A DNA stretch of 57,757 nt from Blastococcus sp. (GTDB lineage Bacteria > Actinomycetota > Actinomycetes > Mycobacteriales > Geodermatophilaceae), in the NCBI GenBank assembly GCA_025465355.1, contig JAODNN010000086.1, positions 1 to 57,757 on the forward strand. The letters are read 5' to 3'. Position 1 is the first letter of the stretch; every line of letters starts with the position of its first letter. This document shows positions 1-57,757 of this stretch, in pieces. A program made the position numbers and the translations under genes. The notes below the pieces were generated by a model, which did not search any database, was not told where the DNA came from, and saw only the letters and a program-made list of their open reading frames with translations.

Positions 1-71
1 GCGAGGGCGAGCGGCAGGACGACGGCGCCTGCCGTCGCCACTGCCGCACCGTCGGCGCCGGTCCTGATCAT
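1..71 (-). CDS. 5' end of a membrane or exported protein (partial)
   Basis: An ATG at 71 is preceded by GGAGGA with about 7 nt spacing, so a gene starts here and runs off the left edge. The 23 visible residues begin MIRTGADGAAVATAG and become hydrophobic (AVVLPLALA), which suggests a signal sequence or first membrane helix. It lies 43 nt downstream of the gene ending at 115 on the same strand and is probably co-transcribed with it. Too little is visible to name a family. Confidence 0.5.
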   Translation of the reverse strand, partial: MIRTGADGAAVATAGAVVLPLAL

Positions 72-114
72 CGGTCGTCCTCCGGATCGGGAGCGGCGCC
101 GGACGGTCCTCGGT

Positions 115-480
115 TCAGGAGGTGCGCTGCTCCGGCACCGTCTGCTCCGTGAGGGCAGCCGCACCGAGCACGCCGCGAATGATGGCGCCGGCCGCGGCGA
201 TGACGCGGGCGCTGCCGACGACCGGCGCGATGGCGACGAGTACGGCCTGGGCCTTCTCCATCGTGAGGCCGGCGTCCGCGCCGGCTCCCAGGGTCACCAG
301 GTACGACATCGGGGCGGCGTCCATCGCGACCAGCGCCGCGAGCCGGACGAGCAGGTAGGTCTCGGCGTCGAGACCGGACCGCTCCAGCGCATCGAGGTTC
401 ATCTGGAGAACCGTCTCGAGGACCGGCGCGTCCCCGGCGGCGATGCGGTCGAGGGCGTTGTCGGTGGCGGGCTGGGTCAT
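115..480 (-). CDS. Carboxymuconolactone decarboxylase-fold protein lacking cysteine
   Basis: This 121-residue, mostly helical protein resembles small actinobacterial members of the carboxymuconolactone decarboxylase family (for example ETYLLVRLAALVAMDA near residues 41-56 and a following Gly/Ala-rich helix). AhpD-type members carry a redox CxxC and catalytic His. This protein has no cysteine at all, so peroxidase-type chemistry is excluded and it may be structural or non-catalytic. The ATG at 480 is preceded by AGGAGGA, a strong ribosome binding site. It probably forms an operon with the partial gene at the left edge. The fold assignment is from sequence resemblance and the function is unknown. 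Confidence 0.75.
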   Translation of the reverse strand: MTQPATDNALDRIAAGDAPVLETVLQMNLDALERSGLDAETYLLVRLAALVAMDAAPMSYLVTLGAGADAGLTMEKAQAVLVAIAPVVGSARVIAAAGAIIRGVLGAAALTEQTVPEQRTS

Positions 481-642
481 GGTTCCTCCTGAGACGGGCG
501 GGGTGGACGGCGACCAGCGTCGCCAGTGCGGCGCCGCCCGTCCTCACCCGCTCCGGACGAGAGGTACGCGGGTGCCCCTCCACACCCGGCATGCTCACGG
601 CCGGGGCGCCGGCAGAGATCATCCCGGTCGGGTGAGCACTCC

Positions 643-2094
643 TCAGAGATCCGAGCGCGCCTCCACCCGGCCCTCCGCCACGGCGTCCGCCAGCTCACCG
701 TGGTCGTGCTCGGTGACACGGGCGTACTCCTCGCCGAAGTCCGCGAGCGCGTTCTCGAACGCGGGGGAGGAGCCGAGGTATCCGGCGATGGCGATGCGGT
801 CGCCGGAGCGGGCGTGGGCCCGGGCGAGGCACCAAGCGCAGACTTCGCCGTAGATCCGCAGCCCCTCCGGGCGCAGGTCGGCGACCTCGAGCGAGCCCTT
901 CCAGTCCCGCAGTTGCCGGACGTAGAAGTCGCGCTGTACGCCGTCGATCCCGGTCGTGCGCTGCCAGCCGAGGAAGACGTCGCTGGCCTGTTGCATCAGC
1001 CGCTGCCCGGCAACCACCCGCTGGCCCTCGTTCGTGTACCGGCTCCGGCCGACGAACTCCGCGTGCACCGACGGCGAGGCCTCCTTCACCTGCAGGAGCA
1101 GCGGGTCGTCGTCGTCGCGGCCCACGAGCAGCAGGACCCAGCACCGCGTCCCCACGCTGCCCACGCCGACGACCTTGCGGGCCAGGTCGACGCACGAGTA
1201 CCGCTCCAGCAGCATCCGGCGGTCGGACTGCAACGACGTCCGGTACTGCCGGATCAGCCCGTGGTACGCCGACTCGAGATCCTGCCCCTCGGCCCCGTGG
1301 ACGACGTCGCGCAGCGGCACGAGCAGCGGCGGTTCGGCGCGGATCCGCGGCCGACCGTCCACCACCTCGGTGAGCTTCCCGAATGCCTGCAGCGTGTCAC
1401 GGGTCCGCGCCTTCTCCAGAGCGCGCGCCAGTCTCCTGCGCGGGCCGCCGTCGAGCTGCGGAGCCAGTTGCTGCTGCAGCTCGTCGGCATCGATCCGCGA
1501 GTACCAGACGTCGATGTCCCGGGCGGCGGCGAACTGCGCCATGGCCTGCCGGTACCGCGCTCCGGCGGAAACGGCGAGGCTGCGCCGCTGCTTGCGCCCG
1601 ATGCCCTTCCCGCGGGCCGCGATCACCAGGCTGGCGACCAACCGCTTGACGTCGTGCTCGAACGGTCCGGGGAGGGTCTCGTCGAAGTCGTTGGCGTCGA
1701 ACACCAGCCGTCGCTCCGGGGAGCCGTACAGGCCGAAGTTGGAGACGTGCGCATCACCGCACATCTGCACGGTCAGCCCGGACCGCGGGGCGTCCGCGAG
1801 GTCGGCCGCCATGACCCGGGCGGCGCCGCGGAAATAGGCGAACTCGGAGTCGAGCATCCGGCCGTACCGGATGGGCGCGAGATCCGGGAGTCGGTCCTTG
1901 GCCTGCTCCTCGAGCAGGGCCAGGGCGTTCCGCGATGTCGGCGTCCAGGCGAACCCGGCGTGCGCCTGGAGTGGCGTGGTGCCCCGCAGCGCCTTCCCCG
2001 CGGCTCGTCGCTCCGCGGGTGCCCGGCGCGGTGTCGACGGGGAGGCCGTCTGCTGGGTGGGCTGGCTGGGTACGGCCTGGTCGACGGTCAACAC
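643..2094 (-). CDS. DUF2252 family protein
   Basis: The 483-residue product matches DUF2252, a family of unknown function common in actinobacteria. Two short motifs stand out: GDAHVSNFG around residue 113 and NDFDE around residue 135. They resemble the catalytic loop and metal-binding DFD/DFG of aminoglycoside-phosphotransferase-like kinases, so a small-molecule kinase fold is plausible but is my inference. The GTG at 2094 is chosen because GAGGTGA lies just upstream and because it overlaps the stop of the upstream lipoprotein gene. The TTG at 2091, giving a 4-nt TTGA overlap, is an equally good alternative. Longer open sequence upstream of 2094 is the lipoprotein gene in another frame. Confidence 0.85.
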   Translation of the reverse strand: MLTVDQAVPSQPTQQTASPSTPRRAPAERRAAGKALRGTTPLQAHAGFAWTPTSRNALALLEEQAKDRLPDLAPIRYGRMLDSEFAYFRGAARVMAADLADAPRSGLTVQMCGDAHVSNFGLYGSPERRLVFDANDFDETLPGPFEHDVKRLVASLVIAARGKGIGRKQRRSLAVSAGARYRQAMAQFAAARDIDVWYSRIDADELQQQLAPQLDGGPRRRLARALEKARTRDTLQAFGKLTEVVDGRPRIRAEPPLLVPLRDVVHGAEGQDLESAYHGLIRQYRTSLQSDRRMLLERYSCVDLARKVVGVGSVGTRCWVLLLVGRDDDDPLLLQVKEASPSVHAEFVGRSRYTNEGQRVVAGQRLMQQASDVFLGWQRTTGIDGVQRDFYVRQLRDWKGSLEVADLRPEGLRIYGEVCAWCLARAHARSGDRIAIAGYLGSSPAFENALADFGEEYARVTEHDHGELADAVAEGRVEARSDL

Positions 2095-2366
2095 GCTGAC
2101 TTCACCTCGTCCGCTAGTGCCCCGACGTCCTGGCGGAAGGCGCTGACGGCAGTGCCCACCGTCGACCACGCCTGCTCCACGGCTGCGGTTCCGTGCTGGA
2201 CGATCTGCGCGTCCCGGAGCGAGGCCAGGGGCGTGGGCAGGTCATCGCCGGGCGCACAGATGTCTCCGGCGCCGGACGTCGTCGCGGCGGTGTCGGAGGT
2301 CGGGCCCGACGAGCAGGCGGCGAGGCCCGGGCCCAGCGCCGCGACCGCGCCCTCGAATCTCCTCAT
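2088..2366 (-). CDS. Small predicted lipoprotein
   Basis: A 92-residue protein starts MRRFEGAVAALGPGLAACSSG, a short positively charged region, a hydrophobic stretch and a lipobox-like LAAC followed by Ser/Gly. Lipidation at Cys18 is likely. The mature part is acidic, Thr/Ser-rich at first and then amphipathic (LASLRDAQIVQ, VGALADEVKSAC), with no recognised domain. Its TGA overlaps the start codons of the DUF2252 gene, so the two are translationally coupled and may act together. An in-frame ATG at 2405 would add 13 basic residues but has no better ribosome binding site. Confidence 0.65.
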   Translation of the reverse strand: MRRFEGAVAALGPGLAACSSGPTSDTAATTSGAGDICAPGDDLPTPLASLRDAQIVQHGTAAVEQAWSTVGTAVSAFRQDVGALADEVKSAC

Positions 2367-2527
2367 GCCCCGACGGTGCCGTTCCGGGGGTGGCCGGTGC
2401 GTCATCCGCGGGGGATGAGGCCGGACGACGGCGTCCGGCGCGAACGTCGGCTCCTGGTCGTGGCTCGCTCTCCTACCTGGTGACGCGCAGCCAGGGCGGG
2501 GGAACTGCGGGGGGATGTGCGGCCGGC

Positions 2528-4501
2528 TCAGCCGACGGCTCCGGGGACGACGGCGAACAGCCGCTCGCGCACGGTCTCGCGCACCCGGAGCGTCTCCTCG
2601 ATCCGCAGGAGTTGCTCCTCGGACGCGGGTAGCCCGTACACCTCGCTGAGGAAGCGCGGCAGGTCGGCGCGGTAGTCGTGCTGCCACGCCCCGAAGGCCC
2701 CCGCCGTCTGCGCGTTCTTCATGTCCACCAGGCTCTGGAAGAACGTCGTCACCGGCCGCCACCGCATGGCCGGCGGAATGCCGCGCGGGCTCCCGGCGGC
2801 GATCGGCTCGGGGCGTGGCCGGTCGGGGCCCAGCCAGTCCGGGGGGTACCAGAGCAGGTCCGGACCGAACTTCGTCACGCCGTCGTTGTCGTGGCTCAGC
2901 AGCACGAAACGTGGCGGGCAGCCGCACCGCTCGGCGAGGGCGGCGAACTGCGCGAAGTCGTTGACGACGGCGACCGAGTCGGCGTCGACGTCGAGGCGGT
3001 CGCCGCGGGTGACCTGGCGCATCCACTTGCTCCCGTACGGCGTCCCGATCCAGAGCGCGCGGTCGATGCCCATCGCGTCGAGACCCAGCGTGCCCCAGTG
3101 CAGGAACACGTCCTGGCTGGTGTGCGCACCGAGGCTCTCACCGAACAGCACGACCCGGGGGCGGCGACCGGGCCGGTCGCGGATGCGCTGGAGGATCCGC
3201 AGCCAGAGCAGCCGGTTCTGCTCCCGGCCGCCGCGGATCATGCCGAGGGACAGCGGCGACGGTCGACGCGAGTACTGCAGGGCCACGGTGGCCACGTCGC
3301 CGAGCGCGAGGTACTGCAGGGCGGCGACGGCGACGTAGTTGACGTAGCCGGTGCCGGTGGGGGAGACCAGGACGAGCAGCGACCGGTCGAGGGCGCCGGT
3401 CCGCTCGAGCTCGGCCATGGCGAGGTCGACCCGCTGCCGCGGGGTCGGGGCGTTGTCCAGCCCGACGTAGACCTGCACGGGGGTGCCGCGTGCGGGCGCG
3501 CCCATGACGGTCGCGAGCGACAGGTCCGGCACATCGGCCGGAAGGTTCGGCACCGGCCGCGGGTGGACCGATGCCAGGGCGTGCAGCCGGCCGTCGCGCC
3601 CCATGCCCGCCCAGGACACCAGGCTCCCGGAGCTCCCGCTGACCGTCGACGGCACCCACCGCTGGTCGTGGCCCGGCTCGATCACGGGCACGTCGGCCGA
3701 GGTCCGCGCCTCGATCTGCCGCATCGCCCGGTGCCAGACCGCGGAGGCACCGATCCCCAACCCGGCGAGGAAGCCCGCGTGGCCGGCCAGTCGCCAGAGA
3801 TCCGGCGACCCGGGCAGCACCGCCGCCAGCCGTCGGGCGAGGAGGTCGGTGAGGGCGTGCTCGCCGTAGGCGACGCCGACGAGGCCCCCGACGACCCCCG
3901 CCGCGACGCCGACGGACGACAGCGGGGGCGCGGGCTCCGCCCCGTCGGTGCGATCGGCGTTCTCACCCGCCCGCAGCCGGTCCACGAGGTAGGCGATGCC
4001 CAGGCCCACGGGGAAGGCGAGCGGGACGGCGGTGAGGCGTCCACCCAGCCGCAGGCGTTCGTCCAGCGCGTGCGTGCCGATCTCGGCGGCGCCGAGCAGC
4101 GCGCCGCTCAGACCGCTCGCACCGAGCCGCCACGCCGCCTGGCGCACGGCTCCGCGGAGCGGGTCGTCGACCCGCGGCGGCAGTGCGCGGAGCACCGCGA
4201 GCCCGAGGGGCAACGCCGCGGCGTCCACCGCGATCGTGGCCGTGCGATGAGCGGCGGGGGAGGGCGTCCCGTCGACCAGGAACCGCGCCGTGCCGGCCAG
4301 CGCGTCCTGCGCTCCGGTCGTGAGCAGGAAGTGCAGGCCGGTGGCGAGCCCGGTCACGAGCCCTTGGTCGAGGGCGGTGCGCGAGGACAGGGACGGCGCG
4401 AACGTGCCGGGGGCCATCGCCGCGGCGACGACCAGCCCCACGTCCTGGGCGCTGTTCGTCGTCGCCCGCCACCCACGGCTCCGCCGTCCCGCACGACTCA
4501 T
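2528..4501 (-). CDS. Membrane-associated alpha/beta-hydrolase (Abhydrolase_9 type)
   Basis: This 657-residue protein has an N-terminal half with hydrophobic segments (roughly residues 20-35, 90-105, 155-175, 195-215, 240-255) and a C-terminal alpha/beta-hydrolase domain from about residue 280. The nucleophile elbow is FGESLG with Ser456. VYVGLDNAPT and the C-terminal HDYRADL are also typical of the actinobacterial family Pfam calls Abhydrolase_9 with its own N-terminal membrane domain. Substrate is unknown; esterase or lipase activity at the membrane is the reasonable guess. It is divergent from a paralogue at 4608. The ATG at 4501 has only a weak ribosome binding site; upstream in-frame sequence to 4837 overlaps the divergent gene and is unlikely to be coding. 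Confidence 0.82.
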   Translation of the reverse strand: MSRAGRRSRGWRATTNSAQDVGLVVAAAMAPGTFAPSLSSRTALDQGLVTGLATGLHFLLTTGAQDALAGTARFLVDGTPSPAAHRTATIAVDAAALPLGLAVLRALPPRVDDPLRGAVRQAAWRLGASGLSGALLGAAEIGTHALDERLRLGGRLTAVPLAFPVGLGIAYLVDRLRAGENADRTDGAEPAPPLSSVGVAAGVVGGLVGVAYGEHALTDLLARRLAAVLPGSPDLWRLAGHAGFLAGLGIGASAVWHRAMRQIEARTSADVPVIEPGHDQRWVPSTVSGSSGSLVSWAGMGRDGRLHALASVHPRPVPNLPADVPDLSLATVMGAPARGTPVQVYVGLDNAPTPRQRVDLAMAELERTGALDRSLLVLVSPTGTGYVNYVAVAALQYLALGDVATVALQYSRRPSPLSLGMIRGGREQNRLLWLRILQRIRDRPGRRPRVVLFGESLGAHTSQDVFLHWGTLGLDAMGIDRALWIGTPYGSKWMRQVTRGDRLDVDADSVAVVNDFAQFAALAERCGCPPRFVLLSHDNDGVTKFGPDLLWYPPDWLGPDRPRPEPIAAGSPRGIPPAMRWRPVTTFFQSLVDMKNAQTAGAFGAWQHDYRADLPRFLSEVYGLPASEEQLLRIEETLRVRETVRERLFAVVPGAVG

Positions 4502-4607
4502 GGCTGGATGGTGGCGCCGTGAGCGCCCGCGCGGTTCATCCTCCCGGTAGGAGTCCTGGCCGCTCCGATCCCTCCTACGGTCGATCTTCGGACGAGCGGA
4601 GACGGGC

Positions 4608-6338
4608 ATGACGGCGGAACCGGCGACGAGGCCTACCCAGGGGGGCACGGACGTCGCCCCGCCGCCGCCCCCTGTGCCAGAGTCGGGCGAGGCTCCGCGG
4701 CCCCGCCGATGGCGGCGGTGGCTGCCGCGATACACCTGGAGCGGCACCCTCGGCGCGGTGCTGTTCGGCTGCGCCTCGCTGACGCCGTCGCTGCTGCCGC
4801 GGGGCTGGGTGCTGCAGGGCCTGATCGCCGGCATCACGGCCGCGATCGGCTACGGCGCGGGTGTCACGGTCGCCTGGTTCGTCGCGGAGCTGACCGAGAG
4901 CCGGATCTCGCGCGGCATCCGCCACCGCGCCTGGCAGGTGCTGGCCGCGGCGGGCGGGTTGCTCTGCCTCGTCATGCTGTGGCTCGGCGCGGGCTGGCAG
5001 CGCGACATCCACGAGCTCATGGGTCTGCAGGCCCCCGCGGGCTACACCTCGGTCGGCATCGTCGTCCTGGCGGTGCTGGTGTTCGCCCTCTTCGTCGCCA
5101 TCGGCCGCGGCATCCTGAGGCTCGGACGCCGGCTCGTGCGGCTGTTCGGCCGGATCCTCCCGCGACGCGTCGCCCGGCCGCTCGGGGTCGTCGTGGTCAC
5201 CGCCCTGGTGATCTTCCTGGTCAACGGAGTCCTGTTCCAGGGGCTGGTCAACGCCATGAACTCCGCGTTCAGCGTCAAGGACGGCGGCACGGAGCAGGGC
5301 GCGGTCGAGCCGACGGTCCCCGAACGGTCCGGCGGCCCGGCGTCCCTGGTGCCGTGGCAGGACCTGGGCCTGCAGGGGCGCAACTTCACCGGGACGGGAC
5401 CGACGCCCAAGAACCTGAAGGCGTTCTCGGGCCGGCCGGCCACGCAGCCGGTGCGCGCGTACGTCGGGCTGGCCAGCGCCGCGGACGTCGGTGATCGCGC
5501 CGCGCTCGCCGTCCGTGAGCTGGAACGGGCCGGCGGCTTCCACCGGTCCGTGCTGGTGGTCGTCACGACGACCGGGACCGGCTGGGTCGACCCCGCGGCG
5601 AGCGACTCGCTCGAGTACGAGTTCAACGGCGACACCGCGATGGTGGCGATGCAGTACTCCTACCTGCCCAGCTGGATGTCCTTCCTGGTCGACCAGGTCA
5701 AGGCGCGGGACGCCGGCCGCGCCCTGTTCGACGCGGTCTACGGCGCCTGGACGCAGCTTCCGCCCCGCGCGCGCCCGAAGCTCTACGTGTTCGGAGAGAG
5801 CCTCGGCACCTTCGGGGGAGAGGCGGCCTTCAGCGGGCTGGCCGACATCGAGAACCGCACGGACGGCGTGCTGTGGGCGGGGCCGCCCAACTTCAACGAC
5901 CTGTGGCGCGGGATCGTGGCCGACCGCGAGAGCGGTTCCCCGGAGTGGCTGCCGATCGTGGACGGCGGCCGCACCGTCCGGTTCGCCGACGAGGCCCCCG
6001 ACCTCGCCCGGCCGCCCGGCCCCTGGGGCGAGCCGCGCGTGGTCTACCTGCAGAACGCATCGGACCCCATCGTGTGGTGGTCGCCGCGGCTGATCCTGAA
6101 CCGCCCCGACTGGCTGCGCGGCGAGCGCGGGCCGGACGTCTCCCGGAGCATGGTCTGGCTGCCGTTCGTCACGTTCTGGCAGGTCACCGCCGACCTGGCC
6201 TTCGCGACCGGCGTGCCCGACGGTCACGGGCACTCCTACCGGGCCGATTACGTCAACGGGTGGGCCGACGTCGCGCAGCCGCCGGGCTGGACCGACGCCG
6301 ACACGGCCCGGCTGCGGCCCGTCGTCGGCGGGGAGTGA
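4608..6338 (+). CDS. Membrane-associated alpha/beta-hydrolase, paralogue of 2528-4501
   Basis: The 576-residue product starts with a Pro-rich cytoplasmic tail, then four or so membrane helices (about 45-60, 68-95, 108-125, 147-165 and 193-215) with the family signature LTPSLLPRGW at 58-67. The hydrolase domain from about residue 250 has the nucleophile elbow FGESLG (Ser398) and a C-terminal HSYRADY that probably supplies the catalytic His. The ATG follows GGAG with good spacing. The CPBP protease gene overlaps its stop by 4 nt (GTGA). It is the same family as the divergent upstream gene but more typical in its membrane domain. Confidence 0.88.
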   Translation: MTAEPATRPTQGGTDVAPPPPPVPESGEAPRPRRWRRWLPRYTWSGTLGAVLFGCASLTPSLLPRGWVLQGLIAGITAAIGYGAGVTVAWFVAELTESRISRGIRHRAWQVLAAAGGLLCLVMLWLGAGWQRDIHELMGLQAPAGYTSVGIVVLAVLVFALFVAIGRGILRLGRRLVRLFGRILPRRVARPLGVVVVTALVIFLVNGVLFQGLVNAMNSAFSVKDGGTEQGAVEPTVPERSGGPASLVPWQDLGLQGRNFTGTGPTPKNLKAFSGRPATQPVRAYVGLASAADVGDRAALAVRELERAGGFHRSVLVVVTTTGTGWVDPAASDSLEYEFNGDTAMVAMQYSYLPSWMSFLVDQVKARDAGRALFDAVYGAWTQLPPRARPKLYVFGESLGTFGGEAAFSGLADIENRTDGVLWAGPPNFNDLWRGIVADRESGSPEWLPIVDGGRTVRFADEAPDLARPPGPWGEPRVVYLQNASDPIVWWSPRLILNRPDWLRGERGPDVSRSMVWLPFVTFWQVTADLAFATGVPDGHGHSYRADYVNGWADVAQPPGWTDADTARLRPVVGGE

Positions 6339-7066
6339 GCGGTGCGCGCGTGACCCGGGCCGCCGCCCGGCGGACGCACGACCGTGTGGTCTCCGGCGCG
6401 GTCATCCTGACGCTCGCCGCGAGCAACGTGACCGACCACCTGCTGCACCCGCCCTGGTGGGTCCGTGCGCTGGAGGGTGTGGGCCTGCTCGCCTGGGCCC
6501 GCCTCGACGGGCTCAGCTGGTCGCAGCTCGGGCTCGGGCGGGACCGGCTGGCCTCCGGCTGCCGGTGGGCGCTCGGGGCCATCGGCGTCACCGCGGGCGT
6601 CTACGTGGTCGGTGTCCTGCTGCCGCTGACGCGGCCGGCGTTCCAGGACGTCCGGTACCACCAGCCGCTGTCCGAGGCCCTGCGGACGGCGTTCGTCGTC
6701 ATCCCGCTCGGCACGGTGGTGCTCGAGGAGCTGGCGTTCCGATCCGTCCTCTGGGGCTTCCTGTCGCGACACCTCCGGCAGGGCCAGGTGCTGGTCACCA
6801 CCTCGGTCATCTTCGGCTTCTGGCACGTCTTGCCGTCCCTGCACGTGGGAGCGTCCAACCGGGGGGTGTCCCAGGCGGTCGGGGGAGCGGGCGGTGCCGT
6901 GGTCGTCGTGGGCTCCGTCGTTCTCACGACGATCGGCGGGCTGGTCTTCGGCGAGCTGCGCCGGCGCAGCGGCAGCGTGCTCGCGAGCGCCGGGGCGCAC
7001 TGGGCCACCAACTCCCTCGGGGTGCTCGTCGGCCTGGTCGCCTGGCGGCTGGACCCGCGGGGCTGA
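6335..7066 (+). CDS. CPBP family intramembrane metalloprotease
   Basis: A 243-residue multi-helix membrane protein with all three CPBP (Abi/CAAX protease-like) motifs: EELAFR (Glu131, Glu132, Arg136), FGFWH (His164) and HWATN (His222, Asn226). These residues form the intramembrane zinc site in the Rce1/CPBP family. Targets of bacterial members are mostly unknown; processing of membrane or signal peptides is inferred. The GTG at 6335 is chosen because it gives a GTGA overlap with the hydrolase stop, which also indicates co-transcription with that gene. A later GTG at 6350 is possible. Confidence 0.88.
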   Translation: MSGARVTRAAARRTHDRVVSGAVILTLAASNVTDHLLHPPWWVRALEGVGLLAWARLDGLSWSQLGLGRDRLASGCRWALGAIGVTAGVYVVGVLLPLTRPAFQDVRYHQPLSEALRTAFVVIPLGTVVLEELAFRSVLWGFLSRHLRQGQVLVTTSVIFGFWHVLPSLHVGASNRGVSQAVGGAGGAVVVVGSVVLTTIGGLVFGELRRRSGSVLASAGAHWATNSLGVLVGLVAWRLDPRG

Positions 7067-7111
7067 GGCACGTCGCTGAGCTGGGAAGTCGGCCTTCATC
7101 CGGAGCGGGTG

Positions 7112-7429
7112 ATGCCCGCCGGTTCGGTCGGAGTCACGCTCGCCGAGTCCGCCCCGGAGGGCGACAGCGAGGAGGACGAGGTGTCCGGAACCGCCACCGT
7201 GGCCGTCGCCGGTGTCACCGGCCCGCTCCACGGTCCTGCATCTCTCAACGCGTCGTTCCTCGACGGCCTCGTCGCGCGCGTGCACGCCGAATTCGGCGTG
7301 GACCCCGACCACATCCGTCGCGTCGCGCTGGAGGTGCTCGCGTCGTTCGCGTCCGCCCGCGTGCACGCGTTCGTGCCCATCCTGGTCGAGAAGCGGCTGC
7401 GGCAGACCTTCCGTCGACCGCAAGGGTGA
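7112..7429 (+). CDS. Three-helix-bundle dimerization-domain protein
   Basis: A 105-residue protein whose C-terminal half (LVARVHAEFGVDPDHIRRVA and the following ASARVHAFVPILVEKRLR) matches the small three-helix bundle domain found as stand-alone proteins in actinobacteria. No enzymatic residues are visible. The ATG at 7112 follows GGAG at 7 nt. A GTG at 7181 follows AGGAGG at 5 nt and would give a shorter protein containing just the domain, so the true start is undecided. The following SulP reading frame overlaps the stop (GTGA), so the two are coupled. Confidence 0.7.
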   Translation: MPAGSVGVTLAESAPEGDSEEDEVSGTATVAVAGVTGPLHGPASLNASFLDGLVARVHAEFGVDPDHIRRVALEVLASFASARVHAFVPILVEKRLRQTFRRPQG

Positions 7430-9246
7430 GGACGGTGGACCTGGCGCCACCCGGTGTCCTGGCGCTTCGCGGATACCGCCGTCGGTGGCTGGCCAAGGAC
7501 CTCGTCGCGGGCGTGGTGCTGACCACGTTGCTCGTGCCGCAGGGGATGGCCTACGCCGAGCTGGCCGGGCTGCCGCCCATCACCGGCCTGTACACGACGA
7601 TCACCTGCCTGCTCGGGTATGCGGTGTTCGGACCGTCGCGGATCCTGGTCCTCGGGCCCGACTCCTCGCTGGGCCCGATGATCGCGGCCACGGTCCTGCC
7701 GCTGGCCGCCGCCGGGGGCGACCCAGGCCGCGCCGTTGCGGTGGCCTCGATGCTGGCCCTCCTGACCGCGGTCGTCATGATCGCGGCAGGCGCCGTCGGG
7801 CTCGGCTTCGTCGCCGACCTGCTCTCCTAGCCGACCATGATCGGCTACATGAACGGGCTGGCGCTGACCATCGTGGTCGGGCAGCTGCCCAAGCTGCTCG
7901 GATTCTCGGCCGACGGCGAGGGTCTGATCGGGGAGTTCTCCGGATTTCTCGCGGGGCTCGCCCACGGGGACGTCGTCCCCGCCGCCGCCGCGGTCGGCCT
8001 CGGGGGGATCGCGGTGATCCTGGTCCTGCAGCGGTGGTGGGCGAAGGTGCCCGCGGTGCTGGTCATGGTCGTGCTGGCGATCGTCGTGAGCAGCGTGCTC
8101 GGGCTCGGCGACCGCGGCGTGACACTGATCGGGGTGCTGCCGCAAGGCTTTCCGCCGCTGACCTTTCCCGGCGTCCACTGGTCCGAGCTGGTGCCGCTCG
8201 CCGGGGGCGCGGTGGCGATCGCGCTCGTGTCGCTGGCCGACACCATCTCGACCGCGTCGGCCTTCGCCGCCCGCACCGAGCAGGAGGTGCACGGCGACCA
8301 GGAGATGATCGGCATCGGCGTGGCCAACCTCGCTGCCGGTCTCTTCCAGGGCTTCCCGGTGAGCACCAGCGCGTCCCGCACCGCCGTCGCCGAGCGCGCC
8401 GGGTCGCGGTCGCAGCTGACCGGGATCACGGGCGCCGCTCTCATCATCGTGATGATCGTGTTCCTGCCCGGGCTCTTCCAGGACCTGCCGCAGTCCGCGC
8501 TGGCCGCGGTCGTGATCACCGCCGCGCTGTCGCTGGCCGACGTGCCCGCCAGTGCCCGGCTCTGGCGTCAGCGGAAGGTCGAGTTCAGCCTCTCGATCGT
8601 CGCCTTCCTCGGCGTCGCGCTCCTCGGCGTCCTCCCCGGCATCGTCGTCGCCGTCGGGCTGTCGATCCTCAACGTCTTCCGCCGCGCGTGGCGTCCGTAC
8701 CAGACGACGCTGGGCCTGGTGGAGGGCCTGGCCGGCTACCACGACGTCCGGTCCTACCCGGCCGCACGGCAGCTCCCCGGCCCGGTGATCTACCGCTTCG
8801 ACGCCCCGCTGTTCTTCGCCAACGTCAAGTCGTTCCGCGACGAGATCACCGCGGTCGCCCGGCGCGCCCCGTCCCCGCGGTGGATCGTCGTCGCCGCCGA
8901 GCCCATCACCGACGTGGACACCACGGCGGCCGACGTGCTGTTCGACCTGGACCGCCTCCTGGACGAGCGCCGGCAGACCCTGGTGTTCGCCGAGATGAAG
9001 GACCCGGTGCGGCGCAAGATCGAGCGGTACGGGCTCGCTCGCGAGATCGAGCCCCAGCACTTCTTCCCGACCGTCGAGGCGGCCGTCGAGAGCTTCCGTG
9101 CCAAGACCGGCGTCGCCTGGCCCGACGGGGCTGCCTGCACGACGGCGGAGGCGGCGGCACTGCCCCAACCGGCGGCACTGCCCGAACCGAGGCCACACCC
9201 ATCCGCCACCCCGTCGGAGCAACGCGACTCGACCAGTCCAACGTGA
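7426..9246 (+). pseudogene. SulP family anion transporter interrupted by an in-frame TAG
   Basis: One reading frame of 606 codons encodes a SulP transporter: about ten to twelve membrane helices, then a C-terminal STAS domain (from about VIYRFDAPLFFANVK at 8790 to FFPTVEAA). The signature LVPQGMAYAELAGLPP lies in the first helices. Codon 135 (7828-7830) is TAG, in LLS-stop-PTMIGYMNG, where family members usually read LLSKP. AAG to TAG is a single base change and the frame is otherwise intact. No hairpin with selenocysteine-type spacing follows the codon, and no ribosome binding site precedes the ATG at 7837. Unless suppressed or a sequencing error, the transporter is truncated. The GTG at 7426 overlaps the previous stop by 4 nt. 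Confidence 0.8.
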
Positions 9247-9249
9247 CGC

Positions 9250-10629
9250 TCAGGGCTCGCTGCCCGTCGACGGGCCGGTGCCGTCCACGCGCACGGACGT
9301 CGCGCGTCCGGCACCCGCCTGTCCTCCCACCACGACCGGACGGCCGGTCGCCAGATCCCACAGCGCCGCCCAGTCGAGACGGCCCCGCGGCGGCTTCACG
9401 CCCGGCCGTTCGCGGGGCAGCCGGACCCGCAGCGCGCCGGGTCGGCTCGTGCACCGCACCGGCGTCGTCAGCCGCACCGTCTCACCGTCGACGCCGATCG
9501 GGATCTCCGCAGCGTCCGCGGTCACCAGCACCTCCGGGGCCTCGGCCAGCCGCAGTCCCTGCCGGTGGGCACCGTTCAGCATCCCCACGGCCTGCCGCGC
9601 ACTGTCCACGCGCACGGCGATCACCCCGAGAACCCCGCGATCCAGCCTGAACCGTCGGCCGATCCCCGCGGTGTCGGACGCCGCGTAGGAGTTGTTGCTG
9701 ACCAGGAGTGCCTGCGGCGCGTCCACCTTCGTCCCGCCGATGTCGGCGACCAGCTGGGCACCGCGCCGGCGGCTGAGCAGATCCGGCAGGGCGTCGAGAG
9801 TGGTGCCACCCTTGTCGTCCCGGTAGGCGGGACTCTCCACGATCTCCGCATAGGCGCCGAAGGACGCGTTGTTCACGAACGTGCGGCCGTTGATGTCACC
9901 GAGGTCGATCCTCGCCTCCACACCGTCGCGGAGGGCGTCGAGGCACCGCGCCGGATCGCGGCGGTCCAGCCCCAGGTCGAGGGCGAAGTGATTGCGGGTG
10001 CCCGCACTGATGACGAGGAAGGGCACGTCGTGCTCGGCGGCGACCTGGGCCACCAGGGCCTGGGTGCCGTCCCCGCCGGCCACGCCGATGAGATCGGCAC
10101 CCCGGGCCAGGGCATCGCGCGCGAGCTGCTGGACGTCCGTACCCGGCCGGTCCAGCAGAGCCACCTCCGCACCGAGCTCCTCGGCTCGCTCCCGCAGCCG
10201 GAACCGGCCCACCTTCCCGCCGCCCGAGCGCGGGTTCATGACGAGGAACGGGTGCGACGGCGCCGGCGCGCCGACGGTCTTCAGCACCCATTCCGACCGG
10301 TCGGGCCGCAGCGCCGTATGGGCCGCGGCGATCCCGACGGCCCAGGCCGCGGCGGCGGTCAGGGCCACCCAGAGCAGCCGGTCCGACGCGAACCACACGA
10401 GCACAGCCACGGGTGCGGCCAGGGCGAGGGTCAGCGCCAGCCACCGCAGGGGGCCGCGCTGGAACAGGAACCAGAAGAGGGCGGCGACGACGACGGCGGC
10501 GGCCGCGGCGGTCACCACCACCAGCCACAGGCCGCGACGGCCGGCGAACGCCAGCAGGACGAGGAATGCGAGGGCAACCAGTGCCAGAGAGCCCCGTGCA
10601 CACCACCGCCGGGCTCGCATCGAACCCAC
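9250..10629 (-). CDS. Diacylglycerol kinase family lipid kinase with N-terminal membrane helices
   Basis: The 459-residue protein has four to five hydrophobic segments in the first 105 residues and then a DAGK catalytic domain: NPRSGGGK (132-139), the nucleotide-binding GGDGT (185-189), and ISAGTRNHFALDLG. This is the DgkB/YegS/BmrU-type family, which phosphorylates diacylglycerol or related lipids at the inner membrane leaflet; the exact substrate cannot be read. The GTG at 10629 follows GGAGG at 6 nt. The gene converges with the SulP frame, with only 3 nt between their stops. Confidence 0.85.
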   Translation of the reverse strand: MGSMRARRWCARGSLALVALAFLVLLAFAGRRGLWLVVVTAAAAAVVVAALFWFLFQRGPLRWLALTLALAAPVAVLVWFASDRLLWVALTAAAAWAVGIAAAHTALRPDRSEWVLKTVGAPAPSHPFLVMNPRSGGGKVGRFRLRERAEELGAEVALLDRPGTDVQQLARDALARGADLIGVAGGDGTQALVAQVAAEHDVPFLVISAGTRNHFALDLGLDRRDPARCLDALRDGVEARIDLGDINGRTFVNNASFGAYAEIVESPAYRDDKGGTTLDALPDLLSRRRGAQLVADIGGTKVDAPQALLVSNNSYAASDTAGIGRRFRLDRGVLGVIAVRVDSARQAVGMLNGAHRQGLRLAEAPEVLVTADAAEIPIGVDGETVRLTTPVRCTSRPGALRVRLPRERPGVKPPRGRLDWAALWDLATGRPVVVGGQAGAGRATSVRVDGTGPSTGSEP

Positions 10630-10689
10630 GGCGCACCTCCACGGCCGATCCTTGTCCGACGATGATCGCCGTCCCGGTGCGCCGGGCGA

Positions 10690-11772
10690 TCACCCCTCCC
10701 GGACGGTTCCGCCGTGGTTCGGCACCTGGCCCGACCCGTCCGAGGTGACCCCGGCCTGCGGCCCGGCACGAGGTGCTCTCCGCCACTCCTTGGGACTGGT
10801 GCCGAACTGCTGCCGGAACCAGCGGGAGAACGCACTGGGCGCTTGGAAGCCCAGGAGCTGTGACACCTCCGTCAGCGTGTACCGCTCGTTCGGGAGGTAG
10901 CGCTCCGCTAGGCGCGCCCGGGTGCCGTGGACGATGGACGAGAACGTCTCCCCCCGGTCGGCCAGGTACCGGTGGAGCCCCCTGGGACGCAGGCCCAGCT
11001 CCCGGCTCACCTGCTGCATCGAATGCTGCCGCAGCGGCAGCAGGCGCTCCACCGCCTCCACCACGTCCGCCAGGCCGCCGGCGGCCGCCGGTGCCCGGGG
11101 GGCCACGACCGTGCGGAGGAACTCCTGCGTGTACGGGCGGAGCGAGGGGTCGGAGGTGACGACGGGGGTCGCGAGCTCTCGTGCGGGGAAGCGCAGGCCA
11201 GTGAGCTCGCGATCGAAGGCGACCCCGGGGCCGAAGAGCCGGCGCCACGGCCCGGCGTCCGGGGGCGACGGCCGGGAGAAGACAGCGGACGCGGGCCGCC
11301 AGTCGCTGCCCACCAGCGCTCGGATGATCCCCAGCAACGCCGCCATGACCAGATCGAGCGCCTCATCGTGCGGTGCGGGCTCCGCGAACTCGAGCCAGAC
11401 CTCGATCGTCGCCTGCCCATCGGCCTCGCTCAGGCGCAGGTGGAGCGCCTCGTTGTAGGCGCGCTCGTACCTGCTGAGCAGGTCCACGGCGCTTCGCAGG
11501 TCCGGCTCGTCACGCAGCACGACGCTGAGGGGGCCCAGAGACCCGAGGCGGCGGAGCTCTGCCATGCGCAAGCCGAAGTCAGGGCAATCCGCCTGCTGCG
11601 CGGACAGCTGGAGCAGCCGGGCGGCAGGGGCGGCGGGGAGCCAGCGGTCAGGGACGTCCAGGTCGGCGACGTCCAGGCCCACGTCGGCCATCAGGTCCGT
11701 GGGGTCCAGCCGCAAGGAGCGGGCCAGCCCTGCGTACCCGGTCAGCGTGTTGGTTCGGATGCGAGGCCGCAT
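10690..11772 (-). CDS. AraC family transcriptional regulator
   Basis: A 360-residue regulator with an N-terminal ligand/arabinose-binding-like domain as in the OruR/ArgR-type AraC group (about residues 18-200) and a C-terminal double helix-turn-helix (about 255-335). The second HTH contains LTEVSQLLGFQAPSAFSRWF and ends GTSPKEWR, which is diagnostic of the family. The ATG at 11772 has GAGG about 9 nt upstream. It diverges from the small HTH gene at 11941, and that pair may share control. The ligand is unknown; neighbours give no clear target. Confidence 0.88.
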   Translation of the reverse strand: MRPRIRTNTLTGYAGLARSLRLDPTDLMADVGLDVADLDVPDRWLPAAPAARLLQLSAQQADCPDFGLRMAELRRLGSLGPLSVVLRDEPDLRSAVDLLSRYERAYNEALHLRLSEADGQATIEVWLEFAEPAPHDEALDLVMAALLGIIRALVGSDWRPASAVFSRPSPPDAGPWRRLFGPGVAFDRELTGLRFPARELATPVVTSDPSLRPYTQEFLRTVVAPRAPAAAGGLADVVEAVERLLPLRQHSMQQVSRELGLRPRGLHRYLADRGETFSSIVHGTRARLAERYLPNERYTLTEVSQLLGFQAPSAFSRWFRQQFGTSPKEWRRAPRAGPQAGVTSDGSGQVPNHGGTVREG

Positions 11773-11940
11773 CACCGATCCCTCGGCTATGCGCGAAAAG
11801 GTAAGTGGTTGGACCGGATCCGTATAGCGGTACCGCTGATCCCTTCCTAGGTTCGCAGGAGAAGATCCTGCCTCGACGTGGTCAGCGCGAACGCCTCCGT
11901 CCCGACCGGATGAGCCCCCGATGACGGCGAGGAGGCAAGC

Positions 11941-12210
11941 ATGACCCAGCGTCCGCTTGTCACGGAGACCACACGTCCGGATTCCCTCTCTGCGCTCAAC
12001 TGCCGCGACGTCCAGGTGCTCAGGTGCCTGGCCGCCGGGAATTCGACGGCCCGGATCGCCGCGGTCCAGTCCGTCTCCAGCAACACCGTCCGCACCAGGA
12101 TCCGCCGGATCCAGGGCAAGCTCCACGTCGCCGATCGCCAGGCGATGGTGCGGGTGGCTCGTGACCTCGACGTTCGCCGCATCCCCCGGCCGCGCAGCGC
12201 GGTCCGCTGA
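11941..12210 (+). CDS. Small LuxR-type helix-turn-helix protein
   Basis: An 89-residue protein that is essentially a lone LuxR/GerE DNA-binding domain: LNCRDVQVLRCLAAGNSTA, a recognition helix around SSNTVRTRIRRI, and GKLHVADRQAMVRVARDL. There is no receiver or sensor domain, so it either binds DNA constitutively or pairs with another protein. The ATG follows GAGGAGG at a good distance. It diverges from the AraC regulator across a 168-nt intergenic region. Confidence 0.78.
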   Translation: MTQRPLVTETTRPDSLSALNCRDVQVLRCLAAGNSTARIAAVQSVSSNTVRTRIRRIQGKLHVADRQAMVRVARDLDVRRIPRPRSAVR

Positions 12211-12216
12211 TCGGCG

Positions 12217-12231
12217 GCCCGCCGCGCGGGC
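12217..12231 (+). terminator. GC hairpin after the small HTH gene
   Basis: GCCCGC / GCGGGC can pair as a 6-bp stem with a CGC loop 7 nt past the stop at 12210. A second small hairpin, CCACCT / AGGTGG, follows about 15 nt later. Neither has a clean T tract, so this is only a candidate terminator. The rest of 12232-12350 holds nothing recognisable. Confidence 0.35.
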
Positions 12232-12350
12232 TGTCAGACTGAGACCACCTCGCCAGGTGGGCGACAGAGGGCCCCGGTCCGTGGTGCGCTCGCCTGGCGA
12301 GGCTGTTGCGCCTTCGCGTGTGTCGGTAGCCGGGGGCGGTCCCGGCGGAC

Positions 12351-12968
12351 TCACCCGCCGCCGGTCGCGACGACGGGGCGCCCCCGCTCCCAACGCAGAC
12401 CGACCAGGTTCATCCCGCGGTAGGTCTTTCCGCCGTACCAGGAGTGAAAGGCCAACGTGTCGGTTCCGTCGGGTGCGACCACGACGTCCTGACCGCCCGG
12501 GCCGATGTACCGGCCCCCGCTGGCGTCCGTGGTGAGCAGCGGTTCCGCACCTTGGGTGTAGGGGCCCGTCACGGAGTCCGCGGTCGCGTAGCCGATGGCG
12601 TACCCGTTCCCGCCGTAGTCGTTCGCCGAGTACATCAACGTGTACGTGCCGTCGCGCTTCACCAGGGTCGGGGCCTCCACGAGATCGCCCTCCCATGACT
12701 GATCCTGCTTGACCAGCCGGGTCGATGTCCCGGCTAGGGAGAGGCCGTCCGCGGTCAGCGGTGCGATGTACAGCCAGGTGTCGAGGCCGCAGCAGTTCCC
12801 GTCGTTCTTCCAGAGCAGGTAGCGGCCTCCGTCCTCATCGGCGAACGTCGAGGCATCGATGGCGCCGCCCTCATCCGCCGGACGGACCAGCGTCCCGTGA
12901 CCGGCGACCTCTACTGGCAGCCCGGCTGGGCCGCGCCTCCGAGCCGCCGTACGAGGTGTCGGCCCCCT
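12351..12968 (-). pseudogene. GH43-type glycosidase remnant, 5' truncated
   Basis: Reading leftwards from about 12905, the frame matches the C-terminal part of family 43 glycosidases. Landmarks are GGAIDASTFADEDGGRYLLW, WEGDLVEAPTLVKRDG (including the probable general-acid Glu in VEAPT), LMYSANDYGG, and GPGGQDV followed by FHSWY. The frame is closed upstream by a stop at 12969-12971, and the residues between there and 12905 are low-complexity Arg/Pro-rich and unlike GH43. The first catalytic Asp and half of the propeller are absent. No start codon with a ribosome binding site produces a full domain. It looks like a decayed arabinanase or arabinosidase gene next to the sugar island. Confidence 0.7.
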
Positions 12969-13160
12969 TCACCCTCGCGGTGCGGGAGAGCACCTCCGGC
13001 CGGCGCCGGATCAGGTAGCCCCCACCGTCGCACCTGTGCGGCTGCGCTCGACACGAGCCGGTCGCCCCGACAGAGCACGCTCAGGGGCCGTGGGCGGGAG
13101 ACGTTACGAAGGCTGTCCGGAGGACGGCGTCGTCCGCCATACTCGTGACAGCCTTCCGGT

Positions 13161-13180
13161 CAAACGCTTGCGCAACGTTT
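13161..13180 (+). promoter_or_regulatory. LacI-type tandem operator upstream of lacI-like gene
   Basis: CAAACGCTTG (13161-13170) is a near-palindrome of the classic LacI-family form with central CG. One base later comes GCAACGTT (13172-13179), which is also the core of the palindrome at 15326-15339. Both lie 23-42 nt before the GTG of the regulator at 13203, so autoregulation is likely. Confidence 0.6.
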
Positions 13181-13202
13181 CCACGCGGGAGAGGTGCTCA
13201 CC

Positions 13203-14210
13203 GTGGTGAGGATGGCGGAGGTGGCCGGCGTGGCCGGCGTGTCGGCCTCCACCGTCTCGCATGTTCTCAACGGCACGCGTCGCGTGCTCCCCGAGACCGA
13301 GGCGGCGGTGCGAGCCGCCATCGAGAGCACCGGCTACATCCATGACACCATCGCGCGGTCCATGGTCACCGGCGGCACGATGACGGTGGGCGTCGCCATG
13401 TCTGCGATGTCGAACCCGTACTTCGCCGACTTTCTGCACGCGATCGAGCAGTCTCTCTCGAACGCCGGGTACTCGCTGCTGCTCGCCGAGACGCACGACA
13501 ACAGCCATGAGGAGCAGCAGGCGGTCGCGTCGCTCCTGAGCCGTCGAGTGGATGCGGTGATCCTTGCTCCGTCGGAGGACCCGAGTCGGTCGTTGACGAG
13601 CGCGGCCCGGGCCAAGGTCCCTGTCGTGCTGATAGACCGCGTGATCGAGGCGCCTCTGGACCAGGTCGGCTGCTACAACGCTGCGCCCACCGCGCAGCTG
13701 GTGGACCACCTGGCCGGCCAGGGGCACCAGCGGATCGCGATGATCGCGGGGCGCCGCCACCTCGCGACGACAGAGGAGCGGATCGCCGGCTACAAGCGCG
13801 GGCTCCGCAGCAGTGGCCTGCGGTTCGACCCGGAGCTCCTCGTCGCCGGGGACGGGTCGGACGTGGGGGCGGAGCGGGCGGTGCGTGCGCTGCTGGACCT
13901 GGAACACCGGCCCTCGGGGCTGATCGTAGGGAACAACCTGATGACCGTCGGCGCCATGGCCGGGCTGCGGGCCGCCGGGGTGGAGGTCCCGCGTGACATG
14001 GCTCTGGTGGCCTTCGACGACTTCGCCTGGGCGGACCTGTTCCACCCCCGCCTGACGACCATCGCGCAGCCCACGCAGCAGATGGGGGAGCGGGCGGTCG
14101 CGATGCTTCTGGCACGTCTGGCTGATCCGGAAGGCCCCACGCGGAAGGTGCGACTGAAGCCGACGTTCGTGCATCGGGATTCCTGTGGATGCACCGCCGG
14201 CGGTCGGTGA
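13203..14210 (+). CDS. LacI family transcriptional regulator (first of two)
   Basis: The 335-residue protein has the N-terminal LacI HTH (MAEVAGVAGVSASTVSHVLN), a hinge region, and a periplasmic-binding-protein-like effector domain from about residue 60 to the end (for example FADFLHAIEQSLSNAGYSLL; VAFDDFAWADLFHPRLTTI). Effector domains of this class bind sugars or sugar phosphates. The GTG at 13203 is chosen over GTG 13194, GTG 13206 and ATG 13212 because GAGG lies 8 nt upstream. It is preceded by a double operator and converges with the second LacI gene. It probably controls part of the sugar island; the effector is not known. Confidence 0.9.
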   Translation: MVRMAEVAGVAGVSASTVSHVLNGTRRVLPETEAAVRAAIESTGYIHDTIARSMVTGGTMTVGVAMSAMSNPYFADFLHAIEQSLSNAGYSLLLAETHDNSHEEQQAVASLLSRRVDAVILAPSEDPSRSLTSAARAKVPVVLIDRVIEAPLDQVGCYNAAPTAQLVDHLAGQGHQRIAMIAGRRHLATTEERIAGYKRGLRSSGLRFDPELLVAGDGSDVGAERAVRALLDLEHRPSGLIVGNNLMTVGAMAGLRAAGVEVPRDMALVAFDDFAWADLFHPRLTTIAQPTQQMGERAVAMLLARLADPEGPTRKVRLKPTFVHRDSCGCTAGGR

Positions 14211-14238
14211 GAAGCGGGACCCAGGGCGGCATCCCGGC

Positions 14239-15261
14239 CTAGGGGGACCCCGCCGGCCCGCTGCTCTCCCGGACGATCAAGCGGTGCGAGACCACGATGT
14301 CCCGCGCGGACTCGGACCGTTTCCCGTCGAGACGTTCGGCGAGGCACTCCAGCGCCCGGACGGCGATCGCCCACTTGTCCGGGGAAACAGTGGTGAGCGA
14401 CGGAAAGGAGTAGCGGCCGTCCTCGATGTCGTCGAACCCGACCACGGCAAGGTCACGCGGGACGTCGAGGCCGGCGTCGCGCGCGGCCCGCATGGCTCCC
14501 AGCGCCAGCTGATCGTTGAAGCAGAACACCGCGTCGGGTGGCTCGGGCAGCGTGAGCAGGCTCCGCATGGCCGCGGCGCCGTCCGGGCGATGGAGTGCGG
14601 CGACCCGAATCTCGAGCTGCTCGTCGGAGGGGTGACCGGCCGCTCGCAGAGACGCGCGATAGCCCTCGAGGCGCAGCCGCGCGGTCTCGTTGGTCAGATG
14701 CGGCTGCAGGCCGATGGCGGCGATGCGGCGGCGGCCCGACCCGATGAGGTGTTCGGTCGCCTCGACGGCCGCGGCGACGTTGTCGACGGCGATGTGGTCG
14801 GCCACGCCGTCGCTCGTCCGCTCACCGAGCAACACCAGCGGGATGTCCTCCGCACCGCGGCGCAGGTCGGCTGCGCCGAGTCCCCACGGGCTGAAGACCA
14901 GCCCGTCGACGAAGCCCGCGGCCGCTCCCTCCAGGAACGCGCGCTCACGGGCGGGATCCCCACCCGTCTGGTCGACCAGCACGGTCCACGACCGTTCCTC
15001 GGCGGCGAGGACCAGGTGCGCGGCGACCTCACTGAAGTACGGCGAGTCGATCTCGGGGACCACCAGGCCGATGAGCCCGGAACGGCCGCGGCGCAGGTTG
15101 CGCGCGGCGAGGTTGGGGCGGTAGTTCAGCTGCTCGAGCGCCCGCTCGACCCGGGCCCGGGTGTCGGGTGCGACGTGCGGGAACCGGTTGACGACGTTCG
15201 ACACCGTTCGCACGGAGACGCCCGCGATCGCCGCGACATCCTTCAGGCTCATGTCGCCCAC
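14239..15261 (-). CDS. LacI family transcriptional regulator (second of two)
   Basis: A 340-residue LacI regulator: HTH MSLKDVAAIAGVSVRTVSNV, hinge YRPNLAARNLRRG, then an effector-binding domain with DNVAAAVEATEHLI and VVGFDDIEDG. The GTG at 15261 has AGGAGG 5 nt beyond the codon; the ATG at 15252 has worse spacing. The gene ends in TAG. It diverges from the dioxygenase gene at 15391, with a perfect 14-bp palindrome between them, so it probably represses both itself and that gene. Confidence 0.9.
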   Translation of the reverse strand: MGDMSLKDVAAIAGVSVRTVSNVVNRFPHVAPDTRARVERALEQLNYRPNLAARNLRRGRSGLIGLVVPEIDSPYFSEVAAHLVLAAEERSWTVLVDQTGGDPARERAFLEGAAAGFVDGLVFSPWGLGAADLRRGAEDIPLVLLGERTSDGVADHIAVDNVAAAVEATEHLIGSGRRRIAAIGLQPHLTNETARLRLEGYRASLRAAGHPSDEQLEIRVAALHRPDGAAAMRSLLTLPEPPDAVFCFNDQLALGAMRAARDAGLDVPRDLAVVGFDDIEDGRYSFPSLTTVSPDKWAIAVRALECLAERLDGKRSESARDIVVSHRLIVRESSGPAGSP

Positions 15262-15307
15262 GGCCTCCTCCTGTCCGAGCCAGGCGTCGGACGCGATGCC
15301 ATTCTGC

Positions 15308-15339
15308 CAAACACTTGCGGTCCCTTTGCAACGTTGCAA
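15308..15339. promoter_or_regulatory. Divergent operator region: LacI-type half plus perfect palindrome
   Basis: TTGCAACGTTGCAA at 15326-15339 is a perfect 14-bp palindrome. CAAACACTTG at 15308-15317 differs by one base from the operator at 13161. The arrangement sits between the divergent lacI-like gene (start 15261) and the dioxygenase gene (start 15391), where a repressor would cover both promoters. Confidence 0.65.
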
Positions 15340-15390
15340 GACTTCGGTGCGGGAACCACCGGGCCACGGTCGACTCACGAAGGAAGAGCC

Positions 15391-16236
15391 ATGGAGACAA
15401 CCACCGACAGCCGTGTGAACCTCGAGGCCGTCACCGCCGAGCAACTGGAGGCGCTGCGCCGGGACGGGGTCACCGCGCAGAAGGGCGCCTTCAGCCGCGA
15501 ATGGGCGCAGCGCATGGCCGAGGACATCGACGCGGCCTTCGCCGACGCCCGTGGACGCGAGGGTGGGGCGGTGGGGCGCGGGCCCAACCGCTACTACGTG
15601 GAGATCCACCCGGAACAGCTGCGCGGCTTCGTCGATCTGGTCACCCACCCGTGGGTCACGTCGGTGTGCGAGTCGGTCCTGGGCCCCGACTACGAGATCG
15701 TCGAGGTCGGGTTCGACATCCCCTTCGCCGGTGCGATGAACCAGCCCTGGCACCGCGATTTCCCCTCGCCACGGGAGACCCTCGAGGATCACCGCTACAC
15801 CTCCCTGGCGTTCAACCTCACCGCGGTCGACACCGAGGAGGACATGGGGCCCTTCGAGATCGCGCAGGGCACGCAGTACGACGCGTCGGACGAGAACTGG
15901 AAGCACGAGATGTTCCCGCCCAAGGAGCTGTACGGGCGGTACGAGGAGCGGGCGGTCCGCAAGTACCCGAAGATGGGCGACATCTCGGCGCGCTCGGCGC
16001 TGACCATCCACCGGGGCACCATCAACCACTCCGAGAAGCCGCGTCCGGTTCTGGTGCTCGGGATCGACGCGCCGGGCGCCGGCAACGCCGAACACCACGA
16101 CATGGCAGTCACGAAGCGGTACTGGGAGACCCTGCCCGAGCAGGTCCGGGCCCACCTGCGTCGCCCCATCGTCGACGAGCTGACCCCGATCGTGCAGAAG
16201 CACCAGATCGAGGGGCTGGTCATGGGCGAGGCCTGA
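15391..16236 (+). CDS. Phytanoyl-CoA dioxygenase (PhyH) family oxygenase
   Basis: A 281-residue protein with the PhyH fold: an HxD iron ligand pair in WHRDFPSP, a distal His and the 2-oxoglutarate-binding Arg region in HRGTINHSEKPRP. This predicts an Fe(II)/2-oxoglutarate-dependent hydroxylase. Substrates in bacterial PhyH proteins vary widely, from osmolytes and phosphonates to secondary metabolites, and cannot be deduced here. The ATG follows GGAAGAG. It is divergent from a LacI regulator and sits in a sugar-use island, which is an unusual setting for this family and hints at a modified sugar or sugar acid as substrate. Confidence 0.85.
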   Translation: METTTDSRVNLEAVTAEQLEALRRDGVTAQKGAFSREWAQRMAEDIDAAFADARGREGGAVGRGPNRYYVEIHPEQLRGFVDLVTHPWVTSVCESVLGPDYEIVEVGFDIPFAGAMNQPWHRDFPSPRETLEDHRYTSLAFNLTAVDTEEDMGPFEIAQGTQYDASDENWKHEMFPPKELYGRYEERAVRKYPKMGDISARSALTIHRGTINHSEKPRPVLVLGIDAPGAGNAEHHDMAVTKRYWETLPEQVRAHLRRPIVDELTPIVQKHQIEGLVMGEA

Positions 16237-16258
16237 GCCCGCCAGGCCCCATGCCCCC

Positions 16259-16292
16259 GAGCGCGGTCGGAGCTCACGCTCCGGCCGCGCTC
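16259..16292 (+). terminator. Strong rho-independent-like terminator after the dioxygenase gene
   Basis: A 15-bp stem (GAGCGCGGTCGGAGC against GCTCCGGCCGCGCTC, with one G-T wobble) closes a TCAC loop and is followed by GTTCCTTCC. It starts 22 nt past the stop at 16236 and separates the dioxygenase gene from the next gene. Confidence 0.75.
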
Positions 16293-16381
16293 GTTCCTTC
16301 CGGACCACCTGCCGGCGTCCGTGCGGCGGCCCTGACACCGTGACCACGGGCCATCATCCGGCCACGTCTGGAGGACAACCT

Positions 16382-17257
16382 GTGCTGAGACCCGAATTGA
16401 GCATCGCCGATGCGGTGCGGACGGCCCGCCCGGCAGACGGCGTCACCGTCTGGCTGCTCGGCAACGCGGGCGTGCTCCTGATGGACGCGGCAGGCCGGCG
16501 GATTGCGATCGACCCCTGGACGTCGCCATGGCTGGAGACCCGCAGTGCCGCCAATCCTGAGCCTGTGGCGCGGCAGCGCCCGGCGCGCCTCCGTTCGGAG
16601 GAGCTGGCGGAGCTCGTGGACGCCGTGCTGGTCACCCACGAGCACCCCGATCATCTCGACCCCGGCCTGGCCGATGCCCTCACGGCGGCCCGGATCCCGG
16701 TCTTCCTGCCGGAGGGATGTCTGCCCGCGGCGGAGGCATGCGGCTACCCGGCCTCGGCACTGCGTCCGGTCCAGGTAGGGGAGGACGTCGATGTGCGTGG
16801 TTTCGGCGTCGTCGTGCTGCCCGCAGCGCACGCGTTCGCCGGTGACGGTTACGGCCACTACAAGGAATGGCTGGACGAAGGCGGAGCCCATCGGGCGGTC
16901 GGGTTCGTCGTCCGGAGCGGTGGGCGCGTGCTCTTCCACGGCGGGGACACCGTCATGTGGCCCGGACTGGCAGAGCGACTGCGCGCCGCAGGCGTCGACA
17001 CGTGCCTACTGCCCATCAACGGCCGGGACTGGCTGCGCGAAGAACGTGGTCTGGTGGGCAACCTGACCGCACGGGAGAGCGCCGACCTCGCCGCCGCGTG
17101 TGGCGCCGAGGTCCTGATTCCCGTGCACTTCGACGGGGTGCTCGGCAACACCGGCTCGCCGGGAGAGCTGGTCGACTACGCGTCCACGGCCTATCCCCAG
17201 CTGTCGGTCCTGCTCCCCGGGCGCTCGGGTGTCCACCTGCCCCCGCTCGCGGGGTGA
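16382..17257 (+). CDS. UlaG-like MBL-fold metallo-hydrolase
   Basis: A 291-residue metallo-beta-lactamase-fold protein with the HxHxDH site THEHPDH (about residues 84-90), a later AAH (His ligand), GGDT (bridging Asp) and a C-terminal VHFD. It resembles UlaG, the L-ascorbate-6-phosphate lactonase, and related lactone hydrolases. Given its neighbours (galactonate dehydratase and a galactofuranose-type importer), hydrolysis of a sugar lactone such as galactonolactone is an attractive but unproven role. The GTG at 16382 follows GGAGG at 7 nt, a better start than the GTG at 16340. It converges with dgoD. Confidence 0.8.
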   Translation: MLRPELSIADAVRTARPADGVTVWLLGNAGVLLMDAAGRRIAIDPWTSPWLETRSAANPEPVARQRPARLRSEELAELVDAVLVTHEHPDHLDPGLADALTAARIPVFLPEGCLPAAEACGYPASALRPVQVGEDVDVRGFGVVVLPAAHAFAGDGYGHYKEWLDEGGAHRAVGFVVRSGGRVLFHGGDTVMWPGLAERLRAAGVDTCLLPINGRDWLREERGLVGNLTARESADLAAACGAEVLIPVHFDGVLGNTGSPGELVDYASTAYPQLSVLLPGRSGVHLPPLAG

Positions 17258-17300
17258 CGCAGCCATCGGACTGCGCCCGGGCGACGCAACCCGCTCCGCG

Positions 17301-18446
17301 TCACCACTCGGCGAACGCTCCGTCGTCGCGGCGCCAGATCGGGTTGCGCCACCGGTGACCGATCTTCGCGGCTCGCTCCACCTCCTCGGCGTCGATCTCG
17401 ATGCCCAGGCCCGGTCCGGTCAGTGCTGGGACGTAGCCGTCGGTGTAGGCGAAGACCGAGCCGTCGAGCAGGTAGTCGAGGAGGTCGGAGCCGGCGTTGT
17501 AGTGGATGCCGAGGCTCTGCTCCTGGATGAGCAGGTTCGGGCTGACCACGCCGACCTGCAGGCTCGCCGCCAAGGCGATGGGGCCCAGGGGGCAGTGCGG
17601 GGCGAGCGCGACATCGAAGGCCTCGGCCATCGTGGCGATCTTGCGGACCTCGGAGATCCCGCCGGCGTGCGACAGGTCGGGCTGGATCACGGCGACACCC
17701 GAGCCGAGGACGCGGCGGAAGTCCCACCTGTTGTAGAGGCGCTCGCCCAGTGCGATGGGGATGGGGGTCGAGGCGGCCAGTTGCCCGATGAGTTCGCTGA
17801 CCTCGGGGACGGTGGGCTCCTCGACGAACAGCGGAGCAGCCGGCTCGAGAAGCGGCAATGTGCGGCGGGCCATGGCGAGGCTCATCCGGCCGTGAAAATC
17901 GACGGCGACGTCCCGGCCGGGCCCCAGGACCTCGCGGACCGCCGCGACGCGATCGGCCACCGCCTGTGCCGCGGCCGGCGTGTCCAGGGGGCGTAGCGCG
18001 CCGGAGCCGTTCATCTTCACCGCTGTGAACCCCGCGTCGATCTTCTCTCTGGCCGCCGCGGCGACGTCGGCCGGGTCGTCGCCCCCGATCCAGGAGTAGA
18101 CCCGGACGCGATCGCGCACGGCCCCGCCGAGCAGCTGGGAGACGGGGACACCGAGCGCCTTTCCGGCGATGTCCCACAGCGCCTGGTCCACTCCGGCCAA
18201 GGCGCTGGAGAGGATCGGGCCCCCGCGGTAGAAGCCGCCCTTGGCCAGCACGTTCCAGTGTTCCTCGATCCGCAGCGGGTCCTGCCCGACGAGATAGTCG
18301 GCGAACTCCTCGACGGCGGCGGCCACGGTGTGGGCACGCCCCTCCACGACGGGTTCGCCCCAGCCGGTCAGCCCCTCGTCGGTGTCCACGCGCAGGAACA
18401 GCCACCGTGGCGGCACCGGGTAGAGGGTGAGTCGCACGATCTTCAC
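17301..18446 (-). CDS. dgoD: D-galactonate dehydratase
   Basis: The 381-residue enolase-superfamily protein follows E. coli DgoD almost collinearly from the first residues (the RWLFLRV...DEGLTGWGEPV stretch) to the end (RNPIWRRDDGAFAEW). Metal ligands and catalytic residues are all present: DFHG (Asp and His), FVEEP (Glu), GER (Glu) and APHCPLGP (His). It should convert D-galactonate to 2-dehydro-3-deoxy-D-galactonate in the cytoplasm. The kinase and aldolase that would complete the DgoK/DgoA route are not in this window. GTG start at 18446 with GGGAG upstream. The gene stands alone on the minus strand, opposite the importer. Confidence 0.93.
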   Translation of the reverse strand: MKIVRLTLYPVPPRWLFLRVDTDEGLTGWGEPVVEGRAHTVAAAVEEFADYLVGQDPLRIEEHWNVLAKGGFYRGGPILSSALAGVDQALWDIAGKALGVPVSQLLGGAVRDRVRVYSWIGGDDPADVAAAAREKIDAGFTAVKMNGSGALRPLDTPAAAQAVADRVAAVREVLGPGRDVAVDFHGRMSLAMARRTLPLLEPAAPLFVEEPTVPEVSELIGQLAASTPIPIALGERLYNRWDFRRVLGSGVAVIQPDLSHAGGISEVRKIATMAEAFDVALAPHCPLGPIALAASLQVGVVSPNLLIQEQSLGIHYNAGSDLLDYLLDGSVFAYTDGYVPALTGPGLGIEIDAEEVERAAKIGHRWRNPIWRRDDGAFAEW

Positions 18447-18897
18447 GGGGGATCTCCCTTGTCTATCGCAGGACCTCGTCGTGGTGCTCCATCAGTGGCA
18501 ACCCGGCCCGGCCGCGGCGACCAGGTGGCCGGCGTGGCCGGGCTCGCAGGATGGCCACCACGGGGTCGGCGGCAGGAGTCGCCATGAGCCGGTCTGCGCC
18601 CGCACCGGTCGAGGAATTCATGGCGGGTGCTCCCGGGGAGGTCGTGGCGTGGTCGACCGGCCTGAGCACCTTCTCCCACAACGGTCACTCTGCCTTTCGC
18701 GGTGCGGGAAGGCGAGGCGTGGGACGCGTCGTGGCCGGTCAGCTGCGGCCTCGCGGTGGCGTCGCCGAAACGACGCCGTTATCAATTCGTGACTGGCAGG
18801 CGGCTGTACAAGCGTTTGCGCGCTCACCCATCCTGGTGAGACTCAGGTCACAGCTCCCGGCTTCCGCGCGCTGGGACACATCCCGATGGAGGGTCTC
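18447..18897. other. 450-nt intergenic region with possible GntR/FCD remnant
   Basis: This gap between dgoD and the divergent binding-protein gene has no convincing intact gene. On the minus strand (about 18680 to 18448) short pieces in two frames, DPVVAILRARPR...LMEHHDEVLR and then AIDKGDPP, read together like the end of an FCD-domain GntR regulator. Such a regulator (DgoR) accompanies dgo genes in E. coli. The pieces are separated by a frameshift and the match is weak. The right part carries an operator at 18809 and the promoter of the importer. Confidence 0.25.
18809..18818. promoter_or_regulatory. LacI-type operator upstream of the importer
   Basis: CAAGCGTTTG is the exact reverse complement of the CAAACGCTTG found upstream of the first LacI gene at 13161. 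It lies 80 nt before the start of the binding-protein gene, a typical repressor position, and ties the importer to the LacI pair. Confidence 0.65.
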
Positions 18898-19977
18898 GTG
18901 GATCTCAGGAAGTTCGCGCCGTTCGCCGGAGTCGCCGTGCTCTCGGTGAGTCTCCTCGCCGGCTGCGGCGGCAGCAGCAACAACGCCGCGTCAGGCGGCT
19001 CGTCCGGCGCCGCCTGTCCCCTCACGAGTGCGGCTGATCCCGGCAACTCGCAGGCCCCCGCCGGGGTGCCGACCGCCGACAAGGCGCCCAAGCTGACCAA
19101 GACGTCGGGCTTGAAGATCGCCTTCAGCCAGAACGCGAGCAACAACCCCTGGCGCCTCGCGGAGACCGCGAGCATGAAGGACGAGGCGGCCAAGCAGGGC
19201 CTCCAGTTGACGATCACCGATGCCAACAACGACCAGTCGAAGCAGGTCTCCGACATCAAGGGCCTCATCGCCCAGAAGCCCGACGCCCTCTTCATCGCCC
19301 CGATCACCGAGCAGATCGCCAACGTCGTCAAGGATGCCGCCACGGCGGGCATCCCGGTCTTCCTCCTTGATCGCGCCGTCGACACGAACATCGCCGTTCC
19401 TGGCAAGGACTTCGTCAGCGTGATGCAGTCCGACTTCATCCAGGAGGGCAAGCGGGCAGCGGTCCAGATGGCCAAGGCCACCAACGGCAACGCAAAGATC
19501 ATCGAGCTCGAGGGCACCACCGGCGCATCTCCCGCGATCGACCGCAAGAAGGGCTTCGACGAGGCGATCAAGCAGTGCTCCGGCATGCAGATCGTGGTGT
19601 CGCAGGATGGTGACTTCACCCGCGCCAAGGGCCAGTCGGTCGCCGAGACCCTGCTGCAGTCACACCCGGACGCCACCGCCATCTACGCGCACAACGACGA
19701 GATGGCGCTCGGTGCCATCGCGGCCATCAAGGCCATCGGCAAGGTCCCGGGCAAGGACATCCAGGTCGTCTCGGTCGATGGCGAGAAGGACGGTCTCAAG
19801 GCCGTCGCCGCCGGCGACCTCTACGCCACGGTGGAGTGCAGCCCGCGCTTCGGCCCCATCGCCTTCCAGACCATGACCGACTATGCGGCCGGGAAGCCGG
19901 TCAAGACGCTGATCATCAACTCCGACCAGTTGTTCACCAAGGACAACGCTGCGGACAACGTCGCCAAGGCCTACTGA
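18898..19977 (+). CDS. ytfQ: Galactofuranose-type sugar ABC transporter, substrate-binding lipoprotein
   Basis: A 359-residue lipoprotein: signal peptide with lipobox LLAGC (Cys23), then a type-1 periplasmic-binding fold. Many segments align with E. coli YtfQ, the D-galactofuranose-binding protein: FSQNASNNPWRLAETASM, DALFIAPI, PVFLLDRAVD, IELEGTTGASPAIDRKKGF, SQDGDFTRAKGQ, YAHNDEMALGAIAAIK. The GTG at 18898 follows GGAGG at 6 nt and is preferred to the ATG at 18886. It is first in an importer operon in the order known for ytfQRT-yjfF and has a LacI-type operator upstream. The ligand is a furanose or pyranose galactose-like sugar by family; the exact sugar is inferred. Confidence 0.9.
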   Translation: MDLRKFAPFAGVAVLSVSLLAGCGGSSNNAASGGSSGAACPLTSAADPGNSQAPAGVPTADKAPKLTKTSGLKIAFSQNASNNPWRLAETASMKDEAAKQGLQLTITDANNDQSKQVSDIKGLIAQKPDALFIAPITEQIANVVKDAATAGIPVFLLDRAVDTNIAVPGKDFVSVMQSDFIQEGKRAAVQMAKATNGNAKIIELEGTTGASPAIDRKKGFDEAIKQCSGMQIVVSQDGDFTRAKGQSVAETLLQSHPDATAIYAHNDEMALGAIAAIKAIGKVPGKDIQVVSVDGEKDGLKAVAAGDLYATVECSPRFGPIAFQTMTDYAAGKPVKTLIINSDQLFTKDNAADNVAKAY

Positions 19978-20049
19978 GCCGCCACCGGCAGCACCGGGCT
20001 TGCTGTTCGGCCTGGCCCGGCGCGAGTCGCTCGGGCTCCGGCGACGATC

Positions 20050-20092
20050 CCGCCGGGGCCCGGGGAGGCGATGCCCCCCCGGGCCCCGGCGG
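20050..20092 (+). other. Perfect 16-bp intercistronic hairpin
   Basis: CCGCCGGGGCCCGGGG (20050-20065) pairs perfectly with 20077-20092 around an 11-nt loop. It sits between the binding-protein and ATPase genes without a T tract. Such structures often stabilise the upstream message or cause partial termination, giving more binding protein than membrane complex. Confidence 0.7.
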
Positions 20093-20123
20093 CCCCATGC
20101 GAAGCACACAGGAAGGGCTCTCG

Positions 20124-21674
20124 GTGGCCGACCGCTCATCGCCCCTGCTCTCGATGCAGGGCATCAACAAGCAGTTCCTCGGATCTCCTGCGCTGCGCGA
20201 CGCCCACTTCGAGGTGGCCCGTGGCGAGGTGCACGCGCTGATCGGCCAGAACGGCGCGGGCAAGTCAACCCTGATCAAGGTGCTCACCGGGGTCTACGCC
20301 AAGGACTCCGGACGCATCGAGTTCGACGGCCGCGAGGTCGCTTTCCCCTCGCCGCACGCTGCTCAGCTGGCGGGCCTTTCCACGATCTACCAGGAAGTCA
20401 ACCTGGTGCCTTTCCGGTCCGTGGCCGAGAACGTCTTTCTCAACCGGGAGCCGAAACGCTTCGGTCTCATCGACTGGGGACGCATGAACCGCGAGGCGTC
20501 CGCGATCCTGCACCGGCTCGACATCGACGTCGACGTCACCCGGCCGCTCAACGACTACTCGATCGCCACCCAGCAGATGACCGCCCTCGCCAGGGCACTG
20601 TCGACCGAGGCCAAGCTGGTCATCATGGACGAGCCGACGTCCGCGCTCGCCGAGCAGGAGGTCCAGACGCTCTTCCGGGTCATCCGCCAGCTCAAGGACG
20701 AGGGCATCTCGGTCGTCTTCGTCTCACACCGGCTCGACGAGCTCTACGCGGTCAGCGACCGGGTCACCGTGATGCGCGACGGGCGCACGATCGAGGACCG
20801 GCCGATGTCGGAGATCAGCCGGTTCGAGCTCGTCTCGAAGATGCTCGGCCGCGAGCTGGCTGAACAGCTCTCGCACCGGCGGGCCGACGAGGAGGGTGCC
20901 CTCGCCGACAGGCAGGCAGTGCTCGAGGCGGTCGACCTCCGACGTGGTCGCGCCCTCGACGGGGTCTCGCTGTCGGTCCGCCCCGGCGAGATCCTCGGGC
21001 TTGCTGGCCTGCTCGGGTCCGGACGCACCGAGACGGCGCGCGCCATCTTCGGTGCGGACCCGCTCGACTCGGGAACCATTCGCATCGACGGCAAGCCCCT
21101 GCACGTCAAGTCGCCCAGGACCGCCGTCGAGCACAAGATCGGCTTGTCCTCGGAGGACCGCAAGACGGAGGGCATCATCCCGCAGCTCTCCGTGCGGGAG
21201 AACCTCACCCTCGCTCTGCTGCCGCACTTGCGGCGGCACGGCATCGTCGACCGCAAGCGCCAGGCGGAGATCGTCGACCGCTTCATCACGGCAATCGGCA
21301 TCAAGTGCTCGAGCCCGGACCAACCGATCCGGGAGCTCTCCGGCGGCAACCAGCAGAAGGTGTTGCTCGCTCGCTGGCTGTGTACCAACCCGAAGCTGCT
21401 GATCCTCGACGAGCCCACCCGCGGCATCGACGTCGGCGCCAAACGCGACATCCAGGTGCTGATACGGCAGCTCGCCGACGAGGGGCTGGCGGTTCTCCTC
21501 ATCTCCTCAGAGCTGGAGGAGATCATCGCCGACTCCGACCGAGTGGTGACGATGCGCGACGGCCGTTCCGTGGCCGGGCTCACCGGCGACCAGATCACCG
21601 AGGACGCGCTCATGCAGGCAATGGCTACGGGCGCTGCCGTGGACGACGCCGGCTCGAACGGGAACCGGTCATGA
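20124..21674 (+). CDS. ytfR: Galactofuranose-type sugar ABC transporter, ATP-binding protein
   Basis: The 516-residue protein contains two fused ABC domains, as usual for the ribose/galactose carbohydrate class. Domain 1 has Walker A GQNGAGKST (41-49), a signature region replaced by SIATQQM, and Walker B VIMDEPTSAL. Domain 2 has a degenerate Walker A (GLLGSGRTE), signature LSGGNQQK and Walker B LILDEPTRGIDVGAK. This asymmetry is normal for the family. It energises uptake of the sugar delivered by the preceding lipoprotein. The GTG at 20124 follows AGGAAGGG. The next permease may start by ATGA overlap with its stop. Confidence 0.92.
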   Translation: MADRSSPLLSMQGINKQFLGSPALRDAHFEVARGEVHALIGQNGAGKSTLIKVLTGVYAKDSGRIEFDGREVAFPSPHAAQLAGLSTIYQEVNLVPFRSVAENVFLNREPKRFGLIDWGRMNREASAILHRLDIDVDVTRPLNDYSIATQQMTALARALSTEAKLVIMDEPTSALAEQEVQTLFRVIRQLKDEGISVVFVSHRLDELYAVSDRVTVMRDGRTIEDRPMSEISRFELVSKMLGRELAEQLSHRRADEEGALADRQAVLEAVDLRRGRALDGVSLSVRPGEILGLAGLLGSGRTETARAIFGADPLDSGTIRIDGKPLHVKSPRTAVEHKIGLSSEDRKTEGIIPQLSVRENLTLALLPHLRRHGIVDRKRQAEIVDRFITAIGIKCSSPDQPIRELSGGNQQKVLLARWLCTNPKLLILDEPTRGIDVGAKRDIQVLIRQLADEGLAVLLISSELEEIIADSDRVVTMRDGRSVAGLTGDQITEDALMQAMATGAAVDDAGSNGNRS

Positions 21675-21721
21675 GTGACCCGCGTGCGACCGGCTCCCGT
21701 CCCGACAAGTCAGGAGCAACC

Positions 21722-22738
21722 ATGACCCCGCCCGCCGTCGAGCGACCTGTCGCCGAGCCGGCCGGCGGCGCAACGGCCGCCGTACCGCGCGCCGGCACAG
21801 GGCGCCAGGTCCGGTGGACGGTGTGGGCACAGCGCTACGGAGCGATCGCCGCACTCGTCGCCCTGTTCATCTACAACGCGATCGACACCCCTTACTTCAT
21901 GACCCGCCAGTCGCTGGTGTTCGTGCTGCTGCGACAGGCTGCCCCTATCGCCATCGTCGCGGTCGGCATGGCGATCGTCATCGGTACCGGAGGCATCGAC
22001 CTCTCGGTCGGCTCGGTGATGGCGATCGCGGGGCAGGTCGGCGCGACGCTGGTGCTCCACAACCACCCGTTCCTGCTCGCCATCGTGGCCGCCCTGCTGG
22101 TCTCGGCGGTGTGCGGGCTCTTCAACGGCACTCTGGTGGCGTGGTTCGGGGTGCAACCCATCATCGCCACGCTGATCCTCTTCATCGCCGGCCGCGGTAT
22201 CGCCCAACTCATCACCGGCGGCGAGCTGCAACCGCTGTCCAACCCTGACTTCCAGTGGATCGGCCTGGCGCGGCCCTTCGAGATACCCGTGCAGGTGATC
22301 ATCGCCTTCCTCGTGGCCCTCGGCGCGTGGTCGGTCATGAGGTTCACCGTTTTCGGCCGCCACGTGCTCACCGTCGGCGGAAACGAGACGGCAGCTCGAC
22401 TCGCGGGCGTGCCGGTTGCCCGGGTCAAGCTGCTTGCATATGTGACCTCCGCCGTTCTCGCGGGGCTGGTCGGTCTGATCGCAGTCAGCGCGACCTCGGC
22501 CTCGGACGCGAACAACACCGGTGTGGGGATGGAGCTCGACGCGATCGCCGCGGTGGCCGTCGCGGGGACTCCGCTGACCGGCGGCAAGGTGAACGTCTGG
22601 GGCGCCGTGGTCGGGGCCGTCCTGCTCAAGCTGCTGCAGAACACGCTCATCGCGCACGGCATCACCAAAGAGGTCGCGCAGATCATCGAGGGCGCGGTCA
22701 TCGTGGGCGCCCTGTGGCTCCAGCGGCACGAGGCATGA
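21722..22738 (+). CDS. ytfT: Galactofuranose-type sugar ABC transporter, permease 1
   Basis: A 338-residue inner-membrane permease of the RbsC/XylH/YtfT type with about nine to ten helices and the motif GMAIVIGTGGIDLSVGSVMA typical of the class; VAGTPLTGGKVNVWGAVVGA is near the C terminus. The start is placed at ATG 21722 because AGGAG lies 6 nt upstream. The ATG at 21671 overlaps the ATPase stop (ATGA) and would add 17 residues, so it is the main alternative. It should pair with the next gene product as the two halves of the channel. Confidence 0.9.
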   Translation: MTPPAVERPVAEPAGGATAAVPRAGTGRQVRWTVWAQRYGAIAALVALFIYNAIDTPYFMTRQSLVFVLLRQAAPIAIVAVGMAIVIGTGGIDLSVGSVMAIAGQVGATLVLHNHPFLLAIVAALLVSAVCGLFNGTLVAWFGVQPIIATLILFIAGRGIAQLITGGELQPLSNPDFQWIGLARPFEIPVQVIIAFLVALGAWSVMRFTVFGRHVLTVGGNETAARLAGVPVARVKLLAYVTSAVLAGLVGLIAVSATSASDANNTGVGMELDAIAAVAVAGTPLTGGKVNVWGAVVGAVLLKLLQNTLIAHGITKEVAQIIEGAVIVGALWLQRHEA

Positions 22739-22746
22739 GGACGGCC

Positions 22747-23763
22747 ATGACAACCACTGTTTCGGCCCCCGAAGGCAGGTCCCCGGGCCGCCGCATCCAG
22801 GCCGGCCTGCTGCTGCAGCGCCAGGGCGCCCTCATCGCGCTCGTCATCCTCATCGCCTTCGGCGCACTGCGCTACGGCGCGGATTTCGCCACCGGCTACA
22901 ACCTCACCAGCTTCACCGGCGACACCGCCAAGTACGGCCTGGTGGCGCTCGGCATGACCTTCGTGATCATGACGGGTGGCATCGACCTCTCGGTCGGCTC
23001 GGTGGCCGCCCTCGGCGGCGTCGTGGCGATCAAGGTCAGCCCGCAGGGGCTGCTGCCCGGGCTCCTGGCCGGCATCGCCGCGGGCGCGGCGGTCGGCGCC
23101 CTCAACGGCTTCCTCATCACCAAGCTCAGGCTGCAGCCCTTCATCGTCACGTTGGCCACCTTGCTCGCCATCCGCGGCCTTGCACTCAACCTGGCCGGCG
23201 CCCACGCCGCGGTCGCGGCGCCAGGCGGCTTCCAGAAGCTCGGCAGCTGGTCGCTGCTCGGCCTGCCGGTTGCGGCGTGGGCGATGTTCCTGGCCTTTCT
23301 TGTCGGCGCGGCCGTGCTGCACTACACGGCCTGGGGGCGGCAGGTCCTCGCGATCGGGGGCAACGTCGACGCCGCCAAGCTGATGGGCCTGCCGGTGGGC
23401 CGCACGACGTTCAGCGTCTACGTGCTCTCGGGCGGGCTGGCAGGGTGCGCCGGCGTTTTCCTCGGCTCGCAGAACGGCTCCGTCGACACAGCCGCCGGGC
23501 TCGGCTGGGAACTGACGGCTATCGCCGCCGTCGTGGTGGGCGGCACGCTGCTCACCGGAGGCCAGGGGTCGGTGCTGTCGACCTTGGTCGGCGTGCTGTT
23601 GCTGCAGCTCATCTTCAACCTCATCGTCTTCGAGAACGGCAAGGGCGACATCAACATCAGCTCGTACTGGGAGTCCGTGATCCGCGGCGCGTTCCTGCTC
23701 GTCGTCGTGCTCCTACAGGTCCGCCTGGTGAAACGGCGCAGGACCAGCGGGCGGCAGGCGTGA
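22747..23763 (+). CDS. yjfF: Galactofuranose-type sugar ABC transporter, permease 2
   Basis: A 338-residue permease related to YjfF, with GMTFVIMTGGIDLSVGSVAA and GGTLLTGGQGSVLSTLVGV and about nine helices. Having two different permeases after a single two-domain ATPase is the specific layout of the ytfQRT-yjfF galactofuranose importer. The ATG at 22747 follows GAGGA; the ATG at 22735 that overlaps the previous stop (ATGA) is possible and adds four residues. The order and spacing show one transcript with the genes before it. Confidence 0.9.
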   Translation: MTTTVSAPEGRSPGRRIQAGLLLQRQGALIALVILIAFGALRYGADFATGYNLTSFTGDTAKYGLVALGMTFVIMTGGIDLSVGSVAALGGVVAIKVSPQGLLPGLLAGIAAGAAVGALNGFLITKLRLQPFIVTLATLLAIRGLALNLAGAHAAVAAPGGFQKLGSWSLLGLPVAAWAMFLAFLVGAAVLHYTAWGRQVLAIGGNVDAAKLMGLPVGRTTFSVYVLSGGLAGCAGVFLGSQNGSVDTAAGLGWELTAIAAVVVGGTLLTGGQGSVLSTLVGVLLLQLIFNLIVFENGKGDINISSYWESVIRGAFLLVVVLLQVRLVKRRRTSGRQA

Positions 23764-23839
23764 CCGAGCGGATCCGGCTCCCGGCCCAGCGCCTGCGGAC
23801 GGGCCACAGCCTCATCGAGACGTACCGGAAGGGTCGCAA

Positions 23840-24409
23840 GTGACCAGCGAGACTGCGCGAATGACCAGCGAGACCGACCGCGCGTTGCAGGAGATCGTCG
23901 ATGCGGTCCGCAGCGTGTCCGAGCCCGAGATCGAGGGGATCGTCGACGAGTTGCTGGCGGCCCGCCGGATCGCCTGCTACGCGGGAGGTCGAGAGGGCCT
24001 CGTCATGCGGGGGCTGGTGATGCGGCTCTTCCACGCCGGCCTCGACGTGCACTACGTGGGCGACATGACCACCCCGGCGGTCGGTCCTGGCGACCTGGTG
24101 GTGCTCTCGTGCGGACCGGGGCGGATCTCCATGGTGGAGGCGCTCGCCGGGGTGGCGAAACGCGACGGCGCTCGGCTGCTGTACCTGACCGCGCAACCTC
24201 AGAACCCGCCGGCCGAGCTCGCCGACAGCGTGGTCCGCGTCACCGCGCAGACGATGGCCGACGATCGGGAATCCGCGGCGGCGCTCCCGATGGGCAGCGC
24301 GTACGAGATTGCCCTGTTCGTGCTCGTCGACCTGATCACGAATGGCGTACGCCGCCGCCGGGCCGAGTCGGTGGAGGAGCTGCGGTCACGCCACACGAAC
24401 CTGGAATGA
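23840..24409 (+). CDS. SIS-domain sugar-phosphate isomerase, 6-phospho-3-hexuloisomerase-like
   Basis: A 189-residue single SIS domain protein of the length and pattern of 6-phospho-3-hexuloisomerase (HxlB): ARRIACYAGGREGLVMRGL, then VVLSCGPGRISMVEA and the C-terminal PMGSAYEIALFVLVDLI, which carries the catalytic-region Glu. It should isomerise a ketohexose 6-phosphate. No hexulose-6-phosphate synthase, its usual partner, is nearby. The GTG at 23840 has GGAAGGG 6 nt upstream. A 13-nt direct repeat (TGACCAGCGAGAC) at the 5' end creates a second possible start at ATG 23861. It lies 76 nt after the importer and is probably in the same operon. Confidence 0.78.
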   Translation: MTSETARMTSETDRALQEIVDAVRSVSEPEIEGIVDELLAARRIACYAGGREGLVMRGLVMRLFHAGLDVHYVGDMTTPAVGPGDLVVLSCGPGRISMVEALAGVAKRDGARLLYLTAQPQNPPAELADSVVRVTAQTMADDRESAAALPMGSAYEIALFVLVDLITNGVRRRRAESVEELRSRHTNLE

Positions 24410-24465
24410 GCGGGCGAATCGCCACGCGGACAATCTGATTCCCCGCACTCTGTTGCGAAGGTGAG

Positions 24466-24475
24466 CGAACGCTTG
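24466..24475 (+). promoter_or_regulatory. LacI-type operator upstream of the kinase gene
   Basis: CGAACGCTTG matches the CAAACGCTTG element at 13161 in nine of ten positions. It lies 32 nt before the proposed kinase start, suggesting that the kinase has its own LacI-controlled promoter. Confidence 0.5.
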
Positions 24476-24507
24476 ATCCCCCCGTCCACCCGTTGCCGGG
24501 CCATCCC

Positions 24508-25230
24508 GTGAGTTCCTCGCCACCCCTCTTCGCCGGCCCGCTTCGTGAACTGGTCGCCCGGCTTACCGAGCCGGGCTACGAACGCGGGCGTTTTCTCCTC
24601 GGCCTCGCCGGCGAGCCCGGTGCCGGGAAATCCACCGTTTCCGCCTATCTGGCCGCGGCGCTGGGCGCGAGTGCAGTGGTGGTCCCGTTCGACGGCTTCC
24701 ACCTCGCCAGCAACCTCCTGGACAGCGACGAGTTGCGTGAGCGACGAGGTGCGATCGACACGTTCGACCTCATCGGCTACCGCCTGTTGATCCAGCGGCT
24801 GCGGCAAGCCGACGAGCCCGTGGTGTACGCCCCGGCTTATGCCCGGCAGTTCGAGGAACCCGTCAGCGCCGCGATTGCCGTCCCACGCAGCACGCCGATC
24901 GTCATTACCGAGGGCAACTATCTGCTGTCCGATCATCCCGACCTGCGCGCGGTGCGGTCGATGCTCGACCAGGTCTGGTACATCGAAGCCGACGCGGAAA
25001 CGCGCCGCCGCCGGCTCGTCCGGCGGCACATCCAGTTCGGCAAGACGCCCGCCGCGGCCGCCGCCTGGGTCGCCGGAAGCGACGAGACCAACGCCCGAGC
25101 CATCCGCGCGACTCGGGACCACGCGGACCTCGTCGTCCAGATCCACGAGGATCTCGCGCCCGTCGAGCCGGAACCAGCTCGTGAGCACGCGGACGAGGGG
25201 CCCCCGGGATCAATCGGCAAGCGTGTCTAG
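24508..25230 (+). CDS. Uridine-kinase/phosphoribulokinase-like small-molecule kinase
   Basis: A 240-residue P-loop kinase: Walker A GEPGAGKS (35-42), VVPFDGFHLA with the catalytic Asp region, RRGAIDTFD, and VITEGNYLL (Walker B region). It is closest in pattern to the YggC/FrcK group of sugar and nucleoside kinases that accompany carbohydrate ABC transporters. It probably phosphorylates the imported or modified sugar; the substrate is inferred from context only. No good ribosome binding site is visible; the GTG at 24508 is preferred to the TTG at 24493. The gene ends in TAG. Confidence 0.78.
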   Translation: MSSSPPLFAGPLRELVARLTEPGYERGRFLLGLAGEPGAGKSTVSAYLAAALGASAVVVPFDGFHLASNLLDSDELRERRGAIDTFDLIGYRLLIQRLRQADEPVVYAPAYARQFEEPVSAAIAVPRSTPIVITEGNYLLSDHPDLRAVRSMLDQVWYIEADAETRRRRLVRRHIQFGKTPAAAAAWVAGSDETNARAIRATRDHADLVVQIHEDLAPVEPEPAREHADEGPPGSIGKRV

Positions 25231-25435
25231 GGGCCCTGCGACACGTTGGTGCCACACCGCCCGATACGCCGGTGGGCGAGCGGCACGATCCGTGCGCGCG
25301 CGCCGACGAGGTGCTTCGGGAAACACCCCGGCGTCGGCTGAGGGGTTGTCCGCGAGCCGCGGCAGCGAGATCGTGGCGCCAGCGCTGCGCGGACGATCCG
25401 GAACCGGAACGTCTCCGGCCGTCCGGGGGTGGAAC

Positions 25436-25678
25436 ATGCTGTGGTCAATGATGAGCGCCGCCGCCTTCATTCTGGTGACCGTTCTGGTGGTCGTCCTGGC
25501 GCGAGGCCGCACCGCGCGGTGGGAGCGGGAACGGAAGGCGGCCCAGGAGGCCGAGGAGGCCCACCGCCATGGGCTCGCCCGGCGGCGAGCGCGACAGGCT
25601 CGGACGGGAATGCTCGCCGCCACGTCGTCCCGGGGGTTCCGCTGGCGCCGTCAGCGGCGGCCGAGGACGCCCGCCTAG
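25436..25678 (+). CDS. Small single-pass membrane protein
   Basis: An 80-residue protein with one membrane helix (about residues 7-23, AAAFILVTVLVVVLA) followed by a very basic, Arg/Ala/Glu-rich cytoplasmic tail (WERERKAAQEAEEAHRHG). No family is recognised. The ATG at 25436 follows GGTGG weakly. The codon pattern and the TAG stop are consistent with a real gene, but it may be a chance frame. The 205 nt before it (25231-25435) hold nothing recognisable. Confidence 0.5.
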   Translation: MLWSMMSAAAFILVTVLVVVLARGRTARWERERKAAQEAEEAHRHGLARRRARQARTGMLAATSSRGFRWRRQRRPRTPA

Positions 25679-25713
25679 CCCGAACCCGTCCAGTGGGGCG
25701 CCCGCGGGTAGGC

Positions 25714-25733
25714 GCCCGCCGCGGGAGGCGGGC
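25714..25733. terminator. Hairpin between convergent genes
   Basis: GCCCGCC (25714-25720) pairs with GGCGGGC (25727-25733) around a 6-nt loop. It lies between the small membrane protein gene and the convergent nrfD-type gene and could terminate both transcripts. No T tract is present. Confidence 0.45.
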
Positions 25734-25749
25734 GGTAACGGCGGGTCTC

Positions 25750-26754
25750 TCAGCCGGTGACCGCAGACCGATCGCGCGCGGCTGCGTCGAGGCGCTCGCG
25801 CTGGGGCACCACGGTGTATCTGGGGTCCTTGGTGGAGGCGACGCCGGCCTCGAAGACCCCGAAACGCTGCAGAGCGCTACCGCCGAGCAGTGCGAGCCCG
25901 GACGCGGCGGCGCCTGCCCTGCTGCGGCCCGCGACGAGCACGGTTCCGGCCAGCCCGGCGAGAGTGAGCAGTTCAGCGCCACGCCTACGCCGGCCCGCGG
26001 CCCCCTGGTGGTAGACCTCCCGGATCAGTCCCATCCGTTGCTCCATCAGCCGTGAGGCCACGAGTTCACCGGTCGCCCCGAGGGCCGCGAAGCGCCGCGC
26101 GGGAGCGGCTTCGAGCACCGGAGCGGCGAGCATGCCGAACCCGCCACCGCTGGCCGCCGCGGAGCCGGCGAACACGAAGGGGAGTTCGGCGCGAACCTCC
26201 TGCCAGCCGGGCACGGCCGTATGGGACAGCAGCGCCGCCGTGTACGTGGCGACACCCGGTGCGGTGGCGGCCGACGCCAGGCCGAGACCCCGGGAGACGG
26301 CGCGCAGCAGCCGGGCCGGCCAGGACGACCGCCACCGGACCGGGACCATTTCCCAGATCGCCGCCGCGCCCACACCCGGGCCGAAGGCGGAGAGGATCCA
26401 GGTCCCGACGCTCATCGGCGACGTCGGCTTGGCCACCCGCAGCATGTGATGGAACCGCTCCGGCCGGCCGAGGTCGGCGACGAGCAGCACGAGGCTGGCG
26501 AGCAACGCGCCGAGAGACCCCAGCCAGCAGGCGCGGCGGAGTCGCGCCGCACCCGTGAGGTCCGCGCCCGCCGCGATGACGGCCGTCCCGGCGGCCAGGC
26601 CGCCGGTGAACAGGTAGGCGGCGACCTTCCACTCCCACACCGGAGTCTTGAGTACCGGCCGGCCGTAGTAGCTGGCGACGTCACCCGGCGGTTGTCCGGC
26701 CACCTCCGCGACGGCCCGCCGCGGTCCGTGGGCCGGCGAGTGGTCGCCGTTCAC
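25750..26754 (-). CDS. nrfD: NrfD/PsrC-type membrane subunit of formate dehydrogenase
   Basis: A 334-residue integral membrane protein with about eight helices and the NrfD/PsrC pattern (KVAAYLFTGGLAAGTAVIAA; LLVADLGRPERFHHMLRVAKPTSPMSVG). Such subunits pass electrons from an iron-sulfur partner to the quinone pool without haem. It replaces the cytochrome b subunit (FdnI) of the E. coli enzyme. Its GTG overlaps the stop of the 4Fe-4S subunit by 4 nt (GTGA), so it is the last gene of the operon. Confidence 0.88.
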   Translation of the reverse strand: MNGDHSPAHGPRRAVAEVAGQPPGDVASYYGRPVLKTPVWEWKVAAYLFTGGLAAGTAVIAAGADLTGAARLRRACWLGSLGALLASLVLLVADLGRPERFHHMLRVAKPTSPMSVGTWILSAFGPGVGAAAIWEMVPVRWRSSWPARLLRAVSRGLGLASAATAPGVATYTAALLSHTAVPGWQEVRAELPFVFAGSAAASGGGFGMLAAPVLEAAPARRFAALGATGELVASRLMEQRMGLIREVYHQGAAGRRRRGAELLTLAGLAGTVLVAGRSRAGAAASGLALLGGSALQRFGVFEAGVASTKDPRYTVVPQRERLDAAARDRSAVTG

Positions 26755-27782
26755 CGGCGGTTACCGAACGCGGCGGAGACGAACGCCCCGATGCCGGCCA
26801 CGGCGAACGCTGCCGCCGCTGTGCCCACCCGGCGCCAGATCTCCGGCGCGAAGCGGGTGGGCACGACCGGGTCAGGCGGCAGCCCATAGACCTCGGGCTT
26901 GTCCAGCAGCAGGAACAGCGCACCGTGGCCGCCCACGCCGTCGTCCGGGTCCCGGCCGTACAGCTCGGCCTCCGCCACGCCCTGCCCGTGCAGCTCCGCC
27001 AGCCGACGGTCGGCGCGCTCCCGGAGCTCGTCGAGCTCGCCGAACTGGATCGACTGGGTCGGGCAGGCCTTCGCGCAGGCCGGCTCCAAGCCGTCGTGCA
27101 GCCGGTCGTAGCAGAGCGTGCACTTGTTCGCCCGGCCGTCGCCGGGCCGCCGGTCGATCACGCCGTACGGGCACCCGGAGACGCAATAGCCGCAGCCGTT
27201 GCAGATGTCCTGCTGCACGACGACGGTGCCGAACTCGGTCCGGAACAAGGCGCCGGTCGGGCAGACGTCCAGGCAGCCCGCGTGGGTGCAGTGCTTGCAC
27301 ACATCGGATTCCATCAACCAGCGGAAGTCGGTGCGCGCCTCCGCGCCCGTCCCGTCCCCGGGCCGGGAGAACGTCGGCATGCCCAGGTCCTGGACGGCGC
27401 CACTGCCGGGGGAGGGGAGCGGCGTCGTGCCGAGCTCGGAGCCGCCGCGAGGAGCGGCCCGCAGCCGGGGTTCCACCTGGGCGGTCATCTCGTCCGGGAG
27501 CGACCAGCCGCCTTCCTGCCCGGCCGGGCGTCGCTGCTCCACGAACGCGACGTGGCGCCACGAGTTCGCGCCGAGCATGCCCGTGTTGTCCATCGACATG
27601 CCCAGGAGGTCCAGGCCGTCCTCGGGGACGTGGTTCCACTCCTTGCAGGCCACCTCGCACGCCTTGCAGCCGATGCACACCGACGTGTCGGTGAAGAAGC
27701 CGACGCGCGGCGGGTGCTCGTCGTATCCGGAGTCCCGGGAGACGTCGTCTTCCGGGCCGAACAGCAGGTTCCTCTCGGTCAC
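26751..27782 (-). CDS. Formate dehydrogenase 4Fe-4S subunit (beta)
   Basis: The 343-residue protein carries four cysteine clusters for four [4Fe-4S] centres: CIGCKACEVAC (36-46), CKHCTHAGCLDVC, CNGCGYCVSGC and CTLC...ACAKACP. The C terminus (EIWRRVGTAAAAFAVAGIG) forms one membrane helix as in FdnH. It relays electrons from the molybdopterin subunit to the NrfD-type anchor. The GTG at 27782 follows GAGGAGGG and overlaps the stop of the catalytic subunit (GTGA). The N-terminal region between the first two clusters is longer than in a minimal ferredoxin, as usual for formate dehydrogenase beta subunits. Confidence 0.92.
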   Translation of the reverse strand: MTERNLLFGPEDDVSRDSGYDEHPPRVGFFTDTSVCIGCKACEVACKEWNHVPEDGLDLLGMSMDNTGMLGANSWRHVAFVEQRRPAGQEGGWSLPDEMTAQVEPRLRAAPRGGSELGTTPLPSPGSGAVQDLGMPTFSRPGDGTGAEARTDFRWLMESDVCKHCTHAGCLDVCPTGALFRTEFGTVVVQQDICNGCGYCVSGCPYGVIDRRPGDGRANKCTLCYDRLHDGLEPACAKACPTQSIQFGELDELRERADRRLAELHGQGVAEAELYGRDPDDGVGGHGALFLLLDKPEVYGLPPDPVVPTRFAPEIWRRVGTAAAAFAVAGIGAFVSAAFGNRR

Positions 27783-30700
27783 GGACCCTCCTCGGGTGGT
27801 TCGGTGCCGGTGGTGACCAGCTGCGTACCGGTGATGGGAGTGATGCCGGCGCGGCTGCGCAGCCGCGCCAGCAGCGCGGTCAGCTCGGCCCCGCGAGGGC
27901 GACGGCCGGGCAGGACGTCGCAGGTGGCGACCTTGCTCTCCTGGATGAGCACGTTCGGGTCGGTGACGATGCCGAGCAGGTCGTTGACCACGTCACCGGT
28001 GACCAGCCCCGTCGGGCCCCAGTGGTAGGGCAGCCACACCTGATGGATGACCCGTCCGTCGAGCCGCAGCGGGGCCATCCGGTCGGTCACGTACACCCGT
28101 GCCTCGACCGCGGCCCGGCTGGTGACGACGTGCGCCCAGCCGAGGTGGGTCAGGCCCCGGAGTCTGGCGAGCTGGGGGGAGACCTCGACGAACAGCTCGG
28201 GCTGCAGCTCCGAGAGGTAGGGCAGCAGCCGGCTCATGCCGCCGGCCGTGTGGTGCTCGGTGAGCCGGGCCGCGGTCAGCACGAACGGGAAGACGTCGGT
28301 GTTCGGCTCGGGTGGCGACGGGTCGTACGGGTTCTCGGGCCGGGGGTAGACCCGGCGGGTCGGGTTGCTCTGCTGCCCGTAGAGCGGGTTGCGGACCGGC
28401 GACTCGTGCGGCTCGTAGTGGGTCGGCAGCGGCCCGTCGATCACCCCGGCCGGCGCGAACAGCCAGGCCTTGCCGTCGGCCTGCATGATGAAGGGGTCGT
28501 CCCCGCGCAGGGCCTCCGGGCCGCGGGCGCCCTCGGGCGGGACGTAGCCGGGTGGGGTGGACACGGGGAAGTCGGGGACGTCGTTCCCGGTCCACCGCCC
28601 GCGGTCCGGATCCCACCAGACCAGCCTCTTGCGCTCGCTCCAGGGCCGGCCCCCCAGGTCGGCGGAGGCCCGGTTGTAGAGCAGCCGGCGGTTGGCCGGC
28701 CAGGTCCAACCCCACTCGGGGTCGTACGGGCCCTGCTCGACGTGCGGCTTGCGACGGGCCGCCTGGTTGACCTCGTCCTTGTAGATCCCGGAGTACTGCC
28801 AGCAGCCGCAGGCGGTGCTGCCGTCGGCGCGCAGGTCGGTGAACGTGTCCACCGTTCGCCCGGTGGCCAGGTCGATCCCGTTGATCCGCCGCAGGACGTC
28901 CTCGGGGTCCGGCTCCGCGTCGTCCCCGCTGCCCTCTGTCCGGTAGTCCCAGGCCAGCCGCTGCAAGGAAACGTCCCGGGGATCGGTCGAGTCGGCCACC
29001 CGGTCCCGGATCCGGCGGCACAGTTGGTGGAAGAACCACAGGTCGGAGCGCTGGTCGCCGATCGGCTCGGCGCCCTTCTGCCGCCACTGCACCATCCGCT
29101 GGGTCTGGGTGAAGGTGCCGGCCTTCTCCACGTGCGACGCTGCGGGGAAGAAGAAGACCTCCGTGCGGCACTGCTCCGGAGCGATCTCCCCGGTCTCGAT
29201 CTCGGGGGAGTCCTTCCAGAAGCTGGCGGTCTCGATCATCGCGAGGTCGCGGACGACGAGCCAGTCGAGGTTCGCCAGGGCCAGCCGCTGAAGCCGGCCG
29301 TTCGCTGAACCGACGGCGGGGTTCTGCCCCATGACGACGTAGCCGAACACCCGGCCGTCGATCATGTCCATGGTCGTCCGGTAGGTGCCGTGGTCACCGT
29401 TGATCCGCGGCAGCCAGCCGAAGCCGAAGTCGTTGTCGCTCGTCGCCGCGTCGCCGAAGTACTCCTTCAGCAGCGAGACGAAGTAGGCATCCGCCTCCTC
29501 CCAGTAGCCCTTCTGGGTCCGGGCGCGCACCCGGTCCAGGTAGGCCGTCAGGTCGGCCTGCCCGGCGCGGGGCATCGGGAGGTAGCCGGGCAGGAGGTCG
29601 AACAGCGTCGGGATGTCGGTCGAGCCCTGGATGTTCGCGTGACCCCGCAGGGCGTAGATCCCGCCGCCCGGCCGGCCGACGTTGCCCAGGAGCAGCTGCA
29701 CGATCGCCCCGGCGCGGATGTTCTGCGCGCCCACGGTGTGCTGGGTCCAGCCCACGCTGTAGATGAGCGCCGCGGTGCGCTCGCGGCCGGAGTTCGACGT
29801 CCAGGCCTCGCACACCTGCCGGAACTGATCCGGGGGAACGCCGCACACCCGCTCGACCATCTCCGGCGTGTAGCGGGAAAAGTGCCGCTTGAGGATCTGG
29901 AAGACGCAGCGGGAGTGCTCGAGCGACGGGTCCTGGGCGATCTCGGCCACCCCGGCGATGCGTGGGCCGCCCATGCCCGTCTCCATGGGCCCGGTCTCTC
30001 GCTGGCTGGCGCCCTCGTAGTCCCAGGTGGTGGTGTCGTAGTCCCCTGTCGCGGGGTCGTAGCCGCTGAACAGGCCGTCGAGGTCCTCGGTGTCGGCGAA
30101 CTGCTCGTTCACGAGGAACGCGGCGTTGGTGTACGCCGCGACGTACTCCCGGAAGTCCAGGTCGTTGCTGAGCACGTGGTTCACGACGCCGCCCAGGAAG
30201 GCGATGTCGGTGCCCGCCCGGATCCGGACGTACTGGTGAGCGAGGGCGCTGGTGCGGGTGAACCGGGGGTCGACGTGGACGACGCGGGCACCGCGGAGCT
30301 TGGCCTCCATCACCCACTGGAACCCGACCGGATGGGCCTCGGCCATATTCGAGCCCATGATCAGGATGAAGTCGGAGTTGACCAGGTCCTGCAGGTAGTC
30401 CGTGGCGCCGCCGCGGCCGAACGACGTCCCCAGACCGGGGACGGTGGCGGAGTGCTATATGCGGGCCTGGTTCTCGATCTGCACCGCACCCATCGCGGTC
30501 CACAGCTTCTTGAAGAGGTAGTTCTCCTCGTTGTCGGTCGTGGCGCCCCCGAGGCCGGCCAGGCCCATGGTGCGGCGCAGCACGTTGCCCTGCTCGTCCG
30601 TCTCCTGCCAGCCACGACGCCGGGCATCGAGCATCCGGTCGGCCACCATGTCCATCGCGGTGTCCAGCGGCAGGTCGGTCCACTCCGTCGCGAACGGCGC

Positions 30701-31042
30701 CCGGTATCGGACCTTCTCCTCCCGCTGCGGCCCGGTGACCAGGCTCAGGCTGGCCGACCCCTTGGGACACAGCCGGCCCCGGGAAACGGGAGAGTCCGGG
30801 TCACCTTCGATCTGGGTCACCCGTCCGTCCTGCGCGTAGACGAGTTGGGCGCAGCCCACAGCACAGTAGGGGCAGACCGATCGGGCAGGCTCGTCCGCCG
30901 TCGCCGTGCGTGCGCGCAGCTGCCGGGAGCGGGGGGACTGGGCGGCGGCGCCACGTCCCAAGCGGTCGGGACCAGTCACCTGGCGATACACAGGCCATTC
31001 CTGGAGCCAGCCGCGAAGGGTGTGGATCGGGTTGCTGTTCAT
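27779..31042 (-). CDS. fdh: Formate dehydrogenase catalytic subunit with selenocysteine encoded by TAG
   Basis: One frame of 1087 codons encodes an FDH-N-type molybdopterin formate dehydrogenase. It starts MNSNPIHTLRGW with Cys57, Cys60, Cys64 and Cys92 (CPYCAVGC...CPKG) for the [4Fe-4S] cluster. Codon 196 (30457-30455) is TAG in NQARI-stop-HSATVPGLGTSFGRG. In E. coli FdnG the same place reads NQARV-Sec-H, encoded by TGA. Homology continues without a break through AEAHPVGFQW, DPRFTRTSA, GWTQHTVGAQNIR and a long C-terminal domain. A SECIS-like hairpin follows the TAG. No twin-arginine signal is present, unlike FdnG, so the enzyme probably faces the cytoplasm. The ATG at 31042 follows GGGGG. 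It is first of three coupled genes. Confidence 0.92.
30425..30457 (-). promoter_or_regulatory. SECIS element following the TAG selenocysteine codon
   Basis: Counting the T of TAG as 1, positions 15-21 (CGTCCCC) pair with 27-33 (GGGGACG) and leave the loop GGTCT at 22-26. E. coli fdhF has the same GGUCU loop at the same 18-nt distance from its UGA, and a U at position 17 as here. The stem is 7 bp. SelB binds this loop in E. coli. The element overlaps the coding sequence, as always in bacteria. Confidence 0.85.
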
Positions 31043-31407
31043 CGCGCCCCCGAGCTCAGGCGTCGGCCATGGCAACGGACTTCGGACGTTCGGGCGAGAT
31101 GGCCGGAGGTCTGTGAGAGCTAATCGCTGCCAGGGGACTCTCGGCATCGGTCATTCGGCCGATAGCGCGCGCAACGCGGATCTGCCCACGCCGGCCGCGG
31201 AGCCAGGCCGGGCGGATGTCCGGATCGGCGGTGAGCAGCTCCGGACCGACCTGGGCCCGTGCGGCGCCGATCGAATCGACGTCGCCTTTGTCCCCACGGC
31301 GGAACGCCCGGCCGGCGCCGGGCCTTGTGGGCCGTGGGGGCGGGGAGAAGCATCGCGGCACGGCGCGGCCGTCCGGCCGGGCATCGGAGTTCCCGCGAGG
31401 AGCGCAC
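31043..31407. other. 365-nt divergent intergenic region
   Basis: This region separates the formate dehydrogenase operon from the small acidic protein gene and must hold both promoters. I see no clear -10/-35 pair, operator palindrome or RNA gene in it. Short open frames on either strand are Arg/Pro-rich and look like GC-driven artefacts. Confidence 0.5.
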
Positions 31408-31587
31408 ATGACGCAGCCCGACCGCGAACCTTCCGGGGACTACGGGTACGACCTGGCGCACGAGAACATCGCTCGTGCGGCCGCACATGACGACCCGAGC
31501 GACCGCGAGCGGGCCGGCGCGTCACCGGCCGCGGCGAAGCCTGATCCGGACCAGGATTTCGGCTACGACGAGGCCCATGACTTCTAG
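31408..31587 (+). CDS. Small acidic protein with duplicated D[YF]GYDxAH motif
   Basis: A 59-residue, hydrophilic, acidic protein with the motif DYGYDLAHEN near the N terminus and DFGYDEAHDF at the extreme C terminus, linked by an Ala/Asp/Pro-rich stretch. This looks like an internal duplication with a disordered linker. The ATG follows GAGGAG at good spacing. It is not recognised as a named family. It stands alone, divergent from formate dehydrogenase, and ends in TAG. Confidence 0.65.
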   Translation: MTQPDREPSGDYGYDLAHENIARAAAHDDPSDRERAGASPAAAKPDPDQDFGYDEAHDF

Positions 31588-31620
31588 CGCGGCCCGTGCC
31601 CGGGCGGCGCCGGCGGGAGG

Positions 31621-31932
31621 TCAGGAGGTGACGTCGTCGACCTCGAAGTGGCTCATGCTCGCGCCCCCGGTGGCGAAGTTGGGAACATCGCCTGCGGCAG
31701 CCTGACCCTCCGCCGATTGCAGGCCGGCGCCAAAGTCCTGTTCGGACTCGAAGTCCAGCTCGGCCACCAGATAGGGCGCCGGTCCGTCGCCGACCGGATC
31801 GGGATGGGCGATGGTGAAGCGGACGAGGCCCGGGATCTTCCGGGCGAGCGGGATGTGGACGTCGCGGTAGTGCTCGTCGAATGCGGCGGGGTCGGCCGGC
31901 TGGCCGTACTGGACGAGCAGTCTGTGCGTCAC
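31621..31932 (-). CDS. EthD family protein
   Basis: The 103-residue protein has the EthD/dimeric alpha-beta barrel pattern: HRLLVQYGQPADPAAFDEHY, then HIPLARKIPGLVRFTI and YLVAELDFES. EthD proteins form small ferredoxin-like dimers; some are involved in ether degradation but most have unknown roles. The GTG at 31932 follows GAGGAG at about 6 nt. The gene converges with the small acidic protein gene and diverges from the DUF1918 gene. Confidence 0.82.
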   Translation of the reverse strand: MTHRLLVQYGQPADPAAFDEHYRDVHIPLARKIPGLVRFTIAHPDPVGDGPAPYLVAELDFESEQDFGAGLQSAEGQAAAGDVPNFATGGASMSHFEVDDVTS

Positions 31933-32157
31933 TCGTGCTCCTCGTGGGCATGCCCTGGCTCGGCTGCCAGGGTGATGGTCGCAGCGAACCAGGAAATGCC
32001 CTTCCCCGGAAGACGGGGGCGCAGACCAGGACCGTGCTCGACTACCCGCGTTCCCGGCCTTCCCACAGGATCCTGGGCCTGATCCCGGAGGCTCTTGATC
32101 GGTTCCGCCCGCACGGGCAGGCTGTGACCCAGTACACAAAAGCCCTTGGAGGCGGCC

Positions 32158-32358
32158 GTGGAAGCTCATGTCGGAGACCGGATCCTTGTTCGCGCCACCC
32201 ACCAGGGGGAGGTGGACCGCGCCGGAGAAGTACTCGAGTGCCACGAGCCGGGGGGAGGGCCGCCCTACCTGGTCCGCTGGGACGGGGACGGGCACACCGG
32301 CCTGTTCTTCCCGGCGGGTAGCGCCGTCGTCGTCCACGTAGACGCCGCGCACGGCTGA
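32158..32358 (+). CDS. DUF1918 family protein
   Basis: A 66-residue protein matching DUF1918, a small beta-barrel-like actinobacterial family: VGDRILVRATHQGEVDRAG, LECHEPGGGPPYLVRW, GHTGLFFPAGSAVVV. Function unknown. The GTG at 32158 follows GGAGG at 5 nt and is preferred to the TTG at 32146. It ends 11 nt before the EF-G2 gene and is probably co-transcribed with it. Confidence 0.85.
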   Translation: MEAHVGDRILVRATHQGEVDRAGEVLECHEPGGGPPYLVRWDGDGHTGLFFPAGSAVVVHVDAAHG

Positions 32359-32369
32359 CCCCCGGCCTC

Positions 32370-34439
32370 ATGGCGAAGGACACCGGAACGGCGCCGGCTC
32401 CTCGGCCGGCCGCGCAGGTGCGCAACGTGGCTCTCGTGGGCCACGCGGGTGCGGGTAAGACGACGCTTGCCGAGGCGCTGCTCGTGGCCACCGGAGCCCT
32501 GCCCCGGGCCGGAAGGATCGAGGACGGCACGACCTGCCTCGACACCGAGGAGGTCGAGATCCGCCAGCAGCGCTCGGTGTCCCTCGGCGTGGCGACCGTG
32601 GAACGAGACGGCCATCGGCTGACGCTGCTCGACACCCCCGGCTCCCCGGACTTCGTCGGGGAGCTCCGCGCCGGACTGCGCGCCGCCGACGCCGCGCTGT
32701 TCGTCGTCTCCGCCGTCAACGGTGTCGACGTCACCACCGTGGCCCTGTGGGAGGAGTGCGCGGCCGTCGGCATGCCGCGGGCCGTCGTCATCACCCAGCT
32801 CGACCGCGCCCGGGCCGACGTCGAGGACGCCATCCGGCTCTGCCAGCAGTTGCTGGGGGAGGGGGTCTACCCGCTGCACCTCCTCGAGCGCGGGCCGGAC
32901 GGCGCCGTGCGGGGGCTGGTCTCCCTGCTCGAGCCCCATGTCGACGCGCCGGACGCCGACCGACTCAGGGGCGAGTTGATCGAGGGGATCATCGGCGAGA
33001 GCGAGGACGAGACGCTCATGGAGCGCTACCTCGCCGGTGACGAGCTGGCCGTCGCCGACCTCGTCAGCGATCTGGAGACGGCGGTCGCCCGTGGTCATTT
33101 CCACCCGGTCCTCTGCGTCTCGGCGCTGACCGGCGTAGGCGTGCCCGAGCTGCTCGACCTTCTCGTCTCGGCGTTCCCGTGCCCGATGGAGCACGGCTGT
33201 CCCCAGGTCAGCCGTCCCGACGGCTCCTCAGCCGCCCCGATGGCCTGCGACCCGGACGGTCCGCTCGTCGCCGAGGTCGTCAAGACCACGACCGATCCCT
33301 ACCTCGGCCGGGTCTCGCTGGTCCGCGTCTTCTCGGGCACCCTGCGCCCCGACCTGCCGATCCACGTCTCCGGGCACGGCATGACCGAACGCGGCCACCC
33401 GGATCACGACGTCGACGAGCGGCTGGCCGCGATCTCCACCCCCATGGGCGCCATCCTTCGTCCTGTGCCCGCCTGCCCGGCAGGGGACATCTGCGCCGTC
33501 GCGCGGCTGACCAGCGCGGAGACCGGCGACACGCTGTCCTCACCGGACGATCCGCGGCTCGTGCCGCCGTGGAACCTGCCCACCCCGCAGCTGCCGGTCG
33601 CCGTGGAGGCATCCTCCCGGGCCGACGAGGACCGCCTGGCCGGCGCGCTCGCCCGGCTGGTGGCCGAGGACCCGACCGTCCGGCTGGAACGCCGGGCCGA
33701 CACGGGGCAGCTGCTGCTGTGGTGCGTGGGGGAGGCCCACGCCGAGGTCCTGCTCGAGCGGCTGCGCGTGCGTCACGGCGTCGCCGTCGCGACGGTGCCG
33801 GTCCGTGTACCGATGGTGGAGACCCTCGCTGGGCCGGCACGGGTCACCGGGCGGCACGTCAAGCAGTCGGGCGGGCACGGCCAGTACGCCGTCGTCGTCG
33901 TGGAGGCCGAGCCAGGGCCACCCGGGTCGGGGATCGTCTTCGAGCAGCGGATCGTCGGCGGAACCGTCCCGAGCCAGTTCCACGGCAGTGTGGAGAAGGG
34001 GATCCGGGCCCAGGCCGAACGCGGGATCAGCGGCGACCGGCCGATCGTGGACATCCACGTCACCCTCGTCGACGGCAAGGCGCACTCGGTCGACTCCTCG
34101 GACGCGTCTTTCCAGGCTGCCGGCTCCCTGGCGCTCCGGGAGGTGGCCGCCGCGGCCGGCACGCAGGTGCTGGAACCGTGGTGCGAGGTGGACGTCGTCG
34201 TGCCGGCCGAGTACGTGGGCGCGGTGATGAGCGATCTCTCCGGACGCCGGGCCCGCGTCACCGGCAGCGACGCCGATCCCGATCGGGACCGCACCACCGT
34301 CCGTGCCGAGGTCCCGGAGGTCGAGCTGCTCAGCTATCCGGGCGTGCTGCGGTCGGTCACCCACGGCACGGGAAGCTTCACCCGGCGGCCGCTGGGCTAC
34401 GAGCCGGCCCCGCCGTCGGTGGCGGCGGTTCCCGCGTGA
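32370..34439 (+). CDS. Elongation factor G-like protein EF-G2
   Basis: A 689-residue translational GTPase like the second EF-G of actinobacteria (Rv0120c type). G1 is GHAGAGKT (24-31) and G3 is DTPG. The G4 element reads TQLD instead of NKxD, which would weaken guanine specificity. Domains II to V follow, including GGHGQYAVV, the domain IV region FEQRIVGGTVPSQFHGSVEKG and the C-terminal GVLRSVTHGTGSFTR. The main fusA would sit next to rpsL/rpsG, so this is a paralogue that may act in ribosome maintenance or stress rather than normal elongation. No strong ribosome binding site precedes the ATG. Confidence 0.88.
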   Translation: MAKDTGTAPAPRPAAQVRNVALVGHAGAGKTTLAEALLVATGALPRAGRIEDGTTCLDTEEVEIRQQRSVSLGVATVERDGHRLTLLDTPGSPDFVGELRAGLRAADAALFVVSAVNGVDVTTVALWEECAAVGMPRAVVITQLDRARADVEDAIRLCQQLLGEGVYPLHLLERGPDGAVRGLVSLLEPHVDAPDADRLRGELIEGIIGESEDETLMERYLAGDELAVADLVSDLETAVARGHFHPVLCVSALTGVGVPELLDLLVSAFPCPMEHGCPQVSRPDGSSAAPMACDPDGPLVAEVVKTTTDPYLGRVSLVRVFSGTLRPDLPIHVSGHGMTERGHPDHDVDERLAAISTPMGAILRPVPACPAGDICAVARLTSAETGDTLSSPDDPRLVPPWNLPTPQLPVAVEASSRADEDRLAGALARLVAEDPTVRLERRADTGQLLLWCVGEAHAEVLLERLRVRHGVAVATVPVRVPMVETLAGPARVTGRHVKQSGGHGQYAVVVVEAEPGPPGSGIVFEQRIVGGTVPSQFHGSVEKGIRAQAERGISGDRPIVDIHVTLVDGKAHSVDSSDASFQAAGSLALREVAAAAGTQVLEPWCEVDVVVPAEYVGAVMSDLSGRRARVTGSDADPDRDRTTVRAEVPEVELLSYPGVLRSVTHGTGSFTRRPLGYEPAPPSVAAVPA

Positions 34440-34567
34440 CCCCTCCGCCGTAACCCCGCGTGACAGCTCAGTAACGGGCCGACCACTGACGTCCGGTGCG
34501 CCGCCGCACGCCCCCGGCGCGCGGGACACTAGCCTCGGGCACGGTGTCCAGTGGGCTGGAGGGGATC

Positions 34568-35230
34568 GTGACGTCGTCGAACGGGCCGTCGGCCGCTGGT
34601 CCGGCGACCCGCGCATCGTCGGCGGTGGTGGATCGGGACCAGCTGCCCGACCGCGTCTGGACCCTCCCGAACGCCCTCTCCGTGCTGCGGCTGCTCGGCG
34701 TCCCCCTGTTCCTGTGGTTGCTCCTCGGGCCGCACGCCGACGGCTGGGCGTTCGTCGTCCTCGCGGTGTCCGGATTCACCGACTGGGCGGACGGCAAGCT
34801 CGCCCGCTGGCTGAACCAGAGCAGCCGTCTCGGCGCGCTGCTCGACCCGGCCGCCGACCGGCTCTACATCGTCTCCACGCTGATCGCGCTGGCGCTGCGC
34901 GACGTCGTCCCGGTGTGGCTGGTCGCGCTGCTCCTGGGCCGGGAGCTGGTCCTCGGCGTGATGCTGCTCGTCCTGCGCCGCTACGGCTACCCGCCGTTGC
35001 AGGTGCATTACCTGGGCAAGGCCGCCACGCTCCTGCTGCTGTATGCCTTCCCGTGCCTGCTGCTCGCCCAGGGGCACGGCACGGTGGCCGCCGTGGCGCA
35101 GCCTTTCGCCTGGGCGCTCACCATCTGGGGCACGGCCCTCTACCTCCTGGCCGGCATGTTCTACGTCATCCAGGTGGCCGGGATCGTGCGCGCCGAGCGG
35201 TCCACCACGACGGCAAGGACGTCGCCGTGA
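34568..35230 (+). CDS. CDP-alcohol phosphatidyltransferase
   Basis: The 220-residue membrane protein carries the full CDP-alcohol phosphotransferase signature, D-x2-DG-x2-AR-x8-G-x3-D-x3-D, as DWADGKLARWLNQSSRLG followed by ALLDPAADR, and about six helices. It transfers a phosphatidyl group from CDP-diacylglycerol to an alcohol; the position matches mycobacterial pgsA2 (Rv1822) at the head of this conserved block. The GTG at 34568 has GGAGG 5 nt upstream. The DUF881 gene starts inside its stop (GTGA). Confidence 0.87.
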   Translation: MTSSNGPSAAGPATRASSAVVDRDQLPDRVWTLPNALSVLRLLGVPLFLWLLLGPHADGWAFVVLAVSGFTDWADGKLARWLNQSSRLGALLDPAADRLYIVSTLIALALRDVVPVWLVALLLGRELVLGVMLLVLRRYGYPPLQVHYLGKAATLLLLYAFPCLLLAQGHGTVAAVAQPFAWALTIWGTALYLLAGMFYVIQVAGIVRAERSTTTARTSP

Positions 35231-36144
35231 CCCGTCCGTCGCCCAGCGGTGGGCCGCGTTCGATGGGCGCCTCCCTGCTCGACGCGGTCCTGGCCGAGAC
35301 GCTCGACCCCGCCTACGCGCAGGCTGCTGCGGCCCGTGCGGCACGGGCCGCGGATGGCTCCGCCCCGGAGCGCCGGTGGCGGGGGCGCACCCTCGTCGCG
35401 CTGGTGATGGCGATCGCCGGAATCCTGGTGGCCGTCACCTATCACCAAGCCTCGGCGTCGTCGAAGGGGCGCCAGCAGGTGCGCTCCGCCCTCATCGGCG
35501 ACATCGACCGCGAGTCCGGGGTCAGCGACGGGCTCGCCGGCCAGCTCCAGGCGCTGCGCACCACGGTGAACAGCACCCGGGACAAGCTGCTGGCCGCCAC
35601 CACCGTGGGCCAGACGGCACTCGACGACCTGGCGGCGGCCGAGCAGGGTGCCGCAGCCGTGCCCGTGACCGGGCCCGGGCTGCTCGTGACCCTCGCCAAC
35701 GCCGACCCCAAGGCCGGCAGTGACCCCGTCGGCGGCTCGGCAGCGCAGGACCCGCGGGGCCAGGTGGAGGACGGCGACCTGCAGCTCGTCGTCAACGCCC
35801 TGTGGGCTGCCGGTGCCGAGGCGGTCAGCATCAACGGCGAGCGGCTCGGGCCGACGACCGCCATCCGGTTCGCCGGCGAGGCCGTGCTCGTCGACTTCCG
35901 ACCGGTCACCAACCCGTACCAGGTGAGCGCGATCGGCGGCCCCGCGGCGCTCTCCAGCCGCTTCCTCGCCAGCCCCCAGGTGGGGTCGCTGGCGGTCATC
36001 TCCAAGTCGTTCGGTCTGCGTTTCGAACTATCCCAGGAGGACCAGCTGACCCTGCCCGCCGCGAGCACCCCCGAGCTCCGGTCCGCCGCACCGGAGACCT
36101 CTGCGAAGAGCACCCCGGCTCGCCACACCACGTCGGGAGGCTGA
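35227..36144 (+). CDS. DUF881 family membrane-anchored protein (first)
   Basis: A 305-residue protein with one membrane helix (about 56-75, LVALVMAIAGILVAVTYH), a coiled-coil-like segment (about 80-140) and a DUF881 domain (VPVTGPGLLVTLANAD; LQLVVNALWAAGAEAVSINGERL; FLASPQVGSLAVISKSFGL). It corresponds to Rv1823. DUF881 proteins occur in pairs flanking the small basic protein and are thought to act at the cell envelope; the activity is unknown. GTG start overlapping the previous stop by 4 nt. Confidence 0.88.
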   Translation: MTRPSPSGGPRSMGASLLDAVLAETLDPAYAQAAAARAARAADGSAPERRWRGRTLVALVMAIAGILVAVTYHQASASSKGRQQVRSALIGDIDRESGVSDGLAGQLQALRTTVNSTRDKLLAATTVGQTALDDLAAAEQGAAAVPVTGPGLLVTLANADPKAGSDPVGGSAAQDPRGQVEDGDLQLVVNALWAAGAEAVSINGERLGPTTAIRFAGEAVLVDFRPVTNPYQVSAIGGPAALSSRFLASPQVGSLAVISKSFGLRFELSQEDQLTLPAASTPELRSAAPETSAKSTPARHTTSGG

Positions 36145-36146
36145 GC

Positions 36147-36479
36147 GTGATCCCCATCCTCGGACTGGCCGCCGGTGTCCTGCTCGGGCTGTTCCTGAAT
36201 CCGACCGTCCCGATCTGGCTCCAGCCGTATCTGCCCATCGCCGTGGTAGCCGCCCTCGACGCCGTCTTCGGGGGCTTCCGGGCCCGCCTCGACGGGATCT
36301 TCGACGCGAAGGTGTTCGTCATCTCGTTCGTGTCGAACGTCGTCGTCGCCGGGCTGATCGTCCTGCTCGGTGACCAACTGGGAGTCGGGGCCCAGCTGTC
36401 CACCGCGGTCGTCGTCGTGCTCGGGATCCGCATCTTCGGCAACGCCGCCGCGATCCGCAGGCACGTGTTCCGGGCATGA
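36147..36479 (+). CDS. Small basic family protein (SbpA/Rv1824 type)
   Basis: A 110-residue membrane protein with three helices (PILGLAAGVLLGLFLNPTVP, LPIAVVAALDAVFGGFRARL, VFVISFVSNVVVAGLIVLLG) matching the small basic protein family (Rv1824). It is found between DUF881 genes in many Gram-positive bacteria, often near division or sporulation genes. The GTG at 36147 follows GGGAGG. The next gene overlaps the stop by 4 nt (ATGA). Confidence 0.9.
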   Translation: MIPILGLAAGVLLGLFLNPTVPIWLQPYLPIAVVAALDAVFGGFRARLDGIFDAKVFVISFVSNVVVAGLIVLLGDQLGVGAQLSTAVVVVLGIRIFGNAAAIRRHVFRA

Positions 36480-37432
36480 CCGGGGACAAGGTGCCGGACC
36501 GACCGGTGCCCGGCGGATCAGGGGACGACGCCGTTGCGGGTATGCCGTCGAAGCCGGCCGCCGAGCCCGAGCCGGCCGCCGAACCCAATCCGGAACCGGA
36601 CGTCGCCGCGGACGCCGAACCGGACGGCGCGACGGGCCCCGGACCGCAGTCCTCCGACGAGGGTGCTCCCGAGGAGCCCGAGCACGTCGATGCGCCCGGG
36701 ACGGAGGAGGAGGCCGTACCGGCGTCGGCGGCCGTCCGGCGCCGCCGGCGTCGGGATCCTCTGGCGTCTGCGCTGATCGGCATCCTCACCCTGCTGCTCG
36801 GCTTCGCGTTCGCCGTTCAGGTCCGCAGTGCCGGCACCAGCCAGGTCCTGGCCGGTGCCCGCGAGGAGGACCTCGTCCGCATCCTCGATGAGCTCAATGC
36901 CCGCGAGGAGCGTCTGCGCGGGCAGATCACCGAGCAGCGCACCGCGCTGGAGCAGCTCACCAACTCCGACAGCCAGTCCGCCACCGCTCTCGAGGAGGCC
37001 CGGCGCCGCGCGGAGGCCATCGGCATCCTGAACGGCACGGTCGCCGCGCACGGGCCGGGACTTCGGATGACGGTCCGCGACCCGGACGGCGCGGTGCGCG
37101 TTGAGGACGTGCTCGACGCGATCGAGGAGCTGCGCGGTGCCGGCGCCGAGACGATGCAGATCGACGGGGTCCGCGTCGGGGTGTCCACGGCGGTCACCGG
37201 GCGGCCCGGAAACCTGATGATCGACGGCCGCCCGATCACCGCTCCCTACGGCTTCCTGGTCATCGGCTCACCCCAGAACATGGAGACGGCCATGAACATC
37301 CCGGGGGGAGTGGTGCAGCGGATCACCGGGCTGGGTGGGTCGGTGGACATCACCCAGGTCAAGGACCTCGTGGTGGACGCGTTGCGACCGCTCGACACCC
37401 CTCAATACGCTTCGCCCAAGACCGGCAACTGA
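36476..37432 (+). CDS. DUF881 family membrane-anchored protein (second)
   Basis: The 318-residue protein has a long acidic, Pro/Glu/Asp-rich N-terminal tail (about 1-85), a basic patch RRRRRR, one membrane helix (about 99-115), a coiled coil (about 130-185, ARE...ERLRGQITEQRTALEQL) and a DUF881 domain (HGPGLRMTVRDPDG; VLDAIEELRGAGAETMQIDG; NMETAMNIPGGVV). It corresponds to Rv1825. ATG overlapping the previous stop (ATGA). The disordered tail is longer than in the first DUF881 protein. Confidence 0.9.
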   Translation: MTGDKVPDRPVPGGSGDDAVAGMPSKPAAEPEPAAEPNPEPDVAADAEPDGATGPGPQSSDEGAPEEPEHVDAPGTEEEAVPASAAVRRRRRRDPLASALIGILTLLLGFAFAVQVRSAGTSQVLAGAREEDLVRILDELNAREERLRGQITEQRTALEQLTNSDSQSATALEEARRRAEAIGILNGTVAAHGPGLRMTVRDPDGAVRVEDVLDAIEELRGAGAETMQIDGVRVGVSTAVTGRPGNLMIDGRPITAPYGFLVIGSPQNMETAMNIPGGVVQRITGLGGSVDITQVKDLVVDALRPLDTPQYASPKTGN

Positions 37433-37495
37433 CACCTGGCCGTCCGGACCCATCCACACCGCATCCGTGCCACACCACCGGGAGACGATCGCCGC

Positions 37496-37900
37496 ATGAG
37501 CACGCCCAACGACCGCCGCTACACCGATCAGCACGAATGGGCGCTGGTCCAAGGCACCGAGGGAGCGGCGACCGTCGTGCGCGTCGGGATCACCGACCAC
37601 GCGCAGGACGCTCTCGGCGACATCGTCTTCGTGCAGCTGCCCGACGTCGGGGCTGAAGTCGGCCCGGGCAGCCCGATCGGCGAGGTCGAGTCCACCAAGT
37701 CGGTGTCCGATGTCTACGCACCGATCGCCGGCGTCGTCTCCGCCGTGAACGGCGCGCTGGCCGACGCGCCCGAGACGATCAACACCGATCCCTACGGCGA
37801 CGGCTGGCTGGTGGAGATCAGCGTGACCGGCGACGACGGCGATCCCACCGCCCCCCTGCTCGACGCCGCGGCCTACCAGCAGCTCGTCGACGGGGCCTGA
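37496..37900 (+). CDS. gcvH: Glycine cleavage system H protein
   Basis: A 134-residue lipoyl-carrier protein: YTDQHEWALVQ at the start, GDIVFVQLPDVG, and the lipoylation site GEVESTKSVSDVYAPI with Lys68. It shuttles the aminomethyl intermediate between the P, T and L proteins. P protein (gcvP) is 3 kb downstream in the same block; gcvT is not in the window. The ATG at 37496 is fixed by homology, as its ribosome binding site (GGGAG) is rather distant. Confidence 0.95.
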   Translation: MSTPNDRRYTDQHEWALVQGTEGAATVVRVGITDHAQDALGDIVFVQLPDVGAEVGPGSPIGEVESTKSVSDVYAPIAGVVSAVNGALADAPETINTDPYGDGWLVEISVTGDDGDPTAPLLDAAAYQQLVDGA

Positions 37901-38164
37901 CGGGGCCGCCGACAGGCTGCCGGGATGCGACGATCACTATGATCTCGCTGGGGCACGGGGATCGTGGCGACCAGTCGCGTAACCCACTCGTCTCACCCTG
38001 CACATCCGGTTGACCCTCGGGTCGACCTGCTGGTTGCATGACCCACGGCCCGCCGCCCATCACGCGGTGGCCGACCCACGGCGGACCGACCGGTCCGTCG
38101 TCCGCCGGCCGTCGCGGCCCGATCGAGGTCCGCGGCGGGACCCCTCGTACCGGAGGAGACAGAC

Positions 38165-38683
38165 GTGCACTGCACTCGATGTGGCCATGAGAACCCCGAG
38201 GGCAGTCGCTTCTGCGCGCAGTGCGGCTCGGCGCTCTCCCAGGAGCGGGTCGGCGAGTCGACCAGCGTGATTCCCAAGGTCGGTGGGGAGGACACCAGTG
38301 ACCAGCCCGAGATCGCCGAGTCGGCGGCCGACGCGCACGCAGGTGCGGTCGAGTCGCTCCCGGCCGGCTCGGCCCTGCTCGTCGTCAAGCGCGGGCCCAA
38401 CGCCGGTAGTCGCTTCCTGCTGGACCAGGACGTCACCACCGCGGGCCGCCACCCCGACAGCGACATCTTTCTCGACGACGTGACGGTCAGCCGCCGGCAC
38501 GTCGAGTTCCACCGCGAAGGCAGCGGGTTCTCCGTCCACGACGTCGGCAGCCTCAACGGCACCTACGTCAACCGCGAGCCGGTCGACGTCGCGACCCTCG
38601 CGGGAGGCGACGAGGTGCAGATCGGCAAGTTCCGCCTCGTCTACCTCACCGGTCCCCGTACCGGTGAGCCGGCCGCTCGCTAG
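38165..38683 (+). CDS. garA: GarA-like FHA protein with N-terminal zinc ribbon
   Basis: The 172-residue protein ends with an FHA domain nearly identical in pattern to GarA (Rv1827): AGRHPDSDIFLDDVTVSRRH, then DVGSLNGTYVNREPVD, with phosphothreonine-binding Arg95, Ser109 and Asn131. GESTSV (Thr33) takes the place of the ETTSV phospho-acceptor motif. GarA switches 2-oxoglutarate-consuming enzymes when phosphorylated by PknB/PknG. Unlike mycobacterial GarA, this protein starts with a zinc ribbon (Cys3, Cys6, Cys17, Cys20). The GTG at 38165 follows GGAGGAG. The 264 nt upstream (37901-38164) probably hold the promoter; I see no sure boxes. Confidence 0.9.
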   Translation: MHCTRCGHENPEGSRFCAQCGSALSQERVGESTSVIPKVGGEDTSDQPEIAESAADAHAGAVESLPAGSALLVVKRGPNAGSRFLLDQDVTTAGRHPDSDIFLDDVTVSRRHVEFHREGSGFSVHDVGSLNGTYVNREPVDVATLAGGDEVQIGKFRLVYLTGPRTGEPAAR

Positions 38684-38753
38684 TGGGCGGGCCGGCGAGC
38701 GCACGCGGTGGGCGGCCCGGCCGTTACCTCGACGCGGTAGGCGAGAAGGAGGC

Positions 38754-39494
38754 ATGACGGCCGTGCCCGAGCGTGAGAGTGCGCTCGGGGACGCCGCTGA
38801 CCAGCACGCACCCCGCTTGACCATCGGCGAGGTGCTGGCCGTACTTCGCGACGACTTCCCCGACGTGACGATCAGCAAGATCCGCTACCTCGAGTCCGAG
38901 GACCTGGTCCACCCGCAGCGGACGCCTTCGGGCTACCGCAAGTTCTCGCGCGCCGACGTGACCCGGCTCCGGTACGTGCTGACCGCCCAGCGCGACCACT
39001 ACCTGCCGCTGCGGGTCATCAAGGACCATCTGGACGCTCTCGACCGGGGCGAGCCGCTGCCCGGCAGCGCGACGGACGCGGCCGCCGTCCCCCCGGCGCT
39101 GGAGGCGGACGGGGAGGCGGCTACCGCCCCGTTGAGCCCGGACCAGTTCGCCCGTGCCGCGGGCCTGCAGCAGGACCAGCTGGCCGACTGCGTGCAGTTC
39201 GGGCTGCTCGCCACGGACGCCGACGGCCAGCATCCCGCGTCGGATCTGCCCATCGCCCGGGCAGCCGCGGGGCTGGCCCGCCACGGCATCGAGCCACGAC
39301 ATCTGCGGGTCTACCGCAGCGGTGCCGAACGGGAGGCGGGGCTGATCGAGCAGGTGGTCGCACCCGTGCTGCGGGCCCGGTCGGAGGAGGCCCGCACGCG
39401 GGCCACGGAGAAGCTCCGGGACCTCGCGGGCCTCTCCGCGCAGCTGCACACAGCCCTGCTGGAGGCACGCCTCCGGGACCTCCTGCGCCCATGA
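38754..39494 (+). CDS. MerR family regulator (Rv1828 type)
   Basis: A 246-residue regulator with a MerR-like winged HTH at the N terminus (LTIGEVLAVLRDDFPDVTIS, KIRYLESEDLVHPQRTPSGY, FSRADVTRLRYVL) and a C-terminal helical domain ending LHTALLEARLRDLLRP. It matches Rv1828 by sequence and position after GarA. No cysteine cluster for metal sensing is visible. The ATG follows AAGGAGG closely. Target genes are unknown; co-inheritance with gcvH and gcvP suggests a tie to central nitrogen or one-carbon metabolism. Confidence 0.88.
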   Translation: MTAVPERESALGDAADQHAPRLTIGEVLAVLRDDFPDVTISKIRYLESEDLVHPQRTPSGYRKFSRADVTRLRYVLTAQRDHYLPLRVIKDHLDALDRGEPLPGSATDAAAVPPALEADGEAATAPLSPDQFARAAGLQQDQLADCVQFGLLATDADGQHPASDLPIARAAAGLARHGIEPRHLRVYRSGAEREAGLIEQVVAPVLRARSEEARTRATEKLRDLAGLSAQLHTALLEARLRDLLRP

Positions 39495-39586
39495 GTCCGG
39501 CGTACCGTGGCGCCTAGTTGGAAACGACCGACGCGCCGACGAGCATGATCAGCCGCCCCACGGGCCCGTAGATGAGGAGCCGCACC

Positions 39587-40075
39587 GTGCAGGAGCTTCG
39601 AGTCGTCGGGGTCCGGGTCGAGCTGCCCGGGAACCAGCCGATCCTGCTGCTCAAGGAGACGCAGGGGGAGCGGTACCTGCCGATCTGGATCGGCGCCGTG
39701 GAGGCCGCGGCGATCGCGTTCGAACAGCAGGGTGTCCGCCCCGCCCGTCCCATGACCCACGATCTGCTGCGCGAAGTCGTGCGCGCGCTCGGGGCGACTC
39801 TCGAGGCCGTGAACATCACCGAGATGCGCGACGGCATCTACATCGCCGAGTTGGTGTTCGGTGACGAGCGGGTGGTCAGTGCCCGGCCGTCCGACGCCGT
39901 CGCCCTGGCCGTCAGGACCGGCGCACCGATCTTCGGGGCCGACGATCTTCTCGACGAAGTCGGCATCGAGATCCCGGACGAGCAGGAGGACGAGGTCGAG
40001 AAGTTCCGCGAGTTCCTCGACCAGATCTCGCCCGAGGACTTCGGCGCCGGCTCCGGTTCGGGCGGCGCCGGCTGA
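39587..40075 (+). CDS. Bifunctional nuclease family protein (DUF151)
   Basis: A 162-residue protein of the bifunctional nuclease (BFN) family: LRVVGVRVELPGNQPILLLKE, YLPIWIGAVEAAAIAF, and SARPSDAVALAVRTGAPIF, followed by an acidic tail. Plant members show RNase and DNase activity; the bacterial role is not established. It corresponds to Rv1829. The GTG at 39587 follows GAGGAG at 6 nt and is preferred to the ATG at 39572. Confidence 0.9.
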   Translation: MQELRVVGVRVELPGNQPILLLKETQGERYLPIWIGAVEAAAIAFEQQGVRPARPMTHDLLREVVRALGATLEAVNITEMRDGIYIAELVFGDERVVSARPSDAVALAVRTGAPIFGADDLLDEVGIEIPDEQEDEVEKFREFLDQISPEDFGAGSGSGGAG

Positions 40076-40327
40076 GCCCGGACCGGTTCACACCAGGACG
40101 TCACACCAGGGCATCCATGGGGTATCGGCAGGGGCCGGCCCGAACCACACTCGAAATGATGAGCGAGGCGACACGCCGCCTCGCTCAGTTGACCGCCTCC
40201 CTGCCCCGGCTTACGGTCGGCGAACAACAACGGTGTGACACCTGAGGTCAGTGGGTGTACTACCCATTGCAGGTGCAGCCGGCTACCCGCGGCGGCGACG
40301 CCGCGGGACATGAGGAGGACGCTGGAC

Positions 40328-40903
40328 GTGAGCGACCAGAGCAATGGCTCCCAGGGTCAGCTGTTCAGCGACGCCGCAGTCGGAGCGCCGGCCTACGACG
40401 AGGTCGACACCGACCTCGTCGGATACCGCGGCCCGACGGCGTGTGCCGCTGCAGGGATCACCTATCGCCAGCTCGACTACTGGGCCCGTACCGGCCTGGT
40501 CGCGCCTTCGGTCCGTTCCGCCACCGGATCGGGCACGCAGCGCCTGTACTCGTTCCGCGACATCCTGGTGCTCAAGGTCGTCAAGAGGCTCCTGGACACC
40601 GGGGTCTCGCTGCAGAACATCCGCAAGGCGGTCGACCACCTGCGCAACCGCGGCATCAAGGACCTTGCCAACGTCACCCTCTTCTCCGACGGCGCCACCG
40701 TCTACGAGTGCACCTCGGCCGAGGAGGTCGTCGACCTGCTCGCCGGCGGCCAGGGCGTCTTCGGCATCGCCGTCTCCGGTGCGCTGCGTGAGCTCTCCGG
40801 TGAGCTGGCCGAACTGCCGGCCGAGCGGATCGACGGCGGCCCGGTCAGCGCCGCCGACGACGAGCTGTCCATGCGCCGCCGTCGCCGGGTCGCCACGGCC
40901 TGA
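40328..40903 (+). CDS. MerR family regulator (Rv1830 type)
   Basis: A 191-residue MerR-type regulator: VGYRGPTACAAAGITYRQLD, YWARTGLVAPSVR, YSFRDILVLKVVKRLLDTGV, and a C-terminal half with VFGIAVSGALRELSGELAEL. It matches Rv1830, often linked to growth control in mycobacteria. The GTG at 40328 has GAGGAGG 8 nt upstream; ATG 40310 is the alternative. In the 252-nt gap before it, an inverted repeat (GGGTGTACTACCC, about 40252) could be an operator, but this is weak. Confidence 0.88.
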   Translation: MSDQSNGSQGQLFSDAAVGAPAYDEVDTDLVGYRGPTACAAAGITYRQLDYWARTGLVAPSVRSATGSGTQRLYSFRDILVLKVVKRLLDTGVSLQNIRKAVDHLRNRGIKDLANVTLFSDGATVYECTSAEEVVDLLAGGQGVFGIAVSGALRELSGELAELPAERIDGGPVSAADDELSMRRRRRVATA

Positions 40904-40925
40904 CGTTCCAGCACCGCACGAAGGG

Positions 40926-40947
40926 CTCGTCCCGCACCGCGGGCGAG
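40926..40947 (+). terminator. Hairpin terminator after the MerR gene
   Basis: CTCG(T)CCCGC pairs with GCGGGCGAG as a 9-bp stem with one bulged T and an ACC loop, followed by GCTCTTC. It starts 23 nt past the MerR stop. gcvP therefore probably has its own promoter in 40950-41123. Confidence 0.6.
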
Positions 40948-41123
40948 GCTCTTCATGGGTCTGAGGACGGATCGGCTCCGTCGGCCGCGGCGGTGCTCCC
41001 GGGGGTGTGGTGCACGCTCGTGGGGTCCCGCGGCACCCCACTGACGGAACACTCCAGTAGTGCTGCGTTACCCCTGTCACTGAGGGCGTCAGGCCGCGAC
41101 TCCTCGCTGGTAGCGTCGCAGCA

Positions 41124-44100
41124 ATGGTCGACCGTGCTGAGACCGCAGAGACGCAGCCGGGGGAGACCCTCCCGCCGCTGCCCGGGTCGCTTCCTTCCCT
41201 CCGCTCGCTGGACCCTGCGGGGTCCTTCGCCGCTCGCCACATCGGGCCGCGTCCGGACGACGTCGCCGAGATGCTCGCCGCTGTCGGGCACAAGACGCTG
41301 GCGTCGCTGGTCGATGCCTGCGTGCCCGAGGGGGTGCGGGACCGGACGCCGCTCGCGTTGCCACCGGCCGAGGACGAGGCCGCCGTCCTGGCTGCGCTGC
41401 GTGAACGAGCCGACGCCAACGACGTCTACACCTCGATGATCGGGTTGGGGTACTACGGCACGATCACGCCCTCGGTCATCCAGCGCACGGTGCTGGAGAA
41501 TCCGGCCTGGTACACCGCGTACACGCCCTACCAGCCCGAGATCAGCCAGGGCAGGCTCGAGGCGCTGATCAACTTCCAGACGATGGTTGCCGACCTGACC
41601 GGGCTCCCGATCGCCGGCGCCTCCATGCTCGACGAGTCGACGGCCGCGGCCGAGGCCATGACCCTGGTCCGCCGGGCCGGGCGCGCGAAGCCGGACGCCG
41701 TTTTCGTCGTCGACGCCGACACGCTGCCGCAGACCCTCGGCGTGCTGCAGACCCGGGCGGAGCCCCTCGGCATCGCCCTGCACGTGACCGACCTGTCGCA
41801 CGGCTGGCCCACCGACCTGCCGGAGGCGGGCGCCTTCGGGGTGCTGCTGTCCTACCCGGGCGCGAGTGGAGCGGTCCGCGACCACCGGGCGCTGGCCGCG
41901 GCCGCCCACGAGGCCGGCGCGGCCGTCGTCGTCGCGGCAGACCTGCTCGCGCTGACTCTGCTCGAGGCGCCGGGGGAGTGGGGCGCCGACGTCGTGTGCG
42001 GCACCACCCAGCGCTTCGGTGTGCCCATGGGCTACGGCGGTCCGCACGCCGGGTATCTGTCGGCGCGCGAGGGGCTGGCCCGGCAGCTGCCCGGCCGCCT
42101 GGTCGGCGTCTCGGTGGACGCCGACGGCGACCTCGCCTACCGGCTGGCGCTGCAGACCCGTGAACAGCACATCCGCCGCGAGAAGGCGACGAGCAACATC
42201 TGCACGGCCCAGGTGCTGCTCGCCGTGATGGCGGGCGCCTACGCGGTCTACCACGGTGCCGAGGGGCTGGCGGCGATCGCGGCCCGCGTGCACCGCAGCG
42301 CCCTGGTACTGGCCGGCTGGCTGCGCGCCGGCGGCCTCGAGCCGGTGCACGAGCACTTTTTCGACACGCTCACCGTCAGCGTCCCCGGCCGGGCCGCGGA
42401 CATCGTCGCCGCGGCTGCCCAGCGCCGGATCAACCTGCGGCTGGTCGACGCCGACACGGTGTCGGTGGCCTGCGACGAGACGACGACAGTCGCCACCCTG
42501 CGCACGCTTGCCGAGGCGTTCGGCGTGCCCGTGGACGAGTCGGTGCTCGACGTCGACGGCGCGGACGCGCTACCCGAGGCCCTCCGCCGCCGGACGCCGT
42601 ACCTGACGCACCCGGTGTTCTCCGCGCATCGCTCGGAGACCGCCATGCTGCGCTACCTCCGCGCGCTGTCGGACAAGGACCTCGCGCTGGACCGCACGAT
42701 GATCCCGCTCGGGTCCTGCACGATGAAGCTGAACGCCGCCACCGAGATGGCCGCGATCACCTGGCCCGAGTTCGCGGATCTGCACCCCTTCGCGCCGGTG
42801 GAGCAGGCGCGCGGATATGCGCAGCTGATCGAGGAGCTGTGCGGCGCGCTGGCCGAGGTGACCGGGTACGCGGCGGTCAGCGTGCAGCCCAACGCCGGGT
42901 CGCAGGGCGAGTTCGCCGGGTTGCTGGCGATCCGCGCCTACCACCGCTCCCGCGGTGAGGAACAGCGCGAGATCTGCCTGATCCCGAGCTCCGCGCACGG
43001 CACCAACGCGGCCAGCGCCGTCATGGCCGGCATGCGGGTCGTCGTCGTCGCCTGCGACGAGGCCGGCAATGTGGACGTGGCCGACCTGCACGCAAAGGTC
43101 GACCAGCACGCCGAGCGGCTCGCGGGAATCATGCTGACCTACCCGTCGACGCACGGGGTGTTCGAGGCCGAGGTCCAGGAGATCTGTGCGGCCGTGCACG
43201 ACGCGGGTGGCCAGGTCTACGTCGACGGGGCGAACCTCAACGCCCTGGTGGGGCTGGCCAAGCCCGGGCGGTTCGGCTCCGACGTCAGCCACCTCAACCT
43301 GCACAAGACGTTCTGCATCCCGCACGGCGGTGGCGGTCCCGGGGTGGGCCCGATCGGCGTCCGGGAGCACCTGGTGCCGTTCCTGCCCAACCACCCGCTG
43401 GTGCCGGCCGGTCCCGAGACCGGGCCGGGGCCGGTGTCGGGCGCGCCATGGGGCTCAGCGGGCATCCTGCCGATCTCGTGGGCCTACGTGCGGCTCATGG
43501 GCCCCGACGGCCTCCTCGCGGCGACCGAGCACGCCATCCTCGCGGCCAACTACCTGGCGACGCGGCTGCGGGAGCACTACCCCGTGCTCTACACCGGCGC
43601 CGACGGGCTGGTCGCGCACGAGTGCATCCTCGACATCCGGCCCCTGACCAAGGCCACGGGGATCACCAACGACGACATCGCCAAGCGGCTGATCGACTTC
43701 GGCTTCCACGCCCCGACGATGAGCTTCCCGGTGGCCGGCACCCTCATGGTCGAGCCGACCGAGAGCGAGGACAAGGCCGAGCTGGACCGGTTCATCGAGG
43801 CGATGGTGACGATCCGCGCGGAGATCGAGAAGGTCGCCACCGGTGAGTACGACCGCACCGACAACCCGTTGCGCAACGCTCCGCACACGCTGGCGATGCT
43901 GGCGGGGGAGTGGGACCGGCCGTATCCGCGGACGACGGCGATCTACCCGGTGCGCGGGCTGGTCGGGCGTGGGTACCTGAGCCCGGTTCGCCGGATCGAC
44001 CAGGCCCACGGTGACCGCAATCTGGTGTGCTCGTGCCCCCCGCCGGAGGCCTTCGCAGAGCACGACTTCGACCACGAGACGGTCCCGTCCGCGGAGGGCG

Positions 44101-44174
44101 GGACCGTGGGCCCGGCCGACGGTGCTCCGGACGATGTCGGGACGACGGCGGACGTGGTAGGCGCCCAGGCCTGA
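41124..44174 (+). CDS. gcvP: Glycine dehydrogenase (decarboxylating), P protein
   Basis: A full-length 1016-residue P protein with both halves fused. The N-terminal half begins [20 protein letters not shown] and includes GYYGT; the C-terminal half contains the PLP site [18 protein letters not shown] with Lys728. It decarboxylates glycine and passes the aminomethyl group to lipoyl-GcvH, whose gene is upstream in the same block. Sequence after about residue 985 (VPSAEGG...VVGAQA) is a low-complexity tail. No clear ribosome binding site precedes the ATG, and I see no glycine-riboswitch fold in the 220 nt upstream. Confidence 0.96.
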
Positions 44175-44190
44175 GGCCGGGCAACCGTTC

Positions 44191-44224
44191 GGGGGCCGGG
44201 CCGGGCCGGGCCGGCTCGGCCCCC
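44191..44224. terminator. GC-rich hairpin between convergent genes
   Basis: GGGGGCCG (44191-44198) pairs with CGGCCCCC (44217-44224); the loop consists of repeated GGGCC units that can pair further. It lies between gcvP and the convergent DUF5999 gene and probably terminates both. Confidence 0.55.
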
Positions 44225-44235
44225 GGGGGAGCTGC

Positions 44236-44439
44236 TCAGGCCTGGACGAGCTCCGGGGCGAGCCAGGTGTGCTGGTCGCCGACGGCCTGGCCGTCGGGGA
44301 GCAGCGCGCCGTCGTCGTCGAAGAGCACGACGCCGTTGCACAGCAGGCTCCAGCCCTGCTCCGGGTGGCTGCTGACGACCGCGGCGAGGTCACGCGCTTC
44401 GCTGCCGGCCTCGGGACACGGAATCTGGTGGTGGCACAT
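44236..44439 (-). CDS. DUF5999 family small protein
   Basis: A 67-residue protein starting MCHHQIPCPEAG with HPEQGWSLLCNGVVLFDDDG in the middle, the pattern of a small actinobacterial family (DUF5999) of unknown function. Cys2 and Cys8 with two His could bind metal. The ATG at 44439 is chosen by family length; GGAAG is about 7 nt upstream. An in-frame extension to 44496 is not supported. Confidence 0.82.
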   Translation of the reverse strand: MCHHQIPCPEAGSEARDLAAVVSSHPEQGWSLLCNGVVLFDDDGALLPDGQAVGDQHTWLAPELVQA

Positions 44440-44753
44440 GGTGGTCACTTCCGATCGTCGGGCGCAGGGACGCCGACGGTTACGTTGCGTATGCATCTGA
44501 TCACTTGCTGGGTAAGTGTGCGCCTGCGCTGACGACCCCTGGGGTGATGCCGATCACGAGGTCACCCGATGGAGTCGTCAGGTCCTGCCAACCGTGGGGG
44601 TGACGACCGACCGTTCCCGCAGCTGGAGGCGGCGTGTCGGGAAGGCGGCCGAGAAATCGCCGATTCGGCATCACCTCCGGATACGACACCGGTAGCGCGG
44701 CTGCCGAATATGAGCGGGCGTCTCGTTCCCGATCGGAGGAGCGAGGACGCACT
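44440..44753. other. 314-nt divergent intergenic region
   Basis: This region separates the DUF5999 gene from the spermidine-synthase-like gene and should contain both promoters. I see no confident promoter boxes, operator or RNA. A frame open on the plus strand from 44634 is an upstream extension of the next gene without family support. Confidence 0.4.
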
Positions 44754-46871
44754 ATGGCGGCGACTGCCCTGGCATGCTCTCCGTTCATGCCAACCCGAGT
44801 GCGTCTGCTCCTCGGTAGCGCTCTGATGCTGTTGATCGAGCTCTCACTCATCCGGTGGCTCGGCGCGAACATCGTGCACCTGGCGTACTTCTCGAACTTC
44901 GTGCTCCTGGGTTCGTTCCTCGGCATCGGTCTGGGCTTTCTGCGGGCCGCTGCGCCGAATCGCGGCCCGCGCCCGACGCCGCTGTACTCGGCGGTCGCGT
45001 TGCTCGGCCTGATCGGGTTCGTCAGCGCCTACCCGGTCACCGTCGACCGATCCGGCAACTCACTGATCTTCTTCACTTCCGGCACGACGGACGGGCCGCC
45101 CATCTGGCTCACTCTGCCGGCGGTCTTCCTTGCGGTCGCTGTCGTGCTCATGGGTCCCGGCGAGATCGTCGGCTCGTGCTTTCCGCGCCTACCGCGTCTC
45201 GAGGCCTACCGTCTCGATCTGCTGGGCAGCCTTGCGGGCATCGCAGCCTTCACGGTGATGTCGTTCCTGGGAGCACCGCCCCTCGTCTGGTTCACGGCGG
45301 CCGGGCTGCTTTTCGCTGTGCTGCTCGGACGTGCGGCGGCGGCCACCAGCGTCGCGCTGCTCGTCTCGTTCCTGGCGCTGTTCGTGTATCCGCTGCACCG
45401 CGACACCGGGGTGTTCTGGTCGCCCTACTACAAGGTCTCGACCCAGAAGTTCACCGACGCGCAGGGGGGCGCGTGGCGCATCGACGTGAACGGGATCCCG
45501 CACCAGACCTTGACGTCGGAGGCCGTGCGGGAACAACGGGCCCCCTTCTACCTGCAGTCCTATCTTCAGGTGCCGCGCACGCCCAAGGACGTGCTGATCG
45601 TCGGGGCCGGCACGGGCGGCGATGTCGCCATCGCGCTGAAGCGGGGTGCTCAGCACGTCGACGCGGTGGAGATCGACCCCACGCTGCTGCGCTTCGGTCG
45701 TCAGCACAACCCGGACCGCGCCTATCAGGATCCGCGGGTCAGCGCGCACGTGAATGACGGCCGCGCGTTCCTGCAGAGCACCGACAAGAAGTACGACCTG
45801 GTGATCTTCGCGCTGCCCGACTCGCTGACCCTCGTGTCCGGCGCGAGCTCGCTGCGCCTGGAGAGCTACCTGTTCACCGAGCAGGCGATCCGCACGGCCC
45901 GCGCGCACCTCAACCCCGGCGGTGCGTTCTCGATGTACAACTACTACCGCGAGCAATGGCTGGTGGACCGGCTCGCCGGGACGCTGGACGACGCGTTCGG
46001 GCACCCGCCGTGCGTCTACGAACAGCGGACGCAGAACTCGCTCGCGGTGCTGACGGCGGGATTGACCACCGCCGATCAGACGTGCGTGACGACCTGGACC
46101 CGCGCCGCCGGCACGCCGCCGCCGGCCGCCGACGACAAGCCGTTCCTGTACTTGCGCGACAGCAGCATCCCGTCGCTGTACCGCAATGTGCTCGGGTTGA
46201 TCATTCTCGGCAGTTCCCTGGCGATCGCGGCGGTGCTCGTGGCCAACGCCCGCACCGGGGCGGGCGGGGGCAGGGGGCGGCTGCGCGGGCAGTTGGCCGA
46301 GATGTGGTCCTACCGCGACTTGTTCCTGCTCGGGGCAGCGTTCCTGTTGCTGGAGACCAGGAGCGTCACCGGATTCGCGCTCTACTTCGGGACGACCTGG
46401 TTCGTGAACGCGTTGGTGTTCGCGGGAGTGCTGGTGGCCGTGCTCGCCGCGGTCGAGCTCACCGCCCGGGTGCGGACGCCACCGCTGTCGGTCATGTACG
46501 CGGTGCTGATCGGCGGCCTGGCCCTGAGCTGGCTGGTGCCCTCCAGCGCGCTGCTCTCGCTGAGCGTCGTGCCGCGCGCCATCGTCGCGATCGTGATCAG
46601 CTTCCTGCCGATCTTCGCGGCGAACGTCATCTTCGCCAAGCGCTTCGCGGACACGGCTGACGCTCCGATGGCATTCGGTACGAACCTGCTCGGTGCCATC
46701 GTCGGCGGATGTCTGGAATACCTGTCCTTGGTGTTCGGGTATCAGGCGCTCCTGGTGCTCGCCGCGGTGCTGTACGTCGGCGCGTATCTGGTCATGCCGC
46801 GTGACCGTCCGCCGGCAAGCCCTGCGGAAGTCAGCATGCCGCACGAACGGCAGACCGCCGCCACGCCGTAG
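44754..46871 (+). CDS. Membrane protein with spermidine-synthase-like methyltransferase domain
   Basis: A 705-residue protein with about seven N-terminal membrane helices (roughly residues 15-230), a central Rossmann domain of the spermidine synthase type (VLIVGAGTGGDVAIALKRGA, DAVEIDPTLLRFGRQHNP, then VNDGRAFLQSTDKKYDLVIF), and about six more helices at the C terminus. Membrane-fused SpeE-like proteins are widespread but rarely characterised; polyamine synthesis is not assured. The ATG at 44754 follows GAGG at 7 nt. The gene ends in TAG and no neighbour suggests a pathway. Confidence 0.82.
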   Translation: MAATALACSPFMPTRVRLLLGSALMLLIELSLIRWLGANIVHLAYFSNFVLLGSFLGIGLGFLRAAAPNRGPRPTPLYSAVALLGLIGFVSAYPVTVDRSGNSLIFFTSGTTDGPPIWLTLPAVFLAVAVVLMGPGEIVGSCFPRLPRLEAYRLDLLGSLAGIAAFTVMSFLGAPPLVWFTAAGLLFAVLLGRAAAATSVALLVSFLALFVYPLHRDTGVFWSPYYKVSTQKFTDAQGGAWRIDVNGIPHQTLTSEAVREQRAPFYLQSYLQVPRTPKDVLIVGAGTGGDVAIALKRGAQHVDAVEIDPTLLRFGRQHNPDRAYQDPRVSAHVNDGRAFLQSTDKKYDLVIFALPDSLTLVSGASSLRLESYLFTEQAIRTARAHLNPGGAFSMYNYYREQWLVDRLAGTLDDAFGHPPCVYEQRTQNSLAVLTAGLTTADQTCVTTWTRAAGTPPPAADDKPFLYLRDSSIPSLYRNVLGLIILGSSLAIAAVLVANARTGAGGGRGRLRGQLAEMWSYRDLFLLGAAFLLLETRSVTGFALYFGTTWFVNALVFAGVLVAVLAAVELTARVRTPPLSVMYAVLIGGLALSWLVPSSALLSLSVVPRAIVAIVISFLPIFAANVIFAKRFADTADAPMAFGTNLLGAIVGGCLEYLSLVFGYQALLVLAAVLYVGAYLVMPRDRPPASPAEVSMPHERQTAATP

Positions 46872-46910
46872 AACCCCGGCGAGAGGATCAGACGGTCCGG
46901 GCCCGCGTCC

Positions 46911-46942
46911 GCCCCTTCGCGGGAGAGCCCCTTCGCGGGAGA
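46911..46942 (+). repeat. Perfect 16-bp tandem duplication
   Basis: GCCCCTTCGCGGGAGA occurs twice in direct succession in the 74-nt gap between the convergent spermidine-synthase-like gene and coaA. It looks like a recent slippage duplication. Confidence 0.8.
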
Positions 46943-46945
46943 CGC

Positions 46946-47899
46946 TCAGAGCTTGCGGAGGAGCACCCGGCGCACCGCGTGGTCGGAGGCCTTCTGGAGT
47001 ACCAGCCGCGCTCGCGAGCGGGTGGGCGCGATGTTGCTGCGGAGGTTGGGCCCGTTGACCGCGGCCCAGATGCCGAGGGCGGTCTCGCGAGCCTGCTCGT
47101 CGGTGAGCCCGGCGAACCGGTGGAAGTAGGCGTCGGTGTCCTGGAACGCCGTCCGGCGCAGGGCCAGGAACCGCTCGACGTACCAGTTCTGGATGTCTGC
47201 CTCGGCGGCGTCGACGTACACGGAGAAGTCGAAGAAGTCGGAGAGGAAGACCTCCGGAGCGCTGCCGTCGGTCCGCCGTCCTGCCTGGAGCACGTTGAGC
47301 CCCTCGACGACGAGGATGTCCGGCCGGTCCACGGCCTGGCGGGCGCCGGCGACGATGTCATAGGACTGGTGGTCGTACACCGGCGCGAAGACCTCCTCAC
47401 GGCCGGACTTCACGTCGGCGAGGAAGCGGATCAGCGCGCGACGGTCGTAGCTCTCGGGGAACCCTTTGCGGCCGAGCAGCCCGCGCGCTTCCAGAACTGC
47501 GTTGGGCAGCAGGAAGCCATCGGTGGTGATGAGGTCGACGCGCGGCGACCCCGGGGAGGCCGCGAGCAGTGTCTGCAGGAGCCGGGCGGTGGTGCTCTTG
47601 CCGACGGCGACGCTCCCCGCCACGGCGACGACGAAGGGCACCTTTGCCGTCGTGTCGCCCAGGAACTGACTCTGCGCGGCCCACAGCCGGCGGCTGGCGG
47701 CTACGTGCAGTCCGAGGAGCCGGGCGAGCGGCAGGTAGACCGTGGCAACCTCGTCGAGGTCGATGCGGTCCCCGAGAGTGGCCAGCCGGCGCAGGTCTTC
47801 CTCGTCGAGAGGCAGTTGCGAGCCCGTGGCGAGCGCTCGCCAGGAGCCGCGGTCGAACACCGCGTATGGCGAGATGGAGCTGCGTGTCCCGACCGTCAC
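46946..47899 (-). CDS. coaA: Pantothenate kinase (type I)
   Basis: A 317-residue type I pantothenate kinase: [15 protein letters not shown] near the N terminus, Walker [29 protein letters not shown], and [13 protein letters not shown]. It phosphorylates pantothenate, the first step of coenzyme A synthesis. The GTG at 47899 is chosen by homology; the ribosome binding site is weak. It diverges from the GNAT gene across 119 nt. Confidence 0.94.
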
Positions 47900-48018
47900 A
47901 CGCCTATCGTGCCGTCCCGCGCGCGGCCGCCGTCTCCGGGTCACCCGTGCGAGTGCGCCGGGCGCCTGGCACCCGTCGCCGCGCCCCTGGGTCGGCCGTC
48001 CCGTCTAGGGTGCTGGCT

Positions 48019-48825
48019 GTGCCGACCCGTCCGGGGCTGCTCGACTGCATCGAGCGCTATTTCGCCGCCGCTCCGCTCCCGGACGCGCGGATCGCTACCG
48101 CGGGCTCCCTGGACGTCCCGCTCGGCGACCCCGCCTGGCCCTATCCGGCCCGCCCCCGGTCCGGAGCGGGGCCGGTGACCGCGGATGACGTCCGGGACGC
48201 GGTGCAGCTGCAGGAGGCGGCCGGTGTGCCGGCCGCTCTCGAATGGGTGCCGGAGCGCTCGCCGGAGGCTGCGGCCGCCGCACGCGCCGCGGGGCTGACG
48301 GTCGAGGAGCTGCCGCTGCTGGTGGCCGCCGACCCCGTCGAGCTGCTGCTGCCGGCCGGCGTCCAGATCTACCTCGTCGGCGCCGACGATCCCGAGGTTC
48401 CGCGTTACCAACAGATCGCGGCCGTCGCCTTCGCCCATCCGGGCGGCCGGGCAGACGTCCGCGAGGACCCGCTGGACACATCGGCCGAGGCCGAGACCCG
48501 CACCGCCGTCCTCCGCGAGCGGATCGCCGCCGGGCGGACCGTCATGATGGTCGCCGTCGACCAGGGCGAGCCGGTCGCTGTCGGATCCCACCAGCCGGTC
48601 GACCTGGACGGCACGCAGGTCAGCGAGATCGTCGCGGTGGCCACCCTGCCGCGGCTGCGCGGTCGCGGGCTGGGCGCCGGGCTGGCGTCCGCCCTCGTGG
48701 CCCACGCCCGGGAGACCGCGGACCTGGTCTTCCTCGCGGCCGGTGACGACGACGTGGCCAGGGTGTACGAGCGGGTGGGTTTCGCCCGGCTGGCCACCAC
48801 GGGTGTGGCCGAACGACGCGGCTAA
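48019..48825 (+). CDS. GNAT family N-acetyltransferase
   Basis: A 268-residue protein whose C-terminal half is a GNAT domain with the acetyl-CoA-binding element VATLPRLRGRGLGAGLASAL and ARVYERVGFARLATTG. The N-terminal half (about 1-125) is variable and Ala-rich, perhaps a second degenerate GNAT unit. Substrate unknown. Start at GTG 48019; GTG 48010 is possible. It is followed 10 nt later by an SDR gene, probably in the same transcript, and ends in TAA. Confidence 0.82.
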   Translation: MPTRPGLLDCIERYFAAAPLPDARIATAGSLDVPLGDPAWPYPARPRSGAGPVTADDVRDAVQLQEAAGVPAALEWVPERSPEAAAAARAAGLTVEELPLLVAADPVELLLPAGVQIYLVGADDPEVPRYQQIAAVAFAHPGGRADVREDPLDTSAEAETRTAVLRERIAAGRTVMMVAVDQGEPVAVGSHQPVDLDGTQVSEIVAVATLPRLRGRGLGAGLASALVAHARETADLVFLAAGDDDVARVYERVGFARLATTGVAERRG

Positions 48826-48835
48826 CGTCCGTGGG

Positions 48836-49606
48836 GTGACCGAGAGCTTCCGTGCGGACGGCGTCCGCGTACTGATCACCGGTGGTACCAGCGGCCTGGG
48901 CGCGGCGATGGCGACCTCCTTGCGCGATGCCGGGGCCAGCGTCGCGATCACCGGCCGGGACGCGGCCCGGGCGGAGGCGGTGGCCCGTGAGCTGGGGAAC
49001 GGGGCCGTCGGCGTCGGCATGGACGTCAGGGACGAGGACGACGTCGCACGCGGGGTGGATCGCGTGTTCGACGAGTTCGGGGGCCTCGACGTCCTGGTCA
49101 ACAACGCCGGCGTCGGCATGCGGACGGTGAATCCGCGCTTCCTCACCGACCCGCAGCCGTTCTGGGCGGTGTCCCCGGATGGGTTCCGCGACCTGGTGGC
49201 GACCAACCTGACCGGCTATTTCCTGGTGGCCCGGGCCGTCGTCCCGCGGCTTCTGTCGGCAGGCAGCGGCCGGGTGGTGAACGTGTCGATGAACCACTCG
49301 ACGATGAACCGGAAGGGCTTCGTGCCCTACGGCCCGGCGCGCTCGGGCGCCGAGGCGCTGGCCCGGATCATGGCCGCCGACCTGGAAGGCAGCGGCGTCA
49401 CCTCCAATATCCTGCTGCCCGGCGGAGCGACGGCGACCGGGATGATCCCGGACGACTTCCCGCCCGAGCAGCGGGCGCAGCTGCTGGATCCGGCCGTGAT
49501 GGGGCCGCCGATCCGCTGGCTCGCCTCGCCGCAGGCCGCCGGGGTGCATGACGAGCGGATCGTGGCCAGCGAGTTCGCCGCCTGGCTGTCCACCCGCTCG
49601 TCATGA
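48836..49606 (+). CDS. Short-chain dehydrogenase/reductase with Arg at the catalytic Lys position
   Basis: A 256-residue classical SDR: cofactor loop GGTSGLG (16-22), NNAG, an active-site Ser in NVSMNH, and Tyr165 in VPYGPARSG. The usual YxxxK motif reads YxxxR here (Arg169), so the Lys that lowers the Tyr pKa is replaced. Activity may be reduced or altered. The other elements are intact, so it is a real family member. GTG start at 48836, close behind the GNAT gene. Substrate unknown. Confidence 0.85.
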   Translation: MTESFRADGVRVLITGGTSGLGAAMATSLRDAGASVAITGRDAARAEAVARELGNGAVGVGMDVRDEDDVARGVDRVFDEFGGLDVLVNNAGVGMRTVNPRFLTDPQPFWAVSPDGFRDLVATNLTGYFLVARAVVPRLLSAGSGRVVNVSMNHSTMNRKGFVPYGPARSGAEALARIMAADLEGSGVTSNILLPGGATATGMIPDDFPPEQRAQLLDPAVMGPPIRWLASPQAAGVHDERIVASEFAAWLSTRSS

Positions 49607-49625
49607 CGGCCCCGGAGGGAAGCGG

Positions 49626-50171
49626 TCAGTTCTGCTCGTACGTCCCGATCAGAGTCGCGCGCCCGAGCGTGTGGAAGAAGAGGTTGAAGCCGAGGACGGC
49701 GGGACTCGATCCGGCGTCGACGTCGAGCGTGTCGGTGTCCACGGCGTGCACGACGACGAAGTACCGGTGCGGCCCGTGGCCGGCGGGAGGAGCCGCGCCC
49801 ACGTACCCGGCGAAACCGCCGTCGTTACGGAGCTGGACGGCCCCTTCGGGGAGAGCGGGATTGTCCTTGTCGCCGGCCCCGCTGGGCAGCTCGGTCACCG
49901 AGACCGAGATGTTCGCGACCGCCCAGTGCCAGAAGCCGCTCGCCGTGGGCGCATCCGGGTCGTAGACGGTCACCGCGAAACTGCGGGTCCCCTCGGGGAA
50001 GCCCGACCAGGACAGCTGCGGGGAGCGGTCCTCACCACCCGCGCCCATGACCCCGCTGACCTGTGCCGTGGGCATTCCCTCGCCGTCGGTCACGTCGCTG
50101 CTGGTCACCGAGAAGCTCGGCACCTGGGGCAGGAAATCGTAGGGGCTGGGCGGCGTCGGACGATCGGCCAT
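49626..50171 (-). CDS. YbhB/YbcL family (PEBP-like) protein
   Basis: A 181-residue phosphatidylethanolamine-binding-protein-like protein with [13 protein letters not shown] and [13 protein letters not shown], the two conserved ligand-pocket motifs. Bacterial members are cytoplasmic and of unknown role. The ATG follows GGGAG. It converges with the SDR gene and diverges from the phosphoglucomutase gene; the 202 nt before its start carry both promoters. Confidence 0.9.
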
Positions 50172-50373
50172 GGTGGGTTCTCCCTCGTTCTGAGCGGGTC
50201 TTCGGGGGACGGATCGAGCCGTCCTTCCGAGGACCCTAGGCAGCGGGGTCGAGTTGCGCCCATCGGCGGTGCGCGCAACGGCCCAGGTCAGGGCCAGGTC
50301 GCGGCTCGATCTTGATCCAGGATCCCGGTCGCGTCGAACCGTGCCGGGCGGCTCGCACCGGTACCGTCCCCCC

Positions 50374-51120
50374 GTGCCAGCTCGTGGGCCCCTCGGCCTC
50401 CCGGATTCCATTCGCGCCTGCCTGTTCGATCTCGACGGCGTCCTGACCCGGACGGCGACGGTCCACATGGCCGCCTGGAAGCGCACCTTCGACAGCTTTC
50501 TGCACGATCACGAGCCCGGAGCGCCCGAGTTCAGCCAACTGGACTACAACCGGTTCGTCGACGGCAAGCCCCGGGCTGACGGCGTCCGTGACTTCCTCGC
50601 CAGCCGGGGTATCACGCTGGCCGAGGGCGCACCGGGTGATCGGGCGGACGCCGCGACCGTGCAGGGCATCGCGACCCGCAAGAACCAGTTGGTGCTCGAG
50701 GAGCTGGCCATGCATGGTGTAGAGGTCTATCCGGGGTCGGTGGAGTACCTGCGTGCCGTTCAGGCCGCCGGCCTCGCCACAGCGGTGGTCACCGCGTCGG
50801 CCAACGGCGAGCAGGTGATCGCCGCCGCGGGCTTCGCCGACCTGATCGACGTGCGCGTCGACGGCGTCGTCGCCGCCCGGGAGGGACTGCGCGGGAAGCC
50901 GCTCCCGGACACGTTCCTGGCCGCCGCCCGCACACTCGCGGTCGAGCCGGCCGCGGCCGCGGTCTTCGAGGACGCACTGGCCGGCGTGGCTGCCGGCCGC
51001 GCCGGCAACTTCGGCTACGTCGTGGGAGTGGACCGGGTGGGCCACGCCGACGAGCTGGCCGCGGCTGGTGCCGACATCGTCGTCGAGGACCCCGCCGAAC
51101 TTCTGCAGGAGCGGGCATGA
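50374..51120 (+). CDS. Beta-phosphoglucomutase family HAD hydrolase
   Basis: A 248-residue HAD protein with FDLDGVLT (nucleophile Asp19 and acid/base Asp21), a helical cap domain, [15 protein letters not shown], and [14 protein letters not shown]. It is probably beta-phosphoglucomutase, converting the beta-glucose 1-phosphate released by the following GH65 phosphorylase to glucose 6-phosphate. The GH65 gene overlaps the stop by 4 nt (ATGA). GTG start at 50374; the ribosome binding site is weak. Confidence 0.87.
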
Positions 51121-53474
51121 CCGAGGGCCGCGCGAGCTTCCCGATCGAGCCCTGGTCGCTCACCGAGATCGGGCTCGACCACAATTCGCTCGCGGTCTAC
51201 GAGTCCGTCTTCTCCCTGGCCAACGGGCACATCGGTATGCGCGGCTCGTTCGAGGAGGGCGAGCCTGTCGCCGTCCCGGGGACCTACCTGAACGGGTTCT
51301 ACGAGGAGCGCCCGCTGCCCTACGCCGAGCCGGGCTACGGGTTCCCCGAAATGGGCCAGACGATGGTGAACATCACCGACGGCAAGCTGATCCGGTTGCT
51401 GGTGAAGGACTCACCGCTCGACCTCGACTACGGCGAGATCATCGACCACCGGCGGACGCTGGACCTGCGGGCCGGCGTCCTGCGCCGGTCGACCGAGTGG
51501 CGCTCGCCCGGCGGCCGGACGGTGCGGGTGACCAGCACCCGGCTGGTGTCCCTGACCCGGCGGTCGATCGCCGCGATCGAGTACCAGGTCGAGGTCACCG
51601 ACGACCAGGGCGACCTGTACGTGGCGGTGCAGTCCGACCTCCTGGCCAACGAGCAGAACAGCACCGAGAGCGACGACCCGCGGGCTGCCGCGGCGCTGAG
51701 CCGGCCGCTGCAGTCGGAGATGGCGGTGGCCCGCGGCCGGCGCGCGCTGCTCGTGCACCGGACGAAGCGCAGTCATCTGCGCGTCGCGGCCGGGATGGAT
51801 CACGTGATCGAGATCCCGGACAGCAGCGCCGAGGACATCGAGGCCAGCGGCGACCTGGCCCGCTACACCCTCGCGGCCCGCCTCCCACCGGGCGGTTCGC
51901 TGCGCCTGGTGAAGTTCCTGGCCTACGGCTGGTCCTCCCGCCGGTCGGCCGCTGCGGTCCGCGACCAGGTGGAGGGGGCGCTGGCCACCGCCAAACTGGC
52001 AGGCTGGGACCGCCTTCTCCGCGAGCAGCGGGAACTGCTGGCCCAGCACTGGGACGACGCCGACGTCGAGATCGAGGGCGACGACGAGTTGCAGCAGGCG
52101 GTGCGGGTGGGCATGTTCCACGTCCTGCAGGCCGGGCTGCGCGGCGAGCGTCAGCCGATCCCCGCCAAGGGGCTCACCGGCCCCGGATACGACGGGCACA
52201 CCTTCTGGGACACGGAGGCCTACGTCCTCCCGGTCCTGACCTACACCGCCCCCCACGCGGTCCGCGACGCGCTGCGCTGGCGGCACTCGATCCTGGATAA
52301 GGCCAGGGAGCGGGCCAGGGTCCTGGGACAGCGGGGCGCGGTGTTCCCGTGGCGGACCATCCGTGGGGAGGAGTGCTCCGGCTACTGGCCGGCCGGGACG
52401 GCGGCTTTCCACATCAACGCCGACATCGCCGACGCCGTCGTCCGCTACTTCAACGCGACCTTCGACGACGATTTCGACCGCGACTTCGGCGCGGAGCTGC
52501 TCATCGAGACCGCCCGGCTGTGGGCCTCGCTCGGTCACTTCGACGTCGAGCACGGCTTCCGCATCGACGGAGTGACCGGCCCGGACGAGTACACCGCCGT
52601 GGTGGACAACAACGTCTTCACGAACCTGATGGCACAGCGGAACCTGCGGGAGGCGGCGGAGGCGGTCAAGCGCCAGCCCGACACCGCAGGCCGGCTGGGC
52701 GTGCTGGAGGAGGAGGTCGAGGTCTGGCTGAGGGCCGCCGCGCTGATGGCGGTGCCCTATGACACCCAGCGTGGGGTGCACATGCAGTCCGATGCCTTCA
52801 CCCACCACGAGGAATGGGACTTCGAGCACACGCCGCCGGAGAACTACCCCCTGCTGATGCACTACCCGTACTTCGACATCTACCGCAAGCAGGTCATCAA
52901 GCAGGCCGACCTGGTGATGGCCCTGCACCTGCGAGGCGACTCGTTCACCCTCGAGGAGAAGATCGCAGACTTCGCCTACTACGAGGCCCGGACGACGCGC
53001 GACTCGTCACTCTCGGCCAGCCAGCAGGCGATCGTGGCTGCCGAGACCGGTCATCTGCAGCTCGCCTACGACTACTGGGGCGAAGCCGCCCTCACCGATC
53101 TCCAGAACCTGCACCAGAATTCCGGCCACGGCCTGCACATCGCCGCGCTGGCCGGAGGGTGGTCGGTGGCCGTCGCGGGGTTCGGCGGGATGCGTGACCA
53201 CAACGGGGAGCTGACCTTCGCGCCGCGACTGCCCGAGCGGATCACCCGGTTGCGGTTCCGGGTCGGCTACCGCGGGCGGAAGCTCACGGTCACGGTGACT
53301 CCCCAGCAGGCGACCTATCAGGTGCTGGACGGCGAGCCGCTCGACATCCGGCACCACGGACGCCAGGTCACCGTGGGCACGGACGACCTGGTGCTCGACA
53401 TCCCGCCGGCGCCCCAGGTCGAGCCGGTGCGTCAGCCTTACGGGTGCGCGCCGAGGCGGCGGGTCCGGAGCTGA
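51117..53474 (+). CDS. Glycoside hydrolase family 65 disaccharide phosphorylase
   Basis: A 785-residue GH65 protein: N-terminal beta-sandwich (HNSLAVYESVFSLANGHIGM, GTYLNGFYEE), (alpha/alpha)6 barrel with HTFWDTEAYVLPVL and the general acid Glu491 in GVTGPDEYTAVVDNN, and a C-terminal beta domain. The family cleaves maltose, trehalose or kojibiose with phosphate. Coupling to a beta-phosphoglucomutase gene shows a phosphorylase making beta-glucose 1-phosphate. Trehalose or maltose is the likely substrate but cannot be fixed by eye. ATG start within the previous gene. Confidence 0.92.
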   Translation: MTEGRASFPIEPWSLTEIGLDHNSLAVYESVFSLANGHIGMRGSFEEGEPVAVPGTYLNGFYEERPLPYAEPGYGFPEMGQTMVNITDGKLIRLLVKDSPLDLDYGEIIDHRRTLDLRAGVLRRSTEWRSPGGRTVRVTSTRLVSLTRRSIAAIEYQVEVTDDQGDLYVAVQSDLLANEQNSTESDDPRAAAALSRPLQSEMAVARGRRALLVHRTKRSHLRVAAGMDHVIEIPDSSAEDIEASGDLARYTLAARLPPGGSLRLVKFLAYGWSSRRSAAAVRDQVEGALATAKLAGWDRLLREQRELLAQHWDDADVEIEGDDELQQAVRVGMFHVLQAGLRGERQPIPAKGLTGPGYDGHTFWDTEAYVLPVLTYTAPHAVRDALRWRHSILDKARERARVLGQRGAVFPWRTIRGEECSGYWPAGTAAFHINADIADAVVRYFNATFDDDFDRDFGAELLIETARLWASLGHFDVEHGFRIDGVTGPDEYTAVVDNNVFTNLMAQRNLREAAEAVKRQPDTAGRLGVLEEEVEVWLRAAALMAVPYDTQRGVHMQSDAFTHHEEWDFEHTPPENYPLLMHYPYFDIYRKQVIKQADLVMALHLRGDSFTLEEKIADFAYYEARTTRDSSLSASQQAIVAAETGHLQLAYDYWGEAALTDLQNLHQNSGHGLHIAALAGGWSVAVAGFGGMRDHNGELTFAPRLPERITRLRFRVGYRGRKLTVTVTPQQATYQVLDGEPLDIRHHGRQVTVGTDDLVLDIPPAPQVEPVRQPYGCAPRRRVRS

Positions 53475-53478
53475 GCGC

Positions 53479-54183
53479 TCAGGCCAGCAACCAGCGCGCC
53501 CCGAGCGCGAGGGCGCCGACGTCGATCAGGAGGAAGACGCCGACCCACCCGAGGGCTGGGAGCCCGGTCAGACGGGCCAGCTGATCGGCGTCCGAGTCGC
53601 GGGCGCCGCGCCGCCGGCGGGCGGACTGCAGCTCCACGACCGTGCGGGGCGCGGCCAGCAGCAGGAACCAGGTGGCGAGCGAGGCGAAGGCGGCCTGGCC
53701 GTTGGGCGGCAGCCACCAGGTCGCTGCGAAGACGACGCCGGCGGTCGCCAGCACAGACCAGAGGCCGTACCAGTTGCGGATCTGCACGAGCAGCAGCGCC
53801 AGCAGCCCGAGGAGGGCCCACAACAGGCCGACCGCGTGGCCTGCGGCGAGAAGCGCTGCCGCGCCCAATCCGAACAGGCCTGGGCCGGTGTAACCCGCTG
53901 CGCAGGTGAGCACCATGCCGATTCCGGTCGGCCGCCCCGCCGACAGGGTCAGGCCGGAGGTGTCCGAGTGCAGCCGGATGCCCGACAGCCGCCGGCCGGC
54001 GGCCAGCGCCACGAGTCCGTGCGCGCCCTCGTGGGCGATGGTCACCGCGTGCCGGGCGATGTGCCAGAGGGTGGGGGAGAGGATCAGCAGGGCTGCCACC
54101 GCGGCGGTGGCCAGGAGCACGGTAGGGGACAGGTCCGGGACGGTCGCGGTGACCCGCGTCCAGAACCGGCCCAGCAGGTCCAC
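53479..54183 (-). CDS. M50-type membrane metalloprotease-like protein
   Basis: A 234-residue protein with about six membrane helices and a zinc motif HEGAH (His51, Glu52, His55) inside the second hydrophobic region, as in the M50B family. A recognisable second metal site (such as DG) is not obvious, so activity is uncertain. The GTG at 54183 follows GGAGG at 8 nt. It ends only 4 nt from the convergent GH65 stop. The 201-nt gap from the ABC exporter gene shows nothing notable. Confidence 0.78.
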   Translation of the reverse strand: MDLLGRFWTRVTATVPDLSPTVLLATAAVAALLILSPTLWHIARHAVTIAHEGAHGLVALAAGRRLSGIRLHSDTSGLTLSAGRPTGIGMVLTCAAGYTGPGLFGLGAAALLAAGHAVGLLWALLGLLALLLVQIRNWYGLWSVLATAGVVFAATWWLPPNGQAAFASLATWFLLLAAPRTVVELQSARRRRGARDSDADQLARLTGLPALGWVGVFLLIDVGALALGARWLLA

Positions 54184-54384
54184 CTCGGTGCCTCCTCTGG
54201 CGGCTGCGGACGGAGGTCCGGCGATCGGCGCCGCGGTCTCCGATCATGACCGACGGCGGTTCGAGGCTCCCGAAGGCGCCCCGCCGACTACCTGTGAGCC
54301 TGAACGCCGCTCAACGATCCTGGTTCCGTCCGGCTGGTCGTCCGTGACGAAACGTGGCCGACGAGCTCCGTCAGAGCGTCTTCG

Positions 54385-57300
54385 TCAGGTCGACGCGCCG
54401 GGGGCGTTCTCGATGGGCCGGTCGGCATAGGAGGCCCACAGCTCCGCGTAGGTGCCGCCGGCCGTCAGCAGTTCCTCATGCGTGCCGTCCTCGACGAGGC
54501 GGCCGCCGTCGAGGACCAGGATCCGGTCGGCACGCGCAGCGGTCGTGAGCCGGTGGGCGACGACGATCGTCGTCCGCTTCCGGGTGAGCTCCGCGGTCGC
54601 GCGGGCGACGACGGCGTCACTGGCGAGGTCCAGGGCCGCGGTCGCCTCGTCCAGGAGCAGGATGTCGGGCTCGACCAGCTCCGCGCGGGCCAGCGCGACG
54701 AGTTGGCGCTGGCCGGCGGACAGGCCGTGGCCGCGTTCCCCCACGGGGTGGTCATAGCCCCCCGGAAGAGCCTCGATCGCCTCGTGCGCGCCGACTGCCC
54801 GGGCCGCCGCGACGATCTCGGCCCTCGAGGCCTCCGGCCGCCCGTAGGCGATCGCCTCGGCGACCGTGCCGGGGGAGAGGTAGGGCTCCTGGGGCACCAG
54901 CCCCAGCCGTCGCCGATAGCTGCCCAGGTCCAGGTGCCGGAGGTCCTGGCCGTCGGCGAGCACCGCCCCTCCGGTGGGGTCGTAGAACCGGGCCACGAGC
55001 TTCACGACGGTCGACTTGCCGGCGCCGGTCTCCCCGACGAGCGCGACCGTCTCCCCGGCCGCCACCTGTATCCGCAGGCCCGAGAGGACGTCGGTCTGCG
55101 TCCCGGCGTAGCGGAAGTCGACGCCGTCGAGGGCGAGGTCACCGGCCAGCCGCGTCACCCCTCGCGGGTCGGCTGCCAGCGGCGTGCTCGTCGGGATGCG
55201 GAGCAGCTCACGCAGTCGCGCCAGACCGACGGATGCCTGCTGATAGCCGTCGAACACCTGCGACAGTTGCTGTACCGGCACCAGGAAGGCCTCGAGGTAC
55301 AGCAGGAAGGCGATGAGCTCGCCGGCGGTCAGCGTCCCGTCGCGCAGCCGGCCCGCACCGAGCCCGAGGACGAGCGCGCCGGCGAGGTCGCTGATCAGCA
55401 CGATGAACGGGAAGTAGGCGGCCATCCGCCGCTGGGCGGTGATCCGCAGGTCCCGGTAGGTGCGGGAGTGATCGTCGAAGCGCCGGCGGTTGCGTTCCTC
55501 CCGCCCGTAGGCCTGCATCACCCGCAGCCCGGCGACGTCCTCCTGCAGCGCGGCATTGACCGCGCCGACGGCATCCCGCGCCTCCGTGTAGGCCGGCACG
55601 ACGGCGCGCCGGAACAGCACCGTCGCGGCTACCAGCAGCGGAAGCAGGGCGATCACCACGAGGGCGAGCGCTGTGTCGAGAAGGACCAGGGCGACCAGCA
55701 CGCCCACGACGGTCAGCGTGCTCACGACGAGGCTCGTCAGGCCCGACTGCAGGAAGCTCGACAGCGCATCGACGTCCGTCGTCATCCGCGTCATGATGCG
55801 GCCGGCCGGTTCGCGCTCGTAGTAGTCCAGCCCGAGCCGCTGCAGATGGGCGAACGTCTTGACCCGCAGCAGGTAGAGGAGCCGCTCGCCGGTGCGACCG
55901 GTGACCAGCAGTGCGGCCCAGCTGACCAACCAGGTCACGAGGACGACACTCAGCGCGAATGCACTGAGGCCGATCAACGTGGCGAGCGAGCCCTCGGCGA
56001 TGCCCCGGTCGATGCCGTTGCGGACGACGGCGGGGAGCAGCAGTTGGGCCAGCGCCTCCAGCGCCACCAGCCCGAGGCCGAGCAGGAGCCAGCGGCGGAC
56101 GGGCTGGATCAGGTGGCGGAGCCCGAACGTGGGGTCGGGGGAGTGGGCGAGGTCGTCCGGGATGTCGGGGGAGCCCACGGCCGGTGGCAGTGCCGCGACC
56201 CGCGTCAGGAGCTCAGGGTTCCCTGCGGCGGCGCCGGCGATGCCGCCGTCCCGGGCGAAGGTCTGCACGGAGGGACCACCGGTGGACAGGGCGATCGCTC
56301 GCCGGGTCGCGCTGATGCTCGCCGGTCGCTCACCGGCGTTGGCGGTGCCGACCGCGACGGGTTCGGCCGCCTCGGTGGGGGAGAAGAGCCTCCGGAACAA
56401 GGCACTGTCGCGTTCGAGCTCCTCGACGGTTCCGGTTGCCGCCACCCGCCCGCCGTCGAGGACGACCACCCGGTCGGCCAGTGCGAGGGTCGACCGGCGG
56501 TGCGCGATCAGGAGCGTCGTCCGAGCCGGTTGGTCACGTAGGCGGGCGTTGATCCGGGCCTCGACGCGGGGGTCGATCGCCGACGTGGCGTCGTCCAGAA
56601 CCAGCAGCCGGGGCGCGACGAGGAGGGCCCGTGCGAGCGACAGCCGCTGCCGCTGCCCGCCGGACAGGGTCAGGCCCTGCTCGCCGATGACGGTGTCGTA
56701 GCCGTGGGGGAGCAGACGGACGAAGCCGTCGGCCTCCGCGGTGACCGCCGCGGCCTCAACGGCCTCGCGGCCGGCGTCGGGCCGGCCGTAGGCGATGTTC
56801 CCCGCCACCGTGTCGGAGAACAGGAGGCTCTCCTGGAAGACGAACCCGATGCCCTGGCGGAGGCCGGCGGTGCGCACCTGCCGCACATCGACGCCGCCGA
56901 CCCGGACCGTGCCGCGCTGGGGGTCGTAGAAGCGGCCGAGCAGCTGGACGACGGTCGACTTGCCCGAGCCCGAGGAGCCGACGACGGCGACCGTCTCCCC
57001 GGGGGCGATGGTGAGGTTCAGCCCGTCCAGCACGGGGGTGCCGTCGTAGCCGAAGGTGACGTCGTCGAACTCCACGCCGAGCGGGCCGTCGGGGAGCTCG
57101 ACGGCGTCGGGTGACTCGTCGATCCCGGCCGGAAGGCGGAGAAGATCGTCGATGCGTTCGACGCCGGCCCTGGCCACCGGGCCCACCAGGAGGATCTCTG
57201 CGAGCAGCTCCGTGGCTCCGACCAACTGAACGAGGTAGCCGGAGAACGCCAGGAAGGTGCCCAGGGTGATCGAACCGGACAGGGCCAGCCAGCCGCCCAG

Positions 57301-57757
57301 CAGCAGCACCCCCACCTGGCCGAGTGACGGCAGGGCCCGCAACGCCGGTTCGTAGCGCGCCTGCATGCGGACGGTGCGAAGCCGGCTGGCGAACAGCCGC
57401 CGGGCGGAGTCCGCGAGCGCCGACAGCTCCCGGCCCTCCTGACCGAAGCCCTTCACCACCCGCACGCCGGTGACCGCCGCCTCGACCCGGCCGACCAGGG
57501 CGCCGGCCTGCTGCTGGGCGTCCCAGTTCGCGGGGAACAGCTCGTGCTGCGCGCGCCGGGACCGCCACCACAGAGCGGGAAGGACGGCGAGGGCGACCAG
57601 GGTGAGCAGAGGGGAGAGAACGGCCATGGCCACGACGGCGAAGGCGACCAGCAGCACGGCACTCAGCACCGAGGGGACCATGACGAGGACGCCGCCGATG
57701 ACCGCCAGATCGGTGATCGACCGGCTGACCGTCTGGCCGGTGTCCAGTGCGTCCTGA
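54385..57757 (-). CDS. Fused double ABC exporter (partial at window end)
   Basis: A single reading frame of at least 1124 codons joins two half-exporters: TMD1 (partial)-NBD1-TMD2-NBD2. NBD1 has GSSGSGKST, LSGGQRQR and Walker B LLVLDDATSAID, where Asp (56590-56592) replaces the catalytic Glu. NBD2 has GETGAGKST, LSAGQRQL and a complete LLLLDEATAALD. Asp in one Walker B with a changed signature in the other domain is the degenerate-site pattern of heterodimeric exporters such as TM287/288. The frame stays open to the window edge (QDALDTGQTVSRS), so the true start lies beyond. Substrate unknown, perhaps drugs or lipids. Confidence 0.9.
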   Translation of the reverse strand, partial: QDALDTGQTVSRSITDLAVIGGVLVMVPSVLSAVLLVAFAVVAMAVLSPLLTLVALAVLPALWWRSRRAQHELFPANWDAQQQAGALVGRVEAAVTGVRVVKGFGQEGRELSALADSARRLFASRLRTVRMQARYEPALRALPSLGQVGVLLLGGWLALSGSITLGTFLAFSGYLVQLVGATELLAEILLVGPVARAGVERIDDLLRLPAGIDESPDAVELPDGPLGVEFDDVTFGYDGTPVLDGLNLTIAPGETVAVVGSSGSGKSTVVQLLGRFYDPQRGTVRVGGVDVRQVRTAGLRQGIGFVFQESLLFSDTVAGNIAYGRPDAGREAVEAAAVTAEADGFVRLLPHGYDTVIGEQGLTLSGGQRQRLSLARALLVAPRLLVLDDATSAIDPRVEARINARLRDQPARTTLLIAHRRSTLALADRVVVLDGGRVAATGTVEELERDSALFRRLFSPTEAAEPVAVGTANAGERPASISATRRAIALSTGGPSVQTFARDGGIAGAAAGNPELLTRVAALPPAVGSPDIPDDLAHSPDPTFGLRHLIQPVRRWLLLGLGLVALEALAQLLLPAVVRNGIDRGIAEGSLATLIGLSAFALSVVLVTWLVSWAALLVTGRTGERLLYLLRVKTFAHLQRLGLDYYEREPAGRIMTRMTTDVDALSSFLQSGLTSLVVSTLTVVGVLVALVLLDTALALVVIALLPLLVAATVLFRRAVVPAYTEARDAVGAVNAALQEDVAGLRVMQAYGREERNRRRFDDHSRTYRDLRITAQRRMAAYFPFIVLISDLAGALVLGLGAGRLRDGTLTAGELIAFLLYLEAFLVPVQQLSQVFDGYQQASVGLARLRELLRIPTSTPLAADPRGVTRLAGDLALDGVDFRYAGTQTDVLSGLRIQVAAGETVALVGETGAGKSTVVKLVARFYDPTGGAVLADGQDLRHLDLGSYRRRLGLVPQEPYLSPGTVAEAIAYGRPEASRAEIVAAARAVGAHEAIEALPGGYDHPVGERGHGLSAGQRQLVALARAELVEPDILLLDEATAALDLASDAVVARATAELTRKRTTIVVAHRLTTAARADRILVLDGGRLVEDGTHEELLTAGGTYAELWASYADRPIENAPGAST

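Follow-up and report, generated by a model that had tools for sequence, protein, structure and literature searches.

We have analysed a stretch of 57,757 nucleotides from Blastococcus sp. (here called the window), the minus strand of which carries a formate dehydrogenase gene interrupted by an in-frame TAG codon. We are very confident of an explanation built on sequence comparison, in which the gene would encode an actinobacterial selenoprotein formate dehydrogenase, the TAG would be decoded as selenocysteine (Sec) by a dedicated tRNA-Sec with a CUA anticodon, and the enzyme would have been gained horizontally from a UGA-using actinobacterium near Pseudonocardia, its gene then passing from TGA to TAG in the lineage that received it. 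In the draft genome (4.9 Mb, 195 contigs) the window corresponds to contig C150.

The formate dehydrogenase gene contains a single in-frame TAG

When TAG is translated as U, the gene for the catalytic subunit (fdh alpha, positions 27779-31042, minus strand) forms a single frame of 1123 codons with one internal stop at 30457-30455, minus strand. The original prediction that TAG alone breaks the frame, and does so at the Sec site, is therefore correct. The gene ends with TGA and probably starts at the ATG at 31042. From that start the protein has 1087 residues with Sec (codon at 30455-30457) as residue 196, the residue number that had been predicted; the computed mass is about 120.6 kDa with Cys in place of Sec, where about 118 kDa had been predicted. 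Read with U, the protein belongs to both curated families examined, scoring 1840.8 bits against NF041513 (cut-off 1400) and 928.7 bits against TIGR01553 (cut-off 814.2), each with an alignment of nearly the whole length, and it contains the Mo/FeS domains. A plain list of open reading frames cuts the gene into pieces of 230 and 859 residues, as had been foreseen for a standard gene caller.

Genes for an iron-sulfur (beta-type) subunit (26751-27782) and an NrfD-type membrane subunit (25750-26754; PF03916, 69.1 bits, cut-off 25.8) follow downstream on the same strand. The beta subunit scores 187 bits against TIGR01582, below the cut-off of 334.7, and so is not assigned to the E. coli FDH-N type. 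Since the membrane subunit is moreover NrfD-type, the complex differs from the E. coli FDH-N trimer. A gene for an EF-G2 type elongation factor is found near the operon, at 32370-34439 of the window, with no link between them shown.

The SECIS hairpin is conserved by covariation

The minus-strand letters 30460-30455 are ATA TAG, followed by CAC TCC GCC ACC GTC CCC GGT CTG GGG ACG. The predicted SECIS hairpin, in which CGTCCCC and GGGGACG pair around the loop GGTCT, occupies 30425-30443 on the minus strand, which are positions 15-33 if the T of TAG is position 1. In E. coli U17 is bulged. By contrast T17 of the window is base-paired within a continuous 7-bp helix, and the window gene further differs from E. 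coli fdhF in having UAG for UGA and ATA before the Sec codon where E. coli has GTC. The loop GGTCT at positions 22-26, its spacing from the codon and T17 itself are the same in fdhF of NC_000913, in agreement with the prediction.

Folding of the single window sequence is weak (z = -1.06, with 29 of 200 shuffles equally stable). The hairpin is borne out by covariation over 45 distinct sequences (36-mers) from 114 genes. Pairs 16-32, 17-31, 18-30, 19-29, 20-28 and 21-27 are present in all 45, and pair 15-33 in just 29. Positions 18 and 30, each the third base of a codon, covary as CG, TA, GT, GC and TG; they pair in 45/45 sequences versus a shuffle mean of 24.5, and none of 10000 shuffles, which ignore relatedness, attains 45. 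The Gly codon of the loop is GGT in 114/114 genes, compared with 10.5% among their other Gly codons.

The genome encodes a CUA tRNA-Sec and the Sec machinery

The tRNA-Sec at C164:22627-22718 has the anticodon CUA and scores 66.8 bits (Rfam cut-off 47). It is the only one of 15 tRNA-Sec matches in the genome to exceed the cut-off; the seven typed among the 14 weaker matches comprise two tRNA-Ser, two tRNA-Gly and one tRNA each for Leu, Tyr and Pro. In this draft genome no UCA tRNA-Sec was found among the match over the cut-off and these seven. Absence of a UCA tRNA-Sec is not a strict criterion for a UAG-programmed selenoprotein, as the relative G058 discussed below makes clear. Downstream of the tRNA on the same strand are selA (424.1 bits) and then selB (292.1 bits, with SelB-wing_3), and selD (385.0 bits) adjoins, pointing away. 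The original prediction had proposed a search for just these four genes, and all are present side by side; it would have been contradicted by a genome without sel genes or with tRNA-Sec of UCA anticodon only, and neither situation applies. Together with TGA at the codon in the best 80 named relatives (below), the sel genes and the CUA tRNA-Sec support its proposal that the window is an instance of UAG-Sec recoding.

The CUA tRNA-Sec would be charged with serine and then converted by SelA using selenophosphate from SelD. SelB would carry the converted tRNA to the ribosome paused at UAG, since SelB is expected to bind the SECIS hairpin, the loop of which starts 18 nt past the codon. These roles of SelA, SelB and SelD are textbook knowledge of the families. 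Elsewhere UAG would remain a stop codon, given that RF1 is present over its cut-off, some other genes seem to end with TAG, and fdh alpha ends with TGA. A rough GC-based gene caller gave 4 TAG and 26 TGA among 30 gene ends in the window, one of the four TAG ends being that of the false half of fdh alpha. Full reassignment of UAG was rejected, as RF1 is present and gene ends in the window still include TAG.

ARAGORN names the CUA tRNA-Sec tRNA-Pyl, with anticodon cta. Split reading frames and this label are both pitfalls for annotation, and the label raises the question of whether UAG is read as pyrrolysine by this tRNA. The same RNA lies upstream of selA and exceeds the cut-off for tRNA-Sec by a wide margin, while the best PylS match in the genome reaches 22.2 bits, where the cut-off is 178.15. 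Among 14 control genomes one was over that cut-off and 12 more matched weakly, like this genome. Adding the TGA found at this codon in 80/80 of the best named relatives, we consider the chance that UAG is pyrrolysine to be negligible.

UAG is the probable Sec codon in most of the family

We found a tRNA-Sec match in 109 of 112 family genomes. Apart from some two dozen other matches scoring near 50 bits, 112 loci from those 109 genomes were assigned with ARAGORN, as 102 CUA, 8 UCA and 2 tRNA-Ser. CUA tRNA-Sec is present in 101/112 genomes and nine genera. UCA tRNA-Sec was seen in eight genomes, seven of them UCA-only (genera g5, 3/4; g6, 1/1; g7, 3/4) and one, G058, with both anticodons; G071 has tRNA-Ser matches only. 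Formate dehydrogenase matches at 1e-100 were obtained in 100/112 genomes, with none in those of g5-g7. Codon and anticodon are thus in agreement, with CUA in 101 genomes and the seven UCA-only genomes confined to three genera without a formate dehydrogenase match. We suggest that the Sec codon switched from UGA to UAG in most of the family. One draft genome, G036, has two CUA tRNA-Sec loci (C25 and C168).

Among the matches listed, all 89 that span the Sec residue (80 genomes) contain TAG, and five of these also hold a TGA (G038 and G057 included). The extra TGA of L123, L125 and L128 precedes the Sec codon by about 600 nt and falls upstream of where the start is inferred. A match in G031 contains two TAG. 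Another, at G079:C12:812385-814955, has two TGA and does not span Sec; this is perhaps a decayed gene or an assembly fault. A single in-frame stop in a draft genome might be put down to a sequencing error, or to a pseudogene. Yet TAG recurs in 34/34 family genes on the tree described below as well as in the 89/89 spanning matches among those listed, the SECIS is conserved, the tRNA matches and the frame is otherwise open, so that error or decay is hardly conceivable as the source of the window TAG.

UGSC proteins were found in 54/112 family genomes, and in the 30 loci read (L182-L211) the position of U is TAG in 22 and TGC in 8. The genome of the window is not among the 54, and a separate search for UGSC in it gave no match, with its control silent. 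This absence is informative, for a draft, because the same model matches 54/112 genomes of the family. The five AhpC-TSA matches in the genome contain no stop.

The window gene has probably been transferred and recoded

We constructed a tree of 114 formate dehydrogenases by a quick IQ-TREE analysis (LG+G4, SH-aLRT, without bootstraps). It comprises 80 named relatives, the best 80 of at least 591 candidates, and 34 family genes, four repeat fetches of the same genes having been removed from 38 loci. All 80 of these best named relatives have TGA at the Sec codon, and all 34 family genes have TAG.

The TAG enzymes occupy three places on the tree, a separation that starred branches force. Of these, the main family clade has 28 TAG rows, including the second formate dehydrogenase of this genome (G000:C62). 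The window gene belongs to a clade of five from three genera (G000, G052, G092, G097 and G098) that falls inside a starred clade whose other members use TGA and come from Pseudonocardiaceae, Streptomycetaceae and Mycobacteriaceae. The third place is held by one gene of G001 (L127, G001:C11), among TGA enzymes of Nocardioides, Georgenia and others. A single clade of all TAG rows was rejected with p-AU = 2.84e-43, as was the joining of the window and main clades, a grouping chosen after the tree had been seen, with p-AU = 1.69e-08. G095 holds one more window-like fragment, 82% identical, which stops short of the Sec codon and is absent from the tree. The second formate dehydrogenase of this genome (L152) also has ATA TAG, and runs into the contig end.

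The window gene is therefore probably a xenolog, a UGA gene that was acquired and then recoded from TGA to TAG in the recipient lineage. That recoding followed transfer is suggested by the position of a TAG clade among the TGA-using enzymes of Pseudonocardia and its relatives. Acquisition of a UGA gene followed by recoding is favored because the reverse path takes more changes, and we infer transfer from a UGA user into the UAG lineage. If the gene had instead been inherited vertically, with UAG read as Sec and no recoded xenolog, its TAG and ATA would simply be those common to the family. This is very unlikely, given five rows from three genera within an otherwise TGA clade, a second copy in the same genome that groups with the main family clade, and rejection of the one-clade arrangements. 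The contig itself is not foreign, since the GcvP that it encodes reaches 90% identity with that of same-genus genomes; a foreign or contaminant contig was rejected on this basis. A plasmid search found none.

The TAG of a transferred gene might also have come by a short gene conversion from the resident TAG copy rather than by stepwise mutation. ATA and TAG occur together, point changes from TGA to TAG require a TAA or TGG intermediate, and the genome has two copies of the gene. But immediately after the TAG the SECIS letters of the window gene are donor-like (ACC GTC ... GGG ACG, where the resident copy has ACG GTG ... GGT ACC), so any conversion tract, carrying ATA TAG, would be very short. 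We regard conversion as possible, though the less probable route.

The codon before selenocysteine differs between TAG and TGA genes

The Ile codon directly 5' to the Sec codon of the window is ATA (30458-30460, minus strand), and counts over homologues tie this context to TAG. It is ATA in 34/34 TAG genes (the window gene and 33 family homologues), whereas the 80 TGA genes have ATT in 77, ATA in 3 and ATC in none. At the other Ile codons ATC makes up 98.2% in TAG and 97.7% in TGA genes. Two codons before Sec, CGT is found in 46/80 TGA genes but 1/34 TAG genes, against a background of about 5%. The rows in these counts are related sequences with three independent codon changes, and a sign test on three such changes cannot reach 0.05.

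Pairing of the base before the Sec codon with a downstream base was seen in none of the consensus folds. In the 22 UGSC loci with TAG the preceding codon is GAT (13) or GAC (9), and so a simple rule that A precedes TAG does not carry over to UGSC. The codon may act through an effect in the P site on competition with RF1 or RF2; our search of open-licence literature showed no paper on such an effect of the pre-Sec codon. The contrast of ATA and ATT opens the role of stop-codon context in Sec insertion to testing.

Relationship to known UAG-Sec systems

UAG-programmed selenoproteins in Geodermatophilus and Blastococcus are said to have been described by Mukai and colleagues in 2016. Like these, the system described here has a CUA tRNA-Sec, a TAG formate dehydrogenase and a SECIS.

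PMC10778597 and PMC5756416 cite Mukai et al. 2016. According to PMC5330540 (2017), which credits an earlier report, three Geodermatophilaceae genomes have a CUA tRNA-Sec together with TAG in formate dehydrogenase, UGSC and AhpC. UAG-Sec itself is a known phenomenon in Geodermatophilaceae, and the window gene belongs to this known kind. Unlike the reported systems, it is one of two formate dehydrogenase copies and was apparently acquired and recoded. The genome also departs from those described in PMC5330540 in lacking a UGSC match and a stop in its AhpC-TSA genes. With the UGA enzymes of Pseudonocardia, Amycolatopsis, Streptomyces and Mycobacterium, among the best 80 of at least 591 candidates, the window enzyme shares up to 75% protein identity and the same SECIS loop and spacing, while they have TGA, mostly after ATT, in place of TAG after ATA.

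We add here a survey of tRNA-Sec across the family, a xenolog that was apparently recoded, the contrast of ATA and ATT, and a relative that may use two Sec codons. In the accessible portions of the open-licence literature, including PMC5330540, PMC7609411, PMC5756416, PMC10778597 and PMC13188914, we found no earlier report of transfer with recoding, of the context shift or of a two-codon genome. Natural UAG-Sec is an example of how the meaning of a codon moves. The window gene provides a replicate, in the form of a transferred enzyme that has apparently been rewritten to the Sec codon of its host, and therefore code variation may be a barrier to transfer that selection can surmount.

A relative with two candidate Sec codons

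G058 has a UAG system, with CUA tRNA-Sec, selA and selB on C11, a TAG formate dehydrogenase and a TAG UGSC. It has in addition, at locus L120 on C17, a UCA tRNA-Sec of 81.8 bits (C17:1169-1263, minus strand). About 300 bases away is a CMD-domain gene (1579-2157, plus strand; Pfam CMD 28.2 bits, cut-off 23) with an in-frame TGA at 1870-1872. CMD matches occur in 44 of 296 genomes drawn from the phylum, G058 among them, and 22 of the 51 matches have one TGA; three CMD homologues caught by a motif have TGA at the same place. The second CMD match of G058 has no stop.

A broader proposal, which we somewhat favor, is that incoming UGA selenoprotein genes must be recoded in a UAG-Sec lineage. Formate dehydrogenase would have undergone this on at least two occasions, each time with ATA settling before Sec, suggesting a P-site context rule by which UAG readthrough is balanced against RF1. 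For G058, a UCA tRNA-Sec and a UGA selenoprotein gene would have arrived as a package, giving two Sec codons with the single SelB that was found. A search of G058 for SelB found just one, and tblastn found neither SelA nor SelB on C17.

Over long stretches, C17 at its right end shows 82-87% identity with chromosomes of the genus. This similarity argues against contamination; an assembly join may yet be involved. The predicted hairpin of the CMD gene is not exceptional in folding (z = 0.22) and has a loop other than GGTCT. The locus lies at the lower-GC end of C17, a contig that carries transposase genes.
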